A stretch of DNA of 64,000 bases. Source: Laspinema olomoucense D3b (GTDB lineage: Bacteria; Cyanobacteriota; Cyanobacteriia; Cyanobacteriales; Laspinemataceae). Positions within the stretch are counted from its first letter, which is position 1. The number at the start of each line of letters is the position of its first letter. Both the position numbers and the translations under genes were made by a program. Location: positions 1-64,000 of the forward strand of contig NZ_JAMXFA010000003.1 in NCBI RefSeq assembly GCF_025370785.1, written 5' to 3'. Shown piece by piece: positions 1-64,000 of this stretch. The notes beneath the pieces were generated by a model. That model saw only the letters and a program-made list of their open reading frames with translations. It was not told the origin of the DNA and made no database searches.

Positions 1-1101
1 CTTGTAAGGATAGGAAACGCTGCCTTTTTCATCCTTCCAATATAAGACGGCTTTTGTCCGATCGCTCAGGGGTGCTAAGTTATCTCCTAATTGATAGTTT
101 CCAGCGAAAGCACCTTCTATAACTGATGCCGGAACATTGAAGTAATTTGCGGTTGCTAAAATTGAGGCCAGTTCCCCATGATTTTCTGGCCGATCGCACC
201 ATTGTTGAGCTTCCATTAATCCTTTTAATAAGGCTTTGGTCGCCTTGGGATTTTGATCGACCCAATCTGACCGAATTGCCAAATATTCTTCGGGATGACA
301 AGCCCAAATATCCGCAGTTAAGGTGGCCAGAAACCCAATCCCATCTTTGGCAATGCGATCGGGCCACGGATCCCCGGTACTGAACCCATCCATTGTCCCG
401 GTTTTCATGTTGGCAACGGTTTGAGCCGCCGGAACTGTAATTAAGCTCACATCATTATCGGGATCGATTCCTCCGGCTGCTAACCAATATCTCACCCAAA
501 AATCTTGGTTCGCTCGGGGGAAGGTATAGGCCAATTTAAATGGAACTCCGGTGCTGGCTAAACCAATAATATAGTCTCGGGCCGGTTTTAAATCTAAACC
601 AATATTTTTGCCTTTGTGAATATTCGCGATCGCAATTCCATTGCCCTGAGTATTCAGTTGCGCCAGGACATACATCGGCACTTTGACATTGTTTTTAGTA
701 ATTAATCCTTCGGAAATTAAGTAAGGCATGGGCATTTGCCACTGCCCCCCATCAATTCCTCCCCCAGCCGAAGCGATTTCTACATTATCTCGGGCTGAAC
801 CCCAGTTGGCTTGTTTTGAAACCTCCACATTCGTCATGCCATATTTAGCAAAAAAGCCTTTTTCTTTGGCAATAATCAAGGCGGCTGCTTCCACAATTGG
901 CAGATAACCGAGCTTAATACCGTTGGTTTCTGGGGTGGTTTCTGGACTCAAACTAACGGGAGCAACGGCTGGGGTAGAAGAACTACTATTTGTCGTATTG
1001 CTCGCTTCTGGGGGATTACCTAAACAACCTTTGAGGAACAATGAACCGGCGGCACTAGCGCTTAGAGTAAATAAAAATCTACGTCGTGAAAATTGACTCA
1101 T
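1..1101 (-). CDS. nrtA: Nitrate/nitrite-binding lipoprotein NrtA (3' end beyond window)
   Basis: Substrate-binding protein of the cyanobacterial nitrate/nitrite ABC importer, anchored to the outer face of the plasma membrane. The frame is open from the ATG at 1101 to base 1, giving 367 codons; the family usually has about 440-450, so the C-terminus lies outside the window. The N-terminus has a twin-arginine-like SRRRF motif, a hydrophobic stretch and a lipobox FLKGC with Cys26, then a Ser/Thr/Pro linker and the NrtA/CmpA-type binding fold (motifs such as [13 protein letters not shown] and [16 protein letters not shown]). The related bicarbonate-binding CmpA cannot be excluded from motifs alone, but the N-terminus reads like NrtA. 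nrtB, nrtC and nrtD would be expected to follow, beyond base 1. No perfect GTA-N8-TAC NtcA site was found upstream. Confidence 0.85.
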
Positions 1102-2353
1102 AGTAGTTCCCTTCGATGGATAAAAGCGATTGAATCAGTCAGCTAATTTGGCTTACTGCAAGCCGGGGATTAAAGACAGTTTTCAGAGAAAATAAAATAA
1201 TCAACAGTACAAAGTAACCGCTGAAAATCCTCGGGATTAAGTGTTCCGTAAAGTTTCCTTTACGTTGTTGGCATTTATGATAAGCTTAAATGTTTTATAA
1301 GTAAAGAGATGATTTTAAATCATAGGAAACAGCAAATCTATAGGTATAACTTATAAATCTTCGGGGATAGAACTGACCCCAATATCTGAATTAACTACTA
1401 TATGCAGGGGGAGAAAGTATTGCTTTTTCTACATATAGTGGATTAGACCGTTTGCCAAAAAAAAGAGTGATCCCCCGCCCCCCCTTAAAAATGCCTATGG
1501 GCTTTTTATCATTTTGTAAGAAGTCTCTTATTTCATCCATGCAGGCTCACGGCGTTAGGTCAAGCAAGAGGAGAAAGTATTGCGATCGCCTCTGCCACCT
1601 GAGTAGATGCTGAATTTAATATTCCTAGAGACACCATTGTTTAGTTCTGGGCTGTTGTAATACTCATCGGGTATTAAAAGGTCTATAAAAACCCACCGCT
1701 TCAAGGGTTTGGCTCCACGGAATTAGCCGGAGGATGCCAGCTAAAAGAGAAAACCGACTTGAGGAAAGCAGAGTAAGTATAATTTCCCCGGATCCCCAGT
1801 GACGGTCACTTGATACCCTTCGGCAACGGTGGCCTTAAATTCCTCCGGGTTTAAATATCCGGGTTTAATAGAGTTGTTATTAGCAGAAGGATGCACTTTT
1901 ACCCAATAAACCCAGGCCAAAGAGAGGGAATCAGGCCACTTTTACCCGTGGGAAAAAGCAAAAATATTGTTCATTTTCTCCCCAAATTTGGGTACAATCT
2001 AATGAATCGGCTAATGAGCAGTGGGTTGAGCTTGCATTGCGCCGAGCCCTAGAGAATGGGTCAAAGTTTCTAAGGTAACCTAAAATTATTTTGGAACAGG
2101 GCGAGTAAAGGGGGAGAATTAACCTAGGCACTATCACCTAAATGCTGTTGGGGGAGTAATTCTCTGGAGGATAACTTCTCATGAATAATCTTATATTCGC
2201 TCGTTTACCCACAGGGACCTAACCCCCTTTCCCCCGATCCGGGCAAAGGAGGGGGGAGAAGAGGAAGAAATGGTTTTTGAGGTTAATCCACGGGACTTGA
2301 TATAACGGGTGTTATATCTCCATGAAGTGTGAGGGTTTCTTTATTCTTGTAAA
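1102..2353. other. Long spacer between nrtA and the histidine kinase
   Basis: About 1.25 kb without a convincing gene. It holds the nrtA promoter region with a small inverted repeat GTAAAG-tttc-CTTTAC (1248-1263), a hairpin with arms ACTATATG/CATATAGT (1397-1439), a 13-base direct repeat GAGAAAGTATTGC at 1411 and 1571, one degenerate MITE-like element (1660-1780), and a hairpin GATATAAC/GTTATATC (2299-2318) just past the kinase stop codon that could end its transcript. Short frames in this stretch have low-complexity or frame-shadow translations. Confidence 0.6.
1660..1780 (+). repeat. Degenerate copy of the ~120-bp MITE-like element (copy a)
   Basis: The left end ATACTCATCGGGT, followed by AAAGGTCTATAAAAACCC, aligns with the left end of the better-preserved copies at 8366 and 31290. 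The core hairpin (CACC..AAGGGTTTGG) and the GAGAAAACCGACTTG tail are recognisable. The second hairpin has decayed (AATTAGCCGGAGGATGCCAGCT instead of a GCCTGCGCGGGC stem). Length and order of parts match the family. Confidence 0.55.
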
Positions 2354-5338
2354 TCAGTGGGAATGCTGATGTTGAGACACCCAAAAGGCGATCGCCTGGA
2401 CTAACTCGGTGGGTTGAATGGGTTTGGCCAGATGTTGCTGAAATCCCGCTTCTAGGATTTGCTGACGGTTCGTCTCTCCGGCATAGGCAGTCAGGGCGAT
2501 CGCCGGGATTGAACCCCCCCGTTGTGCTTCCCATTGTCGGAGTTCCCGAATCAGCATATACCCATCCATTTGGGGCATTCCGATATCGCTCAACAGTAAA
2601 TCGGGAATGCACTTTTCAATGGCGGCGATCGCCTGTTGTGCAGAACTCACTGCCCGGACGTTAGCACCATACTCCTGGAGTACAAATTCCAAAAACTCTA
2701 GAGTATCGCGGTCATCATCCACCACCACCAGGGCAATCCCCGCTAAACTTAGCTCACTCTCGGGTAAAAGCGACTCTTCGGGAACTGTAGAACCCAAGGA
2801 GATCAAGGGGAGGGTCACGGTAAAGGTTGCCCCATGCCCCTCTCCATCACTGAGGGCCTGTACTGAACCCCCATGCAATTGGACCAGGTTATGAACGATC
2901 GCCAAACCCAGACCCAACCCTCCAAAGGACCGGGTGGTTTTACTATCCGCCTGCCGGAAATACTCAAAAACATAGGGAAGAAACTCCGGCGCAATTCCTC
3001 GACCTGTATCGTACACTTCAATCTGGGCAAGATGGCCGATGGATCGCAGACGAAGGGTGACCTGTCCCCCTTCGGGAGTAAACTTAACCGCATTTGAGAG
3101 CAAATTCCACACCACCTGCTGCAAGCGGTTCGGGTCTCCTAACACTTCTAGCTCCTCCATCGGCAGGAATGTGGTGATTCGGATTCCCTTGGCTTCTGCC
3201 GCTAAGCGGACCGTTTCTAGGGCGGATTCAATAATTTTTCCTAAATGGACCGGAAGCATTTCGAGGGTCAGTTTGCCGCGCAAAATCCGGGAAATATCCA
3301 GCAAGTCGTCGATCAGTCGCGATTGCAACTTGGCATTGCGTTCGATAATTTCTAAGGCTTGTAAGGTTTTGGCTTGATCGAATTTCCGAATTTGCAGCAG
3401 TTTGGTCCAGCCTAAAATCGGATTGAGGGGCGATCGCAACTCGTGGGACAAGACGGCGATAAACTCATCCCGGACCCGATTGGCCGTTTCCGCTTGGGAT
3501 CTGGCACTTTGTTCGGCTTCATATAATTGAGCGCGGGCGATCGCTTGGGCGCATTGTTGCCCTAATGCCACCATAAAGGCTCGATCTTCTGGGGAAAACT
3601 CTCGGGCCTGGGCAAAACTTAGCCCCATCGCCCCGATGGGGTGTCCCTGTAAAATTAACGGGAGTGATGCTAAGGCTTGATGTTGTACTTTCCTTGGAAG
3701 TTGGGCCAGGGTGGGATATCGAACGCTTAAATCGCTTAAATTTTCTTGAAAAATCGGTTCCCCTATCCGCACGCATTCCGCTAAAGGGACGGGTGCATTA
3801 ATGGGGATATTCTGCCATTGCTCTAGCATCTCTTGGGGATAACCGATCGCGCCGACCATCTTTAAAATCTGGTTGTTATCGACAAGGATGACCAGGGTAC
3901 CGGCTTTCGCATCAAGGGATGTAATCCCTTGATTAACGACCACTTCGGCCACTTCACTGGGGGTGAGTGCCTCGGACAGGGCAGCGGTGACTGCTTGTAA
4001 GCGCGCAGTTCGCGCTGCAGCCTGTTCTGCCATCTGCCTTGCTTGTTGCGCTTGTTCGTAGAGTCGGGCATTATCCACGGCGAGGGCGGCGCGTCGGGCC
4101 AGTTCTTCGGCCATGTTCAGGTCGGAGCGATCGTAGCGACGGCCCGATTCAGCAGCGATAAAGGAAATCGCTCCCACGGACCGTCCCCGGGCAATCATAG
4201 GGACGATCATCACGGAACTAAACCCGACTTCTCTGAGAATTTGCAAATGTTCTTCATCCTTGGCCGCTTCTATCAGCAACTGTTCAGGAATATAGGGATA
4301 TAGCTCAGACATTCCGGTCCGTAAGACTTCGGGCAAACCCCGTGGTTCGTCGAGATCCACGGGATATTTCTGGTTAAGTTCTTTGGCCCAGGCCACTTTT
4401 TCAGGATTGCTATGGGCGGTGATCGGGAGTTGGAGTTTGCCATTTTCTGCAACTACAGAGACGGTACACCAGTCGGCCAGGTGAGGTACCGTCAGGTTGG
4501 CTACGGTAGCTAAGGTGGTCTGATAATCGAGGGAACTGGAGAGGATGGTACTCGCCTCGGAGAGATACTGTTGGGCGTTTTCCGTGCGCTTGCGATCGCT
4601 CTGGTCGAGGGCAAAAAATACCCCTTCTTCGGCGGTATCCTCAAACACGGCTCCCCCACTAATGCAAGACATCCGCGTGCCATCTTTGCGAATAAATTCC
4701 TTTTCGTAAGGGGTGCAATATCCTTGAATTAAGGCTTCTGCTCTGGCCTCCCCATCTGCCTGATGATACTCCGGTGGGGTGATGCTTTCCCAGGAGAGTC
4801 CTTGGGTTTCAAATTCTTCTCGGGTATAGCCTAACATCTCAATCATGGCATCATTGGCCTCGGTAATCTGGCCGGTGATATCCCAAAAGCCCATGCCAAT
4901 CATATTGGACTCAAAAATTCGACGAAACCGCGATTCAGTTTTCTGAAAGGCTTGCTCGACTCGTTTATACGCCGTTATATCCCGAGAAATACTCAGGACA
5001 AACTCTACCGTACCCTCTGCTACAACTTCTGGAAAGATCTTTGCTTGAAAAAACCGCATTCCCTCGCCTCCTTGGAAGTGGTATTCAAATAAGCATTCGC
5101 AGCCGGTGGCAAAGGTGTGGTGCAAGTGCTGTTGATATAGGCGGGCAAGGGGTTCTGGAATCCCTAATTCTTGATGGGTTTTGCCGAGAATGGCTTCAGC
5201 AGGTATCCCTATTGCTTTTTCTACAGCCCGGTTAATGTAAACGTGGCGAAGGTGGCGATCAAAACGGGCGATTCCATCGGCGGCATGGTCTGCCAGGGAT
5301 TTGAACTGTTGCTCTTGACGGTGGAGTTCTTCTTCCAT
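2354..5338 (-). CDS. Hybrid sensor histidine kinase, PAS-PAS-GAF-GAF-HisKA-HATPase-REC
   Basis: A 994-aa, probably soluble sensory kinase with no clear membrane segment. Domain order: PAS (about 1-130), PAS/PAC (130-255), GAF (270-430), GAF (455-610), dimerisation/phosphoacceptor domain with His632 in SHELRSP, HATPase with DTGRGI and GLGLGLAIV motifs, and a C-terminal receiver with acidic pocket VVDDD and phosphoacceptor Asp918 in LLLSDIGMP. It should autophosphorylate on His632 and relay to its own receiver; no output domain or neighbouring regulator is present, so the target is unknown. The first GAF keeps the LADWC motif common in cyanobacterial sensor kinases; no clear bilin-binding CH motif was noted. 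The frame stays open upstream of the ATG to a TAA at 5447-5449 and encodes what looks like the end of another PAS domain (..SLQEISDRK), so the protein may have lost an N-terminal sensor. Confidence 0.9.
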   Translation of the reverse strand: MEEELHRQEQQFKSLADHAADGIARFDRHLRHVYINRAVEKAIGIPAEAILGKTHQELGIPEPLARLYQQHLHHTFATGCECLFEYHFQGGEGMRFFQAKIFPEVVAEGTVEFVLSISRDITAYKRVEQAFQKTESRFRRIFESNMIGMGFWDITGQITEANDAMIEMLGYTREEFETQGLSWESITPPEYHQADGEARAEALIQGYCTPYEKEFIRKDGTRMSCISGGAVFEDTAEEGVFFALDQSDRKRTENAQQYLSEASTILSSSLDYQTTLATVANLTVPHLADWCTVSVVAENGKLQLPITAHSNPEKVAWAKELNQKYPVDLDEPRGLPEVLRTGMSELYPYIPEQLLIEAAKDEEHLQILREVGFSSVMIVPMIARGRSVGAISFIAAESGRRYDRSDLNMAEELARRAALAVDNARLYEQAQQARQMAEQAAARTARLQAVTAALSEALTPSEVAEVVVNQGITSLDAKAGTLVILVDNNQILKMVGAIGYPQEMLEQWQNIPINAPVPLAECVRIGEPIFQENLSDLSVRYPTLAQLPRKVQHQALASLPLILQGHPIGAMGLSFAQAREFSPEDRAFMVALGQQCAQAIARAQLYEAEQSARSQAETANRVRDEFIAVLSHELRSPLNPILGWTKLLQIRKFDQAKTLQALEIIERNAKLQSRLIDDLLDISRILRGKLTLEMLPVHLGKIIESALETVRLAAEAKGIRITTFLPMEELEVLGDPNRLQQVVWNLLSNAVKFTPEGGQVTLRLRSIGHLAQIEVYDTGRGIAPEFLPYVFEYFRQADSKTTRSFGGLGLGLAIVHNLVQLHGGSVQALSDGEGHGATFTVTLPLISLGSTVPEESLLPESELSLAGIALVVVDDDRDTLEFLEFVLQEYGANVRAVSSAQQAIAAIEKCIPDLLLSDIGMPQMDGYMLIRELRQWEAQRGGSIPAIALTAYAGETNRQQILEAGFQQHLAKPIQPTELVQAIAFWVSQHQHSH

Positions 5339-6613
5339 AGTTTTGCGATCGCTGATCTCTTGAAGGCTGATAGGGAGATAGAGGATTTGGCTTGAGTTCT
5401 GTTTTAGGAGAGTGGGGTTAATCAGAAGGGGAAATTGTAGGTCCTTTTACCGCAGGGGTTTGGATGGGCAGATTTACTCTGGGCGATCGCTACTCCTGGG
5501 AATTCCTTCGGCTAAATCGGACCTATTTTCTAAGGGTAATACATCAACAATCGGTTTGTCGGTTCATTCTACAACGGGATAGCCCTGCCTCTGGGCCCAG
5601 ACTATCGAGTCCGTCTAAGAGGTGGTGTTCCGTAGTGATGCGGACTATTCCCCACCCTGAGTGTTTAAGCCGTTCCATCCATTTCTGAGCCATCTCTTCT
5701 AATGCTTTCCTTCCGTTCTCATGCTTTCCGTTCGGTTCGATCAGTTTAGGATGGCTAGTCTTGCTAACCACTCTGGGCGATCGCTATCCCCCCCATTTCA
5801 ACGTTATCACAGCACTAGACTTTGGAGACCCCTTCAGTTACACCCCGATCCACCTCGGGTTCGTCACAATGGACATCGCTGCTACAGATGGAACCACAGC
5901 AGAACAAGGCGGCGCACAAGCAGTAATCTTACTTACCAGGGGGCTTATTTGAGATCTGTTAACCATACAAGATTTTAACTTTTTTGTCAACTGTTTTTGG
6001 CCGAATTCATCGGAGTCGCTAATTTTTCCAAGGGTCTGATTGAAAAAAGAGCGTCAGTCTCGATTATTTCTCTACCCCCCAGAGGAAGAAATGGGTGGAA
6101 AAGCCCCTCGCCAAGTTCTTGGACTGATTTAGATCCTTATCAGTCTAAATCAGACTAACCGTTCCATTCAAGGGGGGAAAATGCGCCTTTACATACCACA
6201 TTGTTCGTTTAATATCTGCATCAACTTAAACCAAAAATGTATAACCCGATGGAAAACCCCATATTTTAGGTGAATACCGGGGGAGGACCGGGTACAGTGG
6301 AAACCTGAAGATAGGGATAAAAAATCGCCGGTGTGATGGGAACCCATTGGGAGTCAGTCTCAACCCAGAGGGAACAGGAACTCCCCTGAAAGTTCTACGG
6401 GTTTAACTAACCCAATTTCGGCCTTAATTCAGGGACCAATGATGGGGAACTGGGAAGGTACAGTTTGAATACAAGGTCTGAAATTTGACCTTTGAGCGAT
6501 CGCCCTTTCTCTTGGGCCAAGGGTGGGTGCTAGGGGGTCAAACCCCCTGAGTGTGGTCATAATAGGCCCACATCCCCCCACTCCCCACCCTTCCCAAACT
6601 GGGCTTCTCAAAC
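5339..6613. other. Long spacer with possible gene remnants
   Basis: About 1.3 kb between the kinase and pepP. Immediately upstream of the kinase start lies a half-PAS remnant in the kinase frame (5339-5446). A 75-codon minus-strand frame at 5544-5771 has protein-like composition (for example WGIVRITTEHHLLDGLDSLG) but no recognised family and no convincing ribosome site. A hairpin with arms CTGATTTAGA/TCTAAATCAG sits at 6124-6153. No RNA gene was recognised. Confidence 0.5.
5544..5771 (-). pseudogene. Unrecognised 75-codon ORF, possible gene fragment
   Basis: This minus-strand frame reads as a plausible globular protein segment (Trp-rich helix EEMAQKWMERLKHSGWG, then RITTEHHLLDGLD). The next downstream frame continues with a similarly protein-like stretch (TDKPIVDVLPLENRSDLAEG) before stopping, which would fit one frameshift in an older gene. 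I do not recognise the family. It could equally be a chance open frame in a spacer. Confidence 0.25.
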
Positions 6614-7912
6614 TTATTTAGGCACGCCTTCAGTTAAGACTTCCTGTCCATCTGGGGTCACCAATACATCATCCTCAATCCGCACCCCAATTCCCCGCCA
6701 GCAGTCCGGGATTTCCGGTTGTCCTTCCACAGGTTTTGTTTCCAAGCCGATATAAATTCCCGGTTCTACAGTTAGCACATTTCCCGGCTGCAAATTCTGG
6801 GGTTCTTCTCCATTTTGATACACTCCCACATCATGGACATCTAAACCCAACCAATGCCCCGTTCTGTGCATATAAAAGGGTTTATATTTTTCCTCTTTAA
6901 TAATTTCCTCAATGTCTCCAGTGAGGAGTCCAATTTCCATTAATCCTTCCACCAAAACCCGGACCGCTGTGTCGTGAATTTTGCTGTAGGGGTTCCCGGG
7001 TTGCACTTGGGCCGTTGCCTGTTTTTGCGCCTCCAAAACAATATCGTAAATCGTCTGTTGTTCCGGGGTAAACGTACCACTCACGGGAAAAGTTCGGGTA
7101 ATATCGGCATTGTAATACCCATAGGCACAACCGGCATCAATCAGCAATAGATCGTTCTCTTGCAGTTGGCGATCGTTTTCGATATAGTGCAGAATGCAGC
7201 TATTCCCACCGGAAGCAACAATCGAGGGATAAGCAAACCCATTGCCTCCCTGCAAGCGAAATAAATGCTCCATTTCTGCTTGAATTTCATACTCATATCG
7301 CCCGGGTTGTGCGAACTCTTGAGCATGAATGTGCGCTTTGACTGAAATTTCTGCCGCTTTTCGCATCAGTTCTAATTCTGCCGGACTTTTTACCAAGCGC
7401 AACGGGTGTAAAATCGTCCCTGAATCTTGAATTGCGACGGGTCCAGTTCCCCGCTTGGGATAGGTTCTCATCAACCGCTGCCAGTGGGTTAGAACTGTTT
7501 CATTAAACCGGCGATCGCGCCCAAGGTGATAGTATATGCAACTGGCTTTAATTAAATATTGCGGTAACTTTTCTTCCAGTTCACTAATCGGATAGGCTTC
7601 ATCTGCACCATAGCGTTCTTTTGCACCTTCCACCCCCATCCGGTATCCCGTCCACACCTCTTTTTCGGGGTCCTTGGGTTGTACGAACAGCACAAATTTA
7701 TGTTCTTCATGATGGGGTGCCAACACCGCCACCGCATTGGGTTCATTGAACCCGGTTAAATAGTAAAAATCACTATCTTGCCGAAATGTATATTCCACAT
7801 CATTGTGCATAACTGCCATCGGCGCACTCCGAAAAATCGCGGTCCCACTGCCGATTTTTTCCATCAGTGCCTGCCGTCGTTGCTGATATTCTGCTGCTTC
7901 GATCATGGTCAT
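6614..7912 (-). CDS. pepP: Aminopeptidase P (Xaa-Pro aminopeptidase)
   Basis: A 432-aa M24B metallopeptidase that removes an N-terminal residue preceding proline, in the cytoplasm. The N-terminal creatinase-like domain (about 1-135, motif DSDFYYLTGFNEP) is followed by the pita-bread catalytic domain. The dinuclear metal ligands are visible: Asp in LIDAGCAYGYYNADITR (two Asp), His in GHWLGLDVHD, Glu in VEPGIYIG and Glu in IRIEDDVLVT. Length matches the family (about 430-440 aa). It starts MTMIEAAEYQQRRQ; the Met at position 3 is an equally good start. The gene appears monocistronic. Confidence 0.95.
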   Translation of the reverse strand: MTMIEAAEYQQRRQALMEKIGSGTAIFRSAPMAVMHNDVEYTFRQDSDFYYLTGFNEPNAVAVLAPHHEEHKFVLFVQPKDPEKEVWTGYRMGVEGAKERYGADEAYPISELEEKLPQYLIKASCIYYHLGRDRRFNETVLTHWQRLMRTYPKRGTGPVAIQDSGTILHPLRLVKSPAELELMRKAAEISVKAHIHAQEFAQPGRYEYEIQAEMEHLFRLQGGNGFAYPSIVASGGNSCILHYIENDRQLQENDLLLIDAGCAYGYYNADITRTFPVSGTFTPEQQTIYDIVLEAQKQATAQVQPGNPYSKIHDTAVRVLVEGLMEIGLLTGDIEEIIKEEKYKPFYMHRTGHWLGLDVHDVGVYQNGEEPQNLQPGNVLTVEPGIYIGLETKPVEGQPEIPDCWRGIGVRIEDDVLVTPDGQEVLTEGVPK

Positions 7913-8068
7913 TTTCTAATCAAACGAGGTTTTCAGTGATTGCTGTCACAGGATACAAGTGTTTATTATCACAGATTTTCCCGATCGCGATCGGCCTGGT
8001 TTCCTGCAAAATAGCGCAAAGTAACATTAGGGAATCTACAATTTTTTTAAGAGGATGCAGTAGCTTTT

Positions 8069-8275
8069 ATGATTGACTTTCTGGTAGAATCTGCATTTAA
8101 AACCGGATGCCTCAGCGTTGAGTCCGAAGCATTAATCCGCCAAGTCCTCGCCACCAAAGGTTGTAAGTCAGCGGATCTAGACTCGCTGCAAAAACTCTGG
8201 GATGCTCTCAATACCGGCTGTATTCGTCGCGAAGCAGGTTCCAAATTGGCCATGCCTCTACTAGAAAGGCGCTAA
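8069..8275 (+). CDS. Small conserved-looking hypothetical protein (68 aa)
   Basis: ATG start, with AAGAGG at 8048-8053 about 15 bases upstream, rather distant for a ribosome site. The 68-aa product is Leu/Ala-rich and predicted mainly helical, with two Cys (CLSVES, GCKSADLD) and no signal peptide or membrane segment. It resembles small cyanobacterial hypothetical proteins of the type MIDFLVESA..TGCLSVESE, but I cannot assign a function. It is divergent from pepP with about 150 bp between starts. Confidence 0.65.
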   Translation: MIDFLVESAFKTGCLSVESEALIRQVLATKGCKSADLDSLQKLWDALNTGCIRREAGSKLAMPLLERR

Positions 8276-8365
8276 CGCTCTAGGGCGGTTCCATCAATTT
8301 TAACTAATTTAACATCCACTACAAGCATCCAGGCAGGTTTCTAACCGGCCTTATTTTTATGGCTA

Positions 8366-8488
8366 ATACTCCATCTGGTGCTGATATCTCGATAAAAATC
8401 CACACCCTCAAGGGTGGGACACTTGCAGACAAAGCCTGCCTACGCAGGCTAATACAGAAAACCGACTTGTTATAACCAGATTTGGCAT
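8366..8488 (+). repeat. MITE-like palindromic element (copy b)
   Basis: A 123-bp copy with imperfect terminal inverted repeats (left ATACTCCATCTGGT, right ACCAGATTTGGCAT) and two internal hairpins: CACCCTcaAGGGTG and AGCCTGCCTACGCAGGCT. Size and part order match the copy at 31290-31411. No open reading frame fits inside, so a transposase would have to act in trans. Confidence 0.75.
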
Positions 8489-8490
8489 AA

Positions 8491-8670
8491 CCCCCCATCC
8501 TCCCCATCTCCCCCATCCTCCCCATCTCCCCCATCCTCCCCATCTCCCCCATCTCCCCCATCCTCCCCATCTCCCCCATCCTCCCAATCTCCCCATCCTC
8601 CCCATCTCCCCCATCCCCCCATCTCCCCCATCCTCCCCATCCTCCCCATCCTCCCCATCCCCCCATCCTC
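8491..8670 (+). repeat. 9-bp tandem array CCCCATC(T/C)(C/T), G4-prone on minus strand
   Basis: About 20 degenerate copies of CCCCATCTC/CCCCATCCT. The minus strand has dense GGGG runs separated by 2-5 bases, a pattern able to form G-quadruplexes. The same array occurs at 12280-12373. Open frames through it (Gly-Trp/Gly-Asp repeats on the minus strand) are artefacts of the repeat. Confidence 0.9.
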
Positions 8671-8711
8671 TAAAATATTCAATAGAGGAGAAAAACTTTG
8701 GAGGAACGCGC

Positions 8712-9767
8712 TTGACTACCCTAACTCCCCCTGTGGTGACGTATCGAATGCCTGCTGAATGGGAACCCCATCAGGCTTGTTGGTTGGCTTTTCCGAGTCA
8801 TGAGGACCTCTGGATGGAGAGTTTAGAGGCGGCGCGTCGTGAATTTGTGGACCTCTGTTGGGCGATCGCTGACCCGGATCCTGTCTCCGGCGAATGTCGT
8901 GGTGAAATGTTAGAAATTCTGGTCCTCAATGCAGCGGGACAAGGTATCGCTGAAGCTGCCTTAAAAGGGATTGCGGCGCGATTTCATATTATCCCCTTTG
9001 GAGATATTTGGCTGAGGGATATTGGCCCAATTTTTCGCTTTGAAACTGAGAACACCCTGGCTACAGTCTGGTTTGATTTTAATGGATGGGGTGAAAAATA
9101 CCTCCTACCCGGTGATGCTGAAGTTGCAAAAAGCATTAGCGATCGCCTCAATTTACCCAGTTACCATTTCCCCATTACCCTAGAAGGTGGGGCGATCGAA
9201 GTGGATGGGGAAGGCACTTGTTTAACCACTCGGCAATGTTTGTTAAATGCCAATCGCAATCCCCAACTCACTCAAGGGGAATTAGAAGAGATTCTGCTGG
9301 CTGCTTTTGGTGTGTCTAAAGTCTTGTGGTTAAATCAAGGCTTACTCAACGATCATACCGATGGACATATTGACACGATCGCCCGGTTTATTGCGCCTGG
9401 GGTGGTCTTGTGCATGGAACCGCGAGATCCGGATGATCCAAATGCTGCAGTCCTCACGGAAATTGCCCAGAATTTGTCAGAAATGACCGATGCTAAAGGG
9501 CGTCCTTTACAAGTAGTTCGCATTCCTTCGCCGGGTAAAATTGTCGATGATAGTGGCGAAATTGTCCCAGCGAGTTATGCCAATTTTTATATCGGAAATA
9601 GTACCGTTGTTGTTCCCACCTACGGCTCAAAGTATGATCCAGAAGCAGTAGAGGCGATCGCCAAACTGTTCCCCACTCGCCGGACCATCGGGCGATCGGC
9701 AAAAGCAATTTTATTAGGCGGTGGTGCTTTTCACTGCATCACGCAACAACAACCGGCAAGGAGGTAG
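8712..9767 (+). CDS. aguA: Agmatine deiminase
   Basis: Hydrolyses agmatine to N-carbamoylputrescine and ammonia in the cytoplasm. The 351-aa product has the guanidino-group-modifying fold: N-terminal motif MPAEWEPHQACWLAFP, the segment FGDIWLRDIGP, the substrate-site stretch LEGGAIEVDGEG, LNDHTDGHIDTIARF with the catalytic His, and the C-terminal GGGAFHCITQQ with catalytic Cys342. Length is normal for the family. The TTG start is supported by GGAGGAA about 7 bases upstream; a GTG or ATG a few codons further in (before MPAEW) is possible. The next gene, aguB, encodes the following enzyme, so the pair converts agmatine to putrescine. No arginine decarboxylase lies in the window. Confidence 0.93.
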   Translation: MTTLTPPVVTYRMPAEWEPHQACWLAFPSHEDLWMESLEAARREFVDLCWAIADPDPVSGECRGEMLEILVLNAAGQGIAEAALKGIAARFHIIPFGDIWLRDIGPIFRFETENTLATVWFDFNGWGEKYLLPGDAEVAKSISDRLNLPSYHFPITLEGGAIEVDGEGTCLTTRQCLLNANRNPQLTQGELEEILLAAFGVSKVLWLNQGLLNDHTDGHIDTIARFIAPGVVLCMEPRDPDDPNAAVLTEIAQNLSEMTDAKGRPLQVVRIPSPGKIVDDSGEIVPASYANFYIGNSTVVVPTYGSKYDPEAVEAIAKLFPTRRTIGRSAKAILLGGGAFHCITQQQPARR

Positions 9768-9775
9768 CAACCACC

Positions 9776-9946
9776 GGCGGGGGTTTAAATCCCCCCTAAT
9801 AGCTAAAGTCGTCTAAAGACGACTGAAAGAAAGTTTTATCCAGTGGTATTTTTAGTCGGATAAATCCGAATGCAAGCTATTAGCCCGCCAACGTTTGAAC
9901 CCCCAGCGGTAGAGGCGATTCGCTCACGGGGATTTAAACCCCCGCC
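9776..9946 (+). repeat. 171-bp nested inverted-repeat element between aguA and aguB
   Basis: The ends are a perfect 19-bp inverted repeat (GGCGGGGGTTTAAATCCCC at 9776-9794 and its complement at 9928-9946). Inside are a second perfect pair, CTAATAGCT (9796-9804) and AGCTATTAG (9875-9883), and a hairpin AGTCGTC-TAAA-GACGACT (9807-9824). It looks like a small non-autonomous mobile element and would fold strongly in the aguA-aguB transcript. Confidence 0.8.
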
Positions 9947-9980
9947 CAACTCTTAACCCCTTATCCATCACTTAACCAAC

Positions 9981-10841
9981 ATGACTCAAATGGTTACAGT
10001 TGCAGCGCTACAAACTTCCTTTTGTGAAGACAAAGAAACCAACGTTTTTCGCGTCACTGAATTAGTCCGAGAAGCTGCATCAAAAGGCGCTCAAATTATC
10101 CTACCTTCAGAATTATTTGAAGGCTATTATTTCTGCCGCGAAGAACGGGATAAATTTTTTGCTTGGGCGCATCCTGTGGAGGAACATCCGACGATTGCTC
10201 AGTTTCAAAAGATAGCGGCAGAATTAAAGGTGGTGATTCCGGTTTCATTTTTTGAAAAAGCTGGACCCGCTTATTATAATAGTGTCGCCATTGTCGATGC
10301 GGATGGGACCGTTTTAGGGATTTATCGCAAAAGTCATATTCCCGATGGTCCCGGTTATGAGGAGAAATTCTATTTTCGTCCGGGAAATACGGGATTTAAA
10401 GTTTGGAAAACCACTTATGGGACAATTGGCGTGGGAATTTGTTGGGATCAATGGTTTCCTGAATGCGCCCGATCGATGGTTTTAATGGGGGCGGATTTGT
10501 TGTTTTATCCCACGGCGATCGGCAGTGAACCTTTGGACCCAGATTTAGATACTAAAGACCCTTGGCAACGGGTGATGATTGGTCATGCGGTGGCGAATAT
10601 TGTCCCCGTTGTGGCGGCAAATCGCATCGGGACGGAGGAGGGACAAACCTTTTATGGTCATTCGTTTATTGCGAATCAACGGGGGGATAAGGTGGTAGAA
10701 TTAGACCGCGATCGCCCGGGGGTAATTTGTGCCAGCTTTGATTTGGATGCGATCGCCCGGACTCGCGCCTCTTTTGGCTTTTTCCGCGATCGCCGTCCGG
10801 AACTGTATGGCGTTCTCTCTACTGCCGACGGAACCCTATAA
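9981..10841 (+). CDS. aguB: N-carbamoylputrescine amidase
   Basis: Nitrilase-superfamily enzyme that hydrolyses N-carbamoylputrescine to putrescine, CO2 and ammonia. The 286-aa product carries the catalytic triad: Glu44 in ILPSELFEGYYF, Lys in YRKSHIPDGPGYEEKFYF and Cys in GVGICWDQWFPE. The PGYEEKFYF segment and the C-terminal RDRRPELYG are typical of this enzyme rather than of general carbon-nitrogen hydrolases. It lies 213 bp downstream of aguA, with a folded repeat element between. Its last 23 bp overlap the end of znuB on the other strand (tail to tail). Confidence 0.94.
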   Translation: MTQMVTVAALQTSFCEDKETNVFRVTELVREAASKGAQIILPSELFEGYYFCREERDKFFAWAHPVEEHPTIAQFQKIAAELKVVIPVSFFEKAGPAYYNSVAIVDADGTVLGIYRKSHIPDGPGYEEKFYFRPGNTGFKVWKTTYGTIGVGICWDQWFPECARSMVLMGADLLFYPTAIGSEPLDPDLDTKDPWQRVMIGHAVANIVPVVAANRIGTEEGQTFYGHSFIANQRGDKVVELDRDRPGVICASFDLDAIARTRASFGFFRDRRPELYGVLSTADGTL

Positions 10842-11721
10842 GGTGGAGGATTTGACTCCCGCCCAAAACGGCCAAAAATACTAAAAATTGCACCACCACA
10901 ATGCTAGGGCCCGAGGCAACATTAAACAGTCCTGACCCTAGCATTCCTACCAGAGAACTGGTTGCCCCCACTATCACAGAAAGGGTAATAAACAGGGTAA
11001 AATGATGAGTCAGTAATTTGGCCGTTGCTGCGGGAATCACCAGAAAAGCATTAATCAGTAAAATTCCCACTGCTTTGATAGAAATAGCTACAGTCAAAGA
11101 CAGTAAGGCAACAAATAAATAGCGATGAATCTGCACCGCTACGCCTTGAACTTGGGCCAGTTCCGGATTCAGGGTGAGTAAAATTTGCTGCCGCCAAGTT
11201 GAAAATAAAAATACACAACTGACAACCAGCAATCCTACAATTAAGAAGATATCAGTTTGCCCGATCGCCAGGATATCCCCAAACAATACCGCCATTAAAT
11301 TCCCCCGATATCCGGGGATAAAACTGGTCAAAATTACCCCAATTGCCAAGGCCCCAGAAACGGCAATACTAAACACACTATCGCTAGGCAATTTGGTGCG
11401 TTCGATTAAGTACAGCGAGGAGAGTCCAAATACCAGGGTAAAGGGTAACAGCGTCCAGTTCGGGTTGACTTGCAACAACACTCCTAAGACGACCCCAACT
11501 AACGCCGAATGTCCTACGGCATGACTGAAAAACGAGAGTTGACGCAAAATCACAAAAGTGCCGAGGAACCCGCCGAGAATTCCCATTAAGACCCCACCGG
11601 CGATCGCCCGCTGCATGAAAGGGAAATTTAGCAATTCCAGTAAGTTGGCGATGGGGGTATTCCCCAGAAGTAAATATCCCTGAACCGGGTTGAAGATTTC
11701 CAATAAATTCGCTATCATCAT
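10819..11721 (-). CDS. znuB: Zinc ABC transporter permease ZnuB
   Basis: A 300-aa ABC-3 family membrane protein with about eight hydrophobic helices, forming the channel of a high-affinity metal importer. Family signatures include GFLGTFVILRQLSFFSHAVGHSALVG near the N-terminus (quoted in two parts: GFLGTFVILRQL and SFFSHAVGHSALVG), GDILAIGQTD and INAFLVIPAATAKLL. Mn permeases of this family look similar; zinc is inferred from the His-rich ZnuA and the SmtB-type sensor next door. The gene starts ATGATG and is divergent from the sensor with 63 bp between. It is separated from znuAC by that gene, an unusual split. Its end overlaps aguB by 23 bp. Confidence 0.88.
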   Translation of the reverse strand: MMIANLLEIFNPVQGYLLLGNTPIANLLELLNFPFMQRAIAGGVLMGILGGFLGTFVILRQLSFFSHAVGHSALVGVVLGVLLQVNPNWTLLPFTLVFGLSSLYLIERTKLPSDSVFSIAVSGALAIGVILTSFIPGYRGNLMAVLFGDILAIGQTDIFLIVGLLVVSCVFLFSTWRQQILLTLNPELAQVQGVAVQIHRYLFVALLSLTVAISIKAVGILLINAFLVIPAATAKLLTHHFTLFITLSVIVGATSSLVGMLGSGLFNVASGPSIVVVQFLVFLAVLGGSQILHLIGFRRQ

Positions 11722-11726
11722 TAATA

Positions 11727-11752
11727 TCTGAAAGAATAATCAAGGATTCAAG
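11727..11752. promoter_or_regulatory. Candidate SmtB/ZiaR-type operator
   Basis: The 63-bp divergent spacer contains ATATCTGAA (11724-11732) and GGATTCAAG (11745-11753), an imperfect inverted repeat with TGAA/TTCA half-sites like those bound by SmtB-family zinc sensors. It could control both znuB and the sensor gene. Position and half-sites are seen; function is inferred. Confidence 0.5.
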
Positions 11753-11784
11753 TTTTTTAGTGATATTTTCCCTAAACCAAAACG

Positions 11785-12192
11785 ATGGCAGTTAACTATT
11801 CTACCGATAAAATGGCCCTGGACAACCCACCGGAATCCGATGAACTCGAATGCACCTCCGAACACGCGATCGACCTGGAGAATATCACCACTCTCCAAAA
11901 TCAGCTATTGAATGAAAACAAAGCGCAACGGATGGCGGAGTTTTTTAGCTTTCTGGGAGATGCCAATCGCTTGCGAATTATATCCGCATTGGCATTAAAA
12001 GAACTGTGCGTTCACGAATTAGCGGAAATGGTCCAAATGACTGAATCCGCTGTTTCCCATCAATTGCGGAATTTAAAAGCAATTCGCCTGGTTAGTTATC
12101 GCAAAGAAGGACGCCGGGTCTATTATCGACTTCAAGATAATCATGTGGTTAGTCTTTATGAGGCAGTGACGGAACATTTGGACGAAGAATGA
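11785..12192 (+). CDS. smtB: ArsR/SmtB-family zinc-responsive repressor
   Basis: A 135-aa winged-helix repressor expected to release DNA when it binds zinc. The recognition region SESAVSHQLR is present as TESAVSHQLRNLK, with the wing YRKEGRRVYYRL. The alpha5 metal site is fully conserved: Asp118, His120, His131 and Glu134 with the same spacing as Asp104, His106, His117 and Glu120 of Synechococcus SmtB. The alpha3N elements are also suggested by Cys23 near the N-terminus and the ELCVHEL helix. ZiaR, which controls a zinc-exporting ATPase, is a close relative; here the neighbours are znu uptake genes, so the locus pairs a derepressing zinc sensor with import genes. Its targets may lie elsewhere (metallothionein, exporter). 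Confidence 0.9.
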   Translation: MAVNYSTDKMALDNPPESDELECTSEHAIDLENITTLQNQLLNENKAQRMAEFFSFLGDANRLRIISALALKELCVHELAEMVQMTESAVSHQLRNLKAIRLVSYRKEGRRVYYRLQDNHVVSLYEAVTEHLDEE

Positions 12193-12215
12193 GGGATGAA
12201 TAAGAACGGAGGGGG

Positions 12216-12279
12216 AACGACTGAAGTCGTTACTACGAACTTAAGAAAAGATAACGACTGAAGTCGTTACTACGAACTT
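12216..12279 (+). repeat. Two direct copies of a 27-bp palindrome-containing repeat
   Basis: AACGACTGAAGTCGTTACTACGAACTT (quoted in parts: AACGACTGAAGTCGTT then ACTACGAACTT) occurs at 12216-12242 and 12253-12279, separated by 10 bp. Each contains the hairpin AACGACT-ga-AGTCGTT. They sit between the converging sensor and znuC genes and could act in RNA 3'-end formation. A related sequence occurs at 41814-41877. Confidence 0.8.
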
Positions 12280-12373
12280 CCTCCCCATCTCCCCCATCGT
12301 CCCCATCCTCCCCATCTCCCCCATCCTCCCCATCTCCCCCATCCTCCCCATCTCCCCCATCCTCCCCATCCCC
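12280..12373 (+). repeat. Second 9-bp pyrimidine tandem array
   Basis: About ten copies of the same CCCCATCTC/CCCCATCCT unit as at 8491-8670, ending one base before the znuC stop codon. On the minus strand, which is the coding strand of znuC, it lies directly downstream of the stop codon and is G-rich (GGGGATGGGGGAGATGG), so a G-quadruplex could form in the znuC mRNA 3' end. Confidence 0.9.
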
Positions 12374-13219
12374 TCAATGATCATGATGATAGTGAGCAAA
12401 AGCGGGTCCATAAGTCGCTAACAAATTTTGAGGCGCTAAGGCAATATCCGGTGCACCGCTACAGACTAGGGTTTGATTTAAACAAATTACGCGATCGCAA
12501 TGGCGACTGACCATATTGAGGTCATGGGATACCTGCAACACCGTCCAATTTTGTTCAGTTTTTAACTCATTTAACAAGTTGTAAAAATCAGCCTCTCCCT
12601 GAACATCAACTCCCGCTAATGCCTCATCTAAAATTAGTAATTGGCGAGACAAGACTAAACAATAGGCGAGTAATACCCGCTTTAATTGTCCCCCACTCAG
12701 AGCACCGACTGCGCGATCGCGCAAATGCAAGGCATCCACTCGCCGCAATGCTGACAGGACTGCCGTTTCTTTTTCCGGGTTAGACTGCCAAGGAAAGCGC
12801 TTGATTCGCGAGAGGGAAAAGGGTTCCCGTTGTTGCCATCCCAAACCCACAACTTCGCGAACGGAAATGGGAAAGGTGCGATCGAATAGAAAATTCTGGG
12901 GAATATAACCGAGATGCGATCGCAACCGTCCCAGCTTTTCTAAAGGCTTTCCCATGATTTCCACCTGGCCCGAACTGCGGGGAATTAACCCTAAAATCGC
13001 TTGCACCAAGGTGCTTTTCCCCGCCCCATTTGGCCCAACCACGGCTACATTAGTTCCCGCTTTTAATTCAAAGGAAACATCTCGCAATGCCGTATAATTA
13101 CCTCTATAAACGCTTAGATTTTTTATCTTAACAATGGAGTAATCTCGGTTAAAAGCTGCATCTAATTCCCGGCGATTACCATCCCACGCTTCACCCATTC
13201 TCATAGTAGTTACCGACAA
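12374..13219 (-). CDS. znuC: Zinc ABC transporter ATPase ZnuC
   Basis: A 281-aa ATPase energising the zinc importer. Walker A VGPNGAGKST, signature LSGGQLKRV, Walker B LLILDEALAGVD and switch His in VLQVSHDLN are all present. The first 28 or so residues (MSVTTMRMGEAWDGNRR..) precede the ABC fold, so a later start is possible, although this start overlaps the end of znuA by 10 bp, as in translationally coupled operons. A His/Asp-rich end (FAHYHHDH) may bind metal. It is transcribed with znuA. Confidence 0.92.
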   Translation of the reverse strand: MSVTTMRMGEAWDGNRRELDAAFNRDYSIVKIKNLSVYRGNYTALRDVSFELKAGTNVAVVGPNGAGKSTLVQAILGLIPRSSGQVEIMGKPLEKLGRLRSHLGYIPQNFLFDRTFPISVREVVGLGWQQREPFSLSRIKRFPWQSNPEKETAVLSALRRVDALHLRDRAVGALSGGQLKRVLLAYCLVLSRQLLILDEALAGVDVQGEADFYNLLNELKTEQNWTVLQVSHDLNMVSRHCDRVICLNQTLVCSGAPDIALAPQNLLATYGPAFAHYHHDH

Positions 13220-14172
13220 GCATTTGCAATCGTTTCTAAATTTTCGCGCATCGCGGTCAAATAATGTTGGGGGTCGAGGGGTCCCGATTCTAAAGAGTCA
13301 ATTTCATACAAAGGTAGATTGAGATCCGTTGCCAGGGTTTTCAATACTCGATTTTCCACGTCCGGTTCTGAAAAGAGTGCCTTCGCTTGATACTCCTGAA
13401 CCGCTTGCACTGTTTTTTGGAGGTCTTGGGGAGACAGACTAGCATCGGGGACAGAAACAACGGCAACTTGCTGTAAATTGTATCGATTGGCTATATAAGG
13501 ATAGGCATCATGAAAGGTAATAAAGGTACAATTGGGATATTGAGATAAGGTCTGCCGAAACTCTTCATCCAGTTGTTGTAATTGTTGAAGATAAGCGGCG
13601 GCATTGGCTTCATAAATAGATTTATTCGCTGGATCTGCGGCGATTAAACCATCTCGAATCGTGGTAACTTGTTGTTGAGCTAATAGGGGATCAAGCCAAA
13701 CATGAGGATTTCCATCACCATGCTCATGCTCATCTTCATGATTGTTATCCACCGCTTTCACAACGGGGGTATTATCCTTTAAAGGTTGAATCCCTGCACT
13801 GGCATTAATTTCTTGCAAGTTGGGATTATTAGCATTAGTAATGGTATTTTCGAGAAATTCCTCTAAACCGAGACCATTTTTGACTAAAATATTGGCAGTG
13901 GCGATCGCTTGGACATCGGCGGGTCTAGCTTGATACTCATGGACATCGCTTCCCGGAGGAATCAACACTTGCACCTGTGCGGTATCCCCCGTCACTGCGC
14001 GAGTAAACCAATACATCGGCAAAAACGTGGCGACAACATTCAGGGAGGGGGTATCGGATACAGCAAGTTGCCTGTCAGTCTCCGTCTGTGCAACGGGTTC
14101 ACGACAGGCGATCGCCATCGGCAACAGCAGCAGTGGGATGAGCGATCGGCTCAACAGTCTAGGAATCACCAT
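13210..14172 (-). CDS. znuA: Zinc-binding lipoprotein ZnuA
   Basis: Metal-binding protein of the cluster A-I ABC family, delivering zinc to ZnuB. A signal peptide ends in the lipobox MAIAC at about residues 19-23. The fold motifs FLPMYWFTRAVTGD, GSDVHEYQARPADV (metal-ligand His), the flexible acidic His-rich loop NHEDEHEHGDGNPHVWLDP and FITFHDAYPYIANRY are visible. The His-rich loop and NPHVWLDP favour zinc over manganese. Length (320 aa) is normal. It is first in the znuA-znuC operon; the spacer upstream has a short inverted repeat that could be an operator. Confidence 0.93.
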   Translation of the reverse strand: MVIPRLLSRSLIPLLLLPMAIACREPVAQTETDRQLAVSDTPSLNVVATFLPMYWFTRAVTGDTAQVQVLIPPGSDVHEYQARPADVQAIATANILVKNGLGLEEFLENTITNANNPNLQEINASAGIQPLKDNTPVVKAVDNNHEDEHEHGDGNPHVWLDPLLAQQQVTTIRDGLIAADPANKSIYEANAAAYLQQLQQLDEEFRQTLSQYPNCTFITFHDAYPYIANRYNLQQVAVVSVPDASLSPQDLQKTVQAVQEYQAKALFSEPDVENRVLKTLATDLNLPLYEIDSLESGPLDPQHYLTAMRENLETIANACR

Positions 14173-14511
14173 CAGTTCAAGGGACTTTCAATAACGAGTC
14201 TGATTTTACCTATTATACGAGAATAAGTCTCATTCTGACCAACCAGTTCCCGAGCCAGGTAGGGGCCAGTGCCCTCTCTCAAATTGCAGACTGAAAATAT
14301 AGAGGTTTCCGGACTCATGAGTTACCCCGCTTGATCGCACTCGCGATCGCACTTATATCTGGCTGCGTATTCGCCTAGGGAGCAAGATGCAAAGGGTACA
14401 CAAAAATAGCAAAAATCTGTGTTATTAGGGGAGTTCCATCAAAATGATGGATTGAGCAGAGACATTTTCCAGTATAGAGATAGTAGGGAATATCAAGAGA
14501 GGACAACCAGC
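14173..14511. other. Divergent spacer znuA / AAA+ ATPase with candidate zinc-regulatory palindrome
   Basis: The 339-bp spacer contains GAGAATAAGTCTC (14219-14231), a short palindrome with arms GAGA/TCTC in an AT-rich stretch 47 bp upstream of the znuA start, where a Zur or SmtB operator would be expected. It only partly resembles the TGATAATNATTATCA-type Zur box, so the identity is uncertain. Nothing else was recognised. Confidence 0.4.
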
Positions 14512-17196
14512 GTGACAATTGAGCGGATTACCCAGGGAATACGGGAGGCAACCGGAGATCGCTTTCTGCTTTTGTATGGAGCAAATACGAGTGATTCATT
14601 TTGTAGTGAGGATTTGATTCTCCAAGACATCGAACAGGTATTGTATCGCTATCTCAAAGCTCAAGGATATCAGCGAATTGCCTTTTATTCCGGCAATCGT
14701 AAACTGTATTTTCTGGATACAGACTCTCGCGATCGCGCCTTGTTACGCCCTCCCCATCCCTCCCCGGTTCAGGGTCAAACTGAAATCAAAGTTACCCCCG
14801 GTCCTTTGGGACGAAAAAAGCGATTTTTAGGCAAAAAAGACTCCCAGCAAACCCAGGAAACTCCCCTTCCATCCCTCCCCCCTTCTCACCCCTCGACCCC
14901 CAAAAATTGTCCCCAACGAATGCAGGACCGCGATGTGCTGCCTTTGTTGCAAAATTTTATGGAAGATACGAGCCAATCCTCCGCCATTGTTTTTGCGAAT
15001 CCCGAAGATTTGCGGCGATTTGAGCTATTGCGGCAACTGGATGGTGCAATTGTGGAATGGTCGCGGTTATTGCCGACCAATCCAAATTTATGTGTGTTTA
15101 TTTTCCATCAAGATACTTATTCCGAACTCCAATCATTTTGCCAGCAGATTGGTCTGACATTTTTAAGCAATTTATTGCTGAATCGTGAACGTTCTCAAAA
15201 TCAAGTTAATATTTGCAATGTAGGGACTCCTACTCCTTCGGAAATCGGTAACTTAATCCACCGCTTTCGGTTACAAAATCAAGTAAAAATTGCCTGGAAC
15301 GATTTTGAACAATTAAACAGAGCTTTAGCCCAAGAATCTAAATCTTTAAAATATTGGTATGATCGGTTTCTATCTGCTTCAAAATTTTCCTTAAAACAGG
15401 CAGAGCGAGAAAAATGGACGCAGACAATGCCCCTACCGACAGCGGCAGAATTGACCGAAAAACTGGGGCAAAAAGTGATAGGACATTCCGAGGCGATCGC
15501 CACTCTGGTTAAATTAGTCCGGGGCAAAATCGCCGCCCAAAAAAGCCCTAAACCCTTAGTTATTTTGTTACCCGGACCCACAGGAACAGGCAAAACCGAA
15601 CTGAGTAAAGCCCTCGCCTCAGCCCTCGGAACTCCGTTGGAACGGTGCGACATGGGAGAATATGGAGAAGAACATAAAGTTTCCAATCTGTTTGGCAGTC
15701 CCCTAGGATATGTTGGTTCAGAACAGGGAGGATGGTTATCCAATACCTTGCGACGGAATCAGCAACGGTGCATTTTGTTATTTGATGAAATTGAAAAAGC
15801 GCATGAGTCTATCTGGCGACAACTGTTAGCATTTTTTGATGAAGGGCGCGTCAGTGATGTGAATGGAACGGTGATTTCACCCAAAGATACAATTTGTTTA
15901 TTGACCACAAATTTAGCCAGTGAAGCGATTACTGAAGCGCCGAATCTGGCTAAGGAAATCTTACAAAAAACCGGCTATCTGCCCCCAGAATTTATCGGGC
16001 GAATTGATAAAGTGATTCCCCTCATTCGCTTGGGAATTGCGGAACAGACTGAAATGATTTTCCGGTTAATGAAACGGTTTGCTCAGGACCGATATCACAT
16101 TGAAGTTGTTGTCGATGCTCCTGCATTAACCGCTTTAGTCCACGCCACTTATGAACCGGCACAAAACTATGGAGGACGAGGAGTTAATGAAGCCATTTCT
16201 GACTTATTTACCGATGATTTGCTTGAGTTACAAAGCCAGAATATTAACCAAGCATATTTGAGGGTAGAAGGGGAAAAAATGCAGCTTGTTCCGGGTAATT
16301 GGGAACAACCTCCTTTAGATTTTGCTGCCCTTGCTGCCGGTTCTGGACGACGAGATCAGGCAACATTAGAAGGGTTACTCAAGCAACTGGATGCCATGAT
16401 TGGGTTAAGTTCAGTTAAAGCTGCCATGCAGGAATTAGTCGCCAGTGAACAGGCAAAGCAACGATTGCGACAAGCGGGATATGAAACCGACGATCGCATC
16501 ACGCGCCATCTGGTATTTTTAGGCAATCCCGGAACTGGAAAAACTACTGTAGCGGAACTGGTGGGAGCAATTTTTAAAGCCTTGGGAATTCTCAAAAGAG
16601 GCCAACTGATTAAAGTTGATAAACCCCGGGATTCATTGGTAGCTGAATATGTGGGACAAACTGCCCCAAAAACCCGGGCTAAAGTAGAAGAAGCCCTAGA
16701 TGGAATTTTGTTTATTGATGAAGCTTATGCACTCGCATCACCTCGGGGAGGGGGACAGGATTATGGTCAAGAAGCGGTAGATACCCTCGTCCCCATGCTG
16801 GAAAATTATCGCGATCGCCTGGTGGTAATTTTTGCCGGTTATACCCAACCCATGCAAGCCTTTTTAGCCACCAATCCAGGATTGCAGTCCCGCATCGCCA
16901 AAATCATCGAATTTCCAGACTATACTGGGGAGGAAATGCTAGAAATTTTCCTATCTTATTGCCGGACTTCTAAACCCCCTTACCGTTGTCCTCCGGAGGT
17001 CCAACAAGCAGTATTAGAACGACTCAATCAAATGTACAAGATGCGCGATCGCAACTTTGGCAATGGACGAGATGTCCGCAATCTGTTTGAGGCAATGGTC
17101 CAATTACAGCAGGTCCGCCTCATCCGCGACAACCTCGAAGGGGAAGCAATGATTACCTTTGCTAAACACGATTTACCGCCATTTAACTTGGATTAA
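14512..17196 (+). CDS. Double AAA+ ATPase: ClpB-type module plus CbbX-type module
   Basis: An 894-aa protein from a GTG start (14512) preceded by GAGAGGA; an upstream in-frame GTG at 14419 would add 31 residues without a clear ribosome site. Residues 1-320 form an N-terminal domain I do not recognise, split by a Pro/Ser-rich linker. The first AAA+ module is ClpA/ClpB D2-like: Walker A GPTGTGKTE (near 355), Walker B ILLFDEIEKAH, sensor LLTTNLAS and FIGRIDKVIPL. The second is CbbX/SpoVK-like: Walker A GNPGTGKTT (near 671), Walker B GILFIDEAYAL, and VIFAGYTQPM. The combination suggests a remodelling or unfolding machine. The next gene encodes a long coiled-coil protein, a plausible partner. Target unknown. 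Confidence 0.9.
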   Translation: MTIERITQGIREATGDRFLLLYGANTSDSFCSEDLILQDIEQVLYRYLKAQGYQRIAFYSGNRKLYFLDTDSRDRALLRPPHPSPVQGQTEIKVTPGPLGRKKRFLGKKDSQQTQETPLPSLPPSHPSTPKNCPQRMQDRDVLPLLQNFMEDTSQSSAIVFANPEDLRRFELLRQLDGAIVEWSRLLPTNPNLCVFIFHQDTYSELQSFCQQIGLTFLSNLLLNRERSQNQVNICNVGTPTPSEIGNLIHRFRLQNQVKIAWNDFEQLNRALAQESKSLKYWYDRFLSASKFSLKQAEREKWTQTMPLPTAAELTEKLGQKVIGHSEAIATLVKLVRGKIAAQKSPKPLVILLPGPTGTGKTELSKALASALGTPLERCDMGEYGEEHKVSNLFGSPLGYVGSEQGGWLSNTLRRNQQRCILLFDEIEKAHESIWRQLLAFFDEGRVSDVNGTVISPKDTICLLTTNLASEAITEAPNLAKEILQKTGYLPPEFIGRIDKVIPLIRLGIAEQTEMIFRLMKRFAQDRYHIEVVVDAPALTALVHATYEPAQNYGGRGVNEAISDLFTDDLLELQSQNINQAYLRVEGEKMQLVPGNWEQPPLDFAALAAGSGRRDQATLEGLLKQLDAMIGLSSVKAAMQELVASEQAKQRLRQAGYETDDRITRHLVFLGNPGTGKTTVAELVGAIFKALGILKRGQLIKVDKPRDSLVAEYVGQTAPKTRAKVEEALDGILFIDEAYALASPRGGGQDYGQEAVDTLVPMLENYRDRLVVIFAGYTQPMQAFLATNPGLQSRIAKIIEFPDYTGEEMLEIFLSYCRTSKPPYRCPPEVQQAVLERLNQMYKMRDRNFGNGRDVRNLFEAMVQLQQVRLIRDNLEGEAMITFAKHDLPPFNLD

Positions 17197-17311
17197 TTTA
17201 AATTAATTATCCAAAAATTTAGACTTGCTATAAAATGCTTTATAGACCTAAAAAGAAGATTTCCTAGGGGATTCTTCTCGTTAAAATAATGCTAAATAAC
17301 CGGAGAGCAAG

Positions 17312-18817
17312 ATGAGTGGTAGAAAAGAACGCTATGTGAGTATTAGTGAAGCCGACTTACGGCGATTACAGGAACAGGATAGCCGACTGCGATCGGTGCA
17401 ACAAGACCTACCCGATCGCCTGAATCGGATGCGCGCAGAGGCGAATCGAGAAATGCAGCAACGCCTCCTTCCCTTAGAACAGCGTGCGAAACAGCAGGAA
17501 CAAGAGGCACAACGCCTGCGGAGTAACCTGGGGACCCTGGAACGTGAGACCCAACAGCGATTGCGAATACAGCGCGAAGACTTTCAGCAAGCGGTGCGCG
17601 AATCCGAGGTGCGACAACAACAGGCACTCCTTCAAGAAGGCGATCGGCTCACTTCTGCCATGAGAGCCGGTTTTGAAAAACAGCGTACTGAATATCTTCG
17701 CATTACTGCTGACCAACGGCAAGAATATCTCACCCTTAATCAACAACTCAATCAGAAATTCTCCGAACTCCTGGAGGAAGAACGGCAAGCGAGGGAAACG
17801 GGACAACAGATGCTACAACAGCAAATTGACCGGGTATTTGACAGTCTCGAACAGGAACGACTATCTAAAGCCAAATTGGCACAAGAACTGCTCACCGATG
17901 TGGAACAAATCTGGCAGCAAATCGACCGCGATTACCAACACCAGCGCTTTGCTCCGAATCAACTGGCTGACTTACGGCGCAATTTAGAGTTAGCAAAACA
18001 AAACTTAGCTGCTGGGGTTTTTGAAGCGGCGATCGCCACCTCTCAAGACACCTATCTCAAACTCGCAGATTTGCGCCTTCAGCTCGAACAAAAAGAACAA
18101 GAATGGTTACTTTATTATACCACAACTTTAGAGGATTTACGCAGCTTAATCAGCGAAGTGCAAGCCCATCGTCAAATCGAAATTGAACTAGGAGAAGCTG
18201 GGGGTGCAGTCGAAACCTTTCAGGAAGAAGTGGATTATTGGACAGATGGACGGTTAAGTGCTTATCATCAAAAGCTCGATAAATTTCACCAAGAACTCAC
18301 CGAAGGTCAATCCACCCTAACCACCCAACAAATTCAGGAATTAGCCCAACAAATCGAAGCCCTCCGTCCGGAACTAGCCGACATTGCTCACCAAGCCAAA
18401 ATGCAAGTTATTCTCTCCCAAATGCGGGCAGAAATTGCCGATAATGTCGTAGAAATGTTGGAATCTTACGGCTATCAACTCGCCGATCCTAATACCGATG
18501 CCAGCTACGAAGGCGCAGACTATCGGAATGCTTATGTCGTCAAAGTCAAAAATATTGCTGGGGAAGAAGTGGTCACCGTGATTACGCCGGAAAAAGAATT
18601 AGGAGCGAATAATATTTCCATCAATGCCTTCAGCGATCGGCTATTAGATGAAGAACAACTCCGGCAACGAGCCGAGGGAATTTTTAATGCCCTTCATGAA
18701 GAATCCGGATTAGAATTGCAAGGCCAAACCCAATGCTATGAACAACCTCAAGCGGAATATCGGGATATTGAACAAGTAAAACACCGTCAAACTAAACCGA
18801 AAAATCCCTCTTTTTAA
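17312..18817 (+). CDS. Long coiled-coil protein next to the double AAA+ ATPase
   Basis: A 501-aa protein of unknown family. Residues about 10-370 are almost entirely charged heptad-rich helix with high Gln/Glu/Arg content (for example LEQRAKQQEQEAQRLRSN), interrupted near 210-260. The last 110 residues form a small folded domain (SYGYQLADPNT, AYVVKVKNIAGEEVVTVITP, INAFSDRLLDEEQLRQRAEG). No signal peptide or membrane helix. The ATG follows GGAGAGCAAG, and the gene lies 115 bp after the ATPase on the same strand, so the two are probably one unit. A scaffold, adaptor or substrate of the ATPase is an inference. It could also be a DNA- or membrane-tethering protein. Confidence 0.85.
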   Translation: MSGRKERYVSISEADLRRLQEQDSRLRSVQQDLPDRLNRMRAEANREMQQRLLPLEQRAKQQEQEAQRLRSNLGTLERETQQRLRIQREDFQQAVRESEVRQQQALLQEGDRLTSAMRAGFEKQRTEYLRITADQRQEYLTLNQQLNQKFSELLEEERQARETGQQMLQQQIDRVFDSLEQERLSKAKLAQELLTDVEQIWQQIDRDYQHQRFAPNQLADLRRNLELAKQNLAAGVFEAAIATSQDTYLKLADLRLQLEQKEQEWLLYYTTTLEDLRSLISEVQAHRQIEIELGEAGGAVETFQEEVDYWTDGRLSAYHQKLDKFHQELTEGQSTLTTQQIQELAQQIEALRPELADIAHQAKMQVILSQMRAEIADNVVEMLESYGYQLADPNTDASYEGADYRNAYVVKVKNIAGEEVVTVITPEKELGANNISINAFSDRLLDEEQLRQRAEGIFNALHEESGLELQGQTQCYEQPQAEYRDIEQVKHRQTKPKNPSF

Positions 18818-19047
18818 AGGAGTTTACAACAAAAATTGCCGCTTTTTTTTCACGGGAGGGACAAGGTAATTTCCGGTCCTTCCCCACTTCACTGCAGGAA
18901 AATTTTAAGCTTTGATACCCGGATTTGATATCAAATATCTTCATTTATAAAGACTGTTTGCAACATTCTAAAAAGCCGATTGACGTTTTTAAGGGGGGTT
19001 AGGGAAATCAATCCACTATATTGCAAGAGGTTTTATATCCACCCCCT

Positions 19048-20544
19048 TCACCGTTTCAGTTTTTTTGATGGCCTTTCCCTAGCGTCCCGGAAGGGAAATC
19101 GCCCCTGTTTAATCCCCTCTTTTGCCCAATACCAGGCCCCCACGGAACAGAACACACTGATAACTAAAGCAATAATAAACCCCACAAAAGGCCAGGAAAA
19201 AGAAAACTCAAAAATCTCCCTTTCCCGCTTCCAAGGTTGAAATATTAACGCCGAATTTGAAGCGACGATCGCCCCAGCAGCAATTCCCACACCCACCGCT
19301 TGAATCTCGTTTTGCAAGTCTTGATTGGTTTGCTGCTGCTTGTTATTCATCTTGGCTTGTTCCACCTCGACAATGCCGCGCATAGTGGCAATACAGTGGC
19401 CGAATAGGGCATTTCCTGGCCTTAAATAATTCAGGTCCGTGTTAATTTGTCTTAAGAATTTCGACCGGCATTCATGGCTAAAGGCTTGGAAAAACCTGAA
19501 CTCTTGTTCTCCGTCAATATTCGTTGTTAAAGCTTCCAGCTTTGTGGTATAATTCTTTAAATTTGTAATCATCGTGGTGCGCTGGTCCTCCATATCCCGG
19601 ATATGACTGGCATAGGTAAAGGCTTGGGGGTTTATTTTGAGGAGAGAGTCCTGCAAAACCGTTAATTTTTCAGCCGTATCTTCCGGCAAAGTTTGTAACC
19701 CCTTCATCAGGGTTTCTAACTGGTGATAAAGTTGGCGACAGTCTCGATAGCGAGTCCGGGCTTGGTGATAGCTGAAGCGGATTTTGCTGCGATAACAAAG
19801 CAAATCCATTAGGGGGTGATAGTAGTCTCCAGAGGCTTCGAGTGTGGCGGTATCGGGATGACAGTCTAACCAAATCAGAATGTGACAGGATTGTGCCGGA
19901 TTTTCTGCATCATTGTCATATTCAAAAATGGGACTGCCTAACAGTTTGCCTTGGGCACGATAGGAGGGTAGAACAGGGAGGGGAGCGTTTGTGAGTAAGG
20001 CTTGTAAACAGCGATCGGCTAAGTCCCGGAGGGTGGCAAGGGAGGGGGATTCTTCGGCGATGACAGCTTTGGCAAACAGGACCAACGTTTGGCCGATGGA
20101 AGCAGAAATGCGATCGGGCAGCAGCATTCCCTCGGGGTTGAGGTGAGTGAGTTCCGCCACGGAGACCGTTCCCGGATAGCGAAACGTGAGGTCAGCCACA
20201 TAAGTATCATGAAGTTGGACCGCGTAGAGTTCCCCATTGCGCCGAGGAGTATCCGATTTACCCTCTACCTCGGGAAAGGGGAAGCTCAAACAGCGATCGA
20301 GTTCCTCCGAGAGGAGTTCTCGAAACGCGATCGTTGCCTGCTGTTCCGGAATATTTAACCATTGACGACAGGTCTTGAGGGCTAGGATATCCAGCGACTC
20401 TCCGAATTCCTCGAATCGCTGCCAGATCACATCAGCATCTTCCACCCGTTCCCCTTCCGCCAATGCCATATCATGACAGAGGTGGAAGGCATATAAGCTA
20501 AGTTTGGGGTAGTGGAGCAATTCTCCCGACAATTGTTCGATCAT
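19048..20544 (-). CDS. Hypothetical protein with two C-terminal membrane helices
   Basis: I chose the ATG at 20544, preceded by AGGAAACC, giving 498 aa; an upstream in-frame ATG at 20574 would add ten residues. The N-terminal 400 residues look soluble, alpha-helical, with a coiled-coil part around 270-350 (RTRYRDCRQLYHQLETLM). Near the C-terminus are two hydrophobic segments (AVGVGIAAGAIVASNSALIF and FVGFIIALVISVFCSVGAWY) followed by a basic tail. I do not recognise the family. It converges with the coiled-coil gene and may belong functionally with the AAA+ pair, but strand and the 230-bp gap give only weak support. A role at the cytoplasmic membrane is likely. Confidence 0.75.
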   Translation of the reverse strand: MIEQLSGELLHYPKLSLYAFHLCHDMALAEGERVEDADVIWQRFEEFGESLDILALKTCRQWLNIPEQQATIAFRELLSEELDRCLSFPFPEVEGKSDTPRRNGELYAVQLHDTYVADLTFRYPGTVSVAELTHLNPEGMLLPDRISASIGQTLVLFAKAVIAEESPSLATLRDLADRCLQALLTNAPLPVLPSYRAQGKLLGSPIFEYDNDAENPAQSCHILIWLDCHPDTATLEASGDYYHPLMDLLCYRSKIRFSYHQARTRYRDCRQLYHQLETLMKGLQTLPEDTAEKLTVLQDSLLKINPQAFTYASHIRDMEDQRTTMITNLKNYTTKLEALTTNIDGEQEFRFFQAFSHECRSKFLRQINTDLNYLRPGNALFGHCIATMRGIVEVEQAKMNNKQQQTNQDLQNEIQAVGVGIAAGAIVASNSALIFQPWKREREIFEFSFSWPFVGFIIALVISVFCSVGAWYWAKEGIKQGRFPFRDARERPSKKLKR

Positions 20545-20690
20545 ACGGTTTCCTGGGGCAGCCAATAGATACAAATGATAGCATTTTCTCAGGTTTTCTA
20601 GTAAAATTTGAAATCAGGAGGGAGAGTCACCCCCCGAGAGTTTTCTGGTCCTCAGAAAGAGGATACCCAGACCATACATTTATACCAACC

Positions 20691-21533
20691 ATGTGTTATG
20701 ACAACCTGCTAAAATATTGGGCAGAAAAATATGCCCCACAAATGGCATCCTGGGCCTTCAGACAACCCATTACGACCCCGGTTGAAATCTTAAAAACTGA
20801 ACTCTCCGTCGAACCGATTCGGGCGGATTCAGTTATTTTCCTAAAAAGCGGTCCCGAAATTCAGCATTTAGAATTTCAAACGAGAGTTCCGCAAAATAGG
20901 CCGATGCCGATCCGGATGTGCAGCTATTCCATTCGGTTACAGTGGGAATATGAACTGCCCGTCAGACAAGTCTTGATTTGGCTAGTTCCCACCAGTAATC
21001 AGGCGGTATTCGAGACCGAATTTCGGACCGAATTCACCCACCACCGATATCAGGTCATTCGGTTATGGGAAGAATCCCCCGAACCTTTACTGGAGAATAA
21101 TGCCTTACTGCCACTGGCCGTTTTATGCGCCACCCAGAACCCCACGGAACTCTTGAGTCAAGTGGCTCAAGAAGTGGGTAAAATACAGGATACAGACCTG
21201 CGACAGGAAATTGCAGCCTGCACTCAAATTTTAGCGGGGTTGCGGTTTGACAAACAGTTAATATCCACCATGTTCAGGGAGGAAGTTATGCAAGAATCTG
21301 TAGTCTATCAAGACATTCTGCAAAAGGGAATCGCCCAAGGATTAGAGCAGGGCGAAAAACAAGGGGAATTGGCGGTAATTTTGCGCCTGCTTCATCGCTT
21401 TTGTGGGCCGCTTAATCCGGAGATTGAGTCGCGAATTCAGTCTTTAAGTAAGCCGCAATTACAGGAGTTGAGTGAAGCGTTATTAGACTTTACCAACTTG
21501 GCGGATTTACAGCAGTGGCTGGATTCTCATTAA
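20691..21533 (+). CDS. PD-(D/E)XK nuclease-family protein (Rpn/DUF4351 type)
   Basis: A 280-aa member of the recombination-promoting nuclease/transposase-like family that is expanded in filamentous cyanobacteria. The N-terminal core has the nuclease motif: Asp in IRADSVIFLK, then ExQ in IQHLEFQTRV, as in PD-(D/E)XK folds. The C-terminus has the DUF4351-like helix pair LAVILRLLHRFCGPLNP and ALLDFTNLADLQQWL, joined by a Gly/Glu/Gln linker. Such genes are often called Rpn-family or Uma2-like; they are usually numerous and orphan. No partner gene is evident, and this copy converges on the CHAT operon. DNA cleavage activity is inferred from the family only. Confidence 0.85.
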   Translation: MCYDNLLKYWAEKYAPQMASWAFRQPITTPVEILKTELSVEPIRADSVIFLKSGPEIQHLEFQTRVPQNRPMPIRMCSYSIRLQWEYELPVRQVLIWLVPTSNQAVFETEFRTEFTHHRYQVIRLWEESPEPLLENNALLPLAVLCATQNPTELLSQVAQEVGKIQDTDLRQEIAACTQILAGLRFDKQLISTMFREEVMQESVVYQDILQKGIAQGLEQGEKQGELAVILRLLHRFCGPLNPEIESRIQSLSKPQLQELSEALLDFTNLADLQQWLDSH

Positions 21534-21592
21534 AGTCCAATTGGGGCAATTGAAAAAATTGCCCCAACCCCATCAGGGAATATTTTGTTCGC

Positions 21593-21925
21593 TTATGGGG
21601 TTTGCTTAGGCGGTGACTGGATGCGACGGATGGCATTTTCCAGGATGTCTCGGTAGGCTTTGGGGTCCGGTGGCGGGGGTGCATTGCCGTGGATTCCGGG
21701 GGCTTTGGAGTAATCAGAAATAATATTCCCAGACATGGCATCCATTGCATCGCGGATCGTTGTGCGAGATTCACACCAATCAGCGATCGCATCGGACATT
21801 TCTTCCTTATCCTCCGGCAAACTCTTGCACAATTGTTCCAATTCCCCTTGGCAGTCCGCAAATAAAGGCGGTTGGGTTTCTACCAAAGTTAGAAAGTTTT
21901 GCATAATTTGGTCTTCCAGTGACAT
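21593..21925 (-). CDS. Small partner gene of the CHAT protease operon (110 aa)
   Basis: The ATG at 21925 is preceded by a strong AGGAG and lies 10 bases past the CHAT gene stop, so it is the real start; the frame upstream of it runs into the CHAT gene. The product is acidic and helical (MSLEDQIMQNFLTLVETQPP, DKEEMSDAIADWCESR), with a Pro-rich segment NAPPPPDPKAY and no membrane helix. I do not recognise a named family. The tight spacing suggests co-translation with the CHAT protein, so a substrate, inhibitor or adaptor role is plausible. CHAT proteases typically act on a protein encoded beside them, but this is inference here. Confidence 0.75.
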   Translation of the reverse strand: MSLEDQIMQNFLTLVETQPPLFADCQGELEQLCKSLPEDKEEMSDAIADWCESRTTIRDAMDAMSGNIISDYSKAPGIHGNAPPPPDPKAYRDILENAIRRIQSPPKQTP

Positions 21926-21935
21926 GATTTTGCTC

Positions 21936-24900
21936 CTAAGCACCAATAGCACAAAATCCCGCCCAGTAATAAGGCGAGGCAAAGGGTTTAGCCGTTGCCT
22001 CCATTATACTAAAACGGCGAAGCTGTTGCCGATAGGTAGAGCGTAAGTTGAGCTGACTCGACCACTGCTGCAACATTTCCGCCGTCGCATCCCGCAACCA
22101 GATTTGGGCCTGTTTCAGCGCCAGGGTAACGGTTTCACCCTGTTTGACATTTTGGTAAAAGCGAATCATCAGCAAGGCGGTGGATAAATCATTCACCGTC
22201 CACAGGGAACAGACGACATTGGGGGAACCGGCCAAAATAAACCCACTGGGTAACCCGATATATTCATCACTGGTGGAGGTGAAGTCAGTGATGCCGGTTT
22301 CGCAAGCGGAGAGGGTGACGAGACGGCAATGGGTGAGGTCGAGGCGTAAGATATCTTCGATAGTCAGGCATTTCCCCAAGTCGAGGAGATTGCCATTTTG
22401 GAGGGGAATATAACGGCTTTGGTCCTCATGGGGTGGCGGTGGGGTAAATTCGCTCTTAGCCAGAATTAGGGCGGATTTGAGGGCATCTTCAAAGTTGAAA
22501 TAGCCGTGACAGGAGAAGTGAGTGCAGTGGGCATTTTTCAACTTATCCCCATCGAGAATCGCGGCTTTTTCCGCTTGGTCATGTTTGAGGACTTGGTGGG
22601 GGTTAAATAGAGATTGAATGGCGGCGACTTCGATATCGGTAAAGTCGAGGTCTTGGGTGGGGTTTTGGATGGCAAAGAGTTGGTTAAAGTCGGGACGTTG
22701 GTTGATGCGTTTTTTGGCTTGTTTCAACACTTGGCAGTTGGGCGCATAATTCACTCCCTTGGGGAAGAGTTCCTGTAGGGTTTGACGCTGATTCTCTCCT
22801 GCGGCAACAGGTAAAGCATGGAGGGGGAACAGGTGCAGGAAGAGGTGAGGGATGAGGATGAGTTTTTTGCAGTTGGGGAATTTTTCCCACAGGTTTTGCA
22901 GGATTTCATCCAGATGCAGGATTTGAACCAGGGTTTCTAGGCGTTGGGTGAGGTCTTCTCTCCATTGGCTGTTGTTATCGATATAGTCGTCAATATAGGA
23001 AACTGTCCAGTCGGTGAGGTTTTGTCGGTCTTCCTGGGAAGATGTCCAGAGGTTAAGGGTTTGTTTGGTGAGGGTGAAGGTGAGGAATTTGTCCTGCAAG
23101 ACAAACCATTGTAGGATGACGGTTTCATTGTCAAGGAGAGATTGAATCTCCGAGAAATTCAACGGTTTATAGGGATATTTGGCTTGGAATTCGTCCCGCA
23201 GTTGACTGATATGGGTATAGTCTGGGTTGGGGTCTTGTTTGAGGCGGCGGTCTTCTTCAGAAATAGCTTGACGCAGTTCTTGCAAACGTTGGCGGACTTC
23301 GACGGGAATTTCTCCGCCTGGGTATGCGTCACGGGTGGCGATGAGTTCTGTTAGGTTGCGGGCTTTGCTGCGATCGGCATATTCAATGGCATCCTGGTAT
23401 CTGCTCAATTCTAGGCAAACTTCTACCATACCAATATAAGGTCCAGTCCATTTTTCATTCAGTTTCCGTTTAGCTTCATCTCCAGAGATAATCTCCCCGC
23501 GCAGGTATTCCACCGCATCTAGTGCCTGGTCAAAGGTATTGTAAGCATTTTCGAGAGTCTTGTGTTTCTTTTTGGGGTCGTTGGTGTAATGTTGAGATTG
23601 CTGTTGGTAGGTAACACCGAGGTTACATAAGGTTTCAACATGGTCTTCGGGAAAAGCCTTACGGGTTCTAACTTCTAATGCGAGTTGATAGGCAGCGATC
23701 GCCTTTTCCAGGTTATCATCCCGTTCCCCTTGGATGCGGTCACTATAAACAATAGCCAGATTATTTTGAGTCAGCGCCCATTCGTAGGGAAAAGCGTCAT
23801 GGGTATAAACTTCTAAGGCAAGTTCTAATGCCGCGATCGCCTTTTCCAGGTTATCAGCCCGTTCCCCTTTGATGCGGTTACGGTAGGCACTCGCTAGATT
23901 ATTTTGAGTCCTTGCCCATTTTTCGGGAAAAGCCTCACGGGTATAAACCGCTAATGCGAGTTGATAGGCAGCGAGCGCTTTTTCCAGGTTATCAGCCCGT
24001 TTCCCTTTGATGCAGTTACGGTAGGCATTACCCAGATTATTTTGAGTCAGAGCCCATTTTTCGGGAAAAGCGTCATGGGTATAAAGTTCTAAGGCAAGTT
24101 CTAATGCCGCGATCGCCTTTTCCAGGTTATCAGCCCGTTCCCCTTTGATGCGGTTACGGTAGGCAGTAGCCAGATTATTTTGAGTCGCTGCCCATTGTTC
24201 GGGAAAAGCCTCACGGGTTCTAACGCATAAGGCTAGTTGATAGGTAGAGATCGCCTTTTCCAAATTATCAGCCCGTTCCCCTTTGATTCGGTTACGGTAG
24301 GCACTACCCAGATTATTGTGAATAGTTGCCCATTGTTCGGGAAAAGCGTCACGGGTATAAACTTCTAAGGCGACTTGATAGGCAGCGATCGCCTTTTCCA
24401 GGTTATCAGCCTGTTCCCCTTTGATGCGGTTATAGTAGGCAGCAGCCAGATTATTTTGAGTCGCTGCCCATTGTTCGGGAAAAGCCTCACGGGTTCTAAC
24501 GCCTAAGGCGAGTTGATAGGCAGCGATCGCCTGTTCTAGGTTATTAGCCCGTTCCCCTTTGATGCGGTTACGGTAGGCTTCACCCACATTATTTTGAGTC
24601 CTTGCCCATTCTTCGGGAAAAGCGTCATGAGTATGAACTTTTAAAGCGAGTTGATAGGCAGCGATCGCCTTTTCCAGGTTATCAGCCCGTTCCCCTTTGA
24701 TGCGGTATAAGTAGGCATTACCCAGATTATTTTGCGTCGTTGCCCAGGCATAGGGAAAAGCCTCACGGGTATAAACTTCTAAGGTGATTTGACAGGCTGC
24801 GATGGCGATTTCTAAGTTATCTGCCCGACGACCTCGGGGAAATTGTTGAATTAAATTGGTAAAATTGACAATATCTGCGGCAATGCCTGCGGCTTCTTCG

Positions 24901-25754
24901 ATTTCAATTTTAGAAAATTTATCCCTTGCCCAATCTGTTAATATCTGGGCTAAGTTCAAGTCTAATTTATCTAAGTTCTGCCTGAAGAGGGGGAAAACCG
25001 CTGTTGAATTACCGTTGCTATCGGATGTGGCTTGCAGCACTTCCATCAAAAACTGTAAATACTCTTCCGGGGTGGCGTTACCCAGGGTTTTCCCCCGGCC
25101 TAAAAACGCCGTCATCTCCTGCGCCACATTCCGCAAAAACTGCGCCTGATTGTCTTGTCCCGCCTCCTGCAACTGCGCCGCCTCCTGTTCACAGACCTGC
25201 ACAAACTCCGCATCCACCAATTCTATGGATTGGTTGAGGATATTGTTTTCCTCCCCACTCGGACAGGTGAGGAGTTGTTGAATCAGAGAGAGATAAGCCT
25301 GGACTCGTTGTTCATCTCTTCTTAGGAGAGCAGTTTGCAGCTTGGAAGGTTGAATATTTAGGTTTTCTAAAACCCGAATTGCGAGAGGATCTTTGCCTTG
25401 TAATAAACCCAATAGTAGATGTTCTGTCCTGATTTTATCACTACCCAATCTTTGAGCTTCTTGGGCTGCAAATTCTACTAATTGTTTAACGTCAGACGTA
25501 AAAGAAATCTGTACTGTCACTGCCCCAGAACCACGACCAATTATTCTTTCAACTTCTTGACGAGCAGCTTTCAGCTTAATATCTTGTTCTGCAAAAATCT
25601 GAGCAGCAACTCCTGTGCCTTCGCCAATTAATCCTAAAAGAATTTGTTCTGTTCCCACAAAGTTATGACCTAGGCGTCGGGCTTCTTCTTGTGCTAGGAG
25701 CATGACTTTGATGGCTTTATCGTTGAAACGTTCAATCATTGTTTTCTCAACCAT
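21936..25754 (-). CDS. Clp_N-TPR-CHAT fusion protease
   Basis: A 1272-aa protein combining an N-terminal Clp substrate-binding domain with a CHAT peptidase. Residues 1-145 are a double Clp N-terminal repeat like that of ClpC (KVMLLAQEEARRLGHNFVGT, then QRLGSDKIRTEHLLLGLL). Residues 146-230 match the separate 125-aa protein encoded upstream. Residues about 330-705 are eight nearly identical 46-residue TPR-like units plus a ninth partial one (AFPEQWAATQNNL..). The C-terminal CHAT domain (about 930-1272) has the catalytic dyad His1083 in FSCHG and Cys1151 in LSACETG. No AAA+ module is present, so the Clp_N domain is used outside a Clp ATPase. It sits between a linker-domain paralogue and a small partner in one operon. 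An alternative start lies at Met6. Confidence 0.92.
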   Translation of the reverse strand: MVEKTMIERFNDKAIKVMLLAQEEARRLGHNFVGTEQILLGLIGEGTGVAAQIFAEQDIKLKAARQEVERIIGRGSGAVTVQISFTSDVKQLVEFAAQEAQRLGSDKIRTEHLLLGLLQGKDPLAIRVLENLNIQPSKLQTALLRRDEQRVQAYLSLIQQLLTCPSGEENNILNQSIELVDAEFVQVCEQEAAQLQEAGQDNQAQFLRNVAQEMTAFLGRGKTLGNATPEEYLQFLMEVLQATSDSNGNSTAVFPLFRQNLDKLDLNLAQILTDWARDKFSKIEIEEAAGIAADIVNFTNLIQQFPRGRRADNLEIAIAACQITLEVYTREAFPYAWATTQNNLGNAYLYRIKGERADNLEKAIAAYQLALKVHTHDAFPEEWARTQNNVGEAYRNRIKGERANNLEQAIAAYQLALGVRTREAFPEQWAATQNNLAAAYYNRIKGEQADNLEKAIAAYQVALEVYTRDAFPEQWATIHNNLGSAYRNRIKGERADNLEKAISTYQLALCVRTREAFPEQWAATQNNLATAYRNRIKGERADNLEKAIAALELALELYTHDAFPEKWALTQNNLGNAYRNCIKGKRADNLEKALAAYQLALAVYTREAFPEKWARTQNNLASAYRNRIKGERADNLEKAIAALELALEVYTHDAFPYEWALTQNNLAIVYSDRIQGERDDNLEKAIAAYQLALEVRTRKAFPEDHVETLCNLGVTYQQQSQHYTNDPKKKHKTLENAYNTFDQALDAVEYLRGEIISGDEAKRKLNEKWTGPYIGMVEVCLELSRYQDAIEYADRSKARNLTELIATRDAYPGGEIPVEVRQRLQELRQAISEEDRRLKQDPNPDYTHISQLRDEFQAKYPYKPLNFSEIQSLLDNETVILQWFVLQDKFLTFTLTKQTLNLWTSSQEDRQNLTDWTVSYIDDYIDNNSQWREDLTQRLETLVQILHLDEILQNLWEKFPNCKKLILIPHLFLHLFPLHALPVAAGENQRQTLQELFPKGVNYAPNCQVLKQAKKRINQRPDFNQLFAIQNPTQDLDFTDIEVAAIQSLFNPHQVLKHDQAEKAAILDGDKLKNAHCTHFSCHGYFNFEDALKSALILAKSEFTPPPPHEDQSRYIPLQNGNLLDLGKCLTIEDILRLDLTHCRLVTLSACETGITDFTSTSDEYIGLPSGFILAGSPNVVCSLWTVNDLSTALLMIRFYQNVKQGETVTLALKQAQIWLRDATAEMLQQWSSQLNLRSTYRQQLRRFSIMEATAKPFASPYYWAGFCAIGA
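23640..24765 (-). repeat. Eight tandem 138-bp repeats in the CHAT gene
   Basis: DNA-level tandem repeats of exactly 46 codons encode the TPR-like array. Neighbouring units differ at few positions (RNRIKGERADNLEKAIAA recurs almost unchanged), so the array looks recently amplified or homogenised by recombination. Copy number is likely variable between strains, and assembly collapse is possible here. Confidence 0.9.
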
Positions 25755-25781
25755 TGTTTTCAGGGATAGTGATTGTATGAG

Positions 25782-26159
25782 TTAGGCCAGAAAATATTGC
25801 TTTACTACCAACTCCATATTTTTCCGCATCACCTGATGTACTGCTACCGCATCGCCACCATTTTCCTTTTCGGCTTGTAGTAGTTTTTGGCAAAATTGTA
25901 GTAATGCCCCTTCCTGATTTTCTCCAGTCCCCTGCCTCGCCAAAAACGCCCCCACCTGTTGTGCCACATTCTGCAAAAACCCTGCATCATTCTCTCGCCA
26001 GGCCCCCTGCAACTGTGCCGCCACCTGTTCACACACCTGCACAAACCCCTCATCCACCCACTCCCCATGACGGTTGAGGATTTGGTTTTCCTCCCCATCC
26101 GGACAGTTGAGGAGTTGTTGAATCAGGGACAGATAAGCCTGCATTCGTTGTTCGTTCAT
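25782..26159 (-). CDS. Stand-alone paralogue of the CHAT protein linker domain
   Basis: A 125-aa protein whose first 80 residues (MNEQRMQAYLSLIQQLL.., FVQVCEQVAAQLQ, FLQNVAQQVGAFL) align with residues 146-230 of the CHAT protein encoded 27 bp downstream. The family is typical of the N-terminus of TPR-CHAT proteins in Oscillatoria-like cyanobacteria. Two explanations fit: a partial gene duplication, or an ancestral N-terminal part left behind when a Clp_N domain was added to the larger gene. There are no catalytic residues. A helper that binds the same partner as the linker domain is an inference. Confidence 0.75.
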   Translation of the reverse strand: MNEQRMQAYLSLIQQLLNCPDGEENQILNRHGEWVDEGFVQVCEQVAAQLQGAWRENDAGFLQNVAQQVGAFLARQGTGENQEGALLQFCQKLLQAEKENGGDAVAVHQVMRKNMELVVKQYFLA

Positions 26160-26204
26160 AGTGGCGCATCGGGTAGGGGATAGACCCCGATTTTACCCCA
26201 TTCC

Positions 26205-26315
26205 TGCCACTCAGAAACCGGGTTTGTTTCTTAAATCTTTGTGAAGGAATAGAGATACTGCCAGAAACCCGGTTTCTTTTCCCACACCGAACTGCCAGAA
26301 ACCGAATATCTTCCC
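26205..26315. repeat. AGAAACCGGGTTTCT-type palindromic repeats
   Basis: Three degenerate copies of (C)AGAAACC(C)GGTTT(CT) are spread over about 110 bp (CAGAAACCGGGTTTGTTTCTT, split here as CAGAAACCGGGTTTG and TTTCTT; CAGAAACCCGGTTTCTTTT; CAGAAACCGAATATC). Related copies lie at 27690-27712 and 55683-55775. These are dispersed intergenic palindromes of filamentous cyanobacteria and probably fold in RNA. Confidence 0.7.
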
Positions 26316-26375
26316 TGATCAAGATGATTTATAATGATTCTTAGACTCAAATCACCTTAAAACTCAACCTTTCCC

Positions 26376-26588
26376 ATGACCCCGCAATCCACCCAAAATC
26401 AACCCCAGGAAATCGAAGCACGAGTCACAAGTCTGGAACTCGAACTCACTCAAATTAAACAAATCTTAGCCACTGTCACCCCCCCACAAAAACCCTGGTG
26501 GGAACGCATTGCGGGGAGTCACGCCAATGATTCTACATTTGAAGCGGTGATTCAACTCGGCCAAGAATGGCGCAAAACTGCCCAATAA
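26376..26588 (+). CDS. VapB-like small antitoxin (70 aa) of a broken pair
   Basis: A short coiled-coil protein (VTSLELELTQIKQIL) followed by the conserved segment PWWERIAGSHANDSTFEAVI and QLGQEWRK, a layout found in cyanobacterial antitoxins encoded just before PIN-domain toxins. The toxin gene that should follow has been reduced to its first codons (26604 onward). The antitoxin is intact, with normal length. The family assignment rests on remembered gene arrangement, not on a clear DNA-binding motif. Confidence 0.65.
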   Translation: MTPQSTQNQPQEIEARVTSLELELTQIKQILATVTPPQKPWWERIAGSHANDSTFEAVIQLGQEWRKTAQ

Positions 26589-26603
26589 AGTGATTCAAAT
26601 CTG

Positions 26604-26650
26604 ATGTATATTTTGGAGGGTGACCATCTGAGTCTCATTGAACTCTCTAG
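26604..26650 (+). pseudogene. 5' remnant of a VapC/PIN-domain toxin gene
   Basis: Starting 15 bases past the antitoxin stop, the translation MYILEGDHLSLIE closely matches the universal start of PIN toxins of this group (MYxLDTDHLSLxx), except that the catalytic Asp5-equivalent reads Glu-Gly. After about 14 codons the similarity ends, and the sequence becomes the complement of the RelE-like gene on the other strand. This is a truncated toxin left by recombination. Confidence 0.55.
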
Positions 26651-26675
26651 TGCAACACAGTTTCTCCGAGTCTCT

Positions 26676-26864
26676 TTAAGGGAAATACCGATAAAAGTCC
26701 CTACGGTGCAGAACTCGCATCAGTTCTATCTGGTCTCCATTGACCTCAAAACCAATCCGATAATTGCCAACTCGGATACGATATCGGTTGGATGCTCCCG
26801 CTAAAGCTTTAACATTCGGTAACTCTTGAAGAGATGCTGTTTCTGGTAAGGTGGTGAAAACCAA
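26676..26864 (-). pseudogene. N-terminally shortened RelE/ParE-type toxin
   Basis: The 62-codon frame has the C-terminal half of RelE/ParE toxins intact: NVKALAG..RYRIRVGNYRIGFEV and LMRVLHRRDFYRYFP, including the basic residues typical of the active surface. A full toxin has about 85-95 residues. Here the helical N-terminal half is compressed to VFTTLPETASLQELP, and the only start is a TTG, with a stop four codons upstream. The intact antitoxin gene lies 77 bp upstream on the same strand. The toxin is therefore probably inactive through internal deletion; a short active variant is possible. Confidence 0.6.
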
Positions 26865-26941
26865 TTCATAAATTTATGAATAAATTTCCTGTTTATTGAG
26901 CTTTTTTAAATCTTTCAAAAACAGGGTCCTATACTCAATAT

Positions 26942-27172
26942 TCAATCTTCATCGTCTCCTAAAAATTCAAGGGCTTGCTGGCGGCTGAGAAGCGGGGTTT
27001 CTTTTGCTTCATCCATTGCTTTATTTAGGCAATAGTCTTCGATATTTTCTGTCATGGTTTCGAGGGAGGGGTTGTCTTGAGGGAGAATTTGCCTCCACAA
27101 ATCAATTGGAACAACGACAGCCGTTAGCTTGCCCTCTGAATCGGTGATATATCCAACTTCTTGGGGATTCAT
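26942..27172 (-). CDS. Antitoxin of a RelBE/Phd-type pair (76 aa)
   Basis: The ATG at 27172 is preceded by AAGGAG with suitable spacing; a TTG at 27199 would add nine residues. The product has an N-terminal strand-helix module (VGYITDSEGKLTAVVVPIDL) and an acidic C-terminal tail (ETPLLSRQQALEFLGDDED) as found in Phd/RelB-like antitoxins of cyanobacteria. It is followed on the same strand by the shortened toxin. An orphan antitoxin can persist after toxin loss, which is what the locus suggests. Confidence 0.7.
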   Translation of the reverse strand: MNPQEVGYITDSEGKLTAVVVPIDLWRQILPQDNPSLETMTENIEDYCLNKAMDEAKETPLLSRQQALEFLGDDED

Positions 27173-27242
27173 GCCTTTTATGTCTCCTTGGGTTCTCAAT
27201 AGTGCTAGTTTAAGTTATATTGACCTAGAGAAGGAATAGAGG

Positions 27243-27530
27243 ATGCCAGAATATGAGTTTATTTTAACATTTAATCTGCCAGATGCTCAGAGCAATCCCG
27301 AGGATTACTTGGAGAGTTTAGCCACCGTCGGCTGTGATGATGCTTTAATTGGAATCGGTAAACGGGGAAAGATTGCCCTTGATTTTATTCGGGAATCTTC
27401 ATCGGCTCAAGAAGCGGTTGACAGCGCGATCGCCCAGGTGGTTTTGGCTATTCCCCACGCTGTTTTTCTTAACCTCAGTCCAGATTTTATAAGTCTAACG
27501 GAAGTTGGGCAGGATTTACGCAGATTTTGA
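27243..27530 (+). CDS. Small hypothetical protein (95 aa), possibly C-terminally shortened
   Basis: ATG preceded by AGAATAGAGG. The sequence (MPEYEFILTFNLPD, GCDDALIGIGKRGKIALDFI) belongs to a small alpha/beta family common next to toxin-antitoxin and phage-type genes. Homologues as I remember them continue from LTEV into a short helix-turn-helix (IAELLGCSRQN-like); here the end is VGQDLRRF, so the DNA-binding tail may have been lost close to the palindrome that starts 9 bp after the stop. Function unknown. Confidence 0.65.
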   Translation: MPEYEFILTFNLPDAQSNPEDYLESLATVGCDDALIGIGKRGKIALDFIRESSSAQEAVDSAIAQVVLAIPHAVFLNLSPDFISLTEVGQDLRRF

Positions 27531-27538
27531 GGATTTAA

Positions 27539-27580
27539 ACTCAATGTAGAGGCGATTCGCGAATCGCCTCTACATTGAGT
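27539..27580. repeat. Perfect 42-bp palindrome
   Basis: The left half ACTCAATGTAGAGGCGATTCG is followed immediately by its exact complement with no loop, a 21-bp perfect arm on each side. The GTAGAGGCGATTCG core also occurs in the element at 9776-9946. It can extrude as a cruciform or form a strong RNA hairpin. Confidence 0.95.
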
Positions 27581-27593
27581 AGACATTTTTAAA

Positions 27594-27647
27594 GGAATGC
27601 GAGCATCTTGCTCGCTAGAAGAGTAGCGAGCAAGATGCTCGCACTCC
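27594..27647. repeat. 24-bp inverted repeat with 6-base loop (GCATCTTGC family)
   Basis: Arms 27594-27617 and 27624-27647 pair with a single mismatch around the loop GAAGAG; the core is GCGAGCATCTTGCTCGC. A diverged relative (GGGAGCATCTTGCTCCC) lies at 59274-59322. The repeat is placed 13 bp after the 42-bp palindrome. Confidence 0.93.
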
Positions 27648-27713
27648 AAAGTCCATATCCTCACCATCGTAATCTGTACCTCACCGGGTCGCAGAAACCC
27701 TGTTTCTTATCTT

Positions 27714-28265
27714 CTAAGAATTAGAAGGTTCTAACCGAATCTCACCGGCGTTGGTGGATGTGCGATAGACCCAGGTTTGGTCTTCGTGAGAGATGACGAC
27801 TCGCCAGCCTTCTACTAGCATTTCCACACAACCCTCGTTGGGGTCGGGGAGTCCTAAGCAATTATTGGGCCAGGTTTTGCGTTCTTCTTCCTGGATCTCC
27901 AGTTGGTTTTTCGGGAGGTGCGATCGCGCGGAGGCTTCTTCCATCACCGCCTCGAATACCTCCGGCGGTAGGTTCCCGCTATAGATATATTGATCCTCTA
28001 ACCGAATCTCTTCGGCTTCTAAGGAGGTTCGATATACCCACTTGTGTCCGTTCTCTTGATTTTCGATGACAACTCGCCACCCTTCTACTTTGGCTAGGCT
28101 GCATAATTCGTCGGGTTCGGCGATGCCGAGGCAGCCATTCGGCCAAGTGTGCTTTTCAGCTTGGACGATTTGGAGTTGGTAGGGGGAAATTCCTGTCTGT
28201 TCTGAGGCGGCTTCTTTGACCGCTGTTTTTACGGAATCGGTTAATGTTATAAGAGTTTGGCTCAT
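27714..28265 (-). CDS. Hypothetical protein made of two tandem copies of one domain
   Basis: 183 aa with clear internal duplication. Each half (about 1-92 and 93-183) carries TWPN(G/N)CLG, a proline-acidic segment with a second Cys (PDELCSL, PNEGCVEM), GWRVVI and WVYRTS....EIRLE. The conserved Cys pair and Trp residues suggest a compact beta-rich fold. No signal peptide or membrane segment. I do not recognise a characterised family; single-domain relatives occur in cyanobacteria. It appears monocistronic. Confidence 0.75.
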   Translation of the reverse strand: MSQTLITLTDSVKTAVKEAASEQTGISPYQLQIVQAEKHTWPNGCLGIAEPDELCSLAKVEGWRVVIENQENGHKWVYRTSLEAEEIRLEDQYIYSGNLPPEVFEAVMEEASARSHLPKNQLEIQEEERKTWPNNCLGLPDPNEGCVEMLVEGWRVVISHEDQTWVYRTSTNAGEIRLEPSNS

Positions 28266-28607
28266 GGTTAACCTCTGATAAATTGGGAGCTTTGTATTCG
28301 GTAGCCTCTGATCCCCATGTTAGAAGTGAATTTTAAAAACCTGGTGAAATTTCGGAGGGATTCTGCTTTTTTATGCCTTTAGGTATAGGCCACCTTCCCT
28401 AGGTTGGGCTAATTTATACTCCCCTAGACATCAGAAAAAGCCCCACTTTTCGAGGGGATGGGGTTTTTCCTAATTAAAAAGCCGAGGGTGATTTTCCTCG
28501 GCTTTTTGGGAATTTATTTTTCTGTTCAATGAGACGTAAAACCACATAAAATCGGGTTCATTCATCCCTAAATCATCCTCCTTATGAATTGATTAAGGTC
28601 TACCTGT
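28266..28607. other. Spacer with transcription-terminator hairpins
   Basis: The 342-bp stretch lies upstream of the duplicated-domain gene and downstream of the DUF2949 gene (both minus strand). It holds two adjacent hairpins described separately. No open frame of interest was seen. Confidence 0.6.
28434..28507 (-). terminator. Tandem terminator-like hairpins downstream of the DUF2949 gene
   Basis: First hairpin AAAAAGCCCCAC..GATGGGGTTTTT (28434-28468) and second hairpin AAAAAGCCGAGG-gtgatttt-CCTCGGCTTTTT (28476-28507). Both have A-rich starts and T-rich ends, so they can work in either direction. Each has the form of a Rho-independent terminator. Confidence 0.75.
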
Positions 28608-28835
28608 TCAGGTAGTGGTGGGGGTGGTTTCTTGCCAATCAAAGATGCGCTCTAGTTGGTCGATGGTGACAAATCCATACTGCCAGAGCACCATCGGTAA
28701 GGTGCTGTAGTCTAGTTCGCGACTATGTAGGCCAAAAGTCCCGCAAATCCTCTCGGCGAAAGCGATCGACGCGGTGGAAATGGCGAGTTCTTCTTGCAGA
28801 AATCGGATAAATTGAGAATAGGTTGCCGGGGCCAT
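28608..28835 (-). CDS. DUF2949 family protein (75 aa)
   Basis: A small cyanobacterial protein of unknown function. The ATG at 28835 is preceded by GAGGAGGTGA at ideal spacing; the GTG at 28847 overlaps that ribosome site and is rejected. Family features: an N-terminal helix YSQFIRFLQEELAIS, then LPMVLWQYGFVTIDQLERIFDW near the end (given as LPMVLWQYGF and TIDQLERIFDW). No signal peptide. Length is normal. It stands alone, with terminator hairpins behind it. Confidence 0.85.
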   Translation of the reverse strand: MAPATYSQFIRFLQEELAISTASIAFAERICGTFGLHSRELDYSTLPMVLWQYGFVTIDQLERIFDWQETTPTTT

Positions 28836-29180
28836 AAGAACTATCACCTCCTCTGTTATTCCTCCTAATTGTGGTTGGAATCTGTTAGAGATGGGGTAGC
28901 GGAGTAGCTACTTTGCCATCTGTCCATTCTGGGATGCGATCGCCTATAAAAACATCAGCCCAGATTGCCGCAGATTTTATGACGACTTATTACTAATGCA
29001 GCATATCTAGCTGACAATGGCATCCGAAAATTTACCGAATTCCAATCATAAGGCGGCATTTGCCGCCTTATGACAGTCTGATTTTTGTCTGCTTGGAGTT
29101 CTCTACAGAGGAGGAAGACTCAACTGGGGTGGTCTCACCCTCTTAAAAACTCCGAACCGCATGACTCAGCTTTAAGTAGT
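28836..29180. other. Spacer between guaA and the DUF2949 gene
   Basis: 345 bp containing a perfect hairpin TCATAAGGCGGCA-tt-TGCCGCCTTATGA (29046-29073), which follows guaA and could end or protect its transcript although no U-run follows on that strand. Nothing else recognised. Confidence 0.55.
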
Positions 29181-30815
29181 TTATTCCCACTCGATAGTTC
29201 CAGGCGGTTTGGAGGTGATGTCATAAACCACCCGATTCACCCCGCGCACTTCATTGACGATGCGGTTAGAAATCGTTTCCAACAAGTCGTAAGGAACCCG
29301 CGACCAATCTGCGGTCATGCCATCTTCACTGGACACTAACCGCAATACGATGGGATAGGCATAAGTCCGTTGGTCCCCCATGACTCCCACACTGCGGATG
29401 GGTAACAAGACGGCAAACGCTTGCCAAAAATCATGGTAGAGTCCCTGGCGATTAATTTCCTGGCGCACTACATAATCGGCATCTCGCAGGATATCTAATC
29501 GTTCTGCGGTGACTTCCCCGAGGATGCGAATCGCTAACCCAGGACCGGGGAAGGGGTGACGTTGCACGATTTCCTCGGGTAACCCAATCGATCGCCCGAC
29601 TTTGCGGACTTCATCTTTAAAGAGTTTCCGCAGGGGTTCCACCAATTTAAAACAGAGGTCGTCTGGTAAACCGCCGACGTTGTGATGACTCTTGATTTTG
29701 ACTGCCACCCGTTGACCTGGTTGGGAGGGAATGCTGGTATCTGCCGACTCAATCACATCGGGGTAAAGAGTACCTTGGGCGAGAAAATCGAAGGGTCCCA
29801 GACGTTTGGATTCTTCTTCAAACACCCGGATGAACTCATGTCCAATCCGTTTGCGCTTTTCTTCGGGGTCGGTAATGCCGTCAATTTGAGCCAAGAAGCG
29901 ATCGCGGGCATTGACGTAGGCAACGGGAATATGAAATTGCTCTTGAAACAGCTTGACTAACCGTTCTGGTTCATATTTCCGCATGAACCCTTGATCGATA
30001 AACATACAGGTCAGTTGGTCCCCGATCGCCTTGTGCAACAGGAACGCCAAGGTGGAAGAATCCACCCCACCGGATAACGCTAATAATACCCGACGGTCCC
30101 CGACTTGAGCACGAATATCTTTAATCGATTCTTCGACGAAGGTGGCCGTCGTCCAGGTGGGTTGACATTCGCAAATATGATAGACAAAATTGCGAATCAG
30201 GGGCATTCCCCCTTGGGAATGGACGACTTCCGGATGAAACTGGACGCCATATAATTGCTTCTCATGGTTGGCGACGGCAGCACATTCAGTATTCTCTGTA
30301 TGCGCCAGTCGTTCAAACCCTTCTGGCATCCGCAGTACCGAGTCACCATGACTCATCCACATGGTGGAACCTTCCTCCACATTGGTGAGCAAATCCGTGG
30401 GGTCGTCAATGTACAGGGATGCTTTGCCATATTCTGCGCGTTCTGCCTGTGCCACATGGCCCCCAAGCTGCTGCACCATCAGTTGCATTCCATAGCAGAC
30501 CCCGAGGACTGGGATACCCAGATGCCAAATTTCTGGGTCACACAGGGGTGCACCTTCATCGTAAACCGAATTAGGCCCCCCGGATAAGATAATCCCTTTG
30601 GGATTGAGTTTTCGTAAGGTTTCGGCGTCAGTGCGATGGGACAGAACTTCAGAATAAACTTGGGTTTCACGAATCCGACGGGCAATCAGTTCGGAATACT
30701 GGGAACCAAAGTCTAAAATCAGAATGGTCTCGCGGTCAATCACGGGGCGATCGCGTTGGTCTTCGACAGATTCACTAATTGGACTTTGTGGAGTTGGCGT
30801 TTGGGTAGTCGTCAC
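29181..30815 (-). CDS. guaA: GMP synthase (glutamine-hydrolysing)
   Basis: Converts XMP, glutamine and ATP to GMP, the last step of guanine nucleotide synthesis. The 544-aa protein has a class I glutamine amidotransferase domain (about 25-225) with nucleophile Cys in GVCYGMQLM and the His/Glu pair in QFHPEV, an ATP-pyrophosphatase domain with P-loop [16 protein letters not shown], and the GMP synthase dimerisation domain ending [14 protein letters not shown]. Length is normal; residues 1-24 are a Pro/Thr/Gln-rich extension common in cyanobacteria. The gene appears monocistronic. Confidence 0.98.
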
Positions 30816-31150
30816 GGGTCAATCCTAATGGGTTGGGTGTTAGGCGGAAAATTGATGAACTCAGGACTTACGCACAAGAAAGCAGAATTCTAACGATTGG
30901 GTCATCCCCTTAAAAATATCCTGGGGAGGTAAGTCCTGGAATTGGAGGGTTAAGATTAATTTTACCTCCTCTATTTGCTTTTTTTTATTGAGAAATTTAG
31001 GATTAAATACCCCATTCTTCAGGATTTCATCTAAGATTAAGCCCACCTGATGGTTCCCTCCCCTTCGCAAGGAGAAGGTTAGGGTGGGGTCCACCCCTTA
31101 AAAGGCAAGGATAGGTTTGTACGCTGAGGGTAATTTGCCTAAGATTAAAT

Positions 31151-31531
31151 ACACTTCCGGTCCCCTCCCCTTGGCAAGGGGAGGGTTAGGGTGGGGTTCT
31201 TCTTTGCAAGGGGAGGGTTAGGGTGGGGTTCTTCTGACGTGGCGATTCCCTACGGGATAGCTCCGCTTACCGCCACGTCACGCACTATGATACGGAATCC
31301 GGTTGTGATAGGTCTATAAAACCCCGCAGGCTGAAGCCCGGAGGCTACACGGACAAAGCCCGCCTGCGCGGGCTCAAGAGAAAACCGATTTTTACCAACC
31401 GGATTTGGTATGAACAGCGATCGCGCCTGTATGGAGGCTGGGGAACCCTCTTTCTTCCTGACGTGGCAAAGCCACCTCAGAAGGACCCCACCCTAGCCCT
31501 CCCCTTAGCAAGGGGAGGGGACCGGAAGTGT
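31151..31531. mobile_element. 381-bp element with 53-bp terminal inverted repeats
   Basis: The ends 31151-31203 and 31479-31531 are inverted copies identical at 49 of 53 positions (outermost ACACTTCCGGTCCCC). Inside are a hairpin TGACGTGGCG..CGCCACGTCA (31235-31280), a second related hairpin (31459-31479) and a nested MITE-like element (31290-31411). There is no coding capacity for a transposase, so this is a non-autonomous element or a palindrome built by successive insertions. Confidence 0.7.
31290..31411 (+). repeat. MITE-like palindromic element (copy c)
   Basis: A 122-bp copy with terminal inverted repeats ATACGGAATCCGGTT (31290-31304) and AACCGGATTTGGTAT (31397-31411), 13 of 15 pairing. 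The second hairpin AGCCCGCCTGCGCGGGCT is perfect; the first (GCAGGCTGAAGCCCGG) is rearranged relative to other copies. It helps define the ends of the family. Confidence 0.8.
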
Positions 31532-31602
31532 TGTATGTCCTAACCCTTCCCGGTGTCTTGGGGTAGGCGATCGCCAAGTCCGATCGCCCTGCAAAGCAAT
31601 TC

Positions 31603-33378
31603 TCAGGAACCCAGGCGGATGAACAAGTCCGCTAAGGGAGACCCCTTAACCGGCTGTAGGTCTATGCCGGGGTCGATCGCCGGTGCCGGTGAACTCAGGG
31701 AAATGGACTGTAACCGCTGGAACAGGGGTTTTCCTGCGAGGGTGACTAATCGCAGAACCGGGAAGCGACGGGTTAAGCTCTCTTCAGAGGCCAACCAATC
31801 TAGGTAGAAATAGCCGTAATTGGATTGGGGAAGGGGAGCGATCGCACTCTGAAAGCCTGGATTACTCACGATCGAACCCGTTGTCGGGGCATCGATCGCC
31901 GCTGTTAAGGTTTCTAGGGAACTGGCAAAAATTTCATAAGCCCCAATTTCGGTATGCACGGCGCGAACATCAGCGGCAATCTGTAACGGTTTGGTCCCTT
32001 TTGCTTTGGTGGGGACGGGTTTGGTGGTTAATTTGGTCCAGGTGGAAATCGGGCGATTCCCCCAGGAAACGGGCCCGACGCTGAACCCTTGTTCTTGGGC
32101 GATCGCATCTAACTGCTCAATTCCTTTTAGGGCAGTTTCCCCAGATTTCTGGGCGACGAAAATCCAAGCCAACCCTGGATTGGCTTCGTTTTCTACGGCA
32201 GTTTGGGGTAACAAGCCGATCGCATATTCCCCTTGCACCCAGCTAAAAATCGCCTCGGGTAAATCCAATCCCCAGCGCGATCGCACTGTAGCAACGGGTT
32301 TTCGCAGAATTTGGCCCATCGCCCCCGATTCGGGAAATCCTGCTTCCAGGGCCAACCACAAGTGATTCAAGTCGGCACCGGCGATGGTAAAAGCAGTCTG
32401 GGAGGGCAAATATTGTAATGCCTGGACAGGTCCCAATAAACTGGGCAAACTCGTCGCCCATTCGGTGGAGGTGGTGCCATTCCAGATGGTATGGGCCAGC
32501 AGTCCCTGCCGGTTTAAGCCCAGGGCAATTCCTAAGCTGGGGGAGTTTTCGGCGGCGAGGACGCGCTCAGAGGGGGGTTTGAGGCCGGTTTCCCCTGGGC
32601 GATCGCTAATCCAGGCGGTAAATTGCTCGACATTAATAAAACTTAGCCCAATTCCCGTGGAGGCCATATTGGCGACTGCCTCTTGATAGGCGGGATTTCC
32701 CTTCAGGTTAAGGTTTTGAGCTTGGACGTTATTAATCGCATCCCGCAGCACTTTCGGATGATTGGCAAACAAGACAAAGCGATCGCCCACCACCGCCGAG
32801 GCCCAATTTCCGCCGGAGTCTGCATTGCTAGGAGTTTGGCGATAAATCAGCTTCACCCCTTGATAATTTTCGACGGCAACCTCTACCCCATTACTGGCAT
32901 TCTGGGACCACAATACCTCTAAAAAATCCCGGCTGCGCTGGGGACTTTTCGTTTCCACCGCGAGTAAATATCCCGCTTGCCGTCCATTCCCCTGTTCGCG
33001 ATCGAAGTCGGAACTGGTGACGGCAAAGGTAATCTCATCCCCCAGCCAAGGTTCAATATCCTTGTGATAGTTTAAATCCGTATTGGCGAGGACACCCTTT
33101 TTAATCTTGTCAAATTCCTCCCGGACCTGACCCCGCAATTTGGGGGCGACTGCCAAGCGTCCTACATTCTCTAATTTGTCCACATTCACTAATAGAGAGG
33201 TCATCAGGGGCGCTTGGCGGGGAACAAACATGGCTGCCTCTACCCGGGTTTCGACAGGTTCGCGCAATAAGGCGACGGGTCCGGTAGCCAGGATTTCATA
33301 GAAGCCCCCGATACCGAGGAGGCAGAGGACCAGGGCCACTGCCCCTAACACCGTGAAAAATAAGTTTCGATTCATCAT
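31603..33378 (-). CDS. DUF3352 family protein, N-terminal membrane anchor
   Basis: About 591 aa from the ATG at 33378 (a TTG at 33384 and an ATG at 33375 are alternatives). One hydrophobic segment near the N-terminus (LFFTVLGAVALVLCLLGIGG) acts as an anchor or uncleaved signal; the rest is expected outside the cytoplasm. The body has DUF3352 features: PRQAPLMTSLLVNVDKLE, the DIEPWLGDEITFAV stretch and YFYLDWLAS near the end. The family is widespread in cyanobacteria with unknown function. No neighbour gives context. Confidence 0.88.
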   Translation of the reverse strand: MMNRNLFFTVLGAVALVLCLLGIGGFYEILATGPVALLREPVETRVEAAMFVPRQAPLMTSLLVNVDKLENVGRLAVAPKLRGQVREEFDKIKKGVLANTDLNYHKDIEPWLGDEITFAVTSSDFDREQGNGRQAGYLLAVETKSPQRSRDFLEVLWSQNASNGVEVAVENYQGVKLIYRQTPSNADSGGNWASAVVGDRFVLFANHPKVLRDAINNVQAQNLNLKGNPAYQEAVANMASTGIGLSFINVEQFTAWISDRPGETGLKPPSERVLAAENSPSLGIALGLNRQGLLAHTIWNGTTSTEWATSLPSLLGPVQALQYLPSQTAFTIAGADLNHLWLALEAGFPESGAMGQILRKPVATVRSRWGLDLPEAIFSWVQGEYAIGLLPQTAVENEANPGLAWIFVAQKSGETALKGIEQLDAIAQEQGFSVGPVSWGNRPISTWTKLTTKPVPTKAKGTKPLQIAADVRAVHTEIGAYEIFASSLETLTAAIDAPTTGSIVSNPGFQSAIAPLPQSNYGYFYLDWLASEESLTRRFPVLRLVTLAGKPLFQRLQSISLSSPAPAIDPGIDLQPVKGSPLADLFIRLGS

Positions 33379-33446
33379 TATCAATAAGAGTTAAGCGTAA
33401 CGGGCGTTTACCGATTAGTTTATCGGGTTTCCGGGGTGGGTAGGAT

Positions 33447-33557
33447 ACCGGGTGAGCGTCGATATTCTCTTCTAGCCTGCGTAGGCAGGCTTTGTCCGTA
33501 TAGCCCCACCCTTGAGGGTGTGGGTTTTTTCTCAATACCCGAGGGACTCTTCCAGGA
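33447..33557 (-). repeat. MITE-like palindromic element, inverted copy (copy d)
   Basis: On the minus strand it reads AAACCCACACCCTCAAGGGT then GGGGCTATACGGACAAAGCC and TGCCTACGCAGGCT, the same order as other copies. Terminal repeats are degenerate (ATACCGGGT at the left edge). It is the only copy seen in this orientation. Confidence 0.7.
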
Positions 33558-33934
33558 TACTCCTTCCGGTGCCGGTGGCTCCTAGATCTGGCGAGGGGTC
33601 ATCAGGCTAATTGCCCTCATCTATTTACAACTATTGTCAATAAACTAGCAAGAAAGGGCAAAATAATATCATAGATTGGCAAGATTACTTACTAATTTTG
33701 TCAATAGACCCCAAATGGGCCAGGGGGAGTTAGAAAAAGTCATAAATTTTTAAAATCATTGTACACCAAGGGTTATGAGAGTTTTATCCGGAAGGCTAAG
33801 GGAGATTTTTGCCAGAAGAGGCTAAGCTTCCCCCAACTCTCTAACCTATTGATTTACAAGGGTTTTTCGGATTTCTGGACGGAAAGGAGGGGGGTTGCCT
33901 AGTCGGGACTACTCAAAAAAGTATTTTTTAAACT

Positions 33935-33953
33935 ATTGAATATTACTGTCAAT
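33935..33953. promoter_or_regulatory. Fur-like iron box upstream of the TonB receptor
   Basis: ATTGAATATTACTGTCAAT, an ATTGA-N9-TCAAT palindrome. The same pattern occurs upstream of the biosynthetic operon (36925) and of tonB (52501). It partly fits the 7-1-7 Fur core TGATAATNATTATCA. It lies 197 bp before the receptor start. Confidence 0.6.
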
Positions 33954-34149
33954 AAATGTATGATGAGTTCGGTCAAAACCCAGAGATTACCTGGATCCTT
34001 GATTCACTTCAAGGATCCGGTTGATGAAGTCTGGCCCCCAGAATCGCGGAGTAGCGGATCAAGGGATAGGGTCTCAGGGCCCACCGGGAAAGTGGGATGG
34101 AGATAAAAGAGCGATCGCAATGCTAGAGAGTGGGGTTTAAGGAGAGAGT

Positions 34150-36741
34150 GTGAGACAAGAGCATTTATTCAATAGTCTATGGATGGCAAGCACAATTGCC
34201 CTCGTGGCAGCGGGTCCCCTGTCTGCACAGGTGGCACTGATTACCGGGGTTCGCCTCAATCCAACCCCAACGGGAGTGGAGGTGGTTTTAGAAACCCTGG
34301 CGGGAGGAACGCCGGAAGTGTTGACTTCTCAGGACGGGGAAACGTTTATTGCTGATATTGTTAACGCCCAATTGCGCTTACCCGGTGGGGAAAATTTTCT
34401 GGCAGATAACCCGATTGAGGGGATTAGTGCGATCGCCGTGACAGCGGTGGAAGGAAACCAAGTGCGAGTCACCGTCACCGGCGCAACCGCTGTCCCTGTC
34501 ACCGATTTGGTGGTGGAAAATGGACAAATTGGGTTGCGTGTCACCCCCTCGGCGGAAACCGTAACCGTTCCACCCCCACCCACAGAGACAGAAACATCCC
34601 CGGAAACGGAAACGGAGTCGGAGACAGTGCCTACAGATGGAGAGAGTCCCGAAACATCCCCGGAAACGGAGTCTGAGACAGTACCTGCCGATGGAGAGAT
34701 TATTGAACTGATTGTGACAGCAACCCGGATCGCCGAACAAATTACAGACGTTCCGGCCTCGATTTCCGTGGTGGGGGAAGAAAAAATCGCAGAACAAACC
34801 CGACTAACGCGAGATTTGGGAACCATTCTGTCTCAGGAAGTGCCGGGATTGTCCGTGGGGACTCAAAGTGCGAGTACCTTCGGCCAAACCTTGCGGGGTC
34901 GGAATATTAGTGTGATTATTGATGGAGTACCGCAGTCTACAAACCGCAACGCCGCCCGGGATTTGCGGACCATTGACCCCTCGGCGATCGAACGGGTGGA
35001 AGTGCTACGAGGACCGACTGCAATTTATGGCGATGGGGCAACCGGCGGCGTAATTAATATTATTACGAAGCGCGGCAGAGGCGAGGGTCTGCAAGCGGAA
35101 ACCACGGTAGATCTCAATGCTTTTCCTACCAATGTAGGTGAGACCTTTGGGCAAAATATCCAGCAATCCTTTTCCGGCAATTTCGATAATTTTGATTTTG
35201 CTCTGAATGGCTCTTTTAGCAACTCCGATGCCCAGTTTGATGCTCAAGGCGATCGCATCCCCCCAGATCCGAACGGTCAAGGGGGACTCAGTGATACGAC
35301 TACGCTCAACCTATTGAGCAAAGTCGGTTTTAACTTTACCGACTCCCAACGTATCCAACTGACGTTAAATTACTTTCGCGATAATCAAGATACCGATTAC
35401 ACCAGCGATCCCATTGTTAATACTATTCCCGGACGACAACAATCGCGGACACGCCGGGGACTGGACCTAGACGAATCGCAAAAAACCGAGACTCTCAATG
35501 CGAGTCTGGACTATTCTCACAATGACATCTTGGGCAGCAGCGTTCAGGGGCAGATTTACTATCGGGATTACTTTACCCGCTTCTTTCCGTTTGATGCCCG
35601 CACTTTTGCCAATTTGGGGAATACAATATTTCAATCCCGCGTAGAATCGGAAAAATACGGCGCAAGGTTGCAAATTGATACGCCCATCGTTGATGCAGAA
35701 CGCGCGAACTTACTTTGGGGGGTAGATTTAGTTCGGGAAAATACCGAACAGCCGGTGTCTATTTTTGATCCCGTGGCCTTTGATAACAGTAATGGACTGG
35801 TTTATGACAAAACCGGCAATCGCACCTGGGCACCGCTACAGCGACAGAATAATATAGGATTATTCGGACAACTCAAGTGGAATGTCAGCGATCGCCTGGT
35901 GCTGCGAGGTGGGGTGCGTCATGAACGAATTACAGTGGATGTAAATGATTACACGACCCTCGCCGGGAACCGCATTGAAGGCGGCGAACTCGATTATAAT
36001 GCTACAGTTTTTAATGTGGGTGGCGTGGTTTATCCTACGGAAAGAATCAGCCTTTTTGCTGGGTTTTCTCAAGGATTTTCGATCGCTGATGTTGGGTTTG
36101 TCTTGCGAAGTGCACCGGCTGGATTTACCGTAGAGCAACTCAATCCAGAAGCGCAAAAAGTCAATAACTACGAAATCGGCATTCGCGGAAATTACGCCAG
36201 GGTGCAAGCTTCCCTAGCTGGATTTTATAATACATCCAATCTGGGCACCAGCTTTAACCAAGAAAATTACGAAATCGTCCGTGCACCGGAACGAGTGTAT
36301 GGGGTAGAATTTGCCCTGGATGCCCAACCCAGTGATGCCTGGGCATTAGGAACTTCGTTTACTTGGAGTGAAGGCGGTGCAGATTTTAATGAGGATGATG
36401 ACTATGAATCTCCCTTAAATGGGTTTCGGATTTCGCCGATAAAAATTACGGCTTATCTGGAAAATGAATCGCTTCCTGGATGGCGCAATCGTCTCCAAGC
36501 GTTGTATTCCGGAACTCGCAATCCCACGGGTCAAAGTTTTGGTTTGGGAGAAGTGGAGAGTTACTTTACTTTGGATTTCATCAGTAGTTTAAATATTGGG
36601 CGGGGTCGTCTCGTTTTGGGGGTGGAAAATTTATTAAATACGGAGTATTTTCCAGTAGTTTCTCAGCTCCAAGGGTTGGATACCGGCTATACAGCAGCGC
36701 GAGGGCGAAGCATTCGCTTAGGGTATTCTTTTAGTTGGTAA
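34150..36741 (+). CDS. TonB-dependent siderophore receptor with N-terminal AMIN domain
   Basis: An 863-aa outer-membrane receptor for the ferric siderophore. Start GTG after AAGGAGAGA. Signal peptide with predicted cleavage after GPLSA, then an AMIN domain (about 28-135; VEVVLETLAGGTPEV, GLRVTPS), typical of cyanobacterial receptors and thought to anchor to the envelope. A Thr/Glu/Ser/Pro-rich linker (about 138-182) leads to a TonB-box-like stretch IELIVTATR, the plug domain (IERVEVLRGPTAIYGDGATG) and a 22-strand barrel ending in aromatic YSFSW. It is placed before the biosynthetic operon with matching iron boxes, so the ligand is probably the siderophore made by that operon. Confidence 0.92.
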   Translation: MRQEHLFNSLWMASTIALVAAGPLSAQVALITGVRLNPTPTGVEVVLETLAGGTPEVLTSQDGETFIADIVNAQLRLPGGENFLADNPIEGISAIAVTAVEGNQVRVTVTGATAVPVTDLVVENGQIGLRVTPSAETVTVPPPPTETETSPETETESETVPTDGESPETSPETESETVPADGEIIELIVTATRIAEQITDVPASISVVGEEKIAEQTRLTRDLGTILSQEVPGLSVGTQSASTFGQTLRGRNISVIIDGVPQSTNRNAARDLRTIDPSAIERVEVLRGPTAIYGDGATGGVINIITKRGRGEGLQAETTVDLNAFPTNVGETFGQNIQQSFSGNFDNFDFALNGSFSNSDAQFDAQGDRIPPDPNGQGGLSDTTTLNLLSKVGFNFTDSQRIQLTLNYFRDNQDTDYTSDPIVNTIPGRQQSRTRRGLDLDESQKTETLNASLDYSHNDILGSSVQGQIYYRDYFTRFFPFDARTFANLGNTIFQSRVESEKYGARLQIDTPIVDAERANLLWGVDLVRENTEQPVSIFDPVAFDNSNGLVYDKTGNRTWAPLQRQNNIGLFGQLKWNVSDRLVLRGGVRHERITVDVNDYTTLAGNRIEGGELDYNATVFNVGGVVYPTERISLFAGFSQGFSIADVGFVLRSAPAGFTVEQLNPEAQKVNNYEIGIRGNYARVQASLAGFYNTSNLGTSFNQENYEIVRAPERVYGVEFALDAQPSDAWALGTSFTWSEGGADFNEDDDYESPLNGFRISPIKITAYLENESLPGWRNRLQALYSGTRNPTGQSFGLGEVESYFTLDFISSLNIGRGRLVLGVENLLNTEYFPVVSQLQGLDTGYTAARGRSIRLGYSFSW

Positions 36742-36911
36742 GGGGAGAGGAACGGTAACCCTGGGAATTGCGATCGCGGATGAATCACAACAGGTTCGGA
36801 GGCGATCGCACTCACCAAATTTGCTCAACACCTTTCAGCATCAGGATTCGGGGTAATCCCGAGAGACTCGGAATTTTTTTGGAGCTATTGCTAAAGTTTC
36901 TCAAGAGTAGT

Positions 36912-36956
36912 ATGCTAAATAACAATTGAAAATTACTCTCAATTATTATTTAGCAT
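36912..36956. promoter_or_regulatory. 18-bp inverted repeat containing a Fur-like iron box
   Basis: Arms ATGCTAAATAACAATTGA (36912-36929) and TCAATTATTATTTAGCAT (36939-36956) pair at 17 of 18 positions around a 9-base centre. The inner 19 bp ATTGAAAATTACTCTCAAT (36925-36943) are the same ATTGA-N9-TCAAT box as before the receptor and tonB, and contain TGAAAATTACTCTCA, a fair match to the 7-1-7 Fur core. It ends 29 bp before the first biosynthetic gene, a good position for a repressor. Confidence 0.7.
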
Positions 36957-36985
36957 CCTGTCCAACAAATTAGAGGAATCAAACC

Positions 36986-38434
36986 GTGGTAAATCATATC
37001 GATAAAAGCTTTCATGACCAGGAACCGGACGTTACCTTACTCCCACAAGCTGATTACCAGCCTTTAGTATCTAAGAATCAATCGCAACAGTATTTAAAGC
37101 GGCAGGCGCAGCGAGAATCCAACGCCCGCAGCTATCCCCGGCGGATTCCCATTGCTATTCGGGAAGCGAAAGGAGTGTTTATTACCGATACCGATGGCAA
37201 TCAGTATTTGGACTGTTTAGCAGGGGCAGGAACCTTGGCATTAGGACATAATCATCCGGTGGCGATCGCCGCCATGCGAGAGGTTCTCGATAGTAGTCTC
37301 CCGTTGCATACCTTAGACCTCACAACGCCGGTAAAAGACCAATTTGTCGAGGAGTTGTTTGCCAGTTTACCCGCAGGGTTTGCCCGGAATGCCCGCATCC
37401 AGTTTTGTGGACCGACAGGGGCCGACGCCACGGAAGCGGCAGTTAAGCTAGTCAAGACGGCAACAGGTCGGCGGAGTATGCTATCGTTTCACGGCGGTTA
37501 TCATGGAATGACGCATGGGGCGTTAAGTTTGACGGGAAACCTTGCACCAAAACAGCAAGTTGCGAATTTGATGCCGGAGGTTCATTTTCTCCCCTATCCC
37601 TATAATTATCGCTGTCCGTTTGGTATCGGGGGTGAGTTTGGACATCGCCTCAGCAGTCATTATATTGAGCATATTCTCACAGATCCAGAAAGTGGGATTA
37701 CACCCCCTGCCGGGATGATTCTGGAAATGGTCCAAGGGGAAGGCGGGGCGATTCCAGCCCCTGATCGCTGGGTGAGAGAGATTCGCCGGATTACGCGAGA
37801 TCGCGGCATCCCCCTGATTGTGGATGAAATTCAGACAGGGTGGGGTCGGACGGGGAAACTCTATGCCTTTGAACACGCGGGGATTGTTCCCGATGTGGTG
37901 TTGTTATCGAAGGCGATCGGGGGGAGTTTGCCGTTATCGGTGGTGTTGTATCACAAAGATTTGGATAAATGGACTCCCGGCGCACACGCGGGAACATTCC
38001 GAGGTAATCAGATGGCGATGGCGGCAGGATTGGCGACCCTGCGGTACATTCAGGATTTTGGCTTGGTGGATCGGGCGCATGAATTGGGCGATCGCCTCAT
38101 GGGTCATTTGCGGCAATTGCAAGGGGATTCCCGTTGTATCGGTGAGGTGCGCGGACGGGGGTTAATGGTGGGGGTGGAAATCGTGAATACCGACGCTACA
38201 GCCTGCGATCGCGGCAGTTATCCAGCCCATACCTTACTAGCGCGGCGCATCCAATCGGAATGTCTGAGTCGGGGGTTGATTTTGGAATTGGGGGGTCGTC
38301 ATGGTTCGGTGGTGCGGTTTTTACCGCCCTTGATTATCACCGCCGAGCAAATTGACCAAGTTTGTGAGATATTTGCCGCAGCGGTGAAGGCAGCAGAAGG
38401 GCTAATGTCGGAACAGTTAGCAGAGGTAAGCTAA
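36986..38434 (+). CDS. dat: Diaminobutyrate--2-oxoglutarate aminotransferase
   Basis: PLP enzyme making L-2,4-diaminobutyrate from aspartate semialdehyde, the first step to 1,3-diaminopropane. 482 aa; GTG start after TAGAGGAATC. Class III aminotransferase motifs: GPTGADATEAAVKLVKTATG, LIVDEIQTGWGRTG, and the PLP Lys in LLSKAIGGSLPLSVV. The N-terminal arm with SYPRRIPIAI is typical of the siderophore-linked Dat/RhbA group. It overlaps the decarboxylase gene by one base (TAATG), which shows coupled translation. It matches rhbA of the rhizobactin 1021 cluster in position and function. Confidence 0.93.
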   Translation: MVNHIDKSFHDQEPDVTLLPQADYQPLVSKNQSQQYLKRQAQRESNARSYPRRIPIAIREAKGVFITDTDGNQYLDCLAGAGTLALGHNHPVAIAAMREVLDSSLPLHTLDLTTPVKDQFVEELFASLPAGFARNARIQFCGPTGADATEAAVKLVKTATGRRSMLSFHGGYHGMTHGALSLTGNLAPKQQVANLMPEVHFLPYPYNYRCPFGIGGEFGHRLSSHYIEHILTDPESGITPPAGMILEMVQGEGGAIPAPDRWVREIRRITRDRGIPLIVDEIQTGWGRTGKLYAFEHAGIVPDVVLLSKAIGGSLPLSVVLYHKDLDKWTPGAHAGTFRGNQMAMAAGLATLRYIQDFGLVDRAHELGDRLMGHLRQLQGDSRCIGEVRGRGLMVGVEIVNTDATACDRGSYPAHTLLARRIQSECLSRGLILELGGRHGSVVRFLPPLIITAEQIDQVCEIFAAAVKAAEGLMSEQLAEVS

Positions 38435-39954
38435 TGTTAGAGGTAGAACAAAAAGGGGCGATCGCATCGGAGGATCGGCGGTGGGATAGCTGTTTTCTGA
38501 CGGATTCTGAGGGGAGTATCGAGGCGTATCGGCAGGCGATCGCGGATGCGGCAGAGGAGGTGATTCACCAGTTTGCCAGTCGGAAACAGCCCTATAGTGG
38601 TGCGACGCCGATTGAGTTGGTGGCAGGGTTGGCAGGGACGGAGATTTGTCCGGAGAATCCAAAATTATTAGGAGAAATTCTTAAGAATGTGGGGGAAAAG
38701 GCGATCGCGCATTCCGTGGTTGTCACCCATCCTTGCTGTATCGCACATTTACATTGTCCTCCCTTGATTCCGGCGTTAGCAGCAGAGGTGTTGATTTCAG
38801 CAACCAATCAATCGATGGATTCCTGGGACCAAAGTCCGGCAGCAACGGTTTTGGAACAGCAATTAACAAACTGGTTATGCAGTGAATTTGGCTATGATGC
38901 GGCAGCAGATGGCATCTTCACCAGTGGCGGAACCCAGTCGAATTTTATGGGGATGTTACTGGCGCGCGATCGCTATGCAAAACAAGCATTAAATTGGTCA
39001 ATTCAGCAGCAAGGATTACCCCCGCAAGCGCATCAATGGCGCATTTTATGTTCGGATGTGGCACATTTTACGATTCGCCAATCTTGTGCGTTATTAGGAT
39101 TGGGAGAAAAAGCAGTGATTCCTGTAGAGACGGACGAAAATTACCGATTATCTCCCGATGCAGTTCGGGTGAAATTAGCAGAATTGCAGGAACAAGGATT
39201 AACGGCGATCGCGATTGTGGCAACCGTTGGAACTACGGATTTTGGCAGTATTGATCCGTTGCTTCCCTTGGCAGAAATTGCTCAAAAAACCGGGTTGTGG
39301 TTGCACGTTGATGCTGCTTATGGGGGGGCTTTGGTAATGAGCGATCGGTATCGCCCCCAACTGGCAGGAATCGATTTGGCAGATTCAATTACTGTAGACT
39401 TTCATAAGTTATTTTATCAGCCGATTAGCTGTGGGGCATTTTTGCTCAGAAATAAGTCTAATTTTGACTTAATAAAACTCCACGCCGATTATCTTAACCC
39501 CGAAACCAACGAAGCCGAAGGAATTCCCGATCTAGTTACAAAATCCATTCAAACTACTCGGCGATTTGATGCCCTAAAACTCTGCATTTCTTTACAGGCA
39601 TTGGGACGAAAAAAGTTTGGTGAAATGATAGAAACAACTATTGAACTGGCAGCAGCAGCAGGCGAGATGATTCGCGCCGATTCCCAATTAGAACTCGCCA
39701 CTATTCCAACCCTGAATGCGGTAGTTTTTCGCTACAGTTCCGGGAAGCTAGAACAGGATAAGTGGATTAATTCCCAAATTCGCTTAACTTTGCTGCAACG
39801 GGGGGAAGTTGTGCTGGCGCAAACCTGCATTGCCGGGAATACTTATCTCAAATTTACCTTACTCAATCCTCGGACTACCCTCGCTGATATCGGGAGAATT
39901 CTCGACAGAGTGAAGCAAGTCGGGACTGAATTCAGTTTCTCTTTGTCGAACTAG
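38434..39954 (+). CDS. ddc: L-2,4-diaminobutyrate decarboxylase
   Basis: Group II PLP decarboxylase converting 2,4-diaminobutyrate to 1,3-diaminopropane, the backbone diamine of schizokinen-type siderophores. 506 aa. Features: SMDSWDQSPAATVLE, TSGGTQSNFMGML, LHVDAAYGGALVMS and the PLP Lys in SITVDFHKLFYQPISCG (split: SITVDFHKLF and YQPISCG). Length is normal for the family. It directly follows the aminotransferase and precedes the NIS synthetase by 24 bp. Equivalent to rhbB. Confidence 0.93.
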   Translation: MLEVEQKGAIASEDRRWDSCFLTDSEGSIEAYRQAIADAAEEVIHQFASRKQPYSGATPIELVAGLAGTEICPENPKLLGEILKNVGEKAIAHSVVVTHPCCIAHLHCPPLIPALAAEVLISATNQSMDSWDQSPAATVLEQQLTNWLCSEFGYDAAADGIFTSGGTQSNFMGMLLARDRYAKQALNWSIQQQGLPPQAHQWRILCSDVAHFTIRQSCALLGLGEKAVIPVETDENYRLSPDAVRVKLAELQEQGLTAIAIVATVGTTDFGSIDPLLPLAEIAQKTGLWLHVDAAYGGALVMSDRYRPQLAGIDLADSITVDFHKLFYQPISCGAFLLRNKSNFDLIKLHADYLNPETNEAEGIPDLVTKSIQTTRRFDALKLCISLQALGRKKFGEMIETTIELAAAAGEMIRADSQLELATIPTLNAVVFRYSSGKLEQDKWINSQIRLTLLQRGEVVLAQTCIAGNTYLKFTLLNPRTTLADIGRILDRVKQVGTEFSFSLSN

Positions 39955-39978
39955 CCACCCTTCTCTAATTTCATTAAA

Positions 39979-41808
39979 ATGGTACAACAACTGGCCTTAA
40001 TTAATCGAGACCAAAACATCAATCTAACGGATAAACAGATTGCCGATCGCGCTACGATTCAAAGCTTTTTGAATTGTTATCTTAAAGAAACTGGCAGCGG
40101 TAAAATTGCCCGTAAAGAAGAGTATCCGGAACTGCAAACCCGCCTGGAATCCCCACAAATTATTTGTTGTTCTCTACCGCATCAAGGCATAGAAGTCAAG
40201 GTGGGAGTCCGCTATTTTTCCCCAACGGGACGGCATTGTTTTGAATTCCCTCTGTATTATCAAATGGCGGGAAAACCTGAACTATTAGAACTGGATTATG
40301 TGACATTAGTCGCCCTATTCAGCAAAGAATTATCCCTAGCAAATCATAGCAGTGGGTCCCAAGATGAACTGCTGTTGCGCGTGGTGCAAAGTTGCCGCAA
40401 TATCGAACAATTCGTGCGCGATCGGCGTCGAGATGCGGAAATCCTTACGGGGTTTCACAGCACCTTTGGAGAAACCGAACAAGCCTTAATTTTTGGACAT
40501 TTGTTGCATCCCACTCCCAAAAGTCGTCAAGGGTTTGCTGATGAAGATTTACCGATTTATTCCCCCGAATTAAAAGGGAAATTTCCCTTACATTATTTTC
40601 GATTGCATCCTTCGATAGTTTTAGAAGGGTCTGCACTTCCAGAAACTGCTACCCAGTTAATTAAAAGTGAACTGATTGCGGATCCGGAACTGTCTGAAGA
40701 ATTTAAGCAGATGTATTGCCAGCCGGATGACTATTCCCTCCTGCCGTTGCATCCCTGGCAAGCACAATATTTGCGCCGTCAACCTGTGGGACAAACTTTA
40801 TTTAATCAAGGTTTAATAGAAGATTTGGGACCCCAAGGACGGGCATTTTTGCCCACCTCTTCCATTCGGACGGTTTATCACTCTGATGCGGCATTCATGT
40901 TCAAACTTTCCCTGAATGTGAAGATTACCAACTCGGTACGAATGAATCTTTATAAAGAGTTGGAACGTAGTGTGGAAGTCTATGAGATTTTAGCCGGTGC
41001 GATCGGGGAAGAATTGCGGCAAAATTATCCTCAATTTGATATCATTCGGGACCCCGCATTTCTAGCAGTGAAATTCAACGGCGAACCCCTACCTGCTTTT
41101 GCCACAATTCTGCGCCAAAATCCCTTTCAAACCAATCCGGCAACCGATGCCACCTGCATTAGTTCCCTCTGTCAAGATTCAATTTATGGGGATGGTTCTC
41201 GTCTAGCACATCTAATTAAAACTTTAGCCAAACAAGAAAAGCGGACCTCATCCGAGGTAAGTTTAGATTGGTTCCGTCGCTACTTACAAATTTCTTTACA
41301 ACCGATTCTCTGGTTGTACTTTACGCATGGAATCGCGGTAGAAGCACATCAGCAAAATAGCGTGTTGCAGTTAGCCGATGGATATCCTGAACGGTTTTAC
41401 TATCGGGACAACCAAGGCTATTATTTCCGTCAGTCTTGTTATGAACATCTCAACGCAATTCTGCCGGGAATTGGGGAGAAAAGTCAAACCGTCTGCGATG
41501 ATGCAGTAGCCGATGAACGATTGGCATATTATTTCTTTCAAAACAATTTGTTTGGATTAATTAATGGCTTTGGCGTAGCGGGATTGATAGATGAAAACCT
41601 CTTGCTGGCTGAATTGCGCCAAGTGTTAGAACAGGCAAAAACCAGGAATACTAATGGGTCGAATATTTTGGAGAATTTATCTCAGCCTAAGTTACGCTGT
41701 AAAGCCAATTTACTAACAAGATTTCATGATATGGATGAGTTAATCGGTTCTTTGGCAACCCAGTCGGTGTATGTGGGGTTGGATAATCCATTGGTTGCCG
41801 GTTTATAA
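39979..41808 (+). CDS. rhbC: NIS siderophore synthetase, IucA/IucC family (first)
   Basis: ATP-dependent NRPS-independent synthetase that joins a carboxylate of citrate (or citryl intermediate) to the hydroxamate amine. 609 aa. Motifs: LHPWQAQYLRRQPVG, the KLSLNVKITNSVRMNLYKE stretch (shown as KLSLNVKITNSVR and MNLYKE) and the C-terminal ferric-reductase-transporter-like domain with GVAGLIDENLL. Two such synthetases are encoded, as in rhizobactin 1021 (RhbC, RhbF), fitting asymmetric or two-step condensation. Which one acts first cannot be told from sequence. The gene is followed by a hairpin repeat. Confidence 0.92.
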   Translation: MVQQLALINRDQNINLTDKQIADRATIQSFLNCYLKETGSGKIARKEEYPELQTRLESPQIICCSLPHQGIEVKVGVRYFSPTGRHCFEFPLYYQMAGKPELLELDYVTLVALFSKELSLANHSSGSQDELLLRVVQSCRNIEQFVRDRRRDAEILTGFHSTFGETEQALIFGHLLHPTPKSRQGFADEDLPIYSPELKGKFPLHYFRLHPSIVLEGSALPETATQLIKSELIADPELSEEFKQMYCQPDDYSLLPLHPWQAQYLRRQPVGQTLFNQGLIEDLGPQGRAFLPTSSIRTVYHSDAAFMFKLSLNVKITNSVRMNLYKELERSVEVYEILAGAIGEELRQNYPQFDIIRDPAFLAVKFNGEPLPAFATILRQNPFQTNPATDATCISSLCQDSIYGDGSRLAHLIKTLAKQEKRTSSEVSLDWFRRYLQISLQPILWLYFTHGIAVEAHQQNSVLQLADGYPERFYYRDNQGYYFRQSCYEHLNAILPGIGEKSQTVCDDAVADERLAYYFFQNNLFGLINGFGVAGLIDENLLLAELRQVLEQAKTRNTNGSNILENLSQPKLRCKANLLTRFHDMDELIGSLATQSVYVGLDNPLVAGL

Positions 41809-41813
41809 AACAA

Positions 41814-41877
41814 ACGTTCGTAGTGACTCCTTCAGGCGTCATCTTAAGGCAACACCTGAAGGGGTTACTACAAACGT
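41814..41877. repeat. 64-bp inverted repeat between rhbC and rhbD
   Basis: ACGTTCGTAGTGACTCCTTC...GGTTACTACAAACGT folds with about 20 of 26 pairs around a short loop. It shares TTACTAC(A/G)AAC with the repeats at 12216-12279. It may tune relative expression within the operon. It also supplies spurious start codons for the next frame. Confidence 0.75.
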
Positions 41878-41882
41878 GGGGA

Positions 41883-42506
41883 ATGACTCAAGGAATAGAA
41901 GAATACCAAAATAGTATGGCATCAATAGAGTTAGAAAAAAACCCGGGGTTTGCTTACCAGAAGCATGACTCAACCCTGAATAAAACCATTGCTTTTCGCA
42001 AGGTGCAGTTAGGGGAAGATTTAAGGCGAATTCATCAGTGGATGAATCAACCTCATGTGATTCCCTTTTGGAATTTGGGGTTAGATTTGGATAAAATGCA
42101 GTCGCATTTGGAACGGGCGATCGCAGATACTCATCAAACGCTCTATATTGGGTATTTCGATGGGGTTCCCATGAGTTATTGGGAGTCCTATTGGACGAAG
42201 GACGATATCATTGCTAAGTGTTATCAACCCCATCCAGAGGACCAAGGGATTCATTTATTAATTGGGGAACCGGATTATTTGGGTAAAGGGTATGCTTTAC
42301 CGTTGTTAAAGGCGATGACGGCGTTTCAGTTGCAGCATTTGGCGACTCAAAAAATTGTCACAGAACCGGATATCCGCAATCAAAAAATGATTCATGTTTT
42401 TGAACGGTGTGGGTTTGAATTTCAGCGGGAAATTACATTACCCGATAAACAAGCCGCTTTGATGTTTTGCAGTCGCGATCGCTTTATGGAGAAGTGGGAA
42501 TCATGA
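41883..42506 (+). CDS. rhbD: Siderophore N-acyltransferase (RhbD/IucB type)
   Basis: GNAT-fold enzyme acylating the N-hydroxylated diamine. I chose the ATG at 41883 (207 aa): the longer GTG start at 41823 lies inside the inverted repeat and would translate it; an ATG at 41916 is also possible. Motifs: RIHQWMNQPHVIPFWNL, YIGYFDGVPMSYWESYW, GIHLLIGEPDYLGKGYALPL (acyl-CoA loop) and RNQKMIHVFERCGFEF. These are the hallmarks of the IucB/AlcB-like group. The acyl donor (acetyl in schizokinen, longer chains in synechobactin) is not evident. It overlaps the monooxygenase gene by 4 bp (ATGA). Confidence 0.88.
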   Translation: MTQGIEEYQNSMASIELEKNPGFAYQKHDSTLNKTIAFRKVQLGEDLRRIHQWMNQPHVIPFWNLGLDLDKMQSHLERAIADTHQTLYIGYFDGVPMSYWESYWTKDDIIAKCYQPHPEDQGIHLLIGEPDYLGKGYALPLLKAMTAFQLQHLATQKIVTEPDIRNQKMIHVFERCGFEFQREITLPDKQAALMFCSRDRFMEKWES

Positions 42507-43804
42507 TTGAACCCCTTTATGATATTATCGGCGTAGGAATTGGACCGTTTAATTTAGGATTAGCGGCCCTTTTAGCCCCCACAGGTGTTAAATCTCTGTT
42601 TCTGGAACAAAAACCAGCGTTTCAATGGCATTCGGGATTACTCATCGAAGGCTGTACGATTCAAGTGCCATTTTTGGCGGATTTGGTGACGATGGCAGAC
42701 CCCACCAGTCCCTATAGTTTTCTCAACTATCTCCAGGCACATTCGCGTCTGTATCATTTCTATTTTTATGAAAATTTTCACATTCCCCGGCAGGAATATA
42801 ACCACTATTGTCAGTGGGTGGCACAACAGTTAGACTGTTGTCAATTTGGACAACGAGTGGAAGGAATTACCTGGGAAAATACGGGAAGTGAAAGTTATTA
42901 TCAGGTGCAAGTCAGGCAGGTTGAAACTGGGGCAGTTTTAACCTACAATACCCGGCATTTAGTCTTAGGTGTGGGAAGTATTCCCCAAGTTCCCTCCTGT
43001 TTTATAACGGTTCATTCGGAGAAAATCTTTCATTCTGCCGAGTTTCTGCACAAGCGCGATCGCTGTCGGGAGTCTCACTCCATTACTGTGATAGGTTCAG
43101 GACAAAGTGCAGGGGAAGTGTTTTATGAACTGTTGCAGGAACAGTCTAGTTATGGCTATCACCTGGAATGGCACACGCGATCGCCTGGATTCTTCCCAAT
43201 GGAATATTCCAAGCTGGGGTTAGAGCATTTTTCCCCCGATTATACCCATTATTTCTACGCCTTACCCCCGCAAAAACGGGATGTGATTCTCTCTCAGCAA
43301 AACTTGCTTTATAAAGGCATTAGTGCAAAAACGATTGCCGATATTTACGATTTGCTGTATGAACGTTCTGTTTGTGGCAATCAACCGGATGTTAGGCTAC
43401 TCTCCCTGGTGGAAGTGAAGGAAGTGGAATCCGTAGGCGATCGCTTTATTTTGGGATACCGACATCGCCAACAAGAAACTCGCCTTACCCATGAAACCGA
43501 CTGTATTATTCTCGCGACAGGCTATGATCATGCAATTCCCAACTGTATTGAAGGAATTCGGAATTTGATTCGTTGGGATGACAAGAATCGCTATGGGGTC
43601 AACCTCGATTACCGACTGGCATTAACCCAAGATATCCCCAATCAAATTTTTGTGCAAAATGGCGAATTGCACAGTCATGGCGTAGGTGCACCGGATTTAG
43701 GATTAGGCTGTTATCGCAACTCGGTGATTATTAATACCCTGTTGGGTGAAAGCGTTTATCGAGTCGATCGCCGCAATGTTTTCCAGCAGTTCGGTGTCGC
43801 TTGA
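42503..43804 (+). CDS. rhbE: Diamine/lysine N-monooxygenase (IucD/RhbE type)
   Basis: FAD- and NADPH-dependent enzyme hydroxylating one amino group of 1,3-diaminopropane. 433 aa from the ATG at 42503, which overlaps the stop of the previous gene; a TTG 12 codons upstream is rejected. Motifs: FAD-binding GVGIGPFNLGLAAL, substrate-binding FLADLVTMADPTSPYSFLNY, NADPH-binding VIGSGQSAGEVF and the ATGYDH end motif. Highly similar in layout to lysine and ornithine hydroxylases; diamine specificity is inferred from the adjacent dat and ddc genes. Confidence 0.93.
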   Translation: MIEPLYDIIGVGIGPFNLGLAALLAPTGVKSLFLEQKPAFQWHSGLLIEGCTIQVPFLADLVTMADPTSPYSFLNYLQAHSRLYHFYFYENFHIPRQEYNHYCQWVAQQLDCCQFGQRVEGITWENTGSESYYQVQVRQVETGAVLTYNTRHLVLGVGSIPQVPSCFITVHSEKIFHSAEFLHKRDRCRESHSITVIGSGQSAGEVFYELLQEQSSYGYHLEWHTRSPGFFPMEYSKLGLEHFSPDYTHYFYALPPQKRDVILSQQNLLYKGISAKTIADIYDLLYERSVCGNQPDVRLLSLVEVKEVESVGDRFILGYRHRQQETRLTHETDCIILATGYDHAIPNCIEGIRNLIRWDDKNRYGVNLDYRLALTQDIPNQIFVQNGELHSHGVGAPDLGLGCYRNSVIINTLLGESVYRVDRRNVFQQFGVA

Positions 43805-45003
43805 TGAAACCTGAGAAATCCCTGGGATTTAGCGCCCTCTTTTTATGTGTATTCCTCGCGATTTTTTCCGAGGTTTTACTCTCGCCATTCTATCCCCAAT
43901 TTTTCAGCAAAGTATTTGGGGTGGAGGATTTAGCCTATACCGGCTTTTACATCTTTGTCTGTCGGTTAACCGTGGTCATCTGTGCGCCTGCATGGGGATT
44001 TTTAGCGCGTTTTTTAGAGGTTAAATATCTCCTCTATGCGGGTCAATTGGGGGCAGTGGTGATGACAGCATTGATGGCAACCAGTACCAGTGCAAATCAG
44101 TTTCTTGCCTATACCATTTGTTTGCTACTGTTCAAAAGTTCTTACCTGTTAGTCTACCCCTTAATCATTCAACTGGCAGGGAAAGAACGACAATCTGCCA
44201 TCGCAGGAACCTATCAAGCCGTATTTCATGGGGCCATTGTTGCGGGAACGATCGCTGGGGCTTGGATGGTGAATTTAGAAGCACCTTTGCGGCTATTTTA
44301 TGGGGTCACCGCAGCGGATTTATTCCAATTTTTTCTCTGTTTATTCATCCTGCGAAAGGTATCCACCCGCCAGCCGGAAAAATCAGAAACAGCAAGAGGC
44401 GCAATTGGCAATCAATGGGGGTTTATGCTTGCCATTGGCTTAGTGATTTTAACCTTTCAACTTGCCAATAATTTAGTGCGTCCCTTTTTTACCGCTTATG
44501 TCACCCAAGCCGACAATTTTAATATAGATTTGGTGACAAGTAGCTATCTGTTTATGATTCCCAGCGTCATGGCGATCGCGGCTTTACCTTACATCCGCAA
44601 ATTTTGTAAATCTGAACGTCTGAGTTCGATTTATTTAATAGGAATTGGAGTATTAGCTGTGACCCTCTTCCTCCAAGGGTGGACCAACTCTCTAGGAATT
44701 GTGGTGCTTTCCCGCATCGTTTATGGCTTTTGTTTAGCCGTAACTCAGGCAACTTTAGAACTGAGATTATTTGGCAATAGTAGCAGCGATCGCCTGCATT
44801 TTAATTACAGTCTTGCCATGTCTTTTGCTAACTTGGGTCATTTGTCTGCACCCTTGCTGGCATCGTGGGTAGTGAGTACCTATAATTTAGCCGCCCCCCT
44901 GTGGGTTGCAGCAGCAATTTGTTTGGCAAATTTAGCCTTTGCAAAATGGACAATTTTCGCTGGAGTCCCTCGCCCGATTCCCGTGGAAATACCGAGTAAG
45001 TGA
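43804..45003 (+). CDS. MFS transporter, probable siderophore exporter
   Basis: 399 aa with about 12 membrane helices; ATG at 43804 overlaps the monooxygenase stop (TGATG). A TTG three bases earlier is possible. MFS-like features include APAWGFLARFLEVKYLL between helices 2 and 3. Its position inside the biosynthetic genes, between rhbE and rhbF, argues for export of the finished siderophore, as for SchE- and AlcS-like exporters; a role in import (as for RhtX) cannot be excluded by sequence. It is followed 22 bp later by the second NIS synthetase. Confidence 0.85.
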   Translation: MKPEKSLGFSALFLCVFLAIFSEVLLSPFYPQFFSKVFGVEDLAYTGFYIFVCRLTVVICAPAWGFLARFLEVKYLLYAGQLGAVVMTALMATSTSANQFLAYTICLLLFKSSYLLVYPLIIQLAGKERQSAIAGTYQAVFHGAIVAGTIAGAWMVNLEAPLRLFYGVTAADLFQFFLCLFILRKVSTRQPEKSETARGAIGNQWGFMLAIGLVILTFQLANNLVRPFFTAYVTQADNFNIDLVTSSYLFMIPSVMAIAALPYIRKFCKSERLSSIYLIGIGVLAVTLFLQGWTNSLGIVVLSRIVYGFCLAVTQATLELRLFGNSSSDRLHFNYSLAMSFANLGHLSAPLLASWVVSTYNLAAPLWVAAAICLANLAFAKWTIFAGVPRPIPVEIPSK

Positions 45004-45025
45004 TTGATTTTAAGGAATTAAAAAA

Positions 45026-46849
45026 ATGGAAAATTTAGCCACTCTCAACCAAGCCTTACAACCCCAACGCTGGCAAAAAGTTAGTGCGAAGCTACTGGCA
45101 AAAATGCTGTCAGAGTTCATGTATGAGGAAATTATTCAACCGGAACTCATCGAACAAATCAGCGAGTCTGAAGCGCGTTATAAGCTATCTTTGCCGGAAG
45201 GGATTGCCTATCAGTTTGAAGCCAAACAACGGTTATTTGATAGCTACCGGGTCAAAGTTGAATCAATTCAACGGTGGAATGGGACAGCCTGGGAAGTGAC
45301 GACAAATCCCTTCCAGTTTGTTCTCGATTCTCATACCGCTGTGGGAATGACGGCACAAACTGCCGGACATTTGATTAAAGAATTCAGCAATACTTTACTC
45401 GCAGATGCTCATCTGGATGCCCGGAAAGAATCTCAACAAATCGACTTACTGGGGTTGGATTATGCCCAGTTAGAAGGGGAAATGGAAGGACATCCTTGGA
45501 TTACATTTAACAAGGGACGGATTGGGTTTGGATATGATGATTATCTTGCCCATGCCCCCGAAAGTAAGCAACCAATTCATCTAACTTGGATTGCGGTATT
45601 GAAAGAACGCGCGCAATTTAATGCCGTAGAAACCCTGACTTATCAAACTCTAATTCAGGAAGAATTAGGACAAGCCACGATTGCAGAATTTCAGGACATT
45701 CTGAATGCTCATTTCGTCAATCCCGATGATTATTTCTTCATGCCGGTTCATGATTGGCAGTGGAATAATATCGTGGTATCCCTGTATGCAGAAGAAATTG
45801 CCACTGGGGGGATTATCTTTTTAGGAAAAAGTCCTGACAGCTATTTACCTCAACAGTCAATCCGCACCTTTGTCAATATCAGCAATACCCAAAAGCGTCA
45901 CGTTAAATTACCCCTGAGTATTTTCAATACCTTAGTCTATCGGGGATTGCCAGGAGAACGAACGGCTATCGCCCCCAAAGTCACGGAATTGGTCAAATCT
46001 ATCTGCGATCGCGACCCTTTTCTATCGGAAGAATGCCGCATGATTCTCCCGGGAGAAGTTGCCAGCATCAACTACGATCGCTGTTACTATACTGAACTTC
46101 AAGGCGCACCTTATCAGTATAAAGAAATGCTGGGTTGTCTCTGGCGGGAAAGTGTGCTTTCCTATTGCGAACCGGAGGAAAAACCAATCACTTTAGCCGC
46201 ATTGGTTCATATCGATGGTAATGGCAAACCCTTTATTTCCCAACTAATTGAAAAATCAGGATTGACAGTGGAAGCATGGCTGGAACAACTATTTAATATC
46301 ATCTTACCCCCACTGTTGCATTACCTCTATCGTTATGGGGTGGTGTTTTCTCCTCATGGGGAAAACACAATTTTAGTCCTCAAAAATCATATACCGCATC
46401 GTTTGGCAATGAAAGATTTTGTAGATGATGTCAATATCAGTCGTCATCCTCTGCCGGAATTAAATATTATTTCTCCAGAATTACGGGCAGTGTTACTCAC
46501 CGAACCTCCGGAAGGACTTTGCCAGTTTATTTTTGCCGGATTGTTCATTTGCCACCATCGCTATTTATCCGATATTGTGGAAACGTATCACAACTATCCG
46601 GAACGTGCTTTTTGGAAACAAGTGCGTCAAGCCATTTTAAACTATCAAAATCGCTTCCCGGAATTGCAAGAACGATTTGAATTGTTCAATCTGCTTGCGC
46701 CAAAGTTTACCAAACTGTGCTTAAATCGCAATCGGTTAATTACTTATGGATATGCCGACGATGGCGATCGCCCTCATGCTTCTGCTTTCGGAACTGTCAC
46801 TAATGCCTTATATGAAGTGGCAGAGGACCCGGTAAAAATAGGTTTTTAA
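45026..46849 (+). CDS. rhbF: NIS siderophore synthetase, IucA/IucC family (second)
   Basis: 607 aa. Motifs: GHPWITFNKGRIGFGYDDYL, FMPVHDWQWNNIV, LPQQSIRTFVNISN, HVKLPLSIFNTLVYRGLPGE (ATP-binding region), and VVFSPHGENTILVLKNHIPH with RLAMKDFVDD. This form is close to RhbF/AlcC-like enzymes that complete the molecule. The last codons (PVKIGF) and the stop codon lie within the left end of a MITE-like copy, so the original C-terminus may have been altered by insertion. Downstream is a 158-bp gap to the importer genes. Confidence 0.92.
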   Translation: MENLATLNQALQPQRWQKVSAKLLAKMLSEFMYEEIIQPELIEQISESEARYKLSLPEGIAYQFEAKQRLFDSYRVKVESIQRWNGTAWEVTTNPFQFVLDSHTAVGMTAQTAGHLIKEFSNTLLADAHLDARKESQQIDLLGLDYAQLEGEMEGHPWITFNKGRIGFGYDDYLAHAPESKQPIHLTWIAVLKERAQFNAVETLTYQTLIQEELGQATIAEFQDILNAHFVNPDDYFFMPVHDWQWNNIVVSLYAEEIATGGIIFLGKSPDSYLPQQSIRTFVNISNTQKRHVKLPLSIFNTLVYRGLPGERTAIAPKVTELVKSICDRDPFLSEECRMILPGEVASINYDRCYYTELQGAPYQYKEMLGCLWRESVLSYCEPEEKPITLAALVHIDGNGKPFISQLIEKSGLTVEAWLEQLFNIILPPLLHYLYRYGVVFSPHGENTILVLKNHIPHRLAMKDFVDDVNISRHPLPELNIISPELRAVLLTEPPEGLCQFIFAGLFICHHRYLSDIVETYHNYPERAFWKQVRQAILNYQNRFPELQERFELFNLLAPKFTKLCLNRNRLITYGYADDGDRPHASAFGTVTNALYEVAEDPVKIGF

Positions 46850-46925
46850 AAAAGCCGCCGACACCCTCAAGGGTGCGGCGTTTGCGGACAAAGCCCGTCT
46901 GCGCGGGCTAAATCCAAAGTCGGGA
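46828..46925 (+). repeat. MITE-like palindromic element (copy e), overlapping the rhbF 3' end
   Basis: CCGGTAAAAATAGGTTTTTAAAA aligns with the left end of other copies (quoted in parts: CCGGTAAAAATAGG and TTTTTAAAA). The two hairpins are present: CCGACACCCTcaAGGGTGcGG and AGCCCGTCTGCGCGGGCT. The right terminal repeat has decayed. It supplies the stop region of rhbF. Confidence 0.7.
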
Positions 46926-47007
46926 GTTTAAGTGGAAATTAGGGAAAAAATGATGCAAACCTAGAGTACAATTAGCCCAATTGTTGACAACGTAAGGAGG
47001 ACTCATT

Positions 47008-47817
47008 TTGGTTGCCATTAATGCCTGCAACCTGAACATTAGTTACGGCGATCGCCCGATTGTTCCTAATCTTTCCCTCTCCCTGGAAACAGGAAAGGTG
47101 ACGGCTTTAATTGGACCCAATGGATCGGGAAAAAGCACCGTATTACGCACCCTGGCGCGACTTTTAAAGCCGCAGCAGGGTGCAATTTATCTGCATGGGC
47201 GAGATATTGCTACAATGCCGACTCGGGTAATTGCCCGTCAGTTGGCGATGCTGCCGCAGTCCCCGGATATCCCGGCTGGAATTACGGTGTGGGAGGCGAT
47301 CGCCTATGGGCGATATCCCCATCGATCGCTGTTTAGGGGACTGTCTCACAACGATCAGGGGGCGATGGATTGGGCATTAGAGGTAACTGGGCTCACTTCA
47401 TTACGCGATCGCCTGATGGATACCCTTTCTGGAGGCGAACGTCAACGGGCTTGGATTGCGATGGCATTAGCCCAAGAAACCCAGGTTTTACTATTAGATG
47501 AACCGACAACATTTTTAGATATTCGCCATCAAATTGATATTCTCGCATTAGTTAGAACCCTCAACCGGGAACGGAAAATAACCGTCGGTTGGGTGTTACA
47601 TGATTTGAATCAAGCTGCTGCCTATAGCGATCATATTTTGATGGTGCGTTCCGGTGAATTGATTGCCAGTGGTCCTCCGGCAGAAGTGATGACGCCGGAG
47701 AATATTTTCGCCGGATTTGGTGTAGAAATGACGGTGATTCCCCATCCGGTAACGGGAACTCCGACTTGCTTTCCGTCGGAATTGGGAATTTTAGAAGAAA
47801 TTAAGGGGGTCGGATGA
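47008..47817 (+). CDS. fecE: Ferric-siderophore ABC transporter ATPase (FecE/FhuC type)
   Basis: 269 aa. TTG start supported by AAGGAGG about 7 bases upstream. Walker A IGPNGSGKST, signature LSGGERQRAW, Walker B VLLLDEPTTFLD and His switch WVLHDLNQAA. This is the iron-chelate/cobalamin ABC class. It overlaps the next gene by 4 bp (ATGA). Together with fecB and the fused permease it should import the ferric siderophore across the cytoplasmic membrane. Confidence 0.93.
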   Translation: MVAINACNLNISYGDRPIVPNLSLSLETGKVTALIGPNGSGKSTVLRTLARLLKPQQGAIYLHGRDIATMPTRVIARQLAMLPQSPDIPAGITVWEAIAYGRYPHRSLFRGLSHNDQGAMDWALEVTGLTSLRDRLMDTLSGGERQRAWIAMALAQETQVLLLDEPTTFLDIRHQIDILALVRTLNRERKITVGWVLHDLNQAAAYSDHILMVRSGELIASGPPAEVMTPENIFAGFGVEMTVIPHPVTGTPTCFPSELGILEEIKGVG

Positions 47818-48857
47818 AGGGTAAAAGTGAAAAAAACCGCACCCTGAAGGGTGGGGCTATAGGAACAAAGCCCGCCTGCGCGGGCTACTTGATGAACATT
47901 GATTTTCATTGTTGGATTGGGGATTATCTGGGGCAATTATTTAGATTTATTGTTTATTTTTTTCTGGGTTTGGCAGTGGTTGCCTGTACCAATGGTATCC
48001 CCTCTCAAACCGAGGTAAATTCTTCCCTAGAATTTGCAGAAACACCCACGCGAATTGTGGCATTAGAATGGGTTTATGTGGAAGATTTGTTAGCTTTGGG
48101 AATTCAGCCGGTGGGGGTGGCGGATATTGCTGGTTATAACCAATTTGTGCAAATTGAACCCCAACTGGCGGATACGGTGGTAGATGTGGGAACCCGGCAG
48201 GAACCGAGTTTGGAAGCGATCGCCCAATTGGAACCGGATCTGATTATTGGGGTGAAGTTGCGCCATGAGGCAATTGTGGATACTCTCTCTGCGATCGCGC
48301 CTACTTTATTATTTGACCCCTATCCCGCCCCAGAAAGCGGGATTCGTCAATTGGATGAAATGGAACAAACTTTTCTCAAAATTGCCGACGTGGTGAATGC
48401 TAAACCAAAAGGCGAGGCAGTCTTGCAAGAAATGCAAGCAAAATTTGAGGCTGCCGCCCAACAGCTACAGGGGAAACAACTTGCCCAAAATCCCTTTATT
48501 CTCGGTCAATTTGTCGGGGGTGCGCCGCAAATTCGTTTGTTTAATGATAATGCAATGGCGGTGCAAATTTTGCAACAATTGGGTTTAACCAATGCTTGGC
48601 AAGGCGCGGTAGATCCATTTGGGTTTAACACCGTCTGGATTGAATCTCTGCCTCCTGTAGAAAATGCCAATTTTTTCTATAGTAAAGAAGAGAATAATCC
48701 CTATTTCAAGCAGTTAGAACAAAATCCAATCTGGAAGAATTTGGCATTTGTGAAAGAGAGTCGCTTGTACTCCATTGGTAGCGATACTTGGATATTTGGC
48801 GGTCCGCTTTCGGCGGAGGTATTTGTAGACAAGGTGGTGCAGGCAAATATGCTTTAA
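47814..48857 (+). CDS. fecB: Ferric-siderophore-binding lipoprotein with repeat-derived N-terminus
   Basis: 347 aa from the ATG overlapping fecE; an ATG at 47892 gives 321 aa and a cleaner signal peptide (hydrophobic FIVYFFLGLAVVAC, lipobox Cys). The body is a class III periplasmic-binding fold: FAETPTRIVALEWVYVEDLL, LEAIAQLEPDLIIGV, and VFVDKVVQ at the end. A MITE-like copy (47829-47927) covers the first 26 codons of the long form and also the second ATG, so in either case the translation start has been supplied or moved by the element. A long basic n-region from the long form would be unusual for a lipoprotein, so the shorter start is preferred functionally. Confidence 0.88.
   Translation: MKGKSEKNRTLKGGAIGTKPACAGYLMNIDFHCWIGDYLGQLFRFIVYFFLGLAVVACTNGIPSQTEVNSSLEFAETPTRIVALEWVYVEDLLALGIQPVGVADIAGYNQFVQIEPQLADTVVDVGTRQEPSLEAIAQLEPDLIIGVKLRHEAIVDTLSAIAPTLLFDPYPAPESGIRQLDEMEQTFLKIADVVNAKPKGEAVLQEMQAKFEAAAQQLQGKQLAQNPFILGQFVGGAPQIRLFNDNAMAVQILQQLGLTNAWQGAVDPFGFNTVWIESLPPVENANFFYSKEENNPYFKQLEQNPIWKNLAFVKESRLYSIGSDTWIFGGPLSAEVFVDKVVQANML
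47829..47927 (+). repeat. MITE-like palindromic element (copy f), at the fecB start
   Basis: Hairpins CACCCTgaAGGGTG and AGCCCGCCTGCGCGGGCT, then the tail GATTTTCATTGTTGGATTGGGGAT aligning with other right ends (shown as GATTTTCATTG and TTGGATTGGGGAT). No stop codon is introduced in the fecB frame. Confidence 0.75.
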
Positions 48858-48862
48858 CGCGC

Positions 48863-48958
48863 AAGAACCCGCACCCTCAAGGGTCTGGCTCTACGGACGA
48901 AGCCCGCCTGCGCGGGCTGGTAGAGAAAACTTACTTTTGATAATCGGATTTGGGATTA
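48863..48958 (+). repeat. MITE-like palindromic element (copy g), before fecCD
   Basis: CACCCTcaAGGGT followed by CTGGCTCTACGGACGAAGCC and the perfect stem AGCCCGCCTGCGCGGGCT; right end TAATCGGATTTGGGATTA. It fills nearly the whole gap between fecB and fecCD, and the first possible start of fecCD (TTG 48937) lies in its tail. Confidence 0.78.
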
Positions 48959-48969
48959 ATTATAGAATA

Positions 48970-51039
48970 GTGTTTAAGATTTTTGGATCTAAATTATCTC
49001 CAATTGCTTCTCGACAATTGATTTCGGCGGCGATGATTTTGCTGGGGGGATTGTTGCTGCTGGTGATGTTGCTGTTTATCCATATAATTCAGGGACAAAC
49101 TGATATTAATATAGGGACAACATTCAACGCTCTTGTTGCCCCCAATGCTGAACTTGCCACCCATAATATTGTGCGATTGATGCGCTTGCCTCGGGCGGCG
49201 ATCGCAGTCATTACCGGGGCCGCTTGGGGAATTGCTGGAGCATTGCTACAAACCGTTACACGCAATCCCCTCGCTTCTTCCTCTACTCTGGGGATTAATG
49301 CTGGCGCTTATTTTGCGGTGGCAGCAACAGGAATTTTTGCCCCAGACTTGTTCGCACGATCGCCTGTTTTAGTGGCACTCACCGGGGGATTGCTGGCGGC
49401 GGGATTAACCTACGCAATTGCTGCCGGAGTCGAGGTTTCTCCCATTCGTCTCACCCTCTCCGGGGTTGCCGTTTCCCTTGCCCTGGCTTCATTTACGGCA
49501 CTCTTGCAAGTCTTTTATGAAAATCAAACCACGGGATTATTCTTTTGGGGGGCCGGTTCGTTACTACAAACAGACTGGGGTAATAGTGCTTACGCCTTTC
49601 CTCGGGTGGCGATCGCCGCTGGGTTAGCCCTCTTGATGTCCCACTCTCTCGATGTGCTACTCCTCGGCGATGACATGGCGCGATCGCTGGGACAACGGGT
49701 GCAACTCACCCGCTTATCTGGGACGGCGATCGCTGTCTTCCTGGCGGCAGTTGCAGTGAGTGTCGTCGGACCCATTGGATTTATCGGATTAGTCGCCCCC
49801 CACTTAGTGCGATTAATGGGATGTCGCCCTCACGCCCTCTTGCTGCCCGGTTCAGCTATTTGGGGCGCGGTGGTCCTCGTTGCTGCGGATATTTTCGCCC
49901 AAAGTGTGAAAACCAACCTAAGCGAAATTCCCGTAGGCACTGTCATTCCCCTTGTGGGTGCACCGTTTTTAATTGGATTAGTCCGGAAAACTGCCAATTT
50001 GGATGGAGGCAAAGGGAGAACCGCCCTCACTTCCAGCCATAGTCCTTCCCGTCGCTTCTCTTATCCGTTGTTACTGGGAACTGCAATTGTCGCCCTGACA
50101 GTCGCCTTAATTGCTGGATTAGTCTGGGGTGGAATTACCTTGAACCTCTCTGAAATCCTAGCAACCTTCCTCGGAGGCGGAACTGCACTCTCACAAAAAG
50201 TTATCTTCAACCTCCGCTTACCCCGTCTGCTGGTGGCAATCTTTGCCGGGGCGTCCCTGTCGGTGAGTGGGTTGCTGTTGCAAGGGGTTGTGAGAAATGC
50301 GATCGCCGGTCCGGAAATCGTTGGAATTACCTCTGGCGCAGGATTAGGGGCGATGTGCGTCCTTATCTTACTGCCGAATCCCCCCGTAGAAGCGGTGGCG
50401 ATCGCGGCGTTTGTGGGTGCTTTTGTTGCCTTTGCTGCCGTCTGTCTCCTGGCATGGCGCGATGGACTTTCCCCCGCCAGTTTAGCCCTCGTGGGAATTG
50501 CCGTTTCTGCCTTCTGTAGTTCCGGAATCAACCTGTTAGTTGTCATGGCTAAATTGCGCGTCGCCCAAGCCCTAGTCTGGCTGTCTGGTAGCACTTACGC
50601 CCGGGAATGGGTGGATTTGTGGCGCTTAATTGCATGGCCCTTAGTTCTGCTGCCCATTGCTTGGATTTTCTCACGTTGGCTGGATTTAATGGCCCTGGGG
50701 GATGATGTACCCCGGTTGGTAGGAATTCCCCTGCAAAAAGCCCGAGGCATTTTACTGGCGATCGCCGTTGCCTTAGCTGCCGCAGCCGTTTCCACCGTGG
50801 GAACTATTAGTTTTGTGGGATTAATTGCCCCCCATGCCGCCCGAATTCTGGTTGGCACAAATCATCGAAAATTAGTGCCATTTGCAGCAATTTTAGGTGC
50901 GCTTTTAGTCGCAATTTCTGATACCCTTGGCCGAGTGGTATTAGCCCCAAAAGAAATTCCTGCTGGGTTAGTCGTTGCGGCGATCGGCACTCCTTATTTC
51001 CTCTGGTTGCTGTGGCAAACCCGGGGGAAAATGGCTTAA
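48970..51039 (+). CDS. fecCD: Fused iron-chelate ABC permease (FecCD double-length, FhuB-like)
   Basis: About 689 aa from the GTG at 48970; a TTG at 48937 would add 11 residues but lies in a repeat tail. Two FecCD domains in tandem, each of about 10 helices: first half with LPRAAIAVITGAAWGIAGALL, NPLASSSTLGINAGA (first quoted as LPRAAIAVITGAAWGIAG) and VGPIGFIGLVAPHLVRLMG; second half with LPRLLVAIFAGASLSVSGLL, GPEIVGITSGAGLGA and VGTISFVGLIAPHAARIL. Both GLxAPH ATPase-contact loops are present, so one polypeptide replaces the usual two permeases, as in FhuB. Works with fecE and fecB. Confidence 0.92.
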   Translation: MFKIFGSKLSPIASRQLISAAMILLGGLLLLVMLLFIHIIQGQTDINIGTTFNALVAPNAELATHNIVRLMRLPRAAIAVITGAAWGIAGALLQTVTRNPLASSSTLGINAGAYFAVAATGIFAPDLFARSPVLVALTGGLLAAGLTYAIAAGVEVSPIRLTLSGVAVSLALASFTALLQVFYENQTTGLFFWGAGSLLQTDWGNSAYAFPRVAIAAGLALLMSHSLDVLLLGDDMARSLGQRVQLTRLSGTAIAVFLAAVAVSVVGPIGFIGLVAPHLVRLMGCRPHALLLPGSAIWGAVVLVAADIFAQSVKTNLSEIPVGTVIPLVGAPFLIGLVRKTANLDGGKGRTALTSSHSPSRRFSYPLLLGTAIVALTVALIAGLVWGGITLNLSEILATFLGGGTALSQKVIFNLRLPRLLVAIFAGASLSVSGLLLQGVVRNAIAGPEIVGITSGAGLGAMCVLILLPNPPVEAVAIAAFVGAFVAFAAVCLLAWRDGLSPASLALVGIAVSAFCSSGINLLVVMAKLRVAQALVWLSGSTYAREWVDLWRLIAWPLVLLPIAWIFSRWLDLMALGDDVPRLVGIPLQKARGILLAIAVALAAAAVSTVGTISFVGLIAPHAARILVGTNHRKLVPFAAILGALLVAISDTLGRVVLAPKEIPAGLVVAAIGTPYFLWLLWQTRGKMA

Positions 51040-51100
51040 AAATAGGCATTAATCCGGGCAATGGGAGGGGAATTATCAGTCTACCTAAGAAAATAAGAGG

Positions 51101-52144
51101 ATGATGAATCAATTTTTTTGCTCGCAACAAACCGAGGGAGAGGACTTAATCGGAACGGCGGATACTGCCCCTATTTATGTATTTCTGGAATGCCCGCCCC
51201 CTTGGACGATGGAAATCTGGAATTCTCCCGCACTTTCTGAAGAATTAAAACGAGATTATCTGCAATTCAGGCAAGCAGTTCATGACAATAAATTAAATGT
51301 GCGCTTCGGCTTTATTTATGGGAATCGCCCCGGTAACACTACTAAAATCCTAATTTTCCGCAAACCTCTTGGATTCGCTTCGGGCTATCAAAAGCAAGAA
51401 TTTAATGTAAGCAATCTTGAGGCAACCCTGCCGATTTTACAAACCAATTTGTTGGGAGGTTTGCAAAAACCCGCACCCTCAAGGGTGGGTCTATATGGAC
51501 AAAGCCTGCCTACGCAGGCTCAAATAGAAAACCCATTTTTGATACCCGGAGTTGACATTAATCCAGCAGTCCCGGACCCGAAAGATATTTTAATTTGTAC
51601 TCATGGCAGTTACGATAAATGCTGTGCCAGATATGGAAATATTTTTTATCGGCAAGCCTTAGAAACCGTGGAAAATTTATCTTTAAATCAAGTCAGAATT
51701 TGGCAATGTACCCACTTTGGAGGGCATCGGTTTGCGCCCACTGCGATCGCCTTTCCCGAGGGTCGGTTTTATGGGAGACTCACCCCCGAATCCTTGACAG
51801 CAATTCTCACCCGCCAGGGAGATATTGATGTATTAGATCCCGTGTATCGCGGTTGGTCACTTTTACCCCATCCGGCTCAAATTTGGGAACGAGAATTGCT
51901 TCACCGTTTAGGCTGGGATTGGTTTAATTATAGCGTCAACTGTCAGATTTTAGAACAAGATGAAGAGAACAGCTATTATTGCCTTAAAATTGAATATCAA
52001 TCACTGGAAGGGATGATCCATTGCGATCGCCTTGAAGTGATAAAAGACCCGAATCGGGCAGTCTCACTCCATTTATCCTGCCAAAGTGACGCAGTTTCTC
52101 ACGTTTCTCCCTTTTTCCTCAAAACCTGGGCAAAAATTCACTGA
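51101..52144 (+). CDS. Sucrase/ferredoxin-like (Suc_Fer) protein with an in-frame repeat insertion
   Basis: 347 aa with a thioredoxin-like [2Fe-2S] ferredoxin fold: ICTHGSYDKCCARYGN and IWQCTHFGGHRFAPTAIAFP carry the conserved Cys and His residues; GRLTPE and YRGWSLL follow. A MITE-like copy (51446-51557) lies in frame between the N-terminal domain and INPAVPDPKDIL and adds about 35 residues (GLQKPAPSRVGLYGQSLPTQ..) with no stop codon. The insertion falls in a loop before the Cys region, so the protein could remain functional. Its place behind the importer genes suggests a redox role in releasing iron from the siderophore, which is inference. It is the last gene before tonB. Confidence 0.85.
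   Translation: MMNQFFCSQQTEGEDLIGTADTAPIYVFLECPPPWTMEIWNSPALSEELKRDYLQFRQAVHDNKLNVRFGFIYGNRPGNTTKILIFRKPLGFASGYQKQEFNVSNLEATLPILQTNLLGGLQKPAPSRVGLYGQSLPTQAQIENPFLIPGVDINPAVPDPKDILICTHGSYDKCCARYGNIFYRQALETVENLSLNQVRIWQCTHFGGHRFAPTAIAFPEGRFYGRLTPESLTAILTRQGDIDVLDPVYRGWSLLPHPAQIWERELLHRLGWDWFNYSVNCQILEQDEENSYYCLKIEYQSLEGMIHCDRLEVIKDPNRAVSLHLSCQSDAVSHVSPFFLKTWAKIH
51446..51557 (+). repeat. MITE-like palindromic element (copy h), inside the Suc_Fer gene
   Basis: Left end CCAATTTGTTGGGAGG, hairpins CACCCTcaAGGGTG and AGCCTGCCTACGCAGGCT, right end ACCCGGAGTTGACAT. It keeps the host reading frame open over its whole length. Confidence 0.8.
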
Positions 52145-52642
52145 ATAGCAAAAACCCACACCCGGCGTAGCGTTCCGTCAGGAAAGGATAACGGTGCCGA
52201 TGTTAGCTAACAGGCCCCTCTCTCTTGTTACTAAAGTTTCTTAAAAAACCTATACACAATTGCAACTAATTTTCAAGGGTCTAGGGAAGATTTTATCGGA
52301 ATTTGGGGACGTTCCTCTGTGGGACAGGGAAGGGCAAAAGCCTGGAATCCCTTGCAGGTAAATAATTTCAAGCCCTAAAACCGAGGGTCACCCCCTTGAG
52401 TTGACAAATTATCCCCCTTATTTTATGGACCCTCACCCCCCTTGAGTTCGGGTACTTTTCTCTTAATTGGCTTTAATAGCGCTAATATTTTTTTAAACCT
52501 ATTGCAAATAACTTTCAATAGTGCTAAAAACTTTAAAGGGTATTACTCCGGCATTTTTTGGGTGTTGGAGAAACAGGACAGAGCGATCGCGCCCATGTTG
52601 TCCACACCTTTGTTCTGAGGAGATTCTGGAGATTCTGAAGGC
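52145..52642. other. Spacer upstream of tonB
   Basis: About 500 bp. It begins with a truncated left part of the MITE-like element (AAAAACCCACACC at 52149) joined to an unrelated sequence, then AT-rich DNA ending with a Fur-like box. No gene supported. Confidence 0.6.
52501..52519. promoter_or_regulatory. Fur-like iron box upstream of tonB
   Basis: ATTGCAAATAACTTTCAAT, with one arm base different from the ATTGA-N9-TCAAT boxes at 33935 and 36925. It lies 124 bp before the tonB start, so tonB is probably in the same iron regulon. Confidence 0.55.
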
Positions 52643-54367
52643 ATGACTTTTTCTACCGTTTCTGCGGCGCACCGAGAACAACAAGAGGAGCAAATCAAAA
52701 AGCTGATTGCATGGGGCCTAATGGGTTCCGCAGTGGTGCATCTGGTGGTGTTGCCCGTGACTTTGAACTGGATGGGGAACCACTCCCAGGAATTCACCGA
52801 GGAACCGATTGAATTTGTTGTTCTCGATGAACCCGAACCGGAGGAGGAAGCGCCACCGCCCGAACTGAAACCGGAACCCACCCCAGAACCGGAACCCACC
52901 CCAGAACCGGAACCTACCCCAGAACCGGAACCCATCATGCCGGAACCGGAACCGATGCCAGAACCGGAACCCATTATGCCGGAACCGGAACCGATGCCGG
53001 AACCGGAACCCATTATGCCGGAACCGGAACCGATGCCGGAACCGGAACCGATGCCGGAACCAGAAACTGGGGAAACTCCCGAACCCCTACTGGGACAGCA
53101 GGAAGCGCCAGCGCCCGAACCGTTCGTGGCACAACCCACGCCTACACCGATACCCAGTCCAGCACCCTTAACGCCACCGCAAGCACCGCCTCTGGATCCG
53201 GTGGAAAGTTCACCGATCGCTGCGGCACCGGAGACCGAAAACTTAGAACCCATGCCCCAGTTAACTCCCCCAGAGAGACTGCCCGATCCGCCTGTGGTGA
53301 GTACCTTACCAGAAACGGGGGTTGCAGAATCCGACTGGATGAACGAATTTCCCGCAACGAATGAGGCGATCGCCTTGGAAGATCAGGAAGTCGTCTCATC
53401 GAATCCGTTTGCAGAGAATACTCGTTCCCTGAACGAACCCTTGGATGAACTACAGCCTATAGAACCCCCAGTTACCGGCAGTTTACCCGAAACCCCTCGG
53501 GAAGAGGTACTCGCCGAATTTCCCAGTTCCGACCCCCTCTCCAGCTTAGAAGACAGTAACCCCACAACGCCATCGCCTGAGAATGACAGCATCAACGACA
53601 CTCCCGAGGAACCCGTTGATCCAGATCTACAACTCAGGGAGGACATTGCTGCCAACCCTGTCATCAATCCTAGACCCGAAAATACAGGCAATTCCGACTT
53701 TTTGTCAGAACTGGAAACTAACAATCCCGCACCTAGCATCGGGGAAACCCAGGAAACTGCACCCTCAACTTGGAATAACAGCAACGACTCGGGTCTGAAT
53801 GAACCCCTCAACCTGAATGCCAATAGTACGCCACCGCGAACCCAGGAATCTCCTTTTGTCAACCCTAACCCGGGCGGTGGAGAGGCGGGTGGGGACACGG
53901 GTTCTGACTTTTTGAATGATTTGGAAGCAACGGGAAACGCCAATTCTAGCGGGACGGATTCCACCTCCAATTCCCCCTCCACCTGGACTGGAAACGGTGA
54001 TTATAATACCGCTTCTCAACCCTTTGGCGGGAATATTGGGCCGATGGATCCGGGCCGTAATTCCGGAGCCCCTGTGGGTTCTCCCAACGGTTCCCCCAAC
54101 GGGTCGGGATCGGTAGAATGTGATAGTTGTGGTAAACCTCGATATCCTCAAATTGCCCAAGAGGAAGGATGGGAAGGGGTTGTATTACTGAGTGTGGATA
54201 TCGACCCCTCGGGTAACGTGACTGACGTCCGACTCGAAGAGTCCAGTGGTCACTCGGCACTTGATGAATCAGCAATGGACAAAATTTGGAGTTGGAAATT
54301 TAAGGAGTCGGACAATGGTCGGCAGAATCAACTCGTCCGAATTCCGTTTCGCCTAGAGGATTCCTAA
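52643..54367 (+). CDS. tonB: TonB protein with Pro-Glu repeat spacer
   Basis: 574 aa energy-coupling protein. One N-terminal membrane helix (about 25-42, [15 protein letters not shown]), then a periplasm-spanning Pro/Glu-rich region (about 50-150) built of [13 protein letters not shown]-type units, a long Asn/Ser/Pro/Gly-rich low-complexity region, and the C-terminal TonB domain (about 485-574: [45 protein letters not shown]). The domain starts with a CDSCG pair. It is much longer than Escherichia coli TonB (239 aa), as is common in cyanobacteria. exbB and exbD are not in the window. It presumably serves the receptor at 34150. Confidence 0.9.
52840..53075 (+). repeat. Tandem CCGGAACC-based repeats in tonB
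   Basis: Degenerate repeats such as CCGGAACCGATGCCGGAACC encode the Pro-Glu-Pro-Met array. They are typical of spacer regions that vary in length between strains. Confidence 0.85.
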
Positions 54368-54462
54368 ATCGATGGGGTTCGGTGGGAGTTCCTTGTACTT
54401 TCACCGCAACCAGAAATCAATATCCCCAAATAGATGTTGTTTACCCTGAAGATAATATATCC

Positions 54463-55662
54463 ATGCTTCGTTTTATCCAACAATTCGGAATTACTTTATC
54501 GATCGCCTTTACCGTAGAAATCGCACTTGTCCTGAGTCTTCCCCGGCCTGCGATCGCCGGAGTGGTCACCTTACCCGATGGCGGTCGGTGTGAGGGAGAA
54601 CTACAAGAGGGCAAACTCAGCGGTCCGGCAGTCTGTACCTATGCCAATGGCGATCGCTATGAGGGAGCATTTAAAGAGGGCCAACCTCACGGCAGAGGCG
54701 TTTATACCTTTGCCGATAATAGTCGGTATGAAGGCGAATTTAGCAACGGTCAATTTAATGGAACGGGAGTGCGCGAATTTGCCAATGGCAACCGCTACGA
54801 AGGCGCCTTCAAAGATGGCAAGTTTCACGGGACCGGGTCTTATACCTCCGGTAATGGCATCCGCTTCGAGGGAGAATTTGTAGAAGGGTCTCCCGCCGGT
54901 AGCGGCACCTTTGTATTTCCCAATGGCAACCGCTGCACTGGCCCAATTGTCGAGGGTAAACTGAATGGCCAAGGCTCCTGTGAATATACTAATGGCAATC
55001 GTTATCAAGGGGAATTAGTTAATGGTCAACCCCAGGGTCGCGGCATTTATACTTTCTCCGAGGGCGGACGCTATGAGGGAGAATTTACCGAAGGGCAATT
55101 AAACGGTCAAGGCGTGCGGGAATATAGCAATGGCGATCGCTACGAAGGTCCGTTTGTCAATGGTAAACCCGAGGGCCGGGGAATTTTCGCCTTTGCCGAT
55201 GGCAGTCGCTATGAGGGGGAATTTAGGGAGGGCCAATTTAACGGGGAAGGAGTGCGGGAATTTACCAATGGCAACCGTTATCAAGGACCGTTTGTCAATG
55301 GTAAACCCCAAGGACGCGGAACTCTAACCTTTGAGAATAACAATCGATATGAAGGGGAATTTGTAGAGGGAAAATTTAATGGGGAAGGCGTGTTTACCTT
55401 TGCCAACGGCAACAGCTATTCCGGCACCTTTCAAAATGGTCAATTTAGCGGACAAGGCACTTACAGTTTTGCCAATGGCGATCGCTGTGAAGGCGAATTT
55501 TTGGAGGGGAAATTTCACGGCACCGGAAGCTGCACCTACGCCAACGGCGATCGCTACGAGGGTGAATTTTCTGAGGGTGAAAAACACGGAACCGGCATTT
55601 ATATTTATGCCGACGGCACCCGCATCGAGGGCAGTTGGCAAAATGGCGAACTGAAAAACTAG
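54463..55662 (+). CDS. Secreted MORN-repeat protein
   Basis: 399 aa from the ATG at 54463, which begins a clear signal peptide (hydrophobic core SIAFTVEIALVLSL, cleavage after PAIAG-type site). A GTG at 54382 would place 27 extra residues ahead of it and is rejected. The rest is 16 consecutive 23-residue MORN units (pattern YANGDRYEGEFxEGxxHGxG) with no other domain, which should form one long beta-ribbon. Some units carry Cys in place of Tyr (GGRCEGEL, DRCEGEF, SCTYANG), perhaps disulfide-forming. It lies close behind tonB, but no functional link is known. MORN proteins usually act as scaffolds at membranes. Confidence 0.88.
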   Translation: MLRFIQQFGITLSIAFTVEIALVLSLPRPAIAGVVTLPDGGRCEGELQEGKLSGPAVCTYANGDRYEGAFKEGQPHGRGVYTFADNSRYEGEFSNGQFNGTGVREFANGNRYEGAFKDGKFHGTGSYTSGNGIRFEGEFVEGSPAGSGTFVFPNGNRCTGPIVEGKLNGQGSCEYTNGNRYQGELVNGQPQGRGIYTFSEGGRYEGEFTEGQLNGQGVREYSNGDRYEGPFVNGKPEGRGIFAFADGSRYEGEFREGQFNGEGVREFTNGNRYQGPFVNGKPQGRGTLTFENNNRYEGEFVEGKFNGEGVFTFANGNSYSGTFQNGQFSGQGTYSFANGDRCEGEFLEGKFHGTGSCTYANGDRYEGEFSEGEKHGTGIYIYADGTRIEGSWQNGELKN

Positions 55663-55682
55663 AGGTGGGATATCTGATGGGA

Positions 55683-55775
55683 TGAGAAACCGGGTTTTTA
55701 CACAAATTTTGGGAAATCAGTAACAAATGAGGTTAAAAACCCGGTTTCTTCTGCGGGGTTAAAAACCGGGTTTTT
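55683..55775. repeat. GAAACCGGGTTTT palindromic repeats
   Basis: Three copies (AGAAACCGGGTTTTTAC, AAAACCCGGTTTCTTCT, TAAAAACCGGGTTTTTGC) between the MORN gene and the converging hypothetical gene. Same dispersed family as at 26205-26315; suitable for transcript ends of both genes. Confidence 0.75.
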
Positions 55776-55776
55776 G

Positions 55777-56388
55777 CTAACAAATGGGTTGATTGCCCGG
55801 ATTCACCGCATGAATGTCTTCGGTGCCCGATTCGGGCCACGCTCGCCGATAGGATGCCTCTTCCGGTTTGCCCCATCCCAGTTGTAGCAGGATTTCCAGA
55901 AAATCGGATTTTTCCCATTTAAACAGGGTCGCCCATTCAGTTTTGAGGGCGATCGCCTCCACATCGGCTTTAGAAATCTGGCGATCGTTCAAGCCATTAT
56001 TGATCCGCAGATACAAGTCCATTCCCTCAGTAACTTCCGACCAAAACGACAACAGAGCAGGTTTTGCCGCCTTCAGGGTCTCTAGGTCCTGGGGTAGCGC
56101 AATAAGCTGATCGTGGAGTTGAGGATAGGAGAGGGTTTTGCCTTTCAGGGTGATTTCATGGCAAATCAGACCCGACACCTGATGCGATCGCTGATATTCA
56201 TGCACTGCCGCTTTAAAATCTTGATAGGCCGTAAACTTTTGCAGACCTTCGGGCTTGAGGAACTGGTCAACCACCGAAAGCCCGATCGCCGGAGTCGCCG
56301 ACAAGTTCAAACGCTCCCCTCTGAGGCAAGCGCGGCGCTCCTGTTCTAAAATTTCGATTAACTCCTGCGTACTGTAGACCTTCGCCAT
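55777..56388 (-). CDS. Hypothetical protein (203 aa)
   Basis: ATG start; product begins MAKVYSTQELIEILEQERRA and is predicted largely helical and soluble. Conserved-looking stretches are ACLRGERLNLSATP, FTAYQDFKAAVHEYQRSHQV and LYLRINNGLNDRQISKADVE. No catalytic motif or membrane helix. I do not recognise a named family; it looks like a cyanobacterial protein of unknown function. Monocistronic; its end lies within the palindromic repeats shared with the MORN gene terminus. Confidence 0.75.
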   Translation of the reverse strand: MAKVYSTQELIEILEQERRACLRGERLNLSATPAIGLSVVDQFLKPEGLQKFTAYQDFKAAVHEYQRSHQVSGLICHEITLKGKTLSYPQLHDQLIALPQDLETLKAAKPALLSFWSEVTEGMDLYLRINNGLNDRQISKADVEAIALKTEWATLFKWEKSDFLEILLQLGWGKPEEASYRRAWPESGTEDIHAVNPGNQPIC

Positions 56389-56527
56389 CAGAACACCATC
56401 GGGTTGGACTTTTCGATAGTGTAACCTGGGTCAGGTACTCCAGGAGTGGGATCGGTTACCCAAATTCGGAGTAAATCAGGCGAGGCGATCGCCCTATAGC
56501 TTCGACCCCTCGCCCATCCAGTCTCAA

Positions 56528-56986
56528 TTAACCCGTTCTACCATACCGTCCCATCAGTTCTACAGCCCCTAAAATATGACCTTCCATTGCCGATTTTACC
56601 TCCGCTTTGGTTGCTCCCGGTTCCAGACTCAGCAGTGTATCTAAAGCATACAGTTTGAAAAAATAGCGGTGGGTTCCCGAATCGGGACAAGGCGCACTAT
56701 ATCCTAACGTGCCAAAATCATTTTTTCCCTGGACTCCTCCTCGTTCCAGTCTCGGTTCGTTTGGCACTCCGTGAGGCAGGTGACGAATATTCGCCGGAAT
56801 ATCATAAGCCAGCCAGTGAGTTAAGCTACGCGTAGCCACATCGGGATCCTCCATGATTAACACAAAACTAATTGTCCCTGGCGGCGGGGAGTCCCAACTC
56901 AGGGGTGGAGAACTGTTTTCACCATCGCAGGTATGTTCAAACGGAAGGGTATTACCAATAAAAAAAGCCGGACTTTTAAATTCCAT
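56528..56986 (-). CDS. YbhB/YbcL family (PEBP/Raf kinase inhibitor-like) protein
   Basis: 152-aa phosphatidylethanolamine-binding-protein fold. Signature motifs: FEHTCDGENSSPPLSWDSPP (ligand pocket), LIMEDPDVATRSLTHWLAYD (split: LIMEDPD and THWLAYD), GKNDFGTLGYSAPCPDSGTHRY and the helix ATKAEVKSAMEGHILG. Length is normal. Bacterial members bind anionic ligands, but their role is not established. Monocistronic. Confidence 0.93.
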   Translation of the reverse strand: MEFKSPAFFIGNTLPFEHTCDGENSSPPLSWDSPPPGTISFVLIMEDPDVATRSLTHWLAYDIPANIRHLPHGVPNEPRLERGGVQGKNDFGTLGYSAPCPDSGTHRYFFKLYALDTLLSLEPGATKAEVKSAMEGHILGAVELMGRYGRTG

Positions 56987-57493
56987 GAGATTAATACAGT
57001 TGACGGTTAGCGCACTGCGACTGGGGTTTTTATCAATCGTTCCATTTTAACGGCTCAGGAGATATCTGGCTGCCATTGCATCGACTCCCCGGTAAAACTT
57101 TTCCCTTTTACTCATCCTTGGACCGCCCCAGGGCGATCGTCTGACCCGAATCTTGACCCCTGGGTTTTTGTTCCCCATCTGCCCCCCTTCCCCAAAGATC
57201 TAACTTCCGATAGATAGATGATACTTTCTTCAGTTAGAGAGTCCTGAGAATTGAGCTGAGTTATCATTCCTATCATGACCCAAAAAGGTACTCCATAGAG
57301 CGCCTTCATCCCCTCCCCGAAAAGGTCAGCTAAATCGAGCAGACAATTTCCCCCTGGATGGAATAAGGAGTCTCGTATAAAGCCCTCCTTTCTTTGGACC
57401 CATACCACCTTTAAGCCAACTCATCAGGAGTCTCAATAGACAACCCGTTGGTTTTGCTGCGCATTTATTTTTTTACAACAAGAGAGAACTTTA
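56987..57493. other. Spacer upstream of the GH13 enzyme
   Basis: 507 bp without a supported gene. A 98-codon minus-strand frame (57112-57408) has mixed, low-quality composition and no ribosome site. No strong repeat or hairpin was noticed. Confidence 0.5.
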
Positions 57494-59155
57494 ATGGCTA
57501 AGGCGATTGAATTTAAGTTGTTTGCACCCTATAATAAAGAGGTCGCACTAATCGGCTCATTTTCCAAATGGGAAAACATTCCGATGGAAAAAGACGACCA
57601 GGGTTATTTTCGCACATCAGTCAACCTCGAAGATGGGGTTTATGAATATAAATTCCGAGTGCGAACTAAAACCGAATATTTAGACCCAGATTCGTGGGTG
57701 TATGCGATCGACCCTTATGCCAAGGAAATTGATAAAACCGGGCAAAATGGAATTATCAGAATTAAAGAAGGACAACCGATCGTTGATACTTATGTTTGGC
57801 AGCATGATCAAGTTCCCTTACCCAGTAATGGGGAATTAGTCATCTATGAAATGCTGCTGGGTAACTTTTGCGGTCAGAAAGAGGACCTAGCTCAAGGAAG
57901 TTTTGAAGCAGCGATCGCTAAATTAGATTACTTAGCAGACTTGGGCATTAATGCGATCGAATTAATGCCCGTCATGGCAGGAGACAACGGCTGGGGTTAT
58001 CTCGTCAATCACTATTTTGCCCCCGCCTCCCATTACGGTTCCCCCTTCGACTTAAAGCACTTAGTTGATGAATGTCATGCCCGAGGAATTCGGGTGATTC
58101 TGGATATCGTTTTGAATCATTGTAATGAAGAATGTCCCTTGTTAAAAATTGACCGCGATTACTGGTACTATCACCATAAGCATTATCCCGATGATGATAA
58201 CAACTGGTGGGGTCCCGAATTTAATTACGATCATCATGATCCTAACTTAGATATTCGGCCAGCCTGGTCTTTTACCGGGGATGTCGTCCAGTATTGGATT
58301 CAAGAATATCATATTGACGGATTTCGCTATGATGCCTTAAGTCAACTTGCTAATTGGGAGTTTTTACATTGGATTGCCAACCTCGCCCGAGAAACCGCTG
58401 GGTCTAAACCCTTTTATAATATCGGCGAACATATCCCCGAAAAACCGAAATACGCACGGTTTGAAGGTCCGATGGACGGCTGCTGGCACGATAGTTTTCA
58501 CTACTTCTTAGTGGATTATATCTGCAATAATGACAGCTTGGACATGGAACAACTCAAAGAAGTGTTAGATTGCAAAAAGCAGGGCTATGAAGACACAACC
58601 AATGTCATTAATTACCTATCCAACCATGACCAGGAACGAATCCTCAACTTGTTAGGTGAGCGCGGTATTTTTGATGACCCTGCTTTTGGGCGAACTAAAT
58701 TAGGGGCAGCAATTTTAATGACCACCGTGGGTATTCCCATGCTATGGATGGGTCAAGAATTTGGTCAAGATAGCTGCCAACATCCCAACCAAACTTGCGA
58801 ACTCAAATGGTATCTATTAGACAACGAACGCAACCGCAGTTTGTTTGATTACTATAAAGGTTTAATCGCCTTACGCAAGCAAAATCATGCCATTCAAAGT
58901 GTAAACATCGAGTTCATCCACGAAAATCCCGACGATCAAGTGATCGCTTATATTCGCTGGAATGACGAAGGGTCCCGAGTTGTCGTCGTAGCCAATTTTT
59001 CCGGGAATTTTCTCGGAGGTTATACCATTCCCGACTTTCCCGAAAATGGAAAATGGCACGAATGGACAAGAAACTACGATATTGAATCTCACGATAACCA
59101 ATTAGTCCTCGATTTGGGTGAATATGAAGCCCAAGTTTTTGTTTGGAATCAGTAA
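57494..59155 (+). CDS. GH13 alpha-amylase/branching-enzyme-like protein with N-terminal CBM48
   Basis: 553 aa. Residues 1-95 are an early-set/CBM48-type module (KLFAPYNKEVALIGSFSKWE). The barrel holds the GH13 regions: LDIVLNHCNEE, GFRYDALSQ with nucleophile Asp280, NIGEHIPEKP with acid/base Glu312, and LSNHDQER with Asp379. C-terminal beta domain from about 465. It resembles glycogen branching enzymes and related alpha-glucan hydrolases but is shorter than GlgB (about 630-760 aa). Substrate therefore uncertain: alpha-1,4-glucan hydrolysis or branching in glycogen metabolism. No signal peptide, so cytoplasmic. Confidence 0.88.
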   Translation: MAKAIEFKLFAPYNKEVALIGSFSKWENIPMEKDDQGYFRTSVNLEDGVYEYKFRVRTKTEYLDPDSWVYAIDPYAKEIDKTGQNGIIRIKEGQPIVDTYVWQHDQVPLPSNGELVIYEMLLGNFCGQKEDLAQGSFEAAIAKLDYLADLGINAIELMPVMAGDNGWGYLVNHYFAPASHYGSPFDLKHLVDECHARGIRVILDIVLNHCNEECPLLKIDRDYWYYHHKHYPDDDNNWWGPEFNYDHHDPNLDIRPAWSFTGDVVQYWIQEYHIDGFRYDALSQLANWEFLHWIANLARETAGSKPFYNIGEHIPEKPKYARFEGPMDGCWHDSFHYFLVDYICNNDSLDMEQLKEVLDCKKQGYEDTTNVINYLSNHDQERILNLLGERGIFDDPAFGRTKLGAAILMTTVGIPMLWMGQEFGQDSCQHPNQTCELKWYLLDNERNRSLFDYYKGLIALRKQNHAIQSVNIEFIHENPDDQVIAYIRWNDEGSRVVVVANFSGNFLGGYTIPDFPENGKWHEWTRNYDIESHDNQLVLDLGEYEAQVFVWNQ

Positions 59156-59220
59156 GGGGTTGATGAGAGTCAATCTAACTTATTAGATTTCTCGCTTTCC
59201 TGGAGTAGAGATCCCCCCAA

Positions 59221-59322
59221 CCCCCCTTAATAAGGGGGGCTTAAGACAATTCTGCCATAAGTCTAATAAGGAATGGGAGCATCTTGCTCCCTATTTCTGA
59301 AAGAAGGAAAGATGCTCCCACG
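59221..59322. repeat. Repeat pair: CCCCCCTTAATAAGGGGGG hairpin and GCATCTTGC family copy
   Basis: CCCCCCTTAATAAGGGGGG (59221-59239) is a near-perfect palindrome common in cyanobacterial spacers. It is followed by GGGAGCATCTTGCTCCC (59274-59290) and the partly complementary AAAGATGCTCCCA (59309-59321). These lie between the converging GH13 and cardiolipin synthase genes and may serve as transcript ends. Confidence 0.8.
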
Positions 59323-59368
59323 GATAAAAGAAAGGAAAAAGCAATCCGCGATTTAGGACCCGAATTTT

Positions 59369-60802
59369 TTAAAGAATAGGCGACATTAAACGGGCCACAC
59401 GCACCGCCAACCGAAACCAAAGTTGATGATGAGCTAGTTGAGCGTGATCCACTAAATAGGCATTATCAAAATCACTGGTCAGCATAGTTTCAACATCGGT
59501 AACAAAGCGATGATTTGTTACGAAGGCCATCATTTCAAAATTGATGTGAAAGGAGCGATTATCTAAATTTGTGGTGCCCACTCCTGCCAGAGTGCGATCG
59601 ACGAGAAACACTTTCTGGTGCATGAATCCCGGACGATAGCGATACACCTTAACGCCCGTGCATACAACTTCCGTGATATAGGAAAAGGAAGCGAGATAAA
59701 CATGGATATGATCAGGCCGACTGGGTAATAAGATCCGCACATCTACCCCACGCAAGGCGGCCAATTTTAAAGCAGTGAGGACAGATTCATCGGGAACAAA
59801 ATAGGGGCTCGTGATCCACAACCGACGACGGGCGGCGTTGATTAGACTCACTACAAACAGGGTACAAGCGGGTAGTTGATCTCCGGGACCTGTAGGGACA
59901 ACGATCGCCGTTTGATTCTCCTCGGCTGTTTGAATCGTCCAATGGACCTCGGGAATTTCTCGAACCGCCCAATACCAATCTTTGAGAAAAGAAACTTGAA
60001 TACATTGTACTGAAGGACCTTTAATTTCTAAATGAGTATCGCGCCAAGGACTAAGACGGGGGTCTTTTCCCAGGTATTCTTTCCCCAAATTTAACCCCCC
60101 GATAAAAGCTTGTTTGCCATCAACAATTAAAATTTTGCGATGATTCCGAAAATTAAGCTGAAATCGGTTTCGTCTCCGTTTGCTACTATTAAAGGACGTA
60201 ACCCACACGCCACTCCTTCTGAGTTCCCGTAAATATTTAGGAGAAAGGGCATAAGAACCAACCGCATCATAAATAAAATAAACCCTTACTCCTTCCCGGG
60301 ATTTGGCAATCATTTTTTCCTTAAAAGCATGGCCAATTTCATCTTCTCGTACAATATAAAATTGAATTAAAATGTAATCCTTCGCTGCATCCATCGCCTT
60401 TAAAAGCGCCGGAAAGGTTTGGGTTCCATCAATCAGCAAGGTAGCGGCGTTCCCCGAGGTAAAAGGAAGTTGGGTCAATTCATCGGCTAATTGGGCCATT
60501 TCCTTAAAGTTTTCCGGTTCAGGCCCGGAACATAGTCGAATATCCTGATAAACTTGTTGAATAATTCCCCGATATTCTCGGTCAGCATAGCGATGGGCAT
60601 TGGCATATCCATAAAATTTGTGGCTTCCAAATAGCCAATACATGGGAAGGGCAATAAAGGGAAAGGTAACCAGAGAAATGGCCCAAGCTACCGCACCCCG
60701 CGACGATCGCACTGTCATGACTGCATGACCTGCCGTCCCCAATCCCACTCCATAAAAGCTGACGATGGTTGCAATCGCCAGGGCCATATAATTTAGATCC
60801 AC
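59369..60802 (-). CDS. cls: Cardiolipin synthase (phospholipase D superfamily)
   Basis: 477 aa membrane enzyme joining phosphatidylglycerol molecules. Two N-terminal membrane helices (LNYMALAIATIVSFYGVGLG; AVAWAISLVTFPFIALPMYW) are followed by two PLD domains, each with an HKD motif: NHRKILIVDGKQAFIGGLN and MHQKVFLVDRTLAGVGTTNL. Length and layout match bacterial Cls. Downstream of and 45 bp from the EEP-family gene on the same strand, so probably co-transcribed. Bulk cardiolipin is not usually reported in cyanobacteria, so another phosphatidyl-transfer role is possible. Confidence 0.92.
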   Translation of the reverse strand: MDLNYMALAIATIVSFYGVGLGTAGHAVMTVRSSRGAVAWAISLVTFPFIALPMYWLFGSHKFYGYANAHRYADREYRGIIQQVYQDIRLCSGPEPENFKEMAQLADELTQLPFTSGNAATLLIDGTQTFPALLKAMDAAKDYILIQFYIVREDEIGHAFKEKMIAKSREGVRVYFIYDAVGSYALSPKYLRELRRSGVWVTSFNSSKRRRNRFQLNFRNHRKILIVDGKQAFIGGLNLGKEYLGKDPRLSPWRDTHLEIKGPSVQCIQVSFLKDWYWAVREIPEVHWTIQTAEENQTAIVVPTGPGDQLPACTLFVVSLINAARRRLWITSPYFVPDESVLTALKLAALRGVDVRILLPSRPDHIHVYLASFSYITEVVCTGVKVYRYRPGFMHQKVFLVDRTLAGVGTTNLDNRSFHINFEMMAFVTNHRFVTDVETMLTSDFDNAYLVDHAQLAHHQLWFRLAVRVARLMSPIL

Positions 60803-60847
60803 AGTTTCCCTATTTAATGCTTCTTCTTCTGCTGTGCGTTTTCTAGG

Positions 60848-61666
60848 TTACACGACAAGGGCCAATTCTACTACCATCGGTTTATGATCCGAGGAGTACA
60901 GTTTATCTAAAACCTTTGCTGTCTGAGGTTTGGGCGTTAACCCGCGATAAAAAATATGATCTAAAGGCGGCGACCCCAAAAATGTTTTAAGTTTAGCTTG
61001 TTCCTCTGGGGAAAAATGAACCGAGATTAAGTGCAGTCGTTTTGCCATCAACTTCAACAAATCAAACCGCAGTTGACTCCAGGTATTAAAATCTCCACAC
61101 ATAATCAACGGTTCCCGGCGATCGCCTAAAACCGATTCTAGTTTCTGGAGTTGGGATTTAAACTTATTTAAGTTAACAAAGTTAATCGCATGAGTATTCA
61201 CCACCAAGAGCGTTTGTTCTGTTTTTTTTAAGGGATATTCAGCAACGAGTGAAACCTTCGGAGTATTGGTAAGAGGTTCAAATTCTGGAGTCAGAATTGC
61301 TCGACTGGAAACTGGCTGCACTTTAGAGGCGGTTAAAATTCCACAATAAGTTTGGTAATAAGCATCGATAAAATTAGGGGCGAACCTCCACCCCATAGAC
61401 TCTAACGCTAAAATTTTTTGGGTGTTTTTATTTAATTCAATTTCTTGAAAACAGATTAAATCAGGCTGATGCCGCTCTACAAGATGATAAAAGTCGTTAG
61501 CCCATTTAGAAGTATTATTATTTTTAGCAACATTCCAATTGAGGATTTTGATACTCTTTCCAGCAATAGCCGAGTCTGAAAAATTATCCTGAGACAGGAC
61601 GGTTTCCTGGACCGGAATAAAGCGGTTAGGGGAGATCAACCCAGAGAAGGGAAATTGATTGTCCAT
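60848..61666 (-). CDS. Endonuclease/exonuclease/phosphatase family protein
   Basis: 272 aa. EEP-fold motifs: ILNWNVAKNN, DLICFQEIELN (metal-binding Glu), MCGDFNTWS (Asp-Asn) and SSDHKPMVVE (catalytic His). The first 40 residues are a less conserved extension without a clear signal peptide. Such proteins hydrolyse phosphodiester bonds in nucleic acids or lipids such as inositol phosphates and sphingomyelin. Being first in an apparent operon with cls supports a phospholipid-related substrate, as inference. Confidence 0.88.
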   Translation of the reverse strand: MDNQFPFSGLISPNRFIPVQETVLSQDNFSDSAIAGKSIKILNWNVAKNNNTSKWANDFYHLVERHQPDLICFQEIELNKNTQKILALESMGWRFAPNFIDAYYQTYCGILTASKVQPVSSRAILTPEFEPLTNTPKVSLVAEYPLKKTEQTLLVVNTHAINFVNLNKFKSQLQKLESVLGDRREPLIMCGDFNTWSQLRFDLLKLMAKRLHLISVHFSPEEQAKLKTFLGSPPLDHIFYRGLTPKPQTAKVLDKLYSSDHKPMVVELALVV

Positions 61667-62152
61667 CGGAATCCATTATTCACCGTTACAAATTCAAGAA
61701 TAAGCGCGAACTAAAACCGGATGGCAACTTGAACCCTGCTATAGGGCATCTAACTTATTCTAACCATTCATGGAGGTTCATTTTATTCACGTTAATCGTA
61801 GCCGATCGCCCATGAGCTTACCTCTATCAACAGTCAGGGATTTTCCCGAAAGGGTGCGACGGCAGGAGGGAAGAGAGAGAATTGAAAACAGGCAAAACCT
61901 CAATCTAACAGTTCTTAGACTCATAAGGTCCAGATATCGCGGTCCCTGGACTCATCCTCTGAAAGCTCGCCCCTTAGCACAGGGAGCGCCGCTTGGGGTC
62001 CCCATGCTCACCAACCTGACAAGCCCTAGCCTCTGTAACTAAAAGATTTATCCTCCTTAACTACCTGATTTTCCCAAAATAGGGGCTATACCCTCTGAAA
62101 AATCTGGATTAATCCGGATAAGTCATCGGTTCTGTAGTAAGATATCTTATAA
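61667..62152. other. Spacer upstream of the STAND ATPase
   Basis: 486 bp divergent region. A 90-codon plus-strand frame (61770-62042) has arginine-rich, shadow-like composition. The stretch GATATCTTATAAATGAAG abuts the chosen start. No repeat family member recognised. Confidence 0.5.
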
Positions 62153-64000
62153 ATGAAGGCAAATTCTGGGGTAGCCTCTGAAACGGAGGAACTATCCGAG
62201 GATAACAGAGTCTCTATGATTGTATCGTTAAGGGGTAGTAAATCGGTGTTTTCCCGCGAGTTCCTAACTCAGATAGCTCATCAGCATCAGCTTTCTCCCG
62301 ATCAGGAGCGAGTTTTTTTGCTCCGGTTTGCCGAGGATCAGGATTATGAAGATATTGCCGAAGAGGTAGAAACTTCAAAAGGAGCCTGCCTCAAACGGAT
62401 GGGCCAAGTTTATAAGAAATTTGGGATTGAAGGGGGGACTCGCGGGAAGGAAAGCGAACTGCGAGCATTTCTGGATCAACGCTGGGTGCAACATCGCGCC
62501 TCGGTGTTACCCGGTTTGGAGGTGAGTCTCGGTTCGCCAATCGCCCGAGGTGCAGACTCCCTGGTGATACGGGAGACATCAAGTGCGATCGCGGCTATTT
62601 CATCTCCGGCAATGGTGAGTCGGAAAGTGGCCATATTTTTCGGCGATCGCCAACCGGATGAACGACTCCTTGACCCTTTAAAACGGGCGATCGCCAGTGC
62701 GGGTCATCAAATTATCTTTGCTGGGAATCATCCCCAGTCGGGAGAGAAGGGAGTGGCACAACTGCAACAGGAACTACAAGCTTGCGATCGCTTGTTACTG
62801 TTGCTCTCAGGACAATCCGCCTTCAGTGACCTATTAATTGAAGAAGTGCGCCTCGCCCGAGAAGTGCGAGAGACCCGCAAAGATGGCACACTGGATATGT
62901 TCGCGATTCGGATCAATTGGCCGACGGATTCCCCGGTCAGCTACGATCTGCGCGTTTTATTACAAGGTGTACCCCAGCGGGAGTGGCGATCGCCTACGGA
63001 TACCCCAGCGATCGTCAACGAAGTGCTACAGGCGATCGAGACTGATACCCTCCCCCGGAAAATTGAGGTAGAATCCGCTGTGATCAGCGCCTTAACCCCC
63101 ACCTGGGAAAGTGCCGATGGTCGTCCCTTACCCTTCGCCGGACCAGAACTCCCAGAAGGGCAAGTGGATTTAGCCTCTCCCTTTTACGTCAATCGAGCCC
63201 CGATTGAAGAGCGCTGTTATGAAATGATTTTGCAACCGGGTGCGCTGATTCGCATCAAAGCACCGCGACAAATGGGCAAAACTTCTCTGATGGCTCGCAT
63301 TCTCAATCATGCGGCAAATCATGGCTATCGTCCGGTTCATTTGAGCTTTCACCTGGCTGATAAAGGAGTATTTGCCAGCCTGGATAAATTCTTACAATGG
63401 TTCTGTGCCTATATCGGTCAGCAGTTACAACTCCCCAATCAACTTCCTGAATATTGGGATAACTTTTTAGGCAGTAATGTCAACTGTAAAGCCTATTTTG
63501 AAGAGTATCTTCTCCCGGAAATTAATACACCTTTAGCCTTATGTCTCGATGAAGTAGACCGGGTTTTTCAACATCCGGATATTGCCGATGACTTTTTTGG
63601 CTTATTGCGAGCATGGCACGAAGAATCAAAACGGCGCGAGATTTGGAAAAAACTTCGCTTAGTCGTTGTTCATTCCACCGAAGTTTACATCCCAATGAAT
63701 ATCAATCAATCCCCCTTTAACGTGGGATTACCGATTGAATTACCGGAATTTACCCCCAATCTCGTCCAAGATTTAGCCCAGCGTTATGGAATCAATTGGT
63801 GCAAAACCGACGTCAATCGTCTCATGAATATGGTAGGAGGACACCCCTTTTTAGTGCGGTTGGCGCTCTATCATATCGCTCGACAAGATATTACCCTAGA
63901 AACTCTATTAGAAACTGCTCCCACAGAAGCTGGTTTTTATAACGACCATTTGCGGCGTCACCTGTGGAATTTAGAACAGCATCCGGCATTGGCCCGAGCT
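62153..64000 (+). CDS. HTH/TIR-like/AAA (AAA_35) STAND ATPase, C-terminus beyond window
   Basis: Open from the ATG at 62153 to the window end, 616 codons; an ATG at 62216 (Met22) is an alternative start. Residues about 33-105 resemble the helical N-terminal domain of vWA-MoxR-associated or AAA-like proteins (VFLLRFAEDQDYEDIAEEV). Residues about 157-270 have a TIR/nucleotide-binding-like fold: KVAIFFGDRQPDERLLDPLK, then CDRLLLLLSGQSAFSDLLIE with a candidate catalytic Glu (EEVRLARE). From about 345 an AAA-like ATPase follows: Walker A APRQMGKTSLMA, Walker B LALCLDEVDRVF, sensor-like RLVVVHSTE and GGHPFLVRLALYH. Sensor repeats such as WD40 would be expected further on. The layout is that of a conflict or immune-type NTPase. 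Confidence 0.82.
   Translation, partial: MKANSGVASETEELSEDNRVSMIVSLRGSKSVFSREFLTQIAHQHQLSPDQERVFLLRFAEDQDYEDIAEEVETSKGACLKRMGQVYKKFGIEGGTRGKESELRAFLDQRWVQHRASVLPGLEVSLGSPIARGADSLVIRETSSAIAAISSPAMVSRKVAIFFGDRQPDERLLDPLKRAIASAGHQIIFAGNHPQSGEKGVAQLQQELQACDRLLLLLSGQSAFSDLLIEEVRLAREVRETRKDGTLDMFAIRINWPTDSPVSYDLRVLLQGVPQREWRSPTDTPAIVNEVLQAIETDTLPRKIEVESAVISALTPTWESADGRPLPFAGPELPEGQVDLASPFYVNRAPIEERCYEMILQPGALIRIKAPRQMGKTSLMARILNHAANHGYRPVHLSFHLADKGVFASLDKFLQWFCAYIGQQLQLPNQLPEYWDNFLGSNVNCKAYFEEYLLPEINTPLALCLDEVDRVFQHPDIADDFFGLLRAWHEESKRREIWKKLRLVVVHSTEVYIPMNINQSPFNVGLPIELPEFTPNLVQDLAQRYGINWCKTDVNRLMNMVGGHPFLVRLALYHIARQDITLETLLETAPTEAGFYNDHLRRHLWNLEQHPALARA

Follow-up and report, generated by a model that had tools for sequence, protein, structure and literature searches.

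The Suc_Fer-like gene of Laspinema olomoucense D3b examined here holds a copy of a short palindromic repeat within its reading frame, and this raises the question of how such an element can persist inside a protein-coding gene: as a segment that the protein merely tolerates, as a part that has been put to use, or as the first sign of a gene in decay. We examined the gene, the repeat family to which the copy belongs, and other coding genes that carry it. Throughout, "the window" refers to the whole stretch of DNA analyzed, 64,000 nucleotides in length, and positions are those of the window unless a contig is named.

Extent of the insertion and its empty sites

The gene is the third in the order FecB-like (Peripla_BP_2), FecCD-like, Suc_Fer-like, and its product matched PF06999 with E=5.2e-29 in a domain search. 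Among named strains, its closest relatives are found in L. palackyanum D2a and in Laspinema sp. D2d, with 80% and 77% identity in the search and 88% and 84% in the alignment, respectively. A profile search of PDB sequences yielded no match for the protein. The reading frame is open throughout, with no internal stop codon or frameshift in its 347 codons, in agreement with the first-pass annotation, which had described the repeat as running in frame through the gene without a stop. Both of the hairpins it described are also present. Coordinates of these features, and of other repeat copies in the window, are collected in Table 1.

Table 1. Features of the Suc_Fer-like locus and further repeat copies in the window.
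Feature	Position	Strand	Remarks
Suc_Fer-like gene (sucrase/ferredoxin-like, PF06999)	51101..52144	+	347 aa, in-frame insertion inside
Net insertion, 90 bp = 30 residues, GLQKPAPSRVGLYGQSLPTQAQIENPFLIP (residues 120-149)	51458..51547	+	relative to 3 congeneric orthologues
Repeat family model match, all 100 positions, 107.3 bits	51463..51562	+	
Hairpin 1, ACCCT CA AGGGT	51475..51486	+	
Hairpin 2, AGCCTGC CTAC GCAGGCT	51503..51520	+	
Repeat copy between FecB-like and FecCD-like genes	48861..48960	+	also in G003, G006
Repeat copy at 5' end of FecB-like ORF, frame A	47829..47928	+	also in G003, G006
122-bp copy with both inverted ends, ATACGGAATCCGGTT ... AACCGGATTTGGTAT	31290..31411	+	hairpin 1 region diverged

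We then compared the gene with its relatives. In all three congeneric orthologues (G003, G006, and G007), exactly 90 bp are missing, with both flanks aligned. The element had initially been placed at 51446-51557 and credited with about 35 added residues; the site and the gain in frame are as described, but those bounds are slightly too wide and the gain is 30 residues. The exact ends of the net insertion are ambiguous by a few bases, and the last 15 bases of the family model match lie beyond it, in sequence that resembles both the repeat's right end and the relatives' gene. A wider search of 59 genomes gave matches at E<=1e-10 in 18 of them. The segment was absent from 16 of 16 and 20 of 20 homologues in two wider alignments, which together comprise 34 distinct sequences (2 in common); of the 23 homologous genes listed in the search, 20 were aligned, the other three being two in G029 and one in G047. 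The first-pass annotation had asked whether homologues lack the segment and whether close strains share it: the aligned homologues lack it, and none of the three congeneric orthologues shares it. A segment that was ancestral and later lost in the relatives has next to no chance of being the explanation, as it is carried by none of the aligned homologues, within or outside the genus, and is a recognizable repeat copy.

The insertion site is a linker of varying length among homologues; the strand that follows it leads to the CTHG motif. In the homologues from G018, G030, and G048, this linker is a few residues longer, with unlike sequence. The earlier suggestion of a tolerated loop is well matched by such a site. 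An AlphaFold model built from 17 sequences left residues 119-158 unstructured, between a helix at 106-121 and a strand at 161-166, though the model of the window protein is weak (mean pLDDT 57.6) and was used for loop position only. As RNA, the site folds better than shuffled sequences (z -3.37), which is expected because of its hairpins.

The ends of the Suc_Fer copy were scored against background. Its left end retains 12 of 26 bases (background mean 10.3, maximum 15), meaning that the left inverted end is missing, and its right end retains 11 of 15 bases (background mean 7.1, maximum 11), which equals the best background match. The tetranucleotide GGAG flanks the insert on both sides, 93 bp apart, and the ancestral bases are not fixed; because this spacing does not fit a net insertion of 90 bp without further change, GGAG is no proven target-site duplication. 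With the left inverted end missing and no target-site duplication assignable, transposition is the route that we infer for this copy.

An assembly error that joined a repeat copy to the gene might be suspected, given a multi-copy repeat and a draft genome of 104 contigs. We hold this to be very improbable, as the Suc_Fer copy is distinct from all others (the best other BLAST match in its own genome is 86% identical over 97 bp, E=9.1e-26), the site is ~51 kb into a contig of 305,782 bp, and on both sides the sequence runs on as it does in the orthologues, in an unbroken frame.

A MITE-like repeat family in Laspinema

To the first-pass annotation the repeat was MITE-like, and the family bears this out. 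A 134-bp query around the Suc_Fer copy gave 47 BLAST matches in its own genome, itself included, and with a covariance model built from 45 copies the genome had at least 152 at E<=0.01, 150 of 2464 first-look candidates having been scored with the family model. At E<=0.001, the seven congeners had at least 99, at least 151, at least 105, at least 150, at least 153, at least 130, and at least 131 matches. At the same threshold and among the matches listed, six genomes of other genera in the same family had 0 to 9, G014 from another family had 84, weak ones, and the remaining eight genomes of the order had 0 to 8.

Well-preserved copies are ~122 bp long with 15-bp inverted ends, and pairs of inverted ends spanning 122 bp are found, for example, at C44:31290-31411 and C104:90749-90870. 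The end pattern ATACNRAATCCGGTT, itself drawn from copies of this family, was matched with no more than one mismatch 81 times forward and 67 times in reverse, compared to 5 and 2 times for the reversed control. It is this excess of 148 matches over 7 that leads us to call the family MITE-like, the Suc_Fer copy being one without its left end. The left end is kept (>=18 of 26 bases) in 44 of 148 copies and the right end (>=12 of 15 bases) in 80 of 148. One base pair of hairpin 2 is T-A in 26 of 45 copies and C-G in 18 of 45, with the other pairs nearly invariant. Every frame is interrupted in at least some copies. The repeat is small, multi-copy, and without coding capacity of its own, as in MITEs. 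A different palindromic repeat family, of the CCCTCCCCTTGGCAAGGGGAGGG type, occupies 31052-31531 in direct and inverted arrangement.

Two more family copies lie upstream of the Suc_Fer-like gene, on either side of most of the FecB-like gene. The copy at 47829-47928 is possibly upstream of the real FecB-like start codon. In G007, other sequence is found at the sites of both copies, and by eye its FecB-FecCD spacer contains a different hairpin-rich stretch. Rfam, at gathering thresholds, returned a single match in the window, CRISPR-DR28 at 47864-47887 (36.6 bits against a gathering threshold of 35), which looks like a chance resemblance, since the site is hairpin 2 of the 47829-47928 copy.

Coding copies and their constraint

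Reading frames running through the repeat were then sought in 148 copies out of 150 listed. An ORF was flagged if it had at least 120 codons from the first ATG, GTG, or TTG, started at least 45 bases before the hairpin core, and ended at least 60 bases after it; the tally is of in-frame copies, with gene-breaking copies out of frame standing outside it. Ten of the 148 copies were flagged, of which three were unambiguous coding cases: the Suc_Fer-like gene, a glycosidase, and an SLH-OprB porin. All three copies sit in linkers, outside recognized domains or between conserved elements, and they are read on one strand in two frames. The Suc_Fer copy reads as KPAPSRVGLYGQSLPTQ. The glycosidase and porin use another frame, A, giving the peptide (T/S)RTLKGGAxxTKPAYAG.

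The other flagged copies were set aside. Six short ORFs (C11, C21:218156, C53:5532, C28, C14:117812, and C26:88228) look spurious, with 129-174 codons between stops, and three of these are on the opposite strand. A DUF4349 protein (PF14257) at C10 is ambiguous, with the repeat upstream of a plausible later start; this in-frame copy (L238, G000:C10:157348-157447) follows the first possible start and precedes a segment that, by eye, resembles a lipobox. The ORF at C27:35700 (125 codons), flagged when 49 copies were scanned under different thresholds, was left out of the count. The FecB-like ORF went unflagged because the repeat lies too close to its first start, and it is an ambiguous N-terminal case. 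We also searched for frames A and B in G001-G005 and three other genomes. Among the matches listed, L180, which we take to be pyrF-like, and L183 carry it at their probable start or ahead of it and were left out of the count. Also left out of the in-frame count was a TPR-repeat glycosyltransferase of G002 (L182:1869-3500, minus strand), which ends inside a family copy, the match covering its last 21 residues.

Open frames are common within the family. Over the first 88 bases, 221 of 888 copy-frames (148 copies in six frames) are stop-free: 72 of 148 copies in frame C, 46 in A, 11 in B, and 45, 32, and 15 in the minus frames. We rejected the idea that one strand or frame is specially fit for coding, as chance alone would put three copies on one strand in 1 case of 4 and the three are read in two frames; none of the accepted coding copies uses frame C, the most often open. 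A copy of suitable length would have a chance of reading through of ~1 in 4, or ~1 in 12 if its length were random. Bacterial genomes consist mostly of coding sequence, and a figure of 3 in 148 suggests loss or avoidance of most insertions into genes.

The glycosidase is a 742-codon open frame in G000, the genome of the window, with a phosphodiester glycosidase domain (NAGPA, PF09992), and the porin combines PF00395 and PF04966. In both, the repeat follows a signal-peptide-like stretch (by eye) and precedes the domains. The glycosidase insert was found in two of eight Laspinema genomes, G000 and G002, and the six without it have glycosidases of 713 or 714 codons (686 in G005). The ends of this insert are inexact because the bases just to its right have diverged, and the G002 protein (L195) lacks some residues before the insert relative to that of G000 (L194). 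Trees were built for the porin, the glycosidase, and both genes joined, with gapped columns dropped. As G000 and G002 are not sisters in these trees, gene exchange or losses must be invoked, and exchange between species is possible. The porin insert is present in seven of eight Laspinema genomes and absent from G001, which branches at the base of the porin tree (support 0.93) and may be ancestrally empty or have undergone loss. The porin and glycosidase trees disagree, and we therefore give no ages. In the porin of G004 (L220), a second, different palindromic repeat, RKRPLPKPLPYEGRGFDSPPSLVGKGVGG (46 codons), is nested in frame within the first.

The seven porin carriers, in which the element is old enough for such a test, allowed the element peptide to be compared with the rest of its protein. 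The element peptide had a pN/pS of 0.68 and the part preceding it 0.54, compared to 0.12 for the SLH and barrel domains. None of the seven carriers has lost the open frame, while the element residues drift, like the neighboring linker. These data point to mere tolerance. The first-pass annotation had gone further, proposing that the family can be domesticated as a protein segment, a claim that so little constrained a peptide does not carry. That the peptide is selected as a useful part of the Suc_Fer-like protein, the glycosidase, and the porin, for example as a regulatory or docking loop, is in our judgment improbable. It would fit the presence of in-frame copies in three separate genes of one genome and the unbroken porin frame, but it sits poorly with the porin pN/pS, with peptides that are unlike between genes because two frames are read, with a Suc_Fer insert carried by only one of four close orthologues, and with the linker position of all three sites.

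We also considered whether the Suc_Fer-like gene is an early pseudogene, damaged by the insertion and open by accident. With a quarter of copy-frames stop-free, an open frame alone is weak evidence of a working gene, and the window gene has an excess of private nonsynonymous changes: private nonsynonymous and synonymous changes were 12.5 and 8.5 in that gene, compared to 1 and 9 in G003, 7 and 10 in G006, and 19.2 and 20.8 in G007. Given this higher ratio, there may be some relaxation of constraint in the window gene. Decay is nevertheless quite improbable, as the whole frame of 347 codons is undisturbed, dN/dS outside the insert is 0.26-0.31 between the window gene and the three orthologues (0.20-0.28 among those three), and the conserved stretches CTHG...CC and HFGGHRFAPT are intact in the alignment. 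Outside the insert, the gene is under purifying selection.

A probable course of events and known parallels

Survivorship is the likely account: the Suc_Fer insertion would be a rare frame-preserving event in a tolerant linker. A non-autonomous MITE-like family is spread through the genus Laspinema, and a copy without its left inverted end would have entered the Suc_Fer-like gene after its lineage split from the congeners. The 90 bp gained, being a multiple of three and free of stops in the frame entered, left the rest of the protein in register, and the landing site is the short linker of variable length that precedes the CTHG-bound strand. If translated, the protein would gain a 30-residue loop, probably disordered, and its function was probably kept, with the addition probably close to neutral. 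Gene-breaking insertions would be lost, and rare ones in tolerant linkers would persist.

A broader possibility is that this repeat has supplied Laspinema proteins with linkers time and again, with several in-frame entries into exported and redox proteins, passage between species together with the host gene (the glycosidase of G000 and G002), and acceptance of further repeats in the linker already occupied (the G004 porin). We regard this as unlikely; if true, linker growth by repeats would be an ordinary mode of protein evolution in Laspinema.

The insertion is a cyanobacterial case of a phenomenon already known from Rickettsia palindromic elements (RPEs), RU elements, and intragenic REPs. 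RPEs are described as palindromic repeats lying in frame inside Rickettsia protein-coding genes (PMC10969869, PMC3733652), with 44 insertions reported in R. conorii genes and 11 of 12 in frame in other species (PMC10969869); the same source describes in-frame fusions by intragenic MITEs as not unusual. Enterobacterial RU elements are reported as MITE-like, 103-168 bp long, with open frames and fused into annotated proteins (Delihas 2007, PMC2759123), one of them a putative exported protein (PMC2759123). Intragenic GTAG/CGTC REPs are described as short hairpin repeats in ORFs of several species, for which neutrality in flexible linkers or loops has already been proposed, and GTAG REP families are said to occur in cyanobacteria too (PMC3733652). 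Among cyanobacterial MITEs, Nezha and the Anabaena elements MITEb and MITEe are described, the latter two holding ORFs (PMC10969869).

As far as those accounts go, the Laspinema repeat is like RU elements in being a MITE-like repeat whose open frames are fused into proteins, like the REPs in placing short hairpins within ORFs, and like Nezha, MITEb, and MITEe in being a non-autonomous cyanobacterial repeat with inverted ends, in each case a likeness by description. It differs from RU elements in the phylum of its host and in the empty orthologous sites found in congeners, and from GTAG/CGTC REPs in its length of ~122 bp, its inverted ends, and its two unlike hairpins. The main text of the Laspinema genomes paper (PMC9500459) does not contain the words "repeat," "transpos," "mite," "insertion," or "mobile," and among titles and abstract openings, with subscription papers mostly outside, we found no earlier report of this family.

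The parallel drawn by the first-pass annotation with Rickettsia is apt as a way of working. Like RPEs as described, the Laspinema element is a small palindromic repeat that lies in frame in genes of unrelated function and adds a peptide to each. A large share of RPEs is reported to lie inside genes, whereas 3 of 148 examined Laspinema copies unambiguously do so, and these are read in two frames; this is a comparison of behavior. The Laspinema genome is that of a cyanobacterium living free, in which three genes contain the repeat in frame and, for two of the three, congeners have the site empty. The question posed by Rickettsia, whether the peptide is selfish or a useful part, can therefore be tested here by comparing the evolution of insert and domains. 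The RPE-like combination of an in-frame copy with empty sites was found twice, the site being empty in 3 of 3 orthologues for the Suc_Fer-like gene and in 6 of 8 genomes for the glycosidase, where the right junction has diverged.
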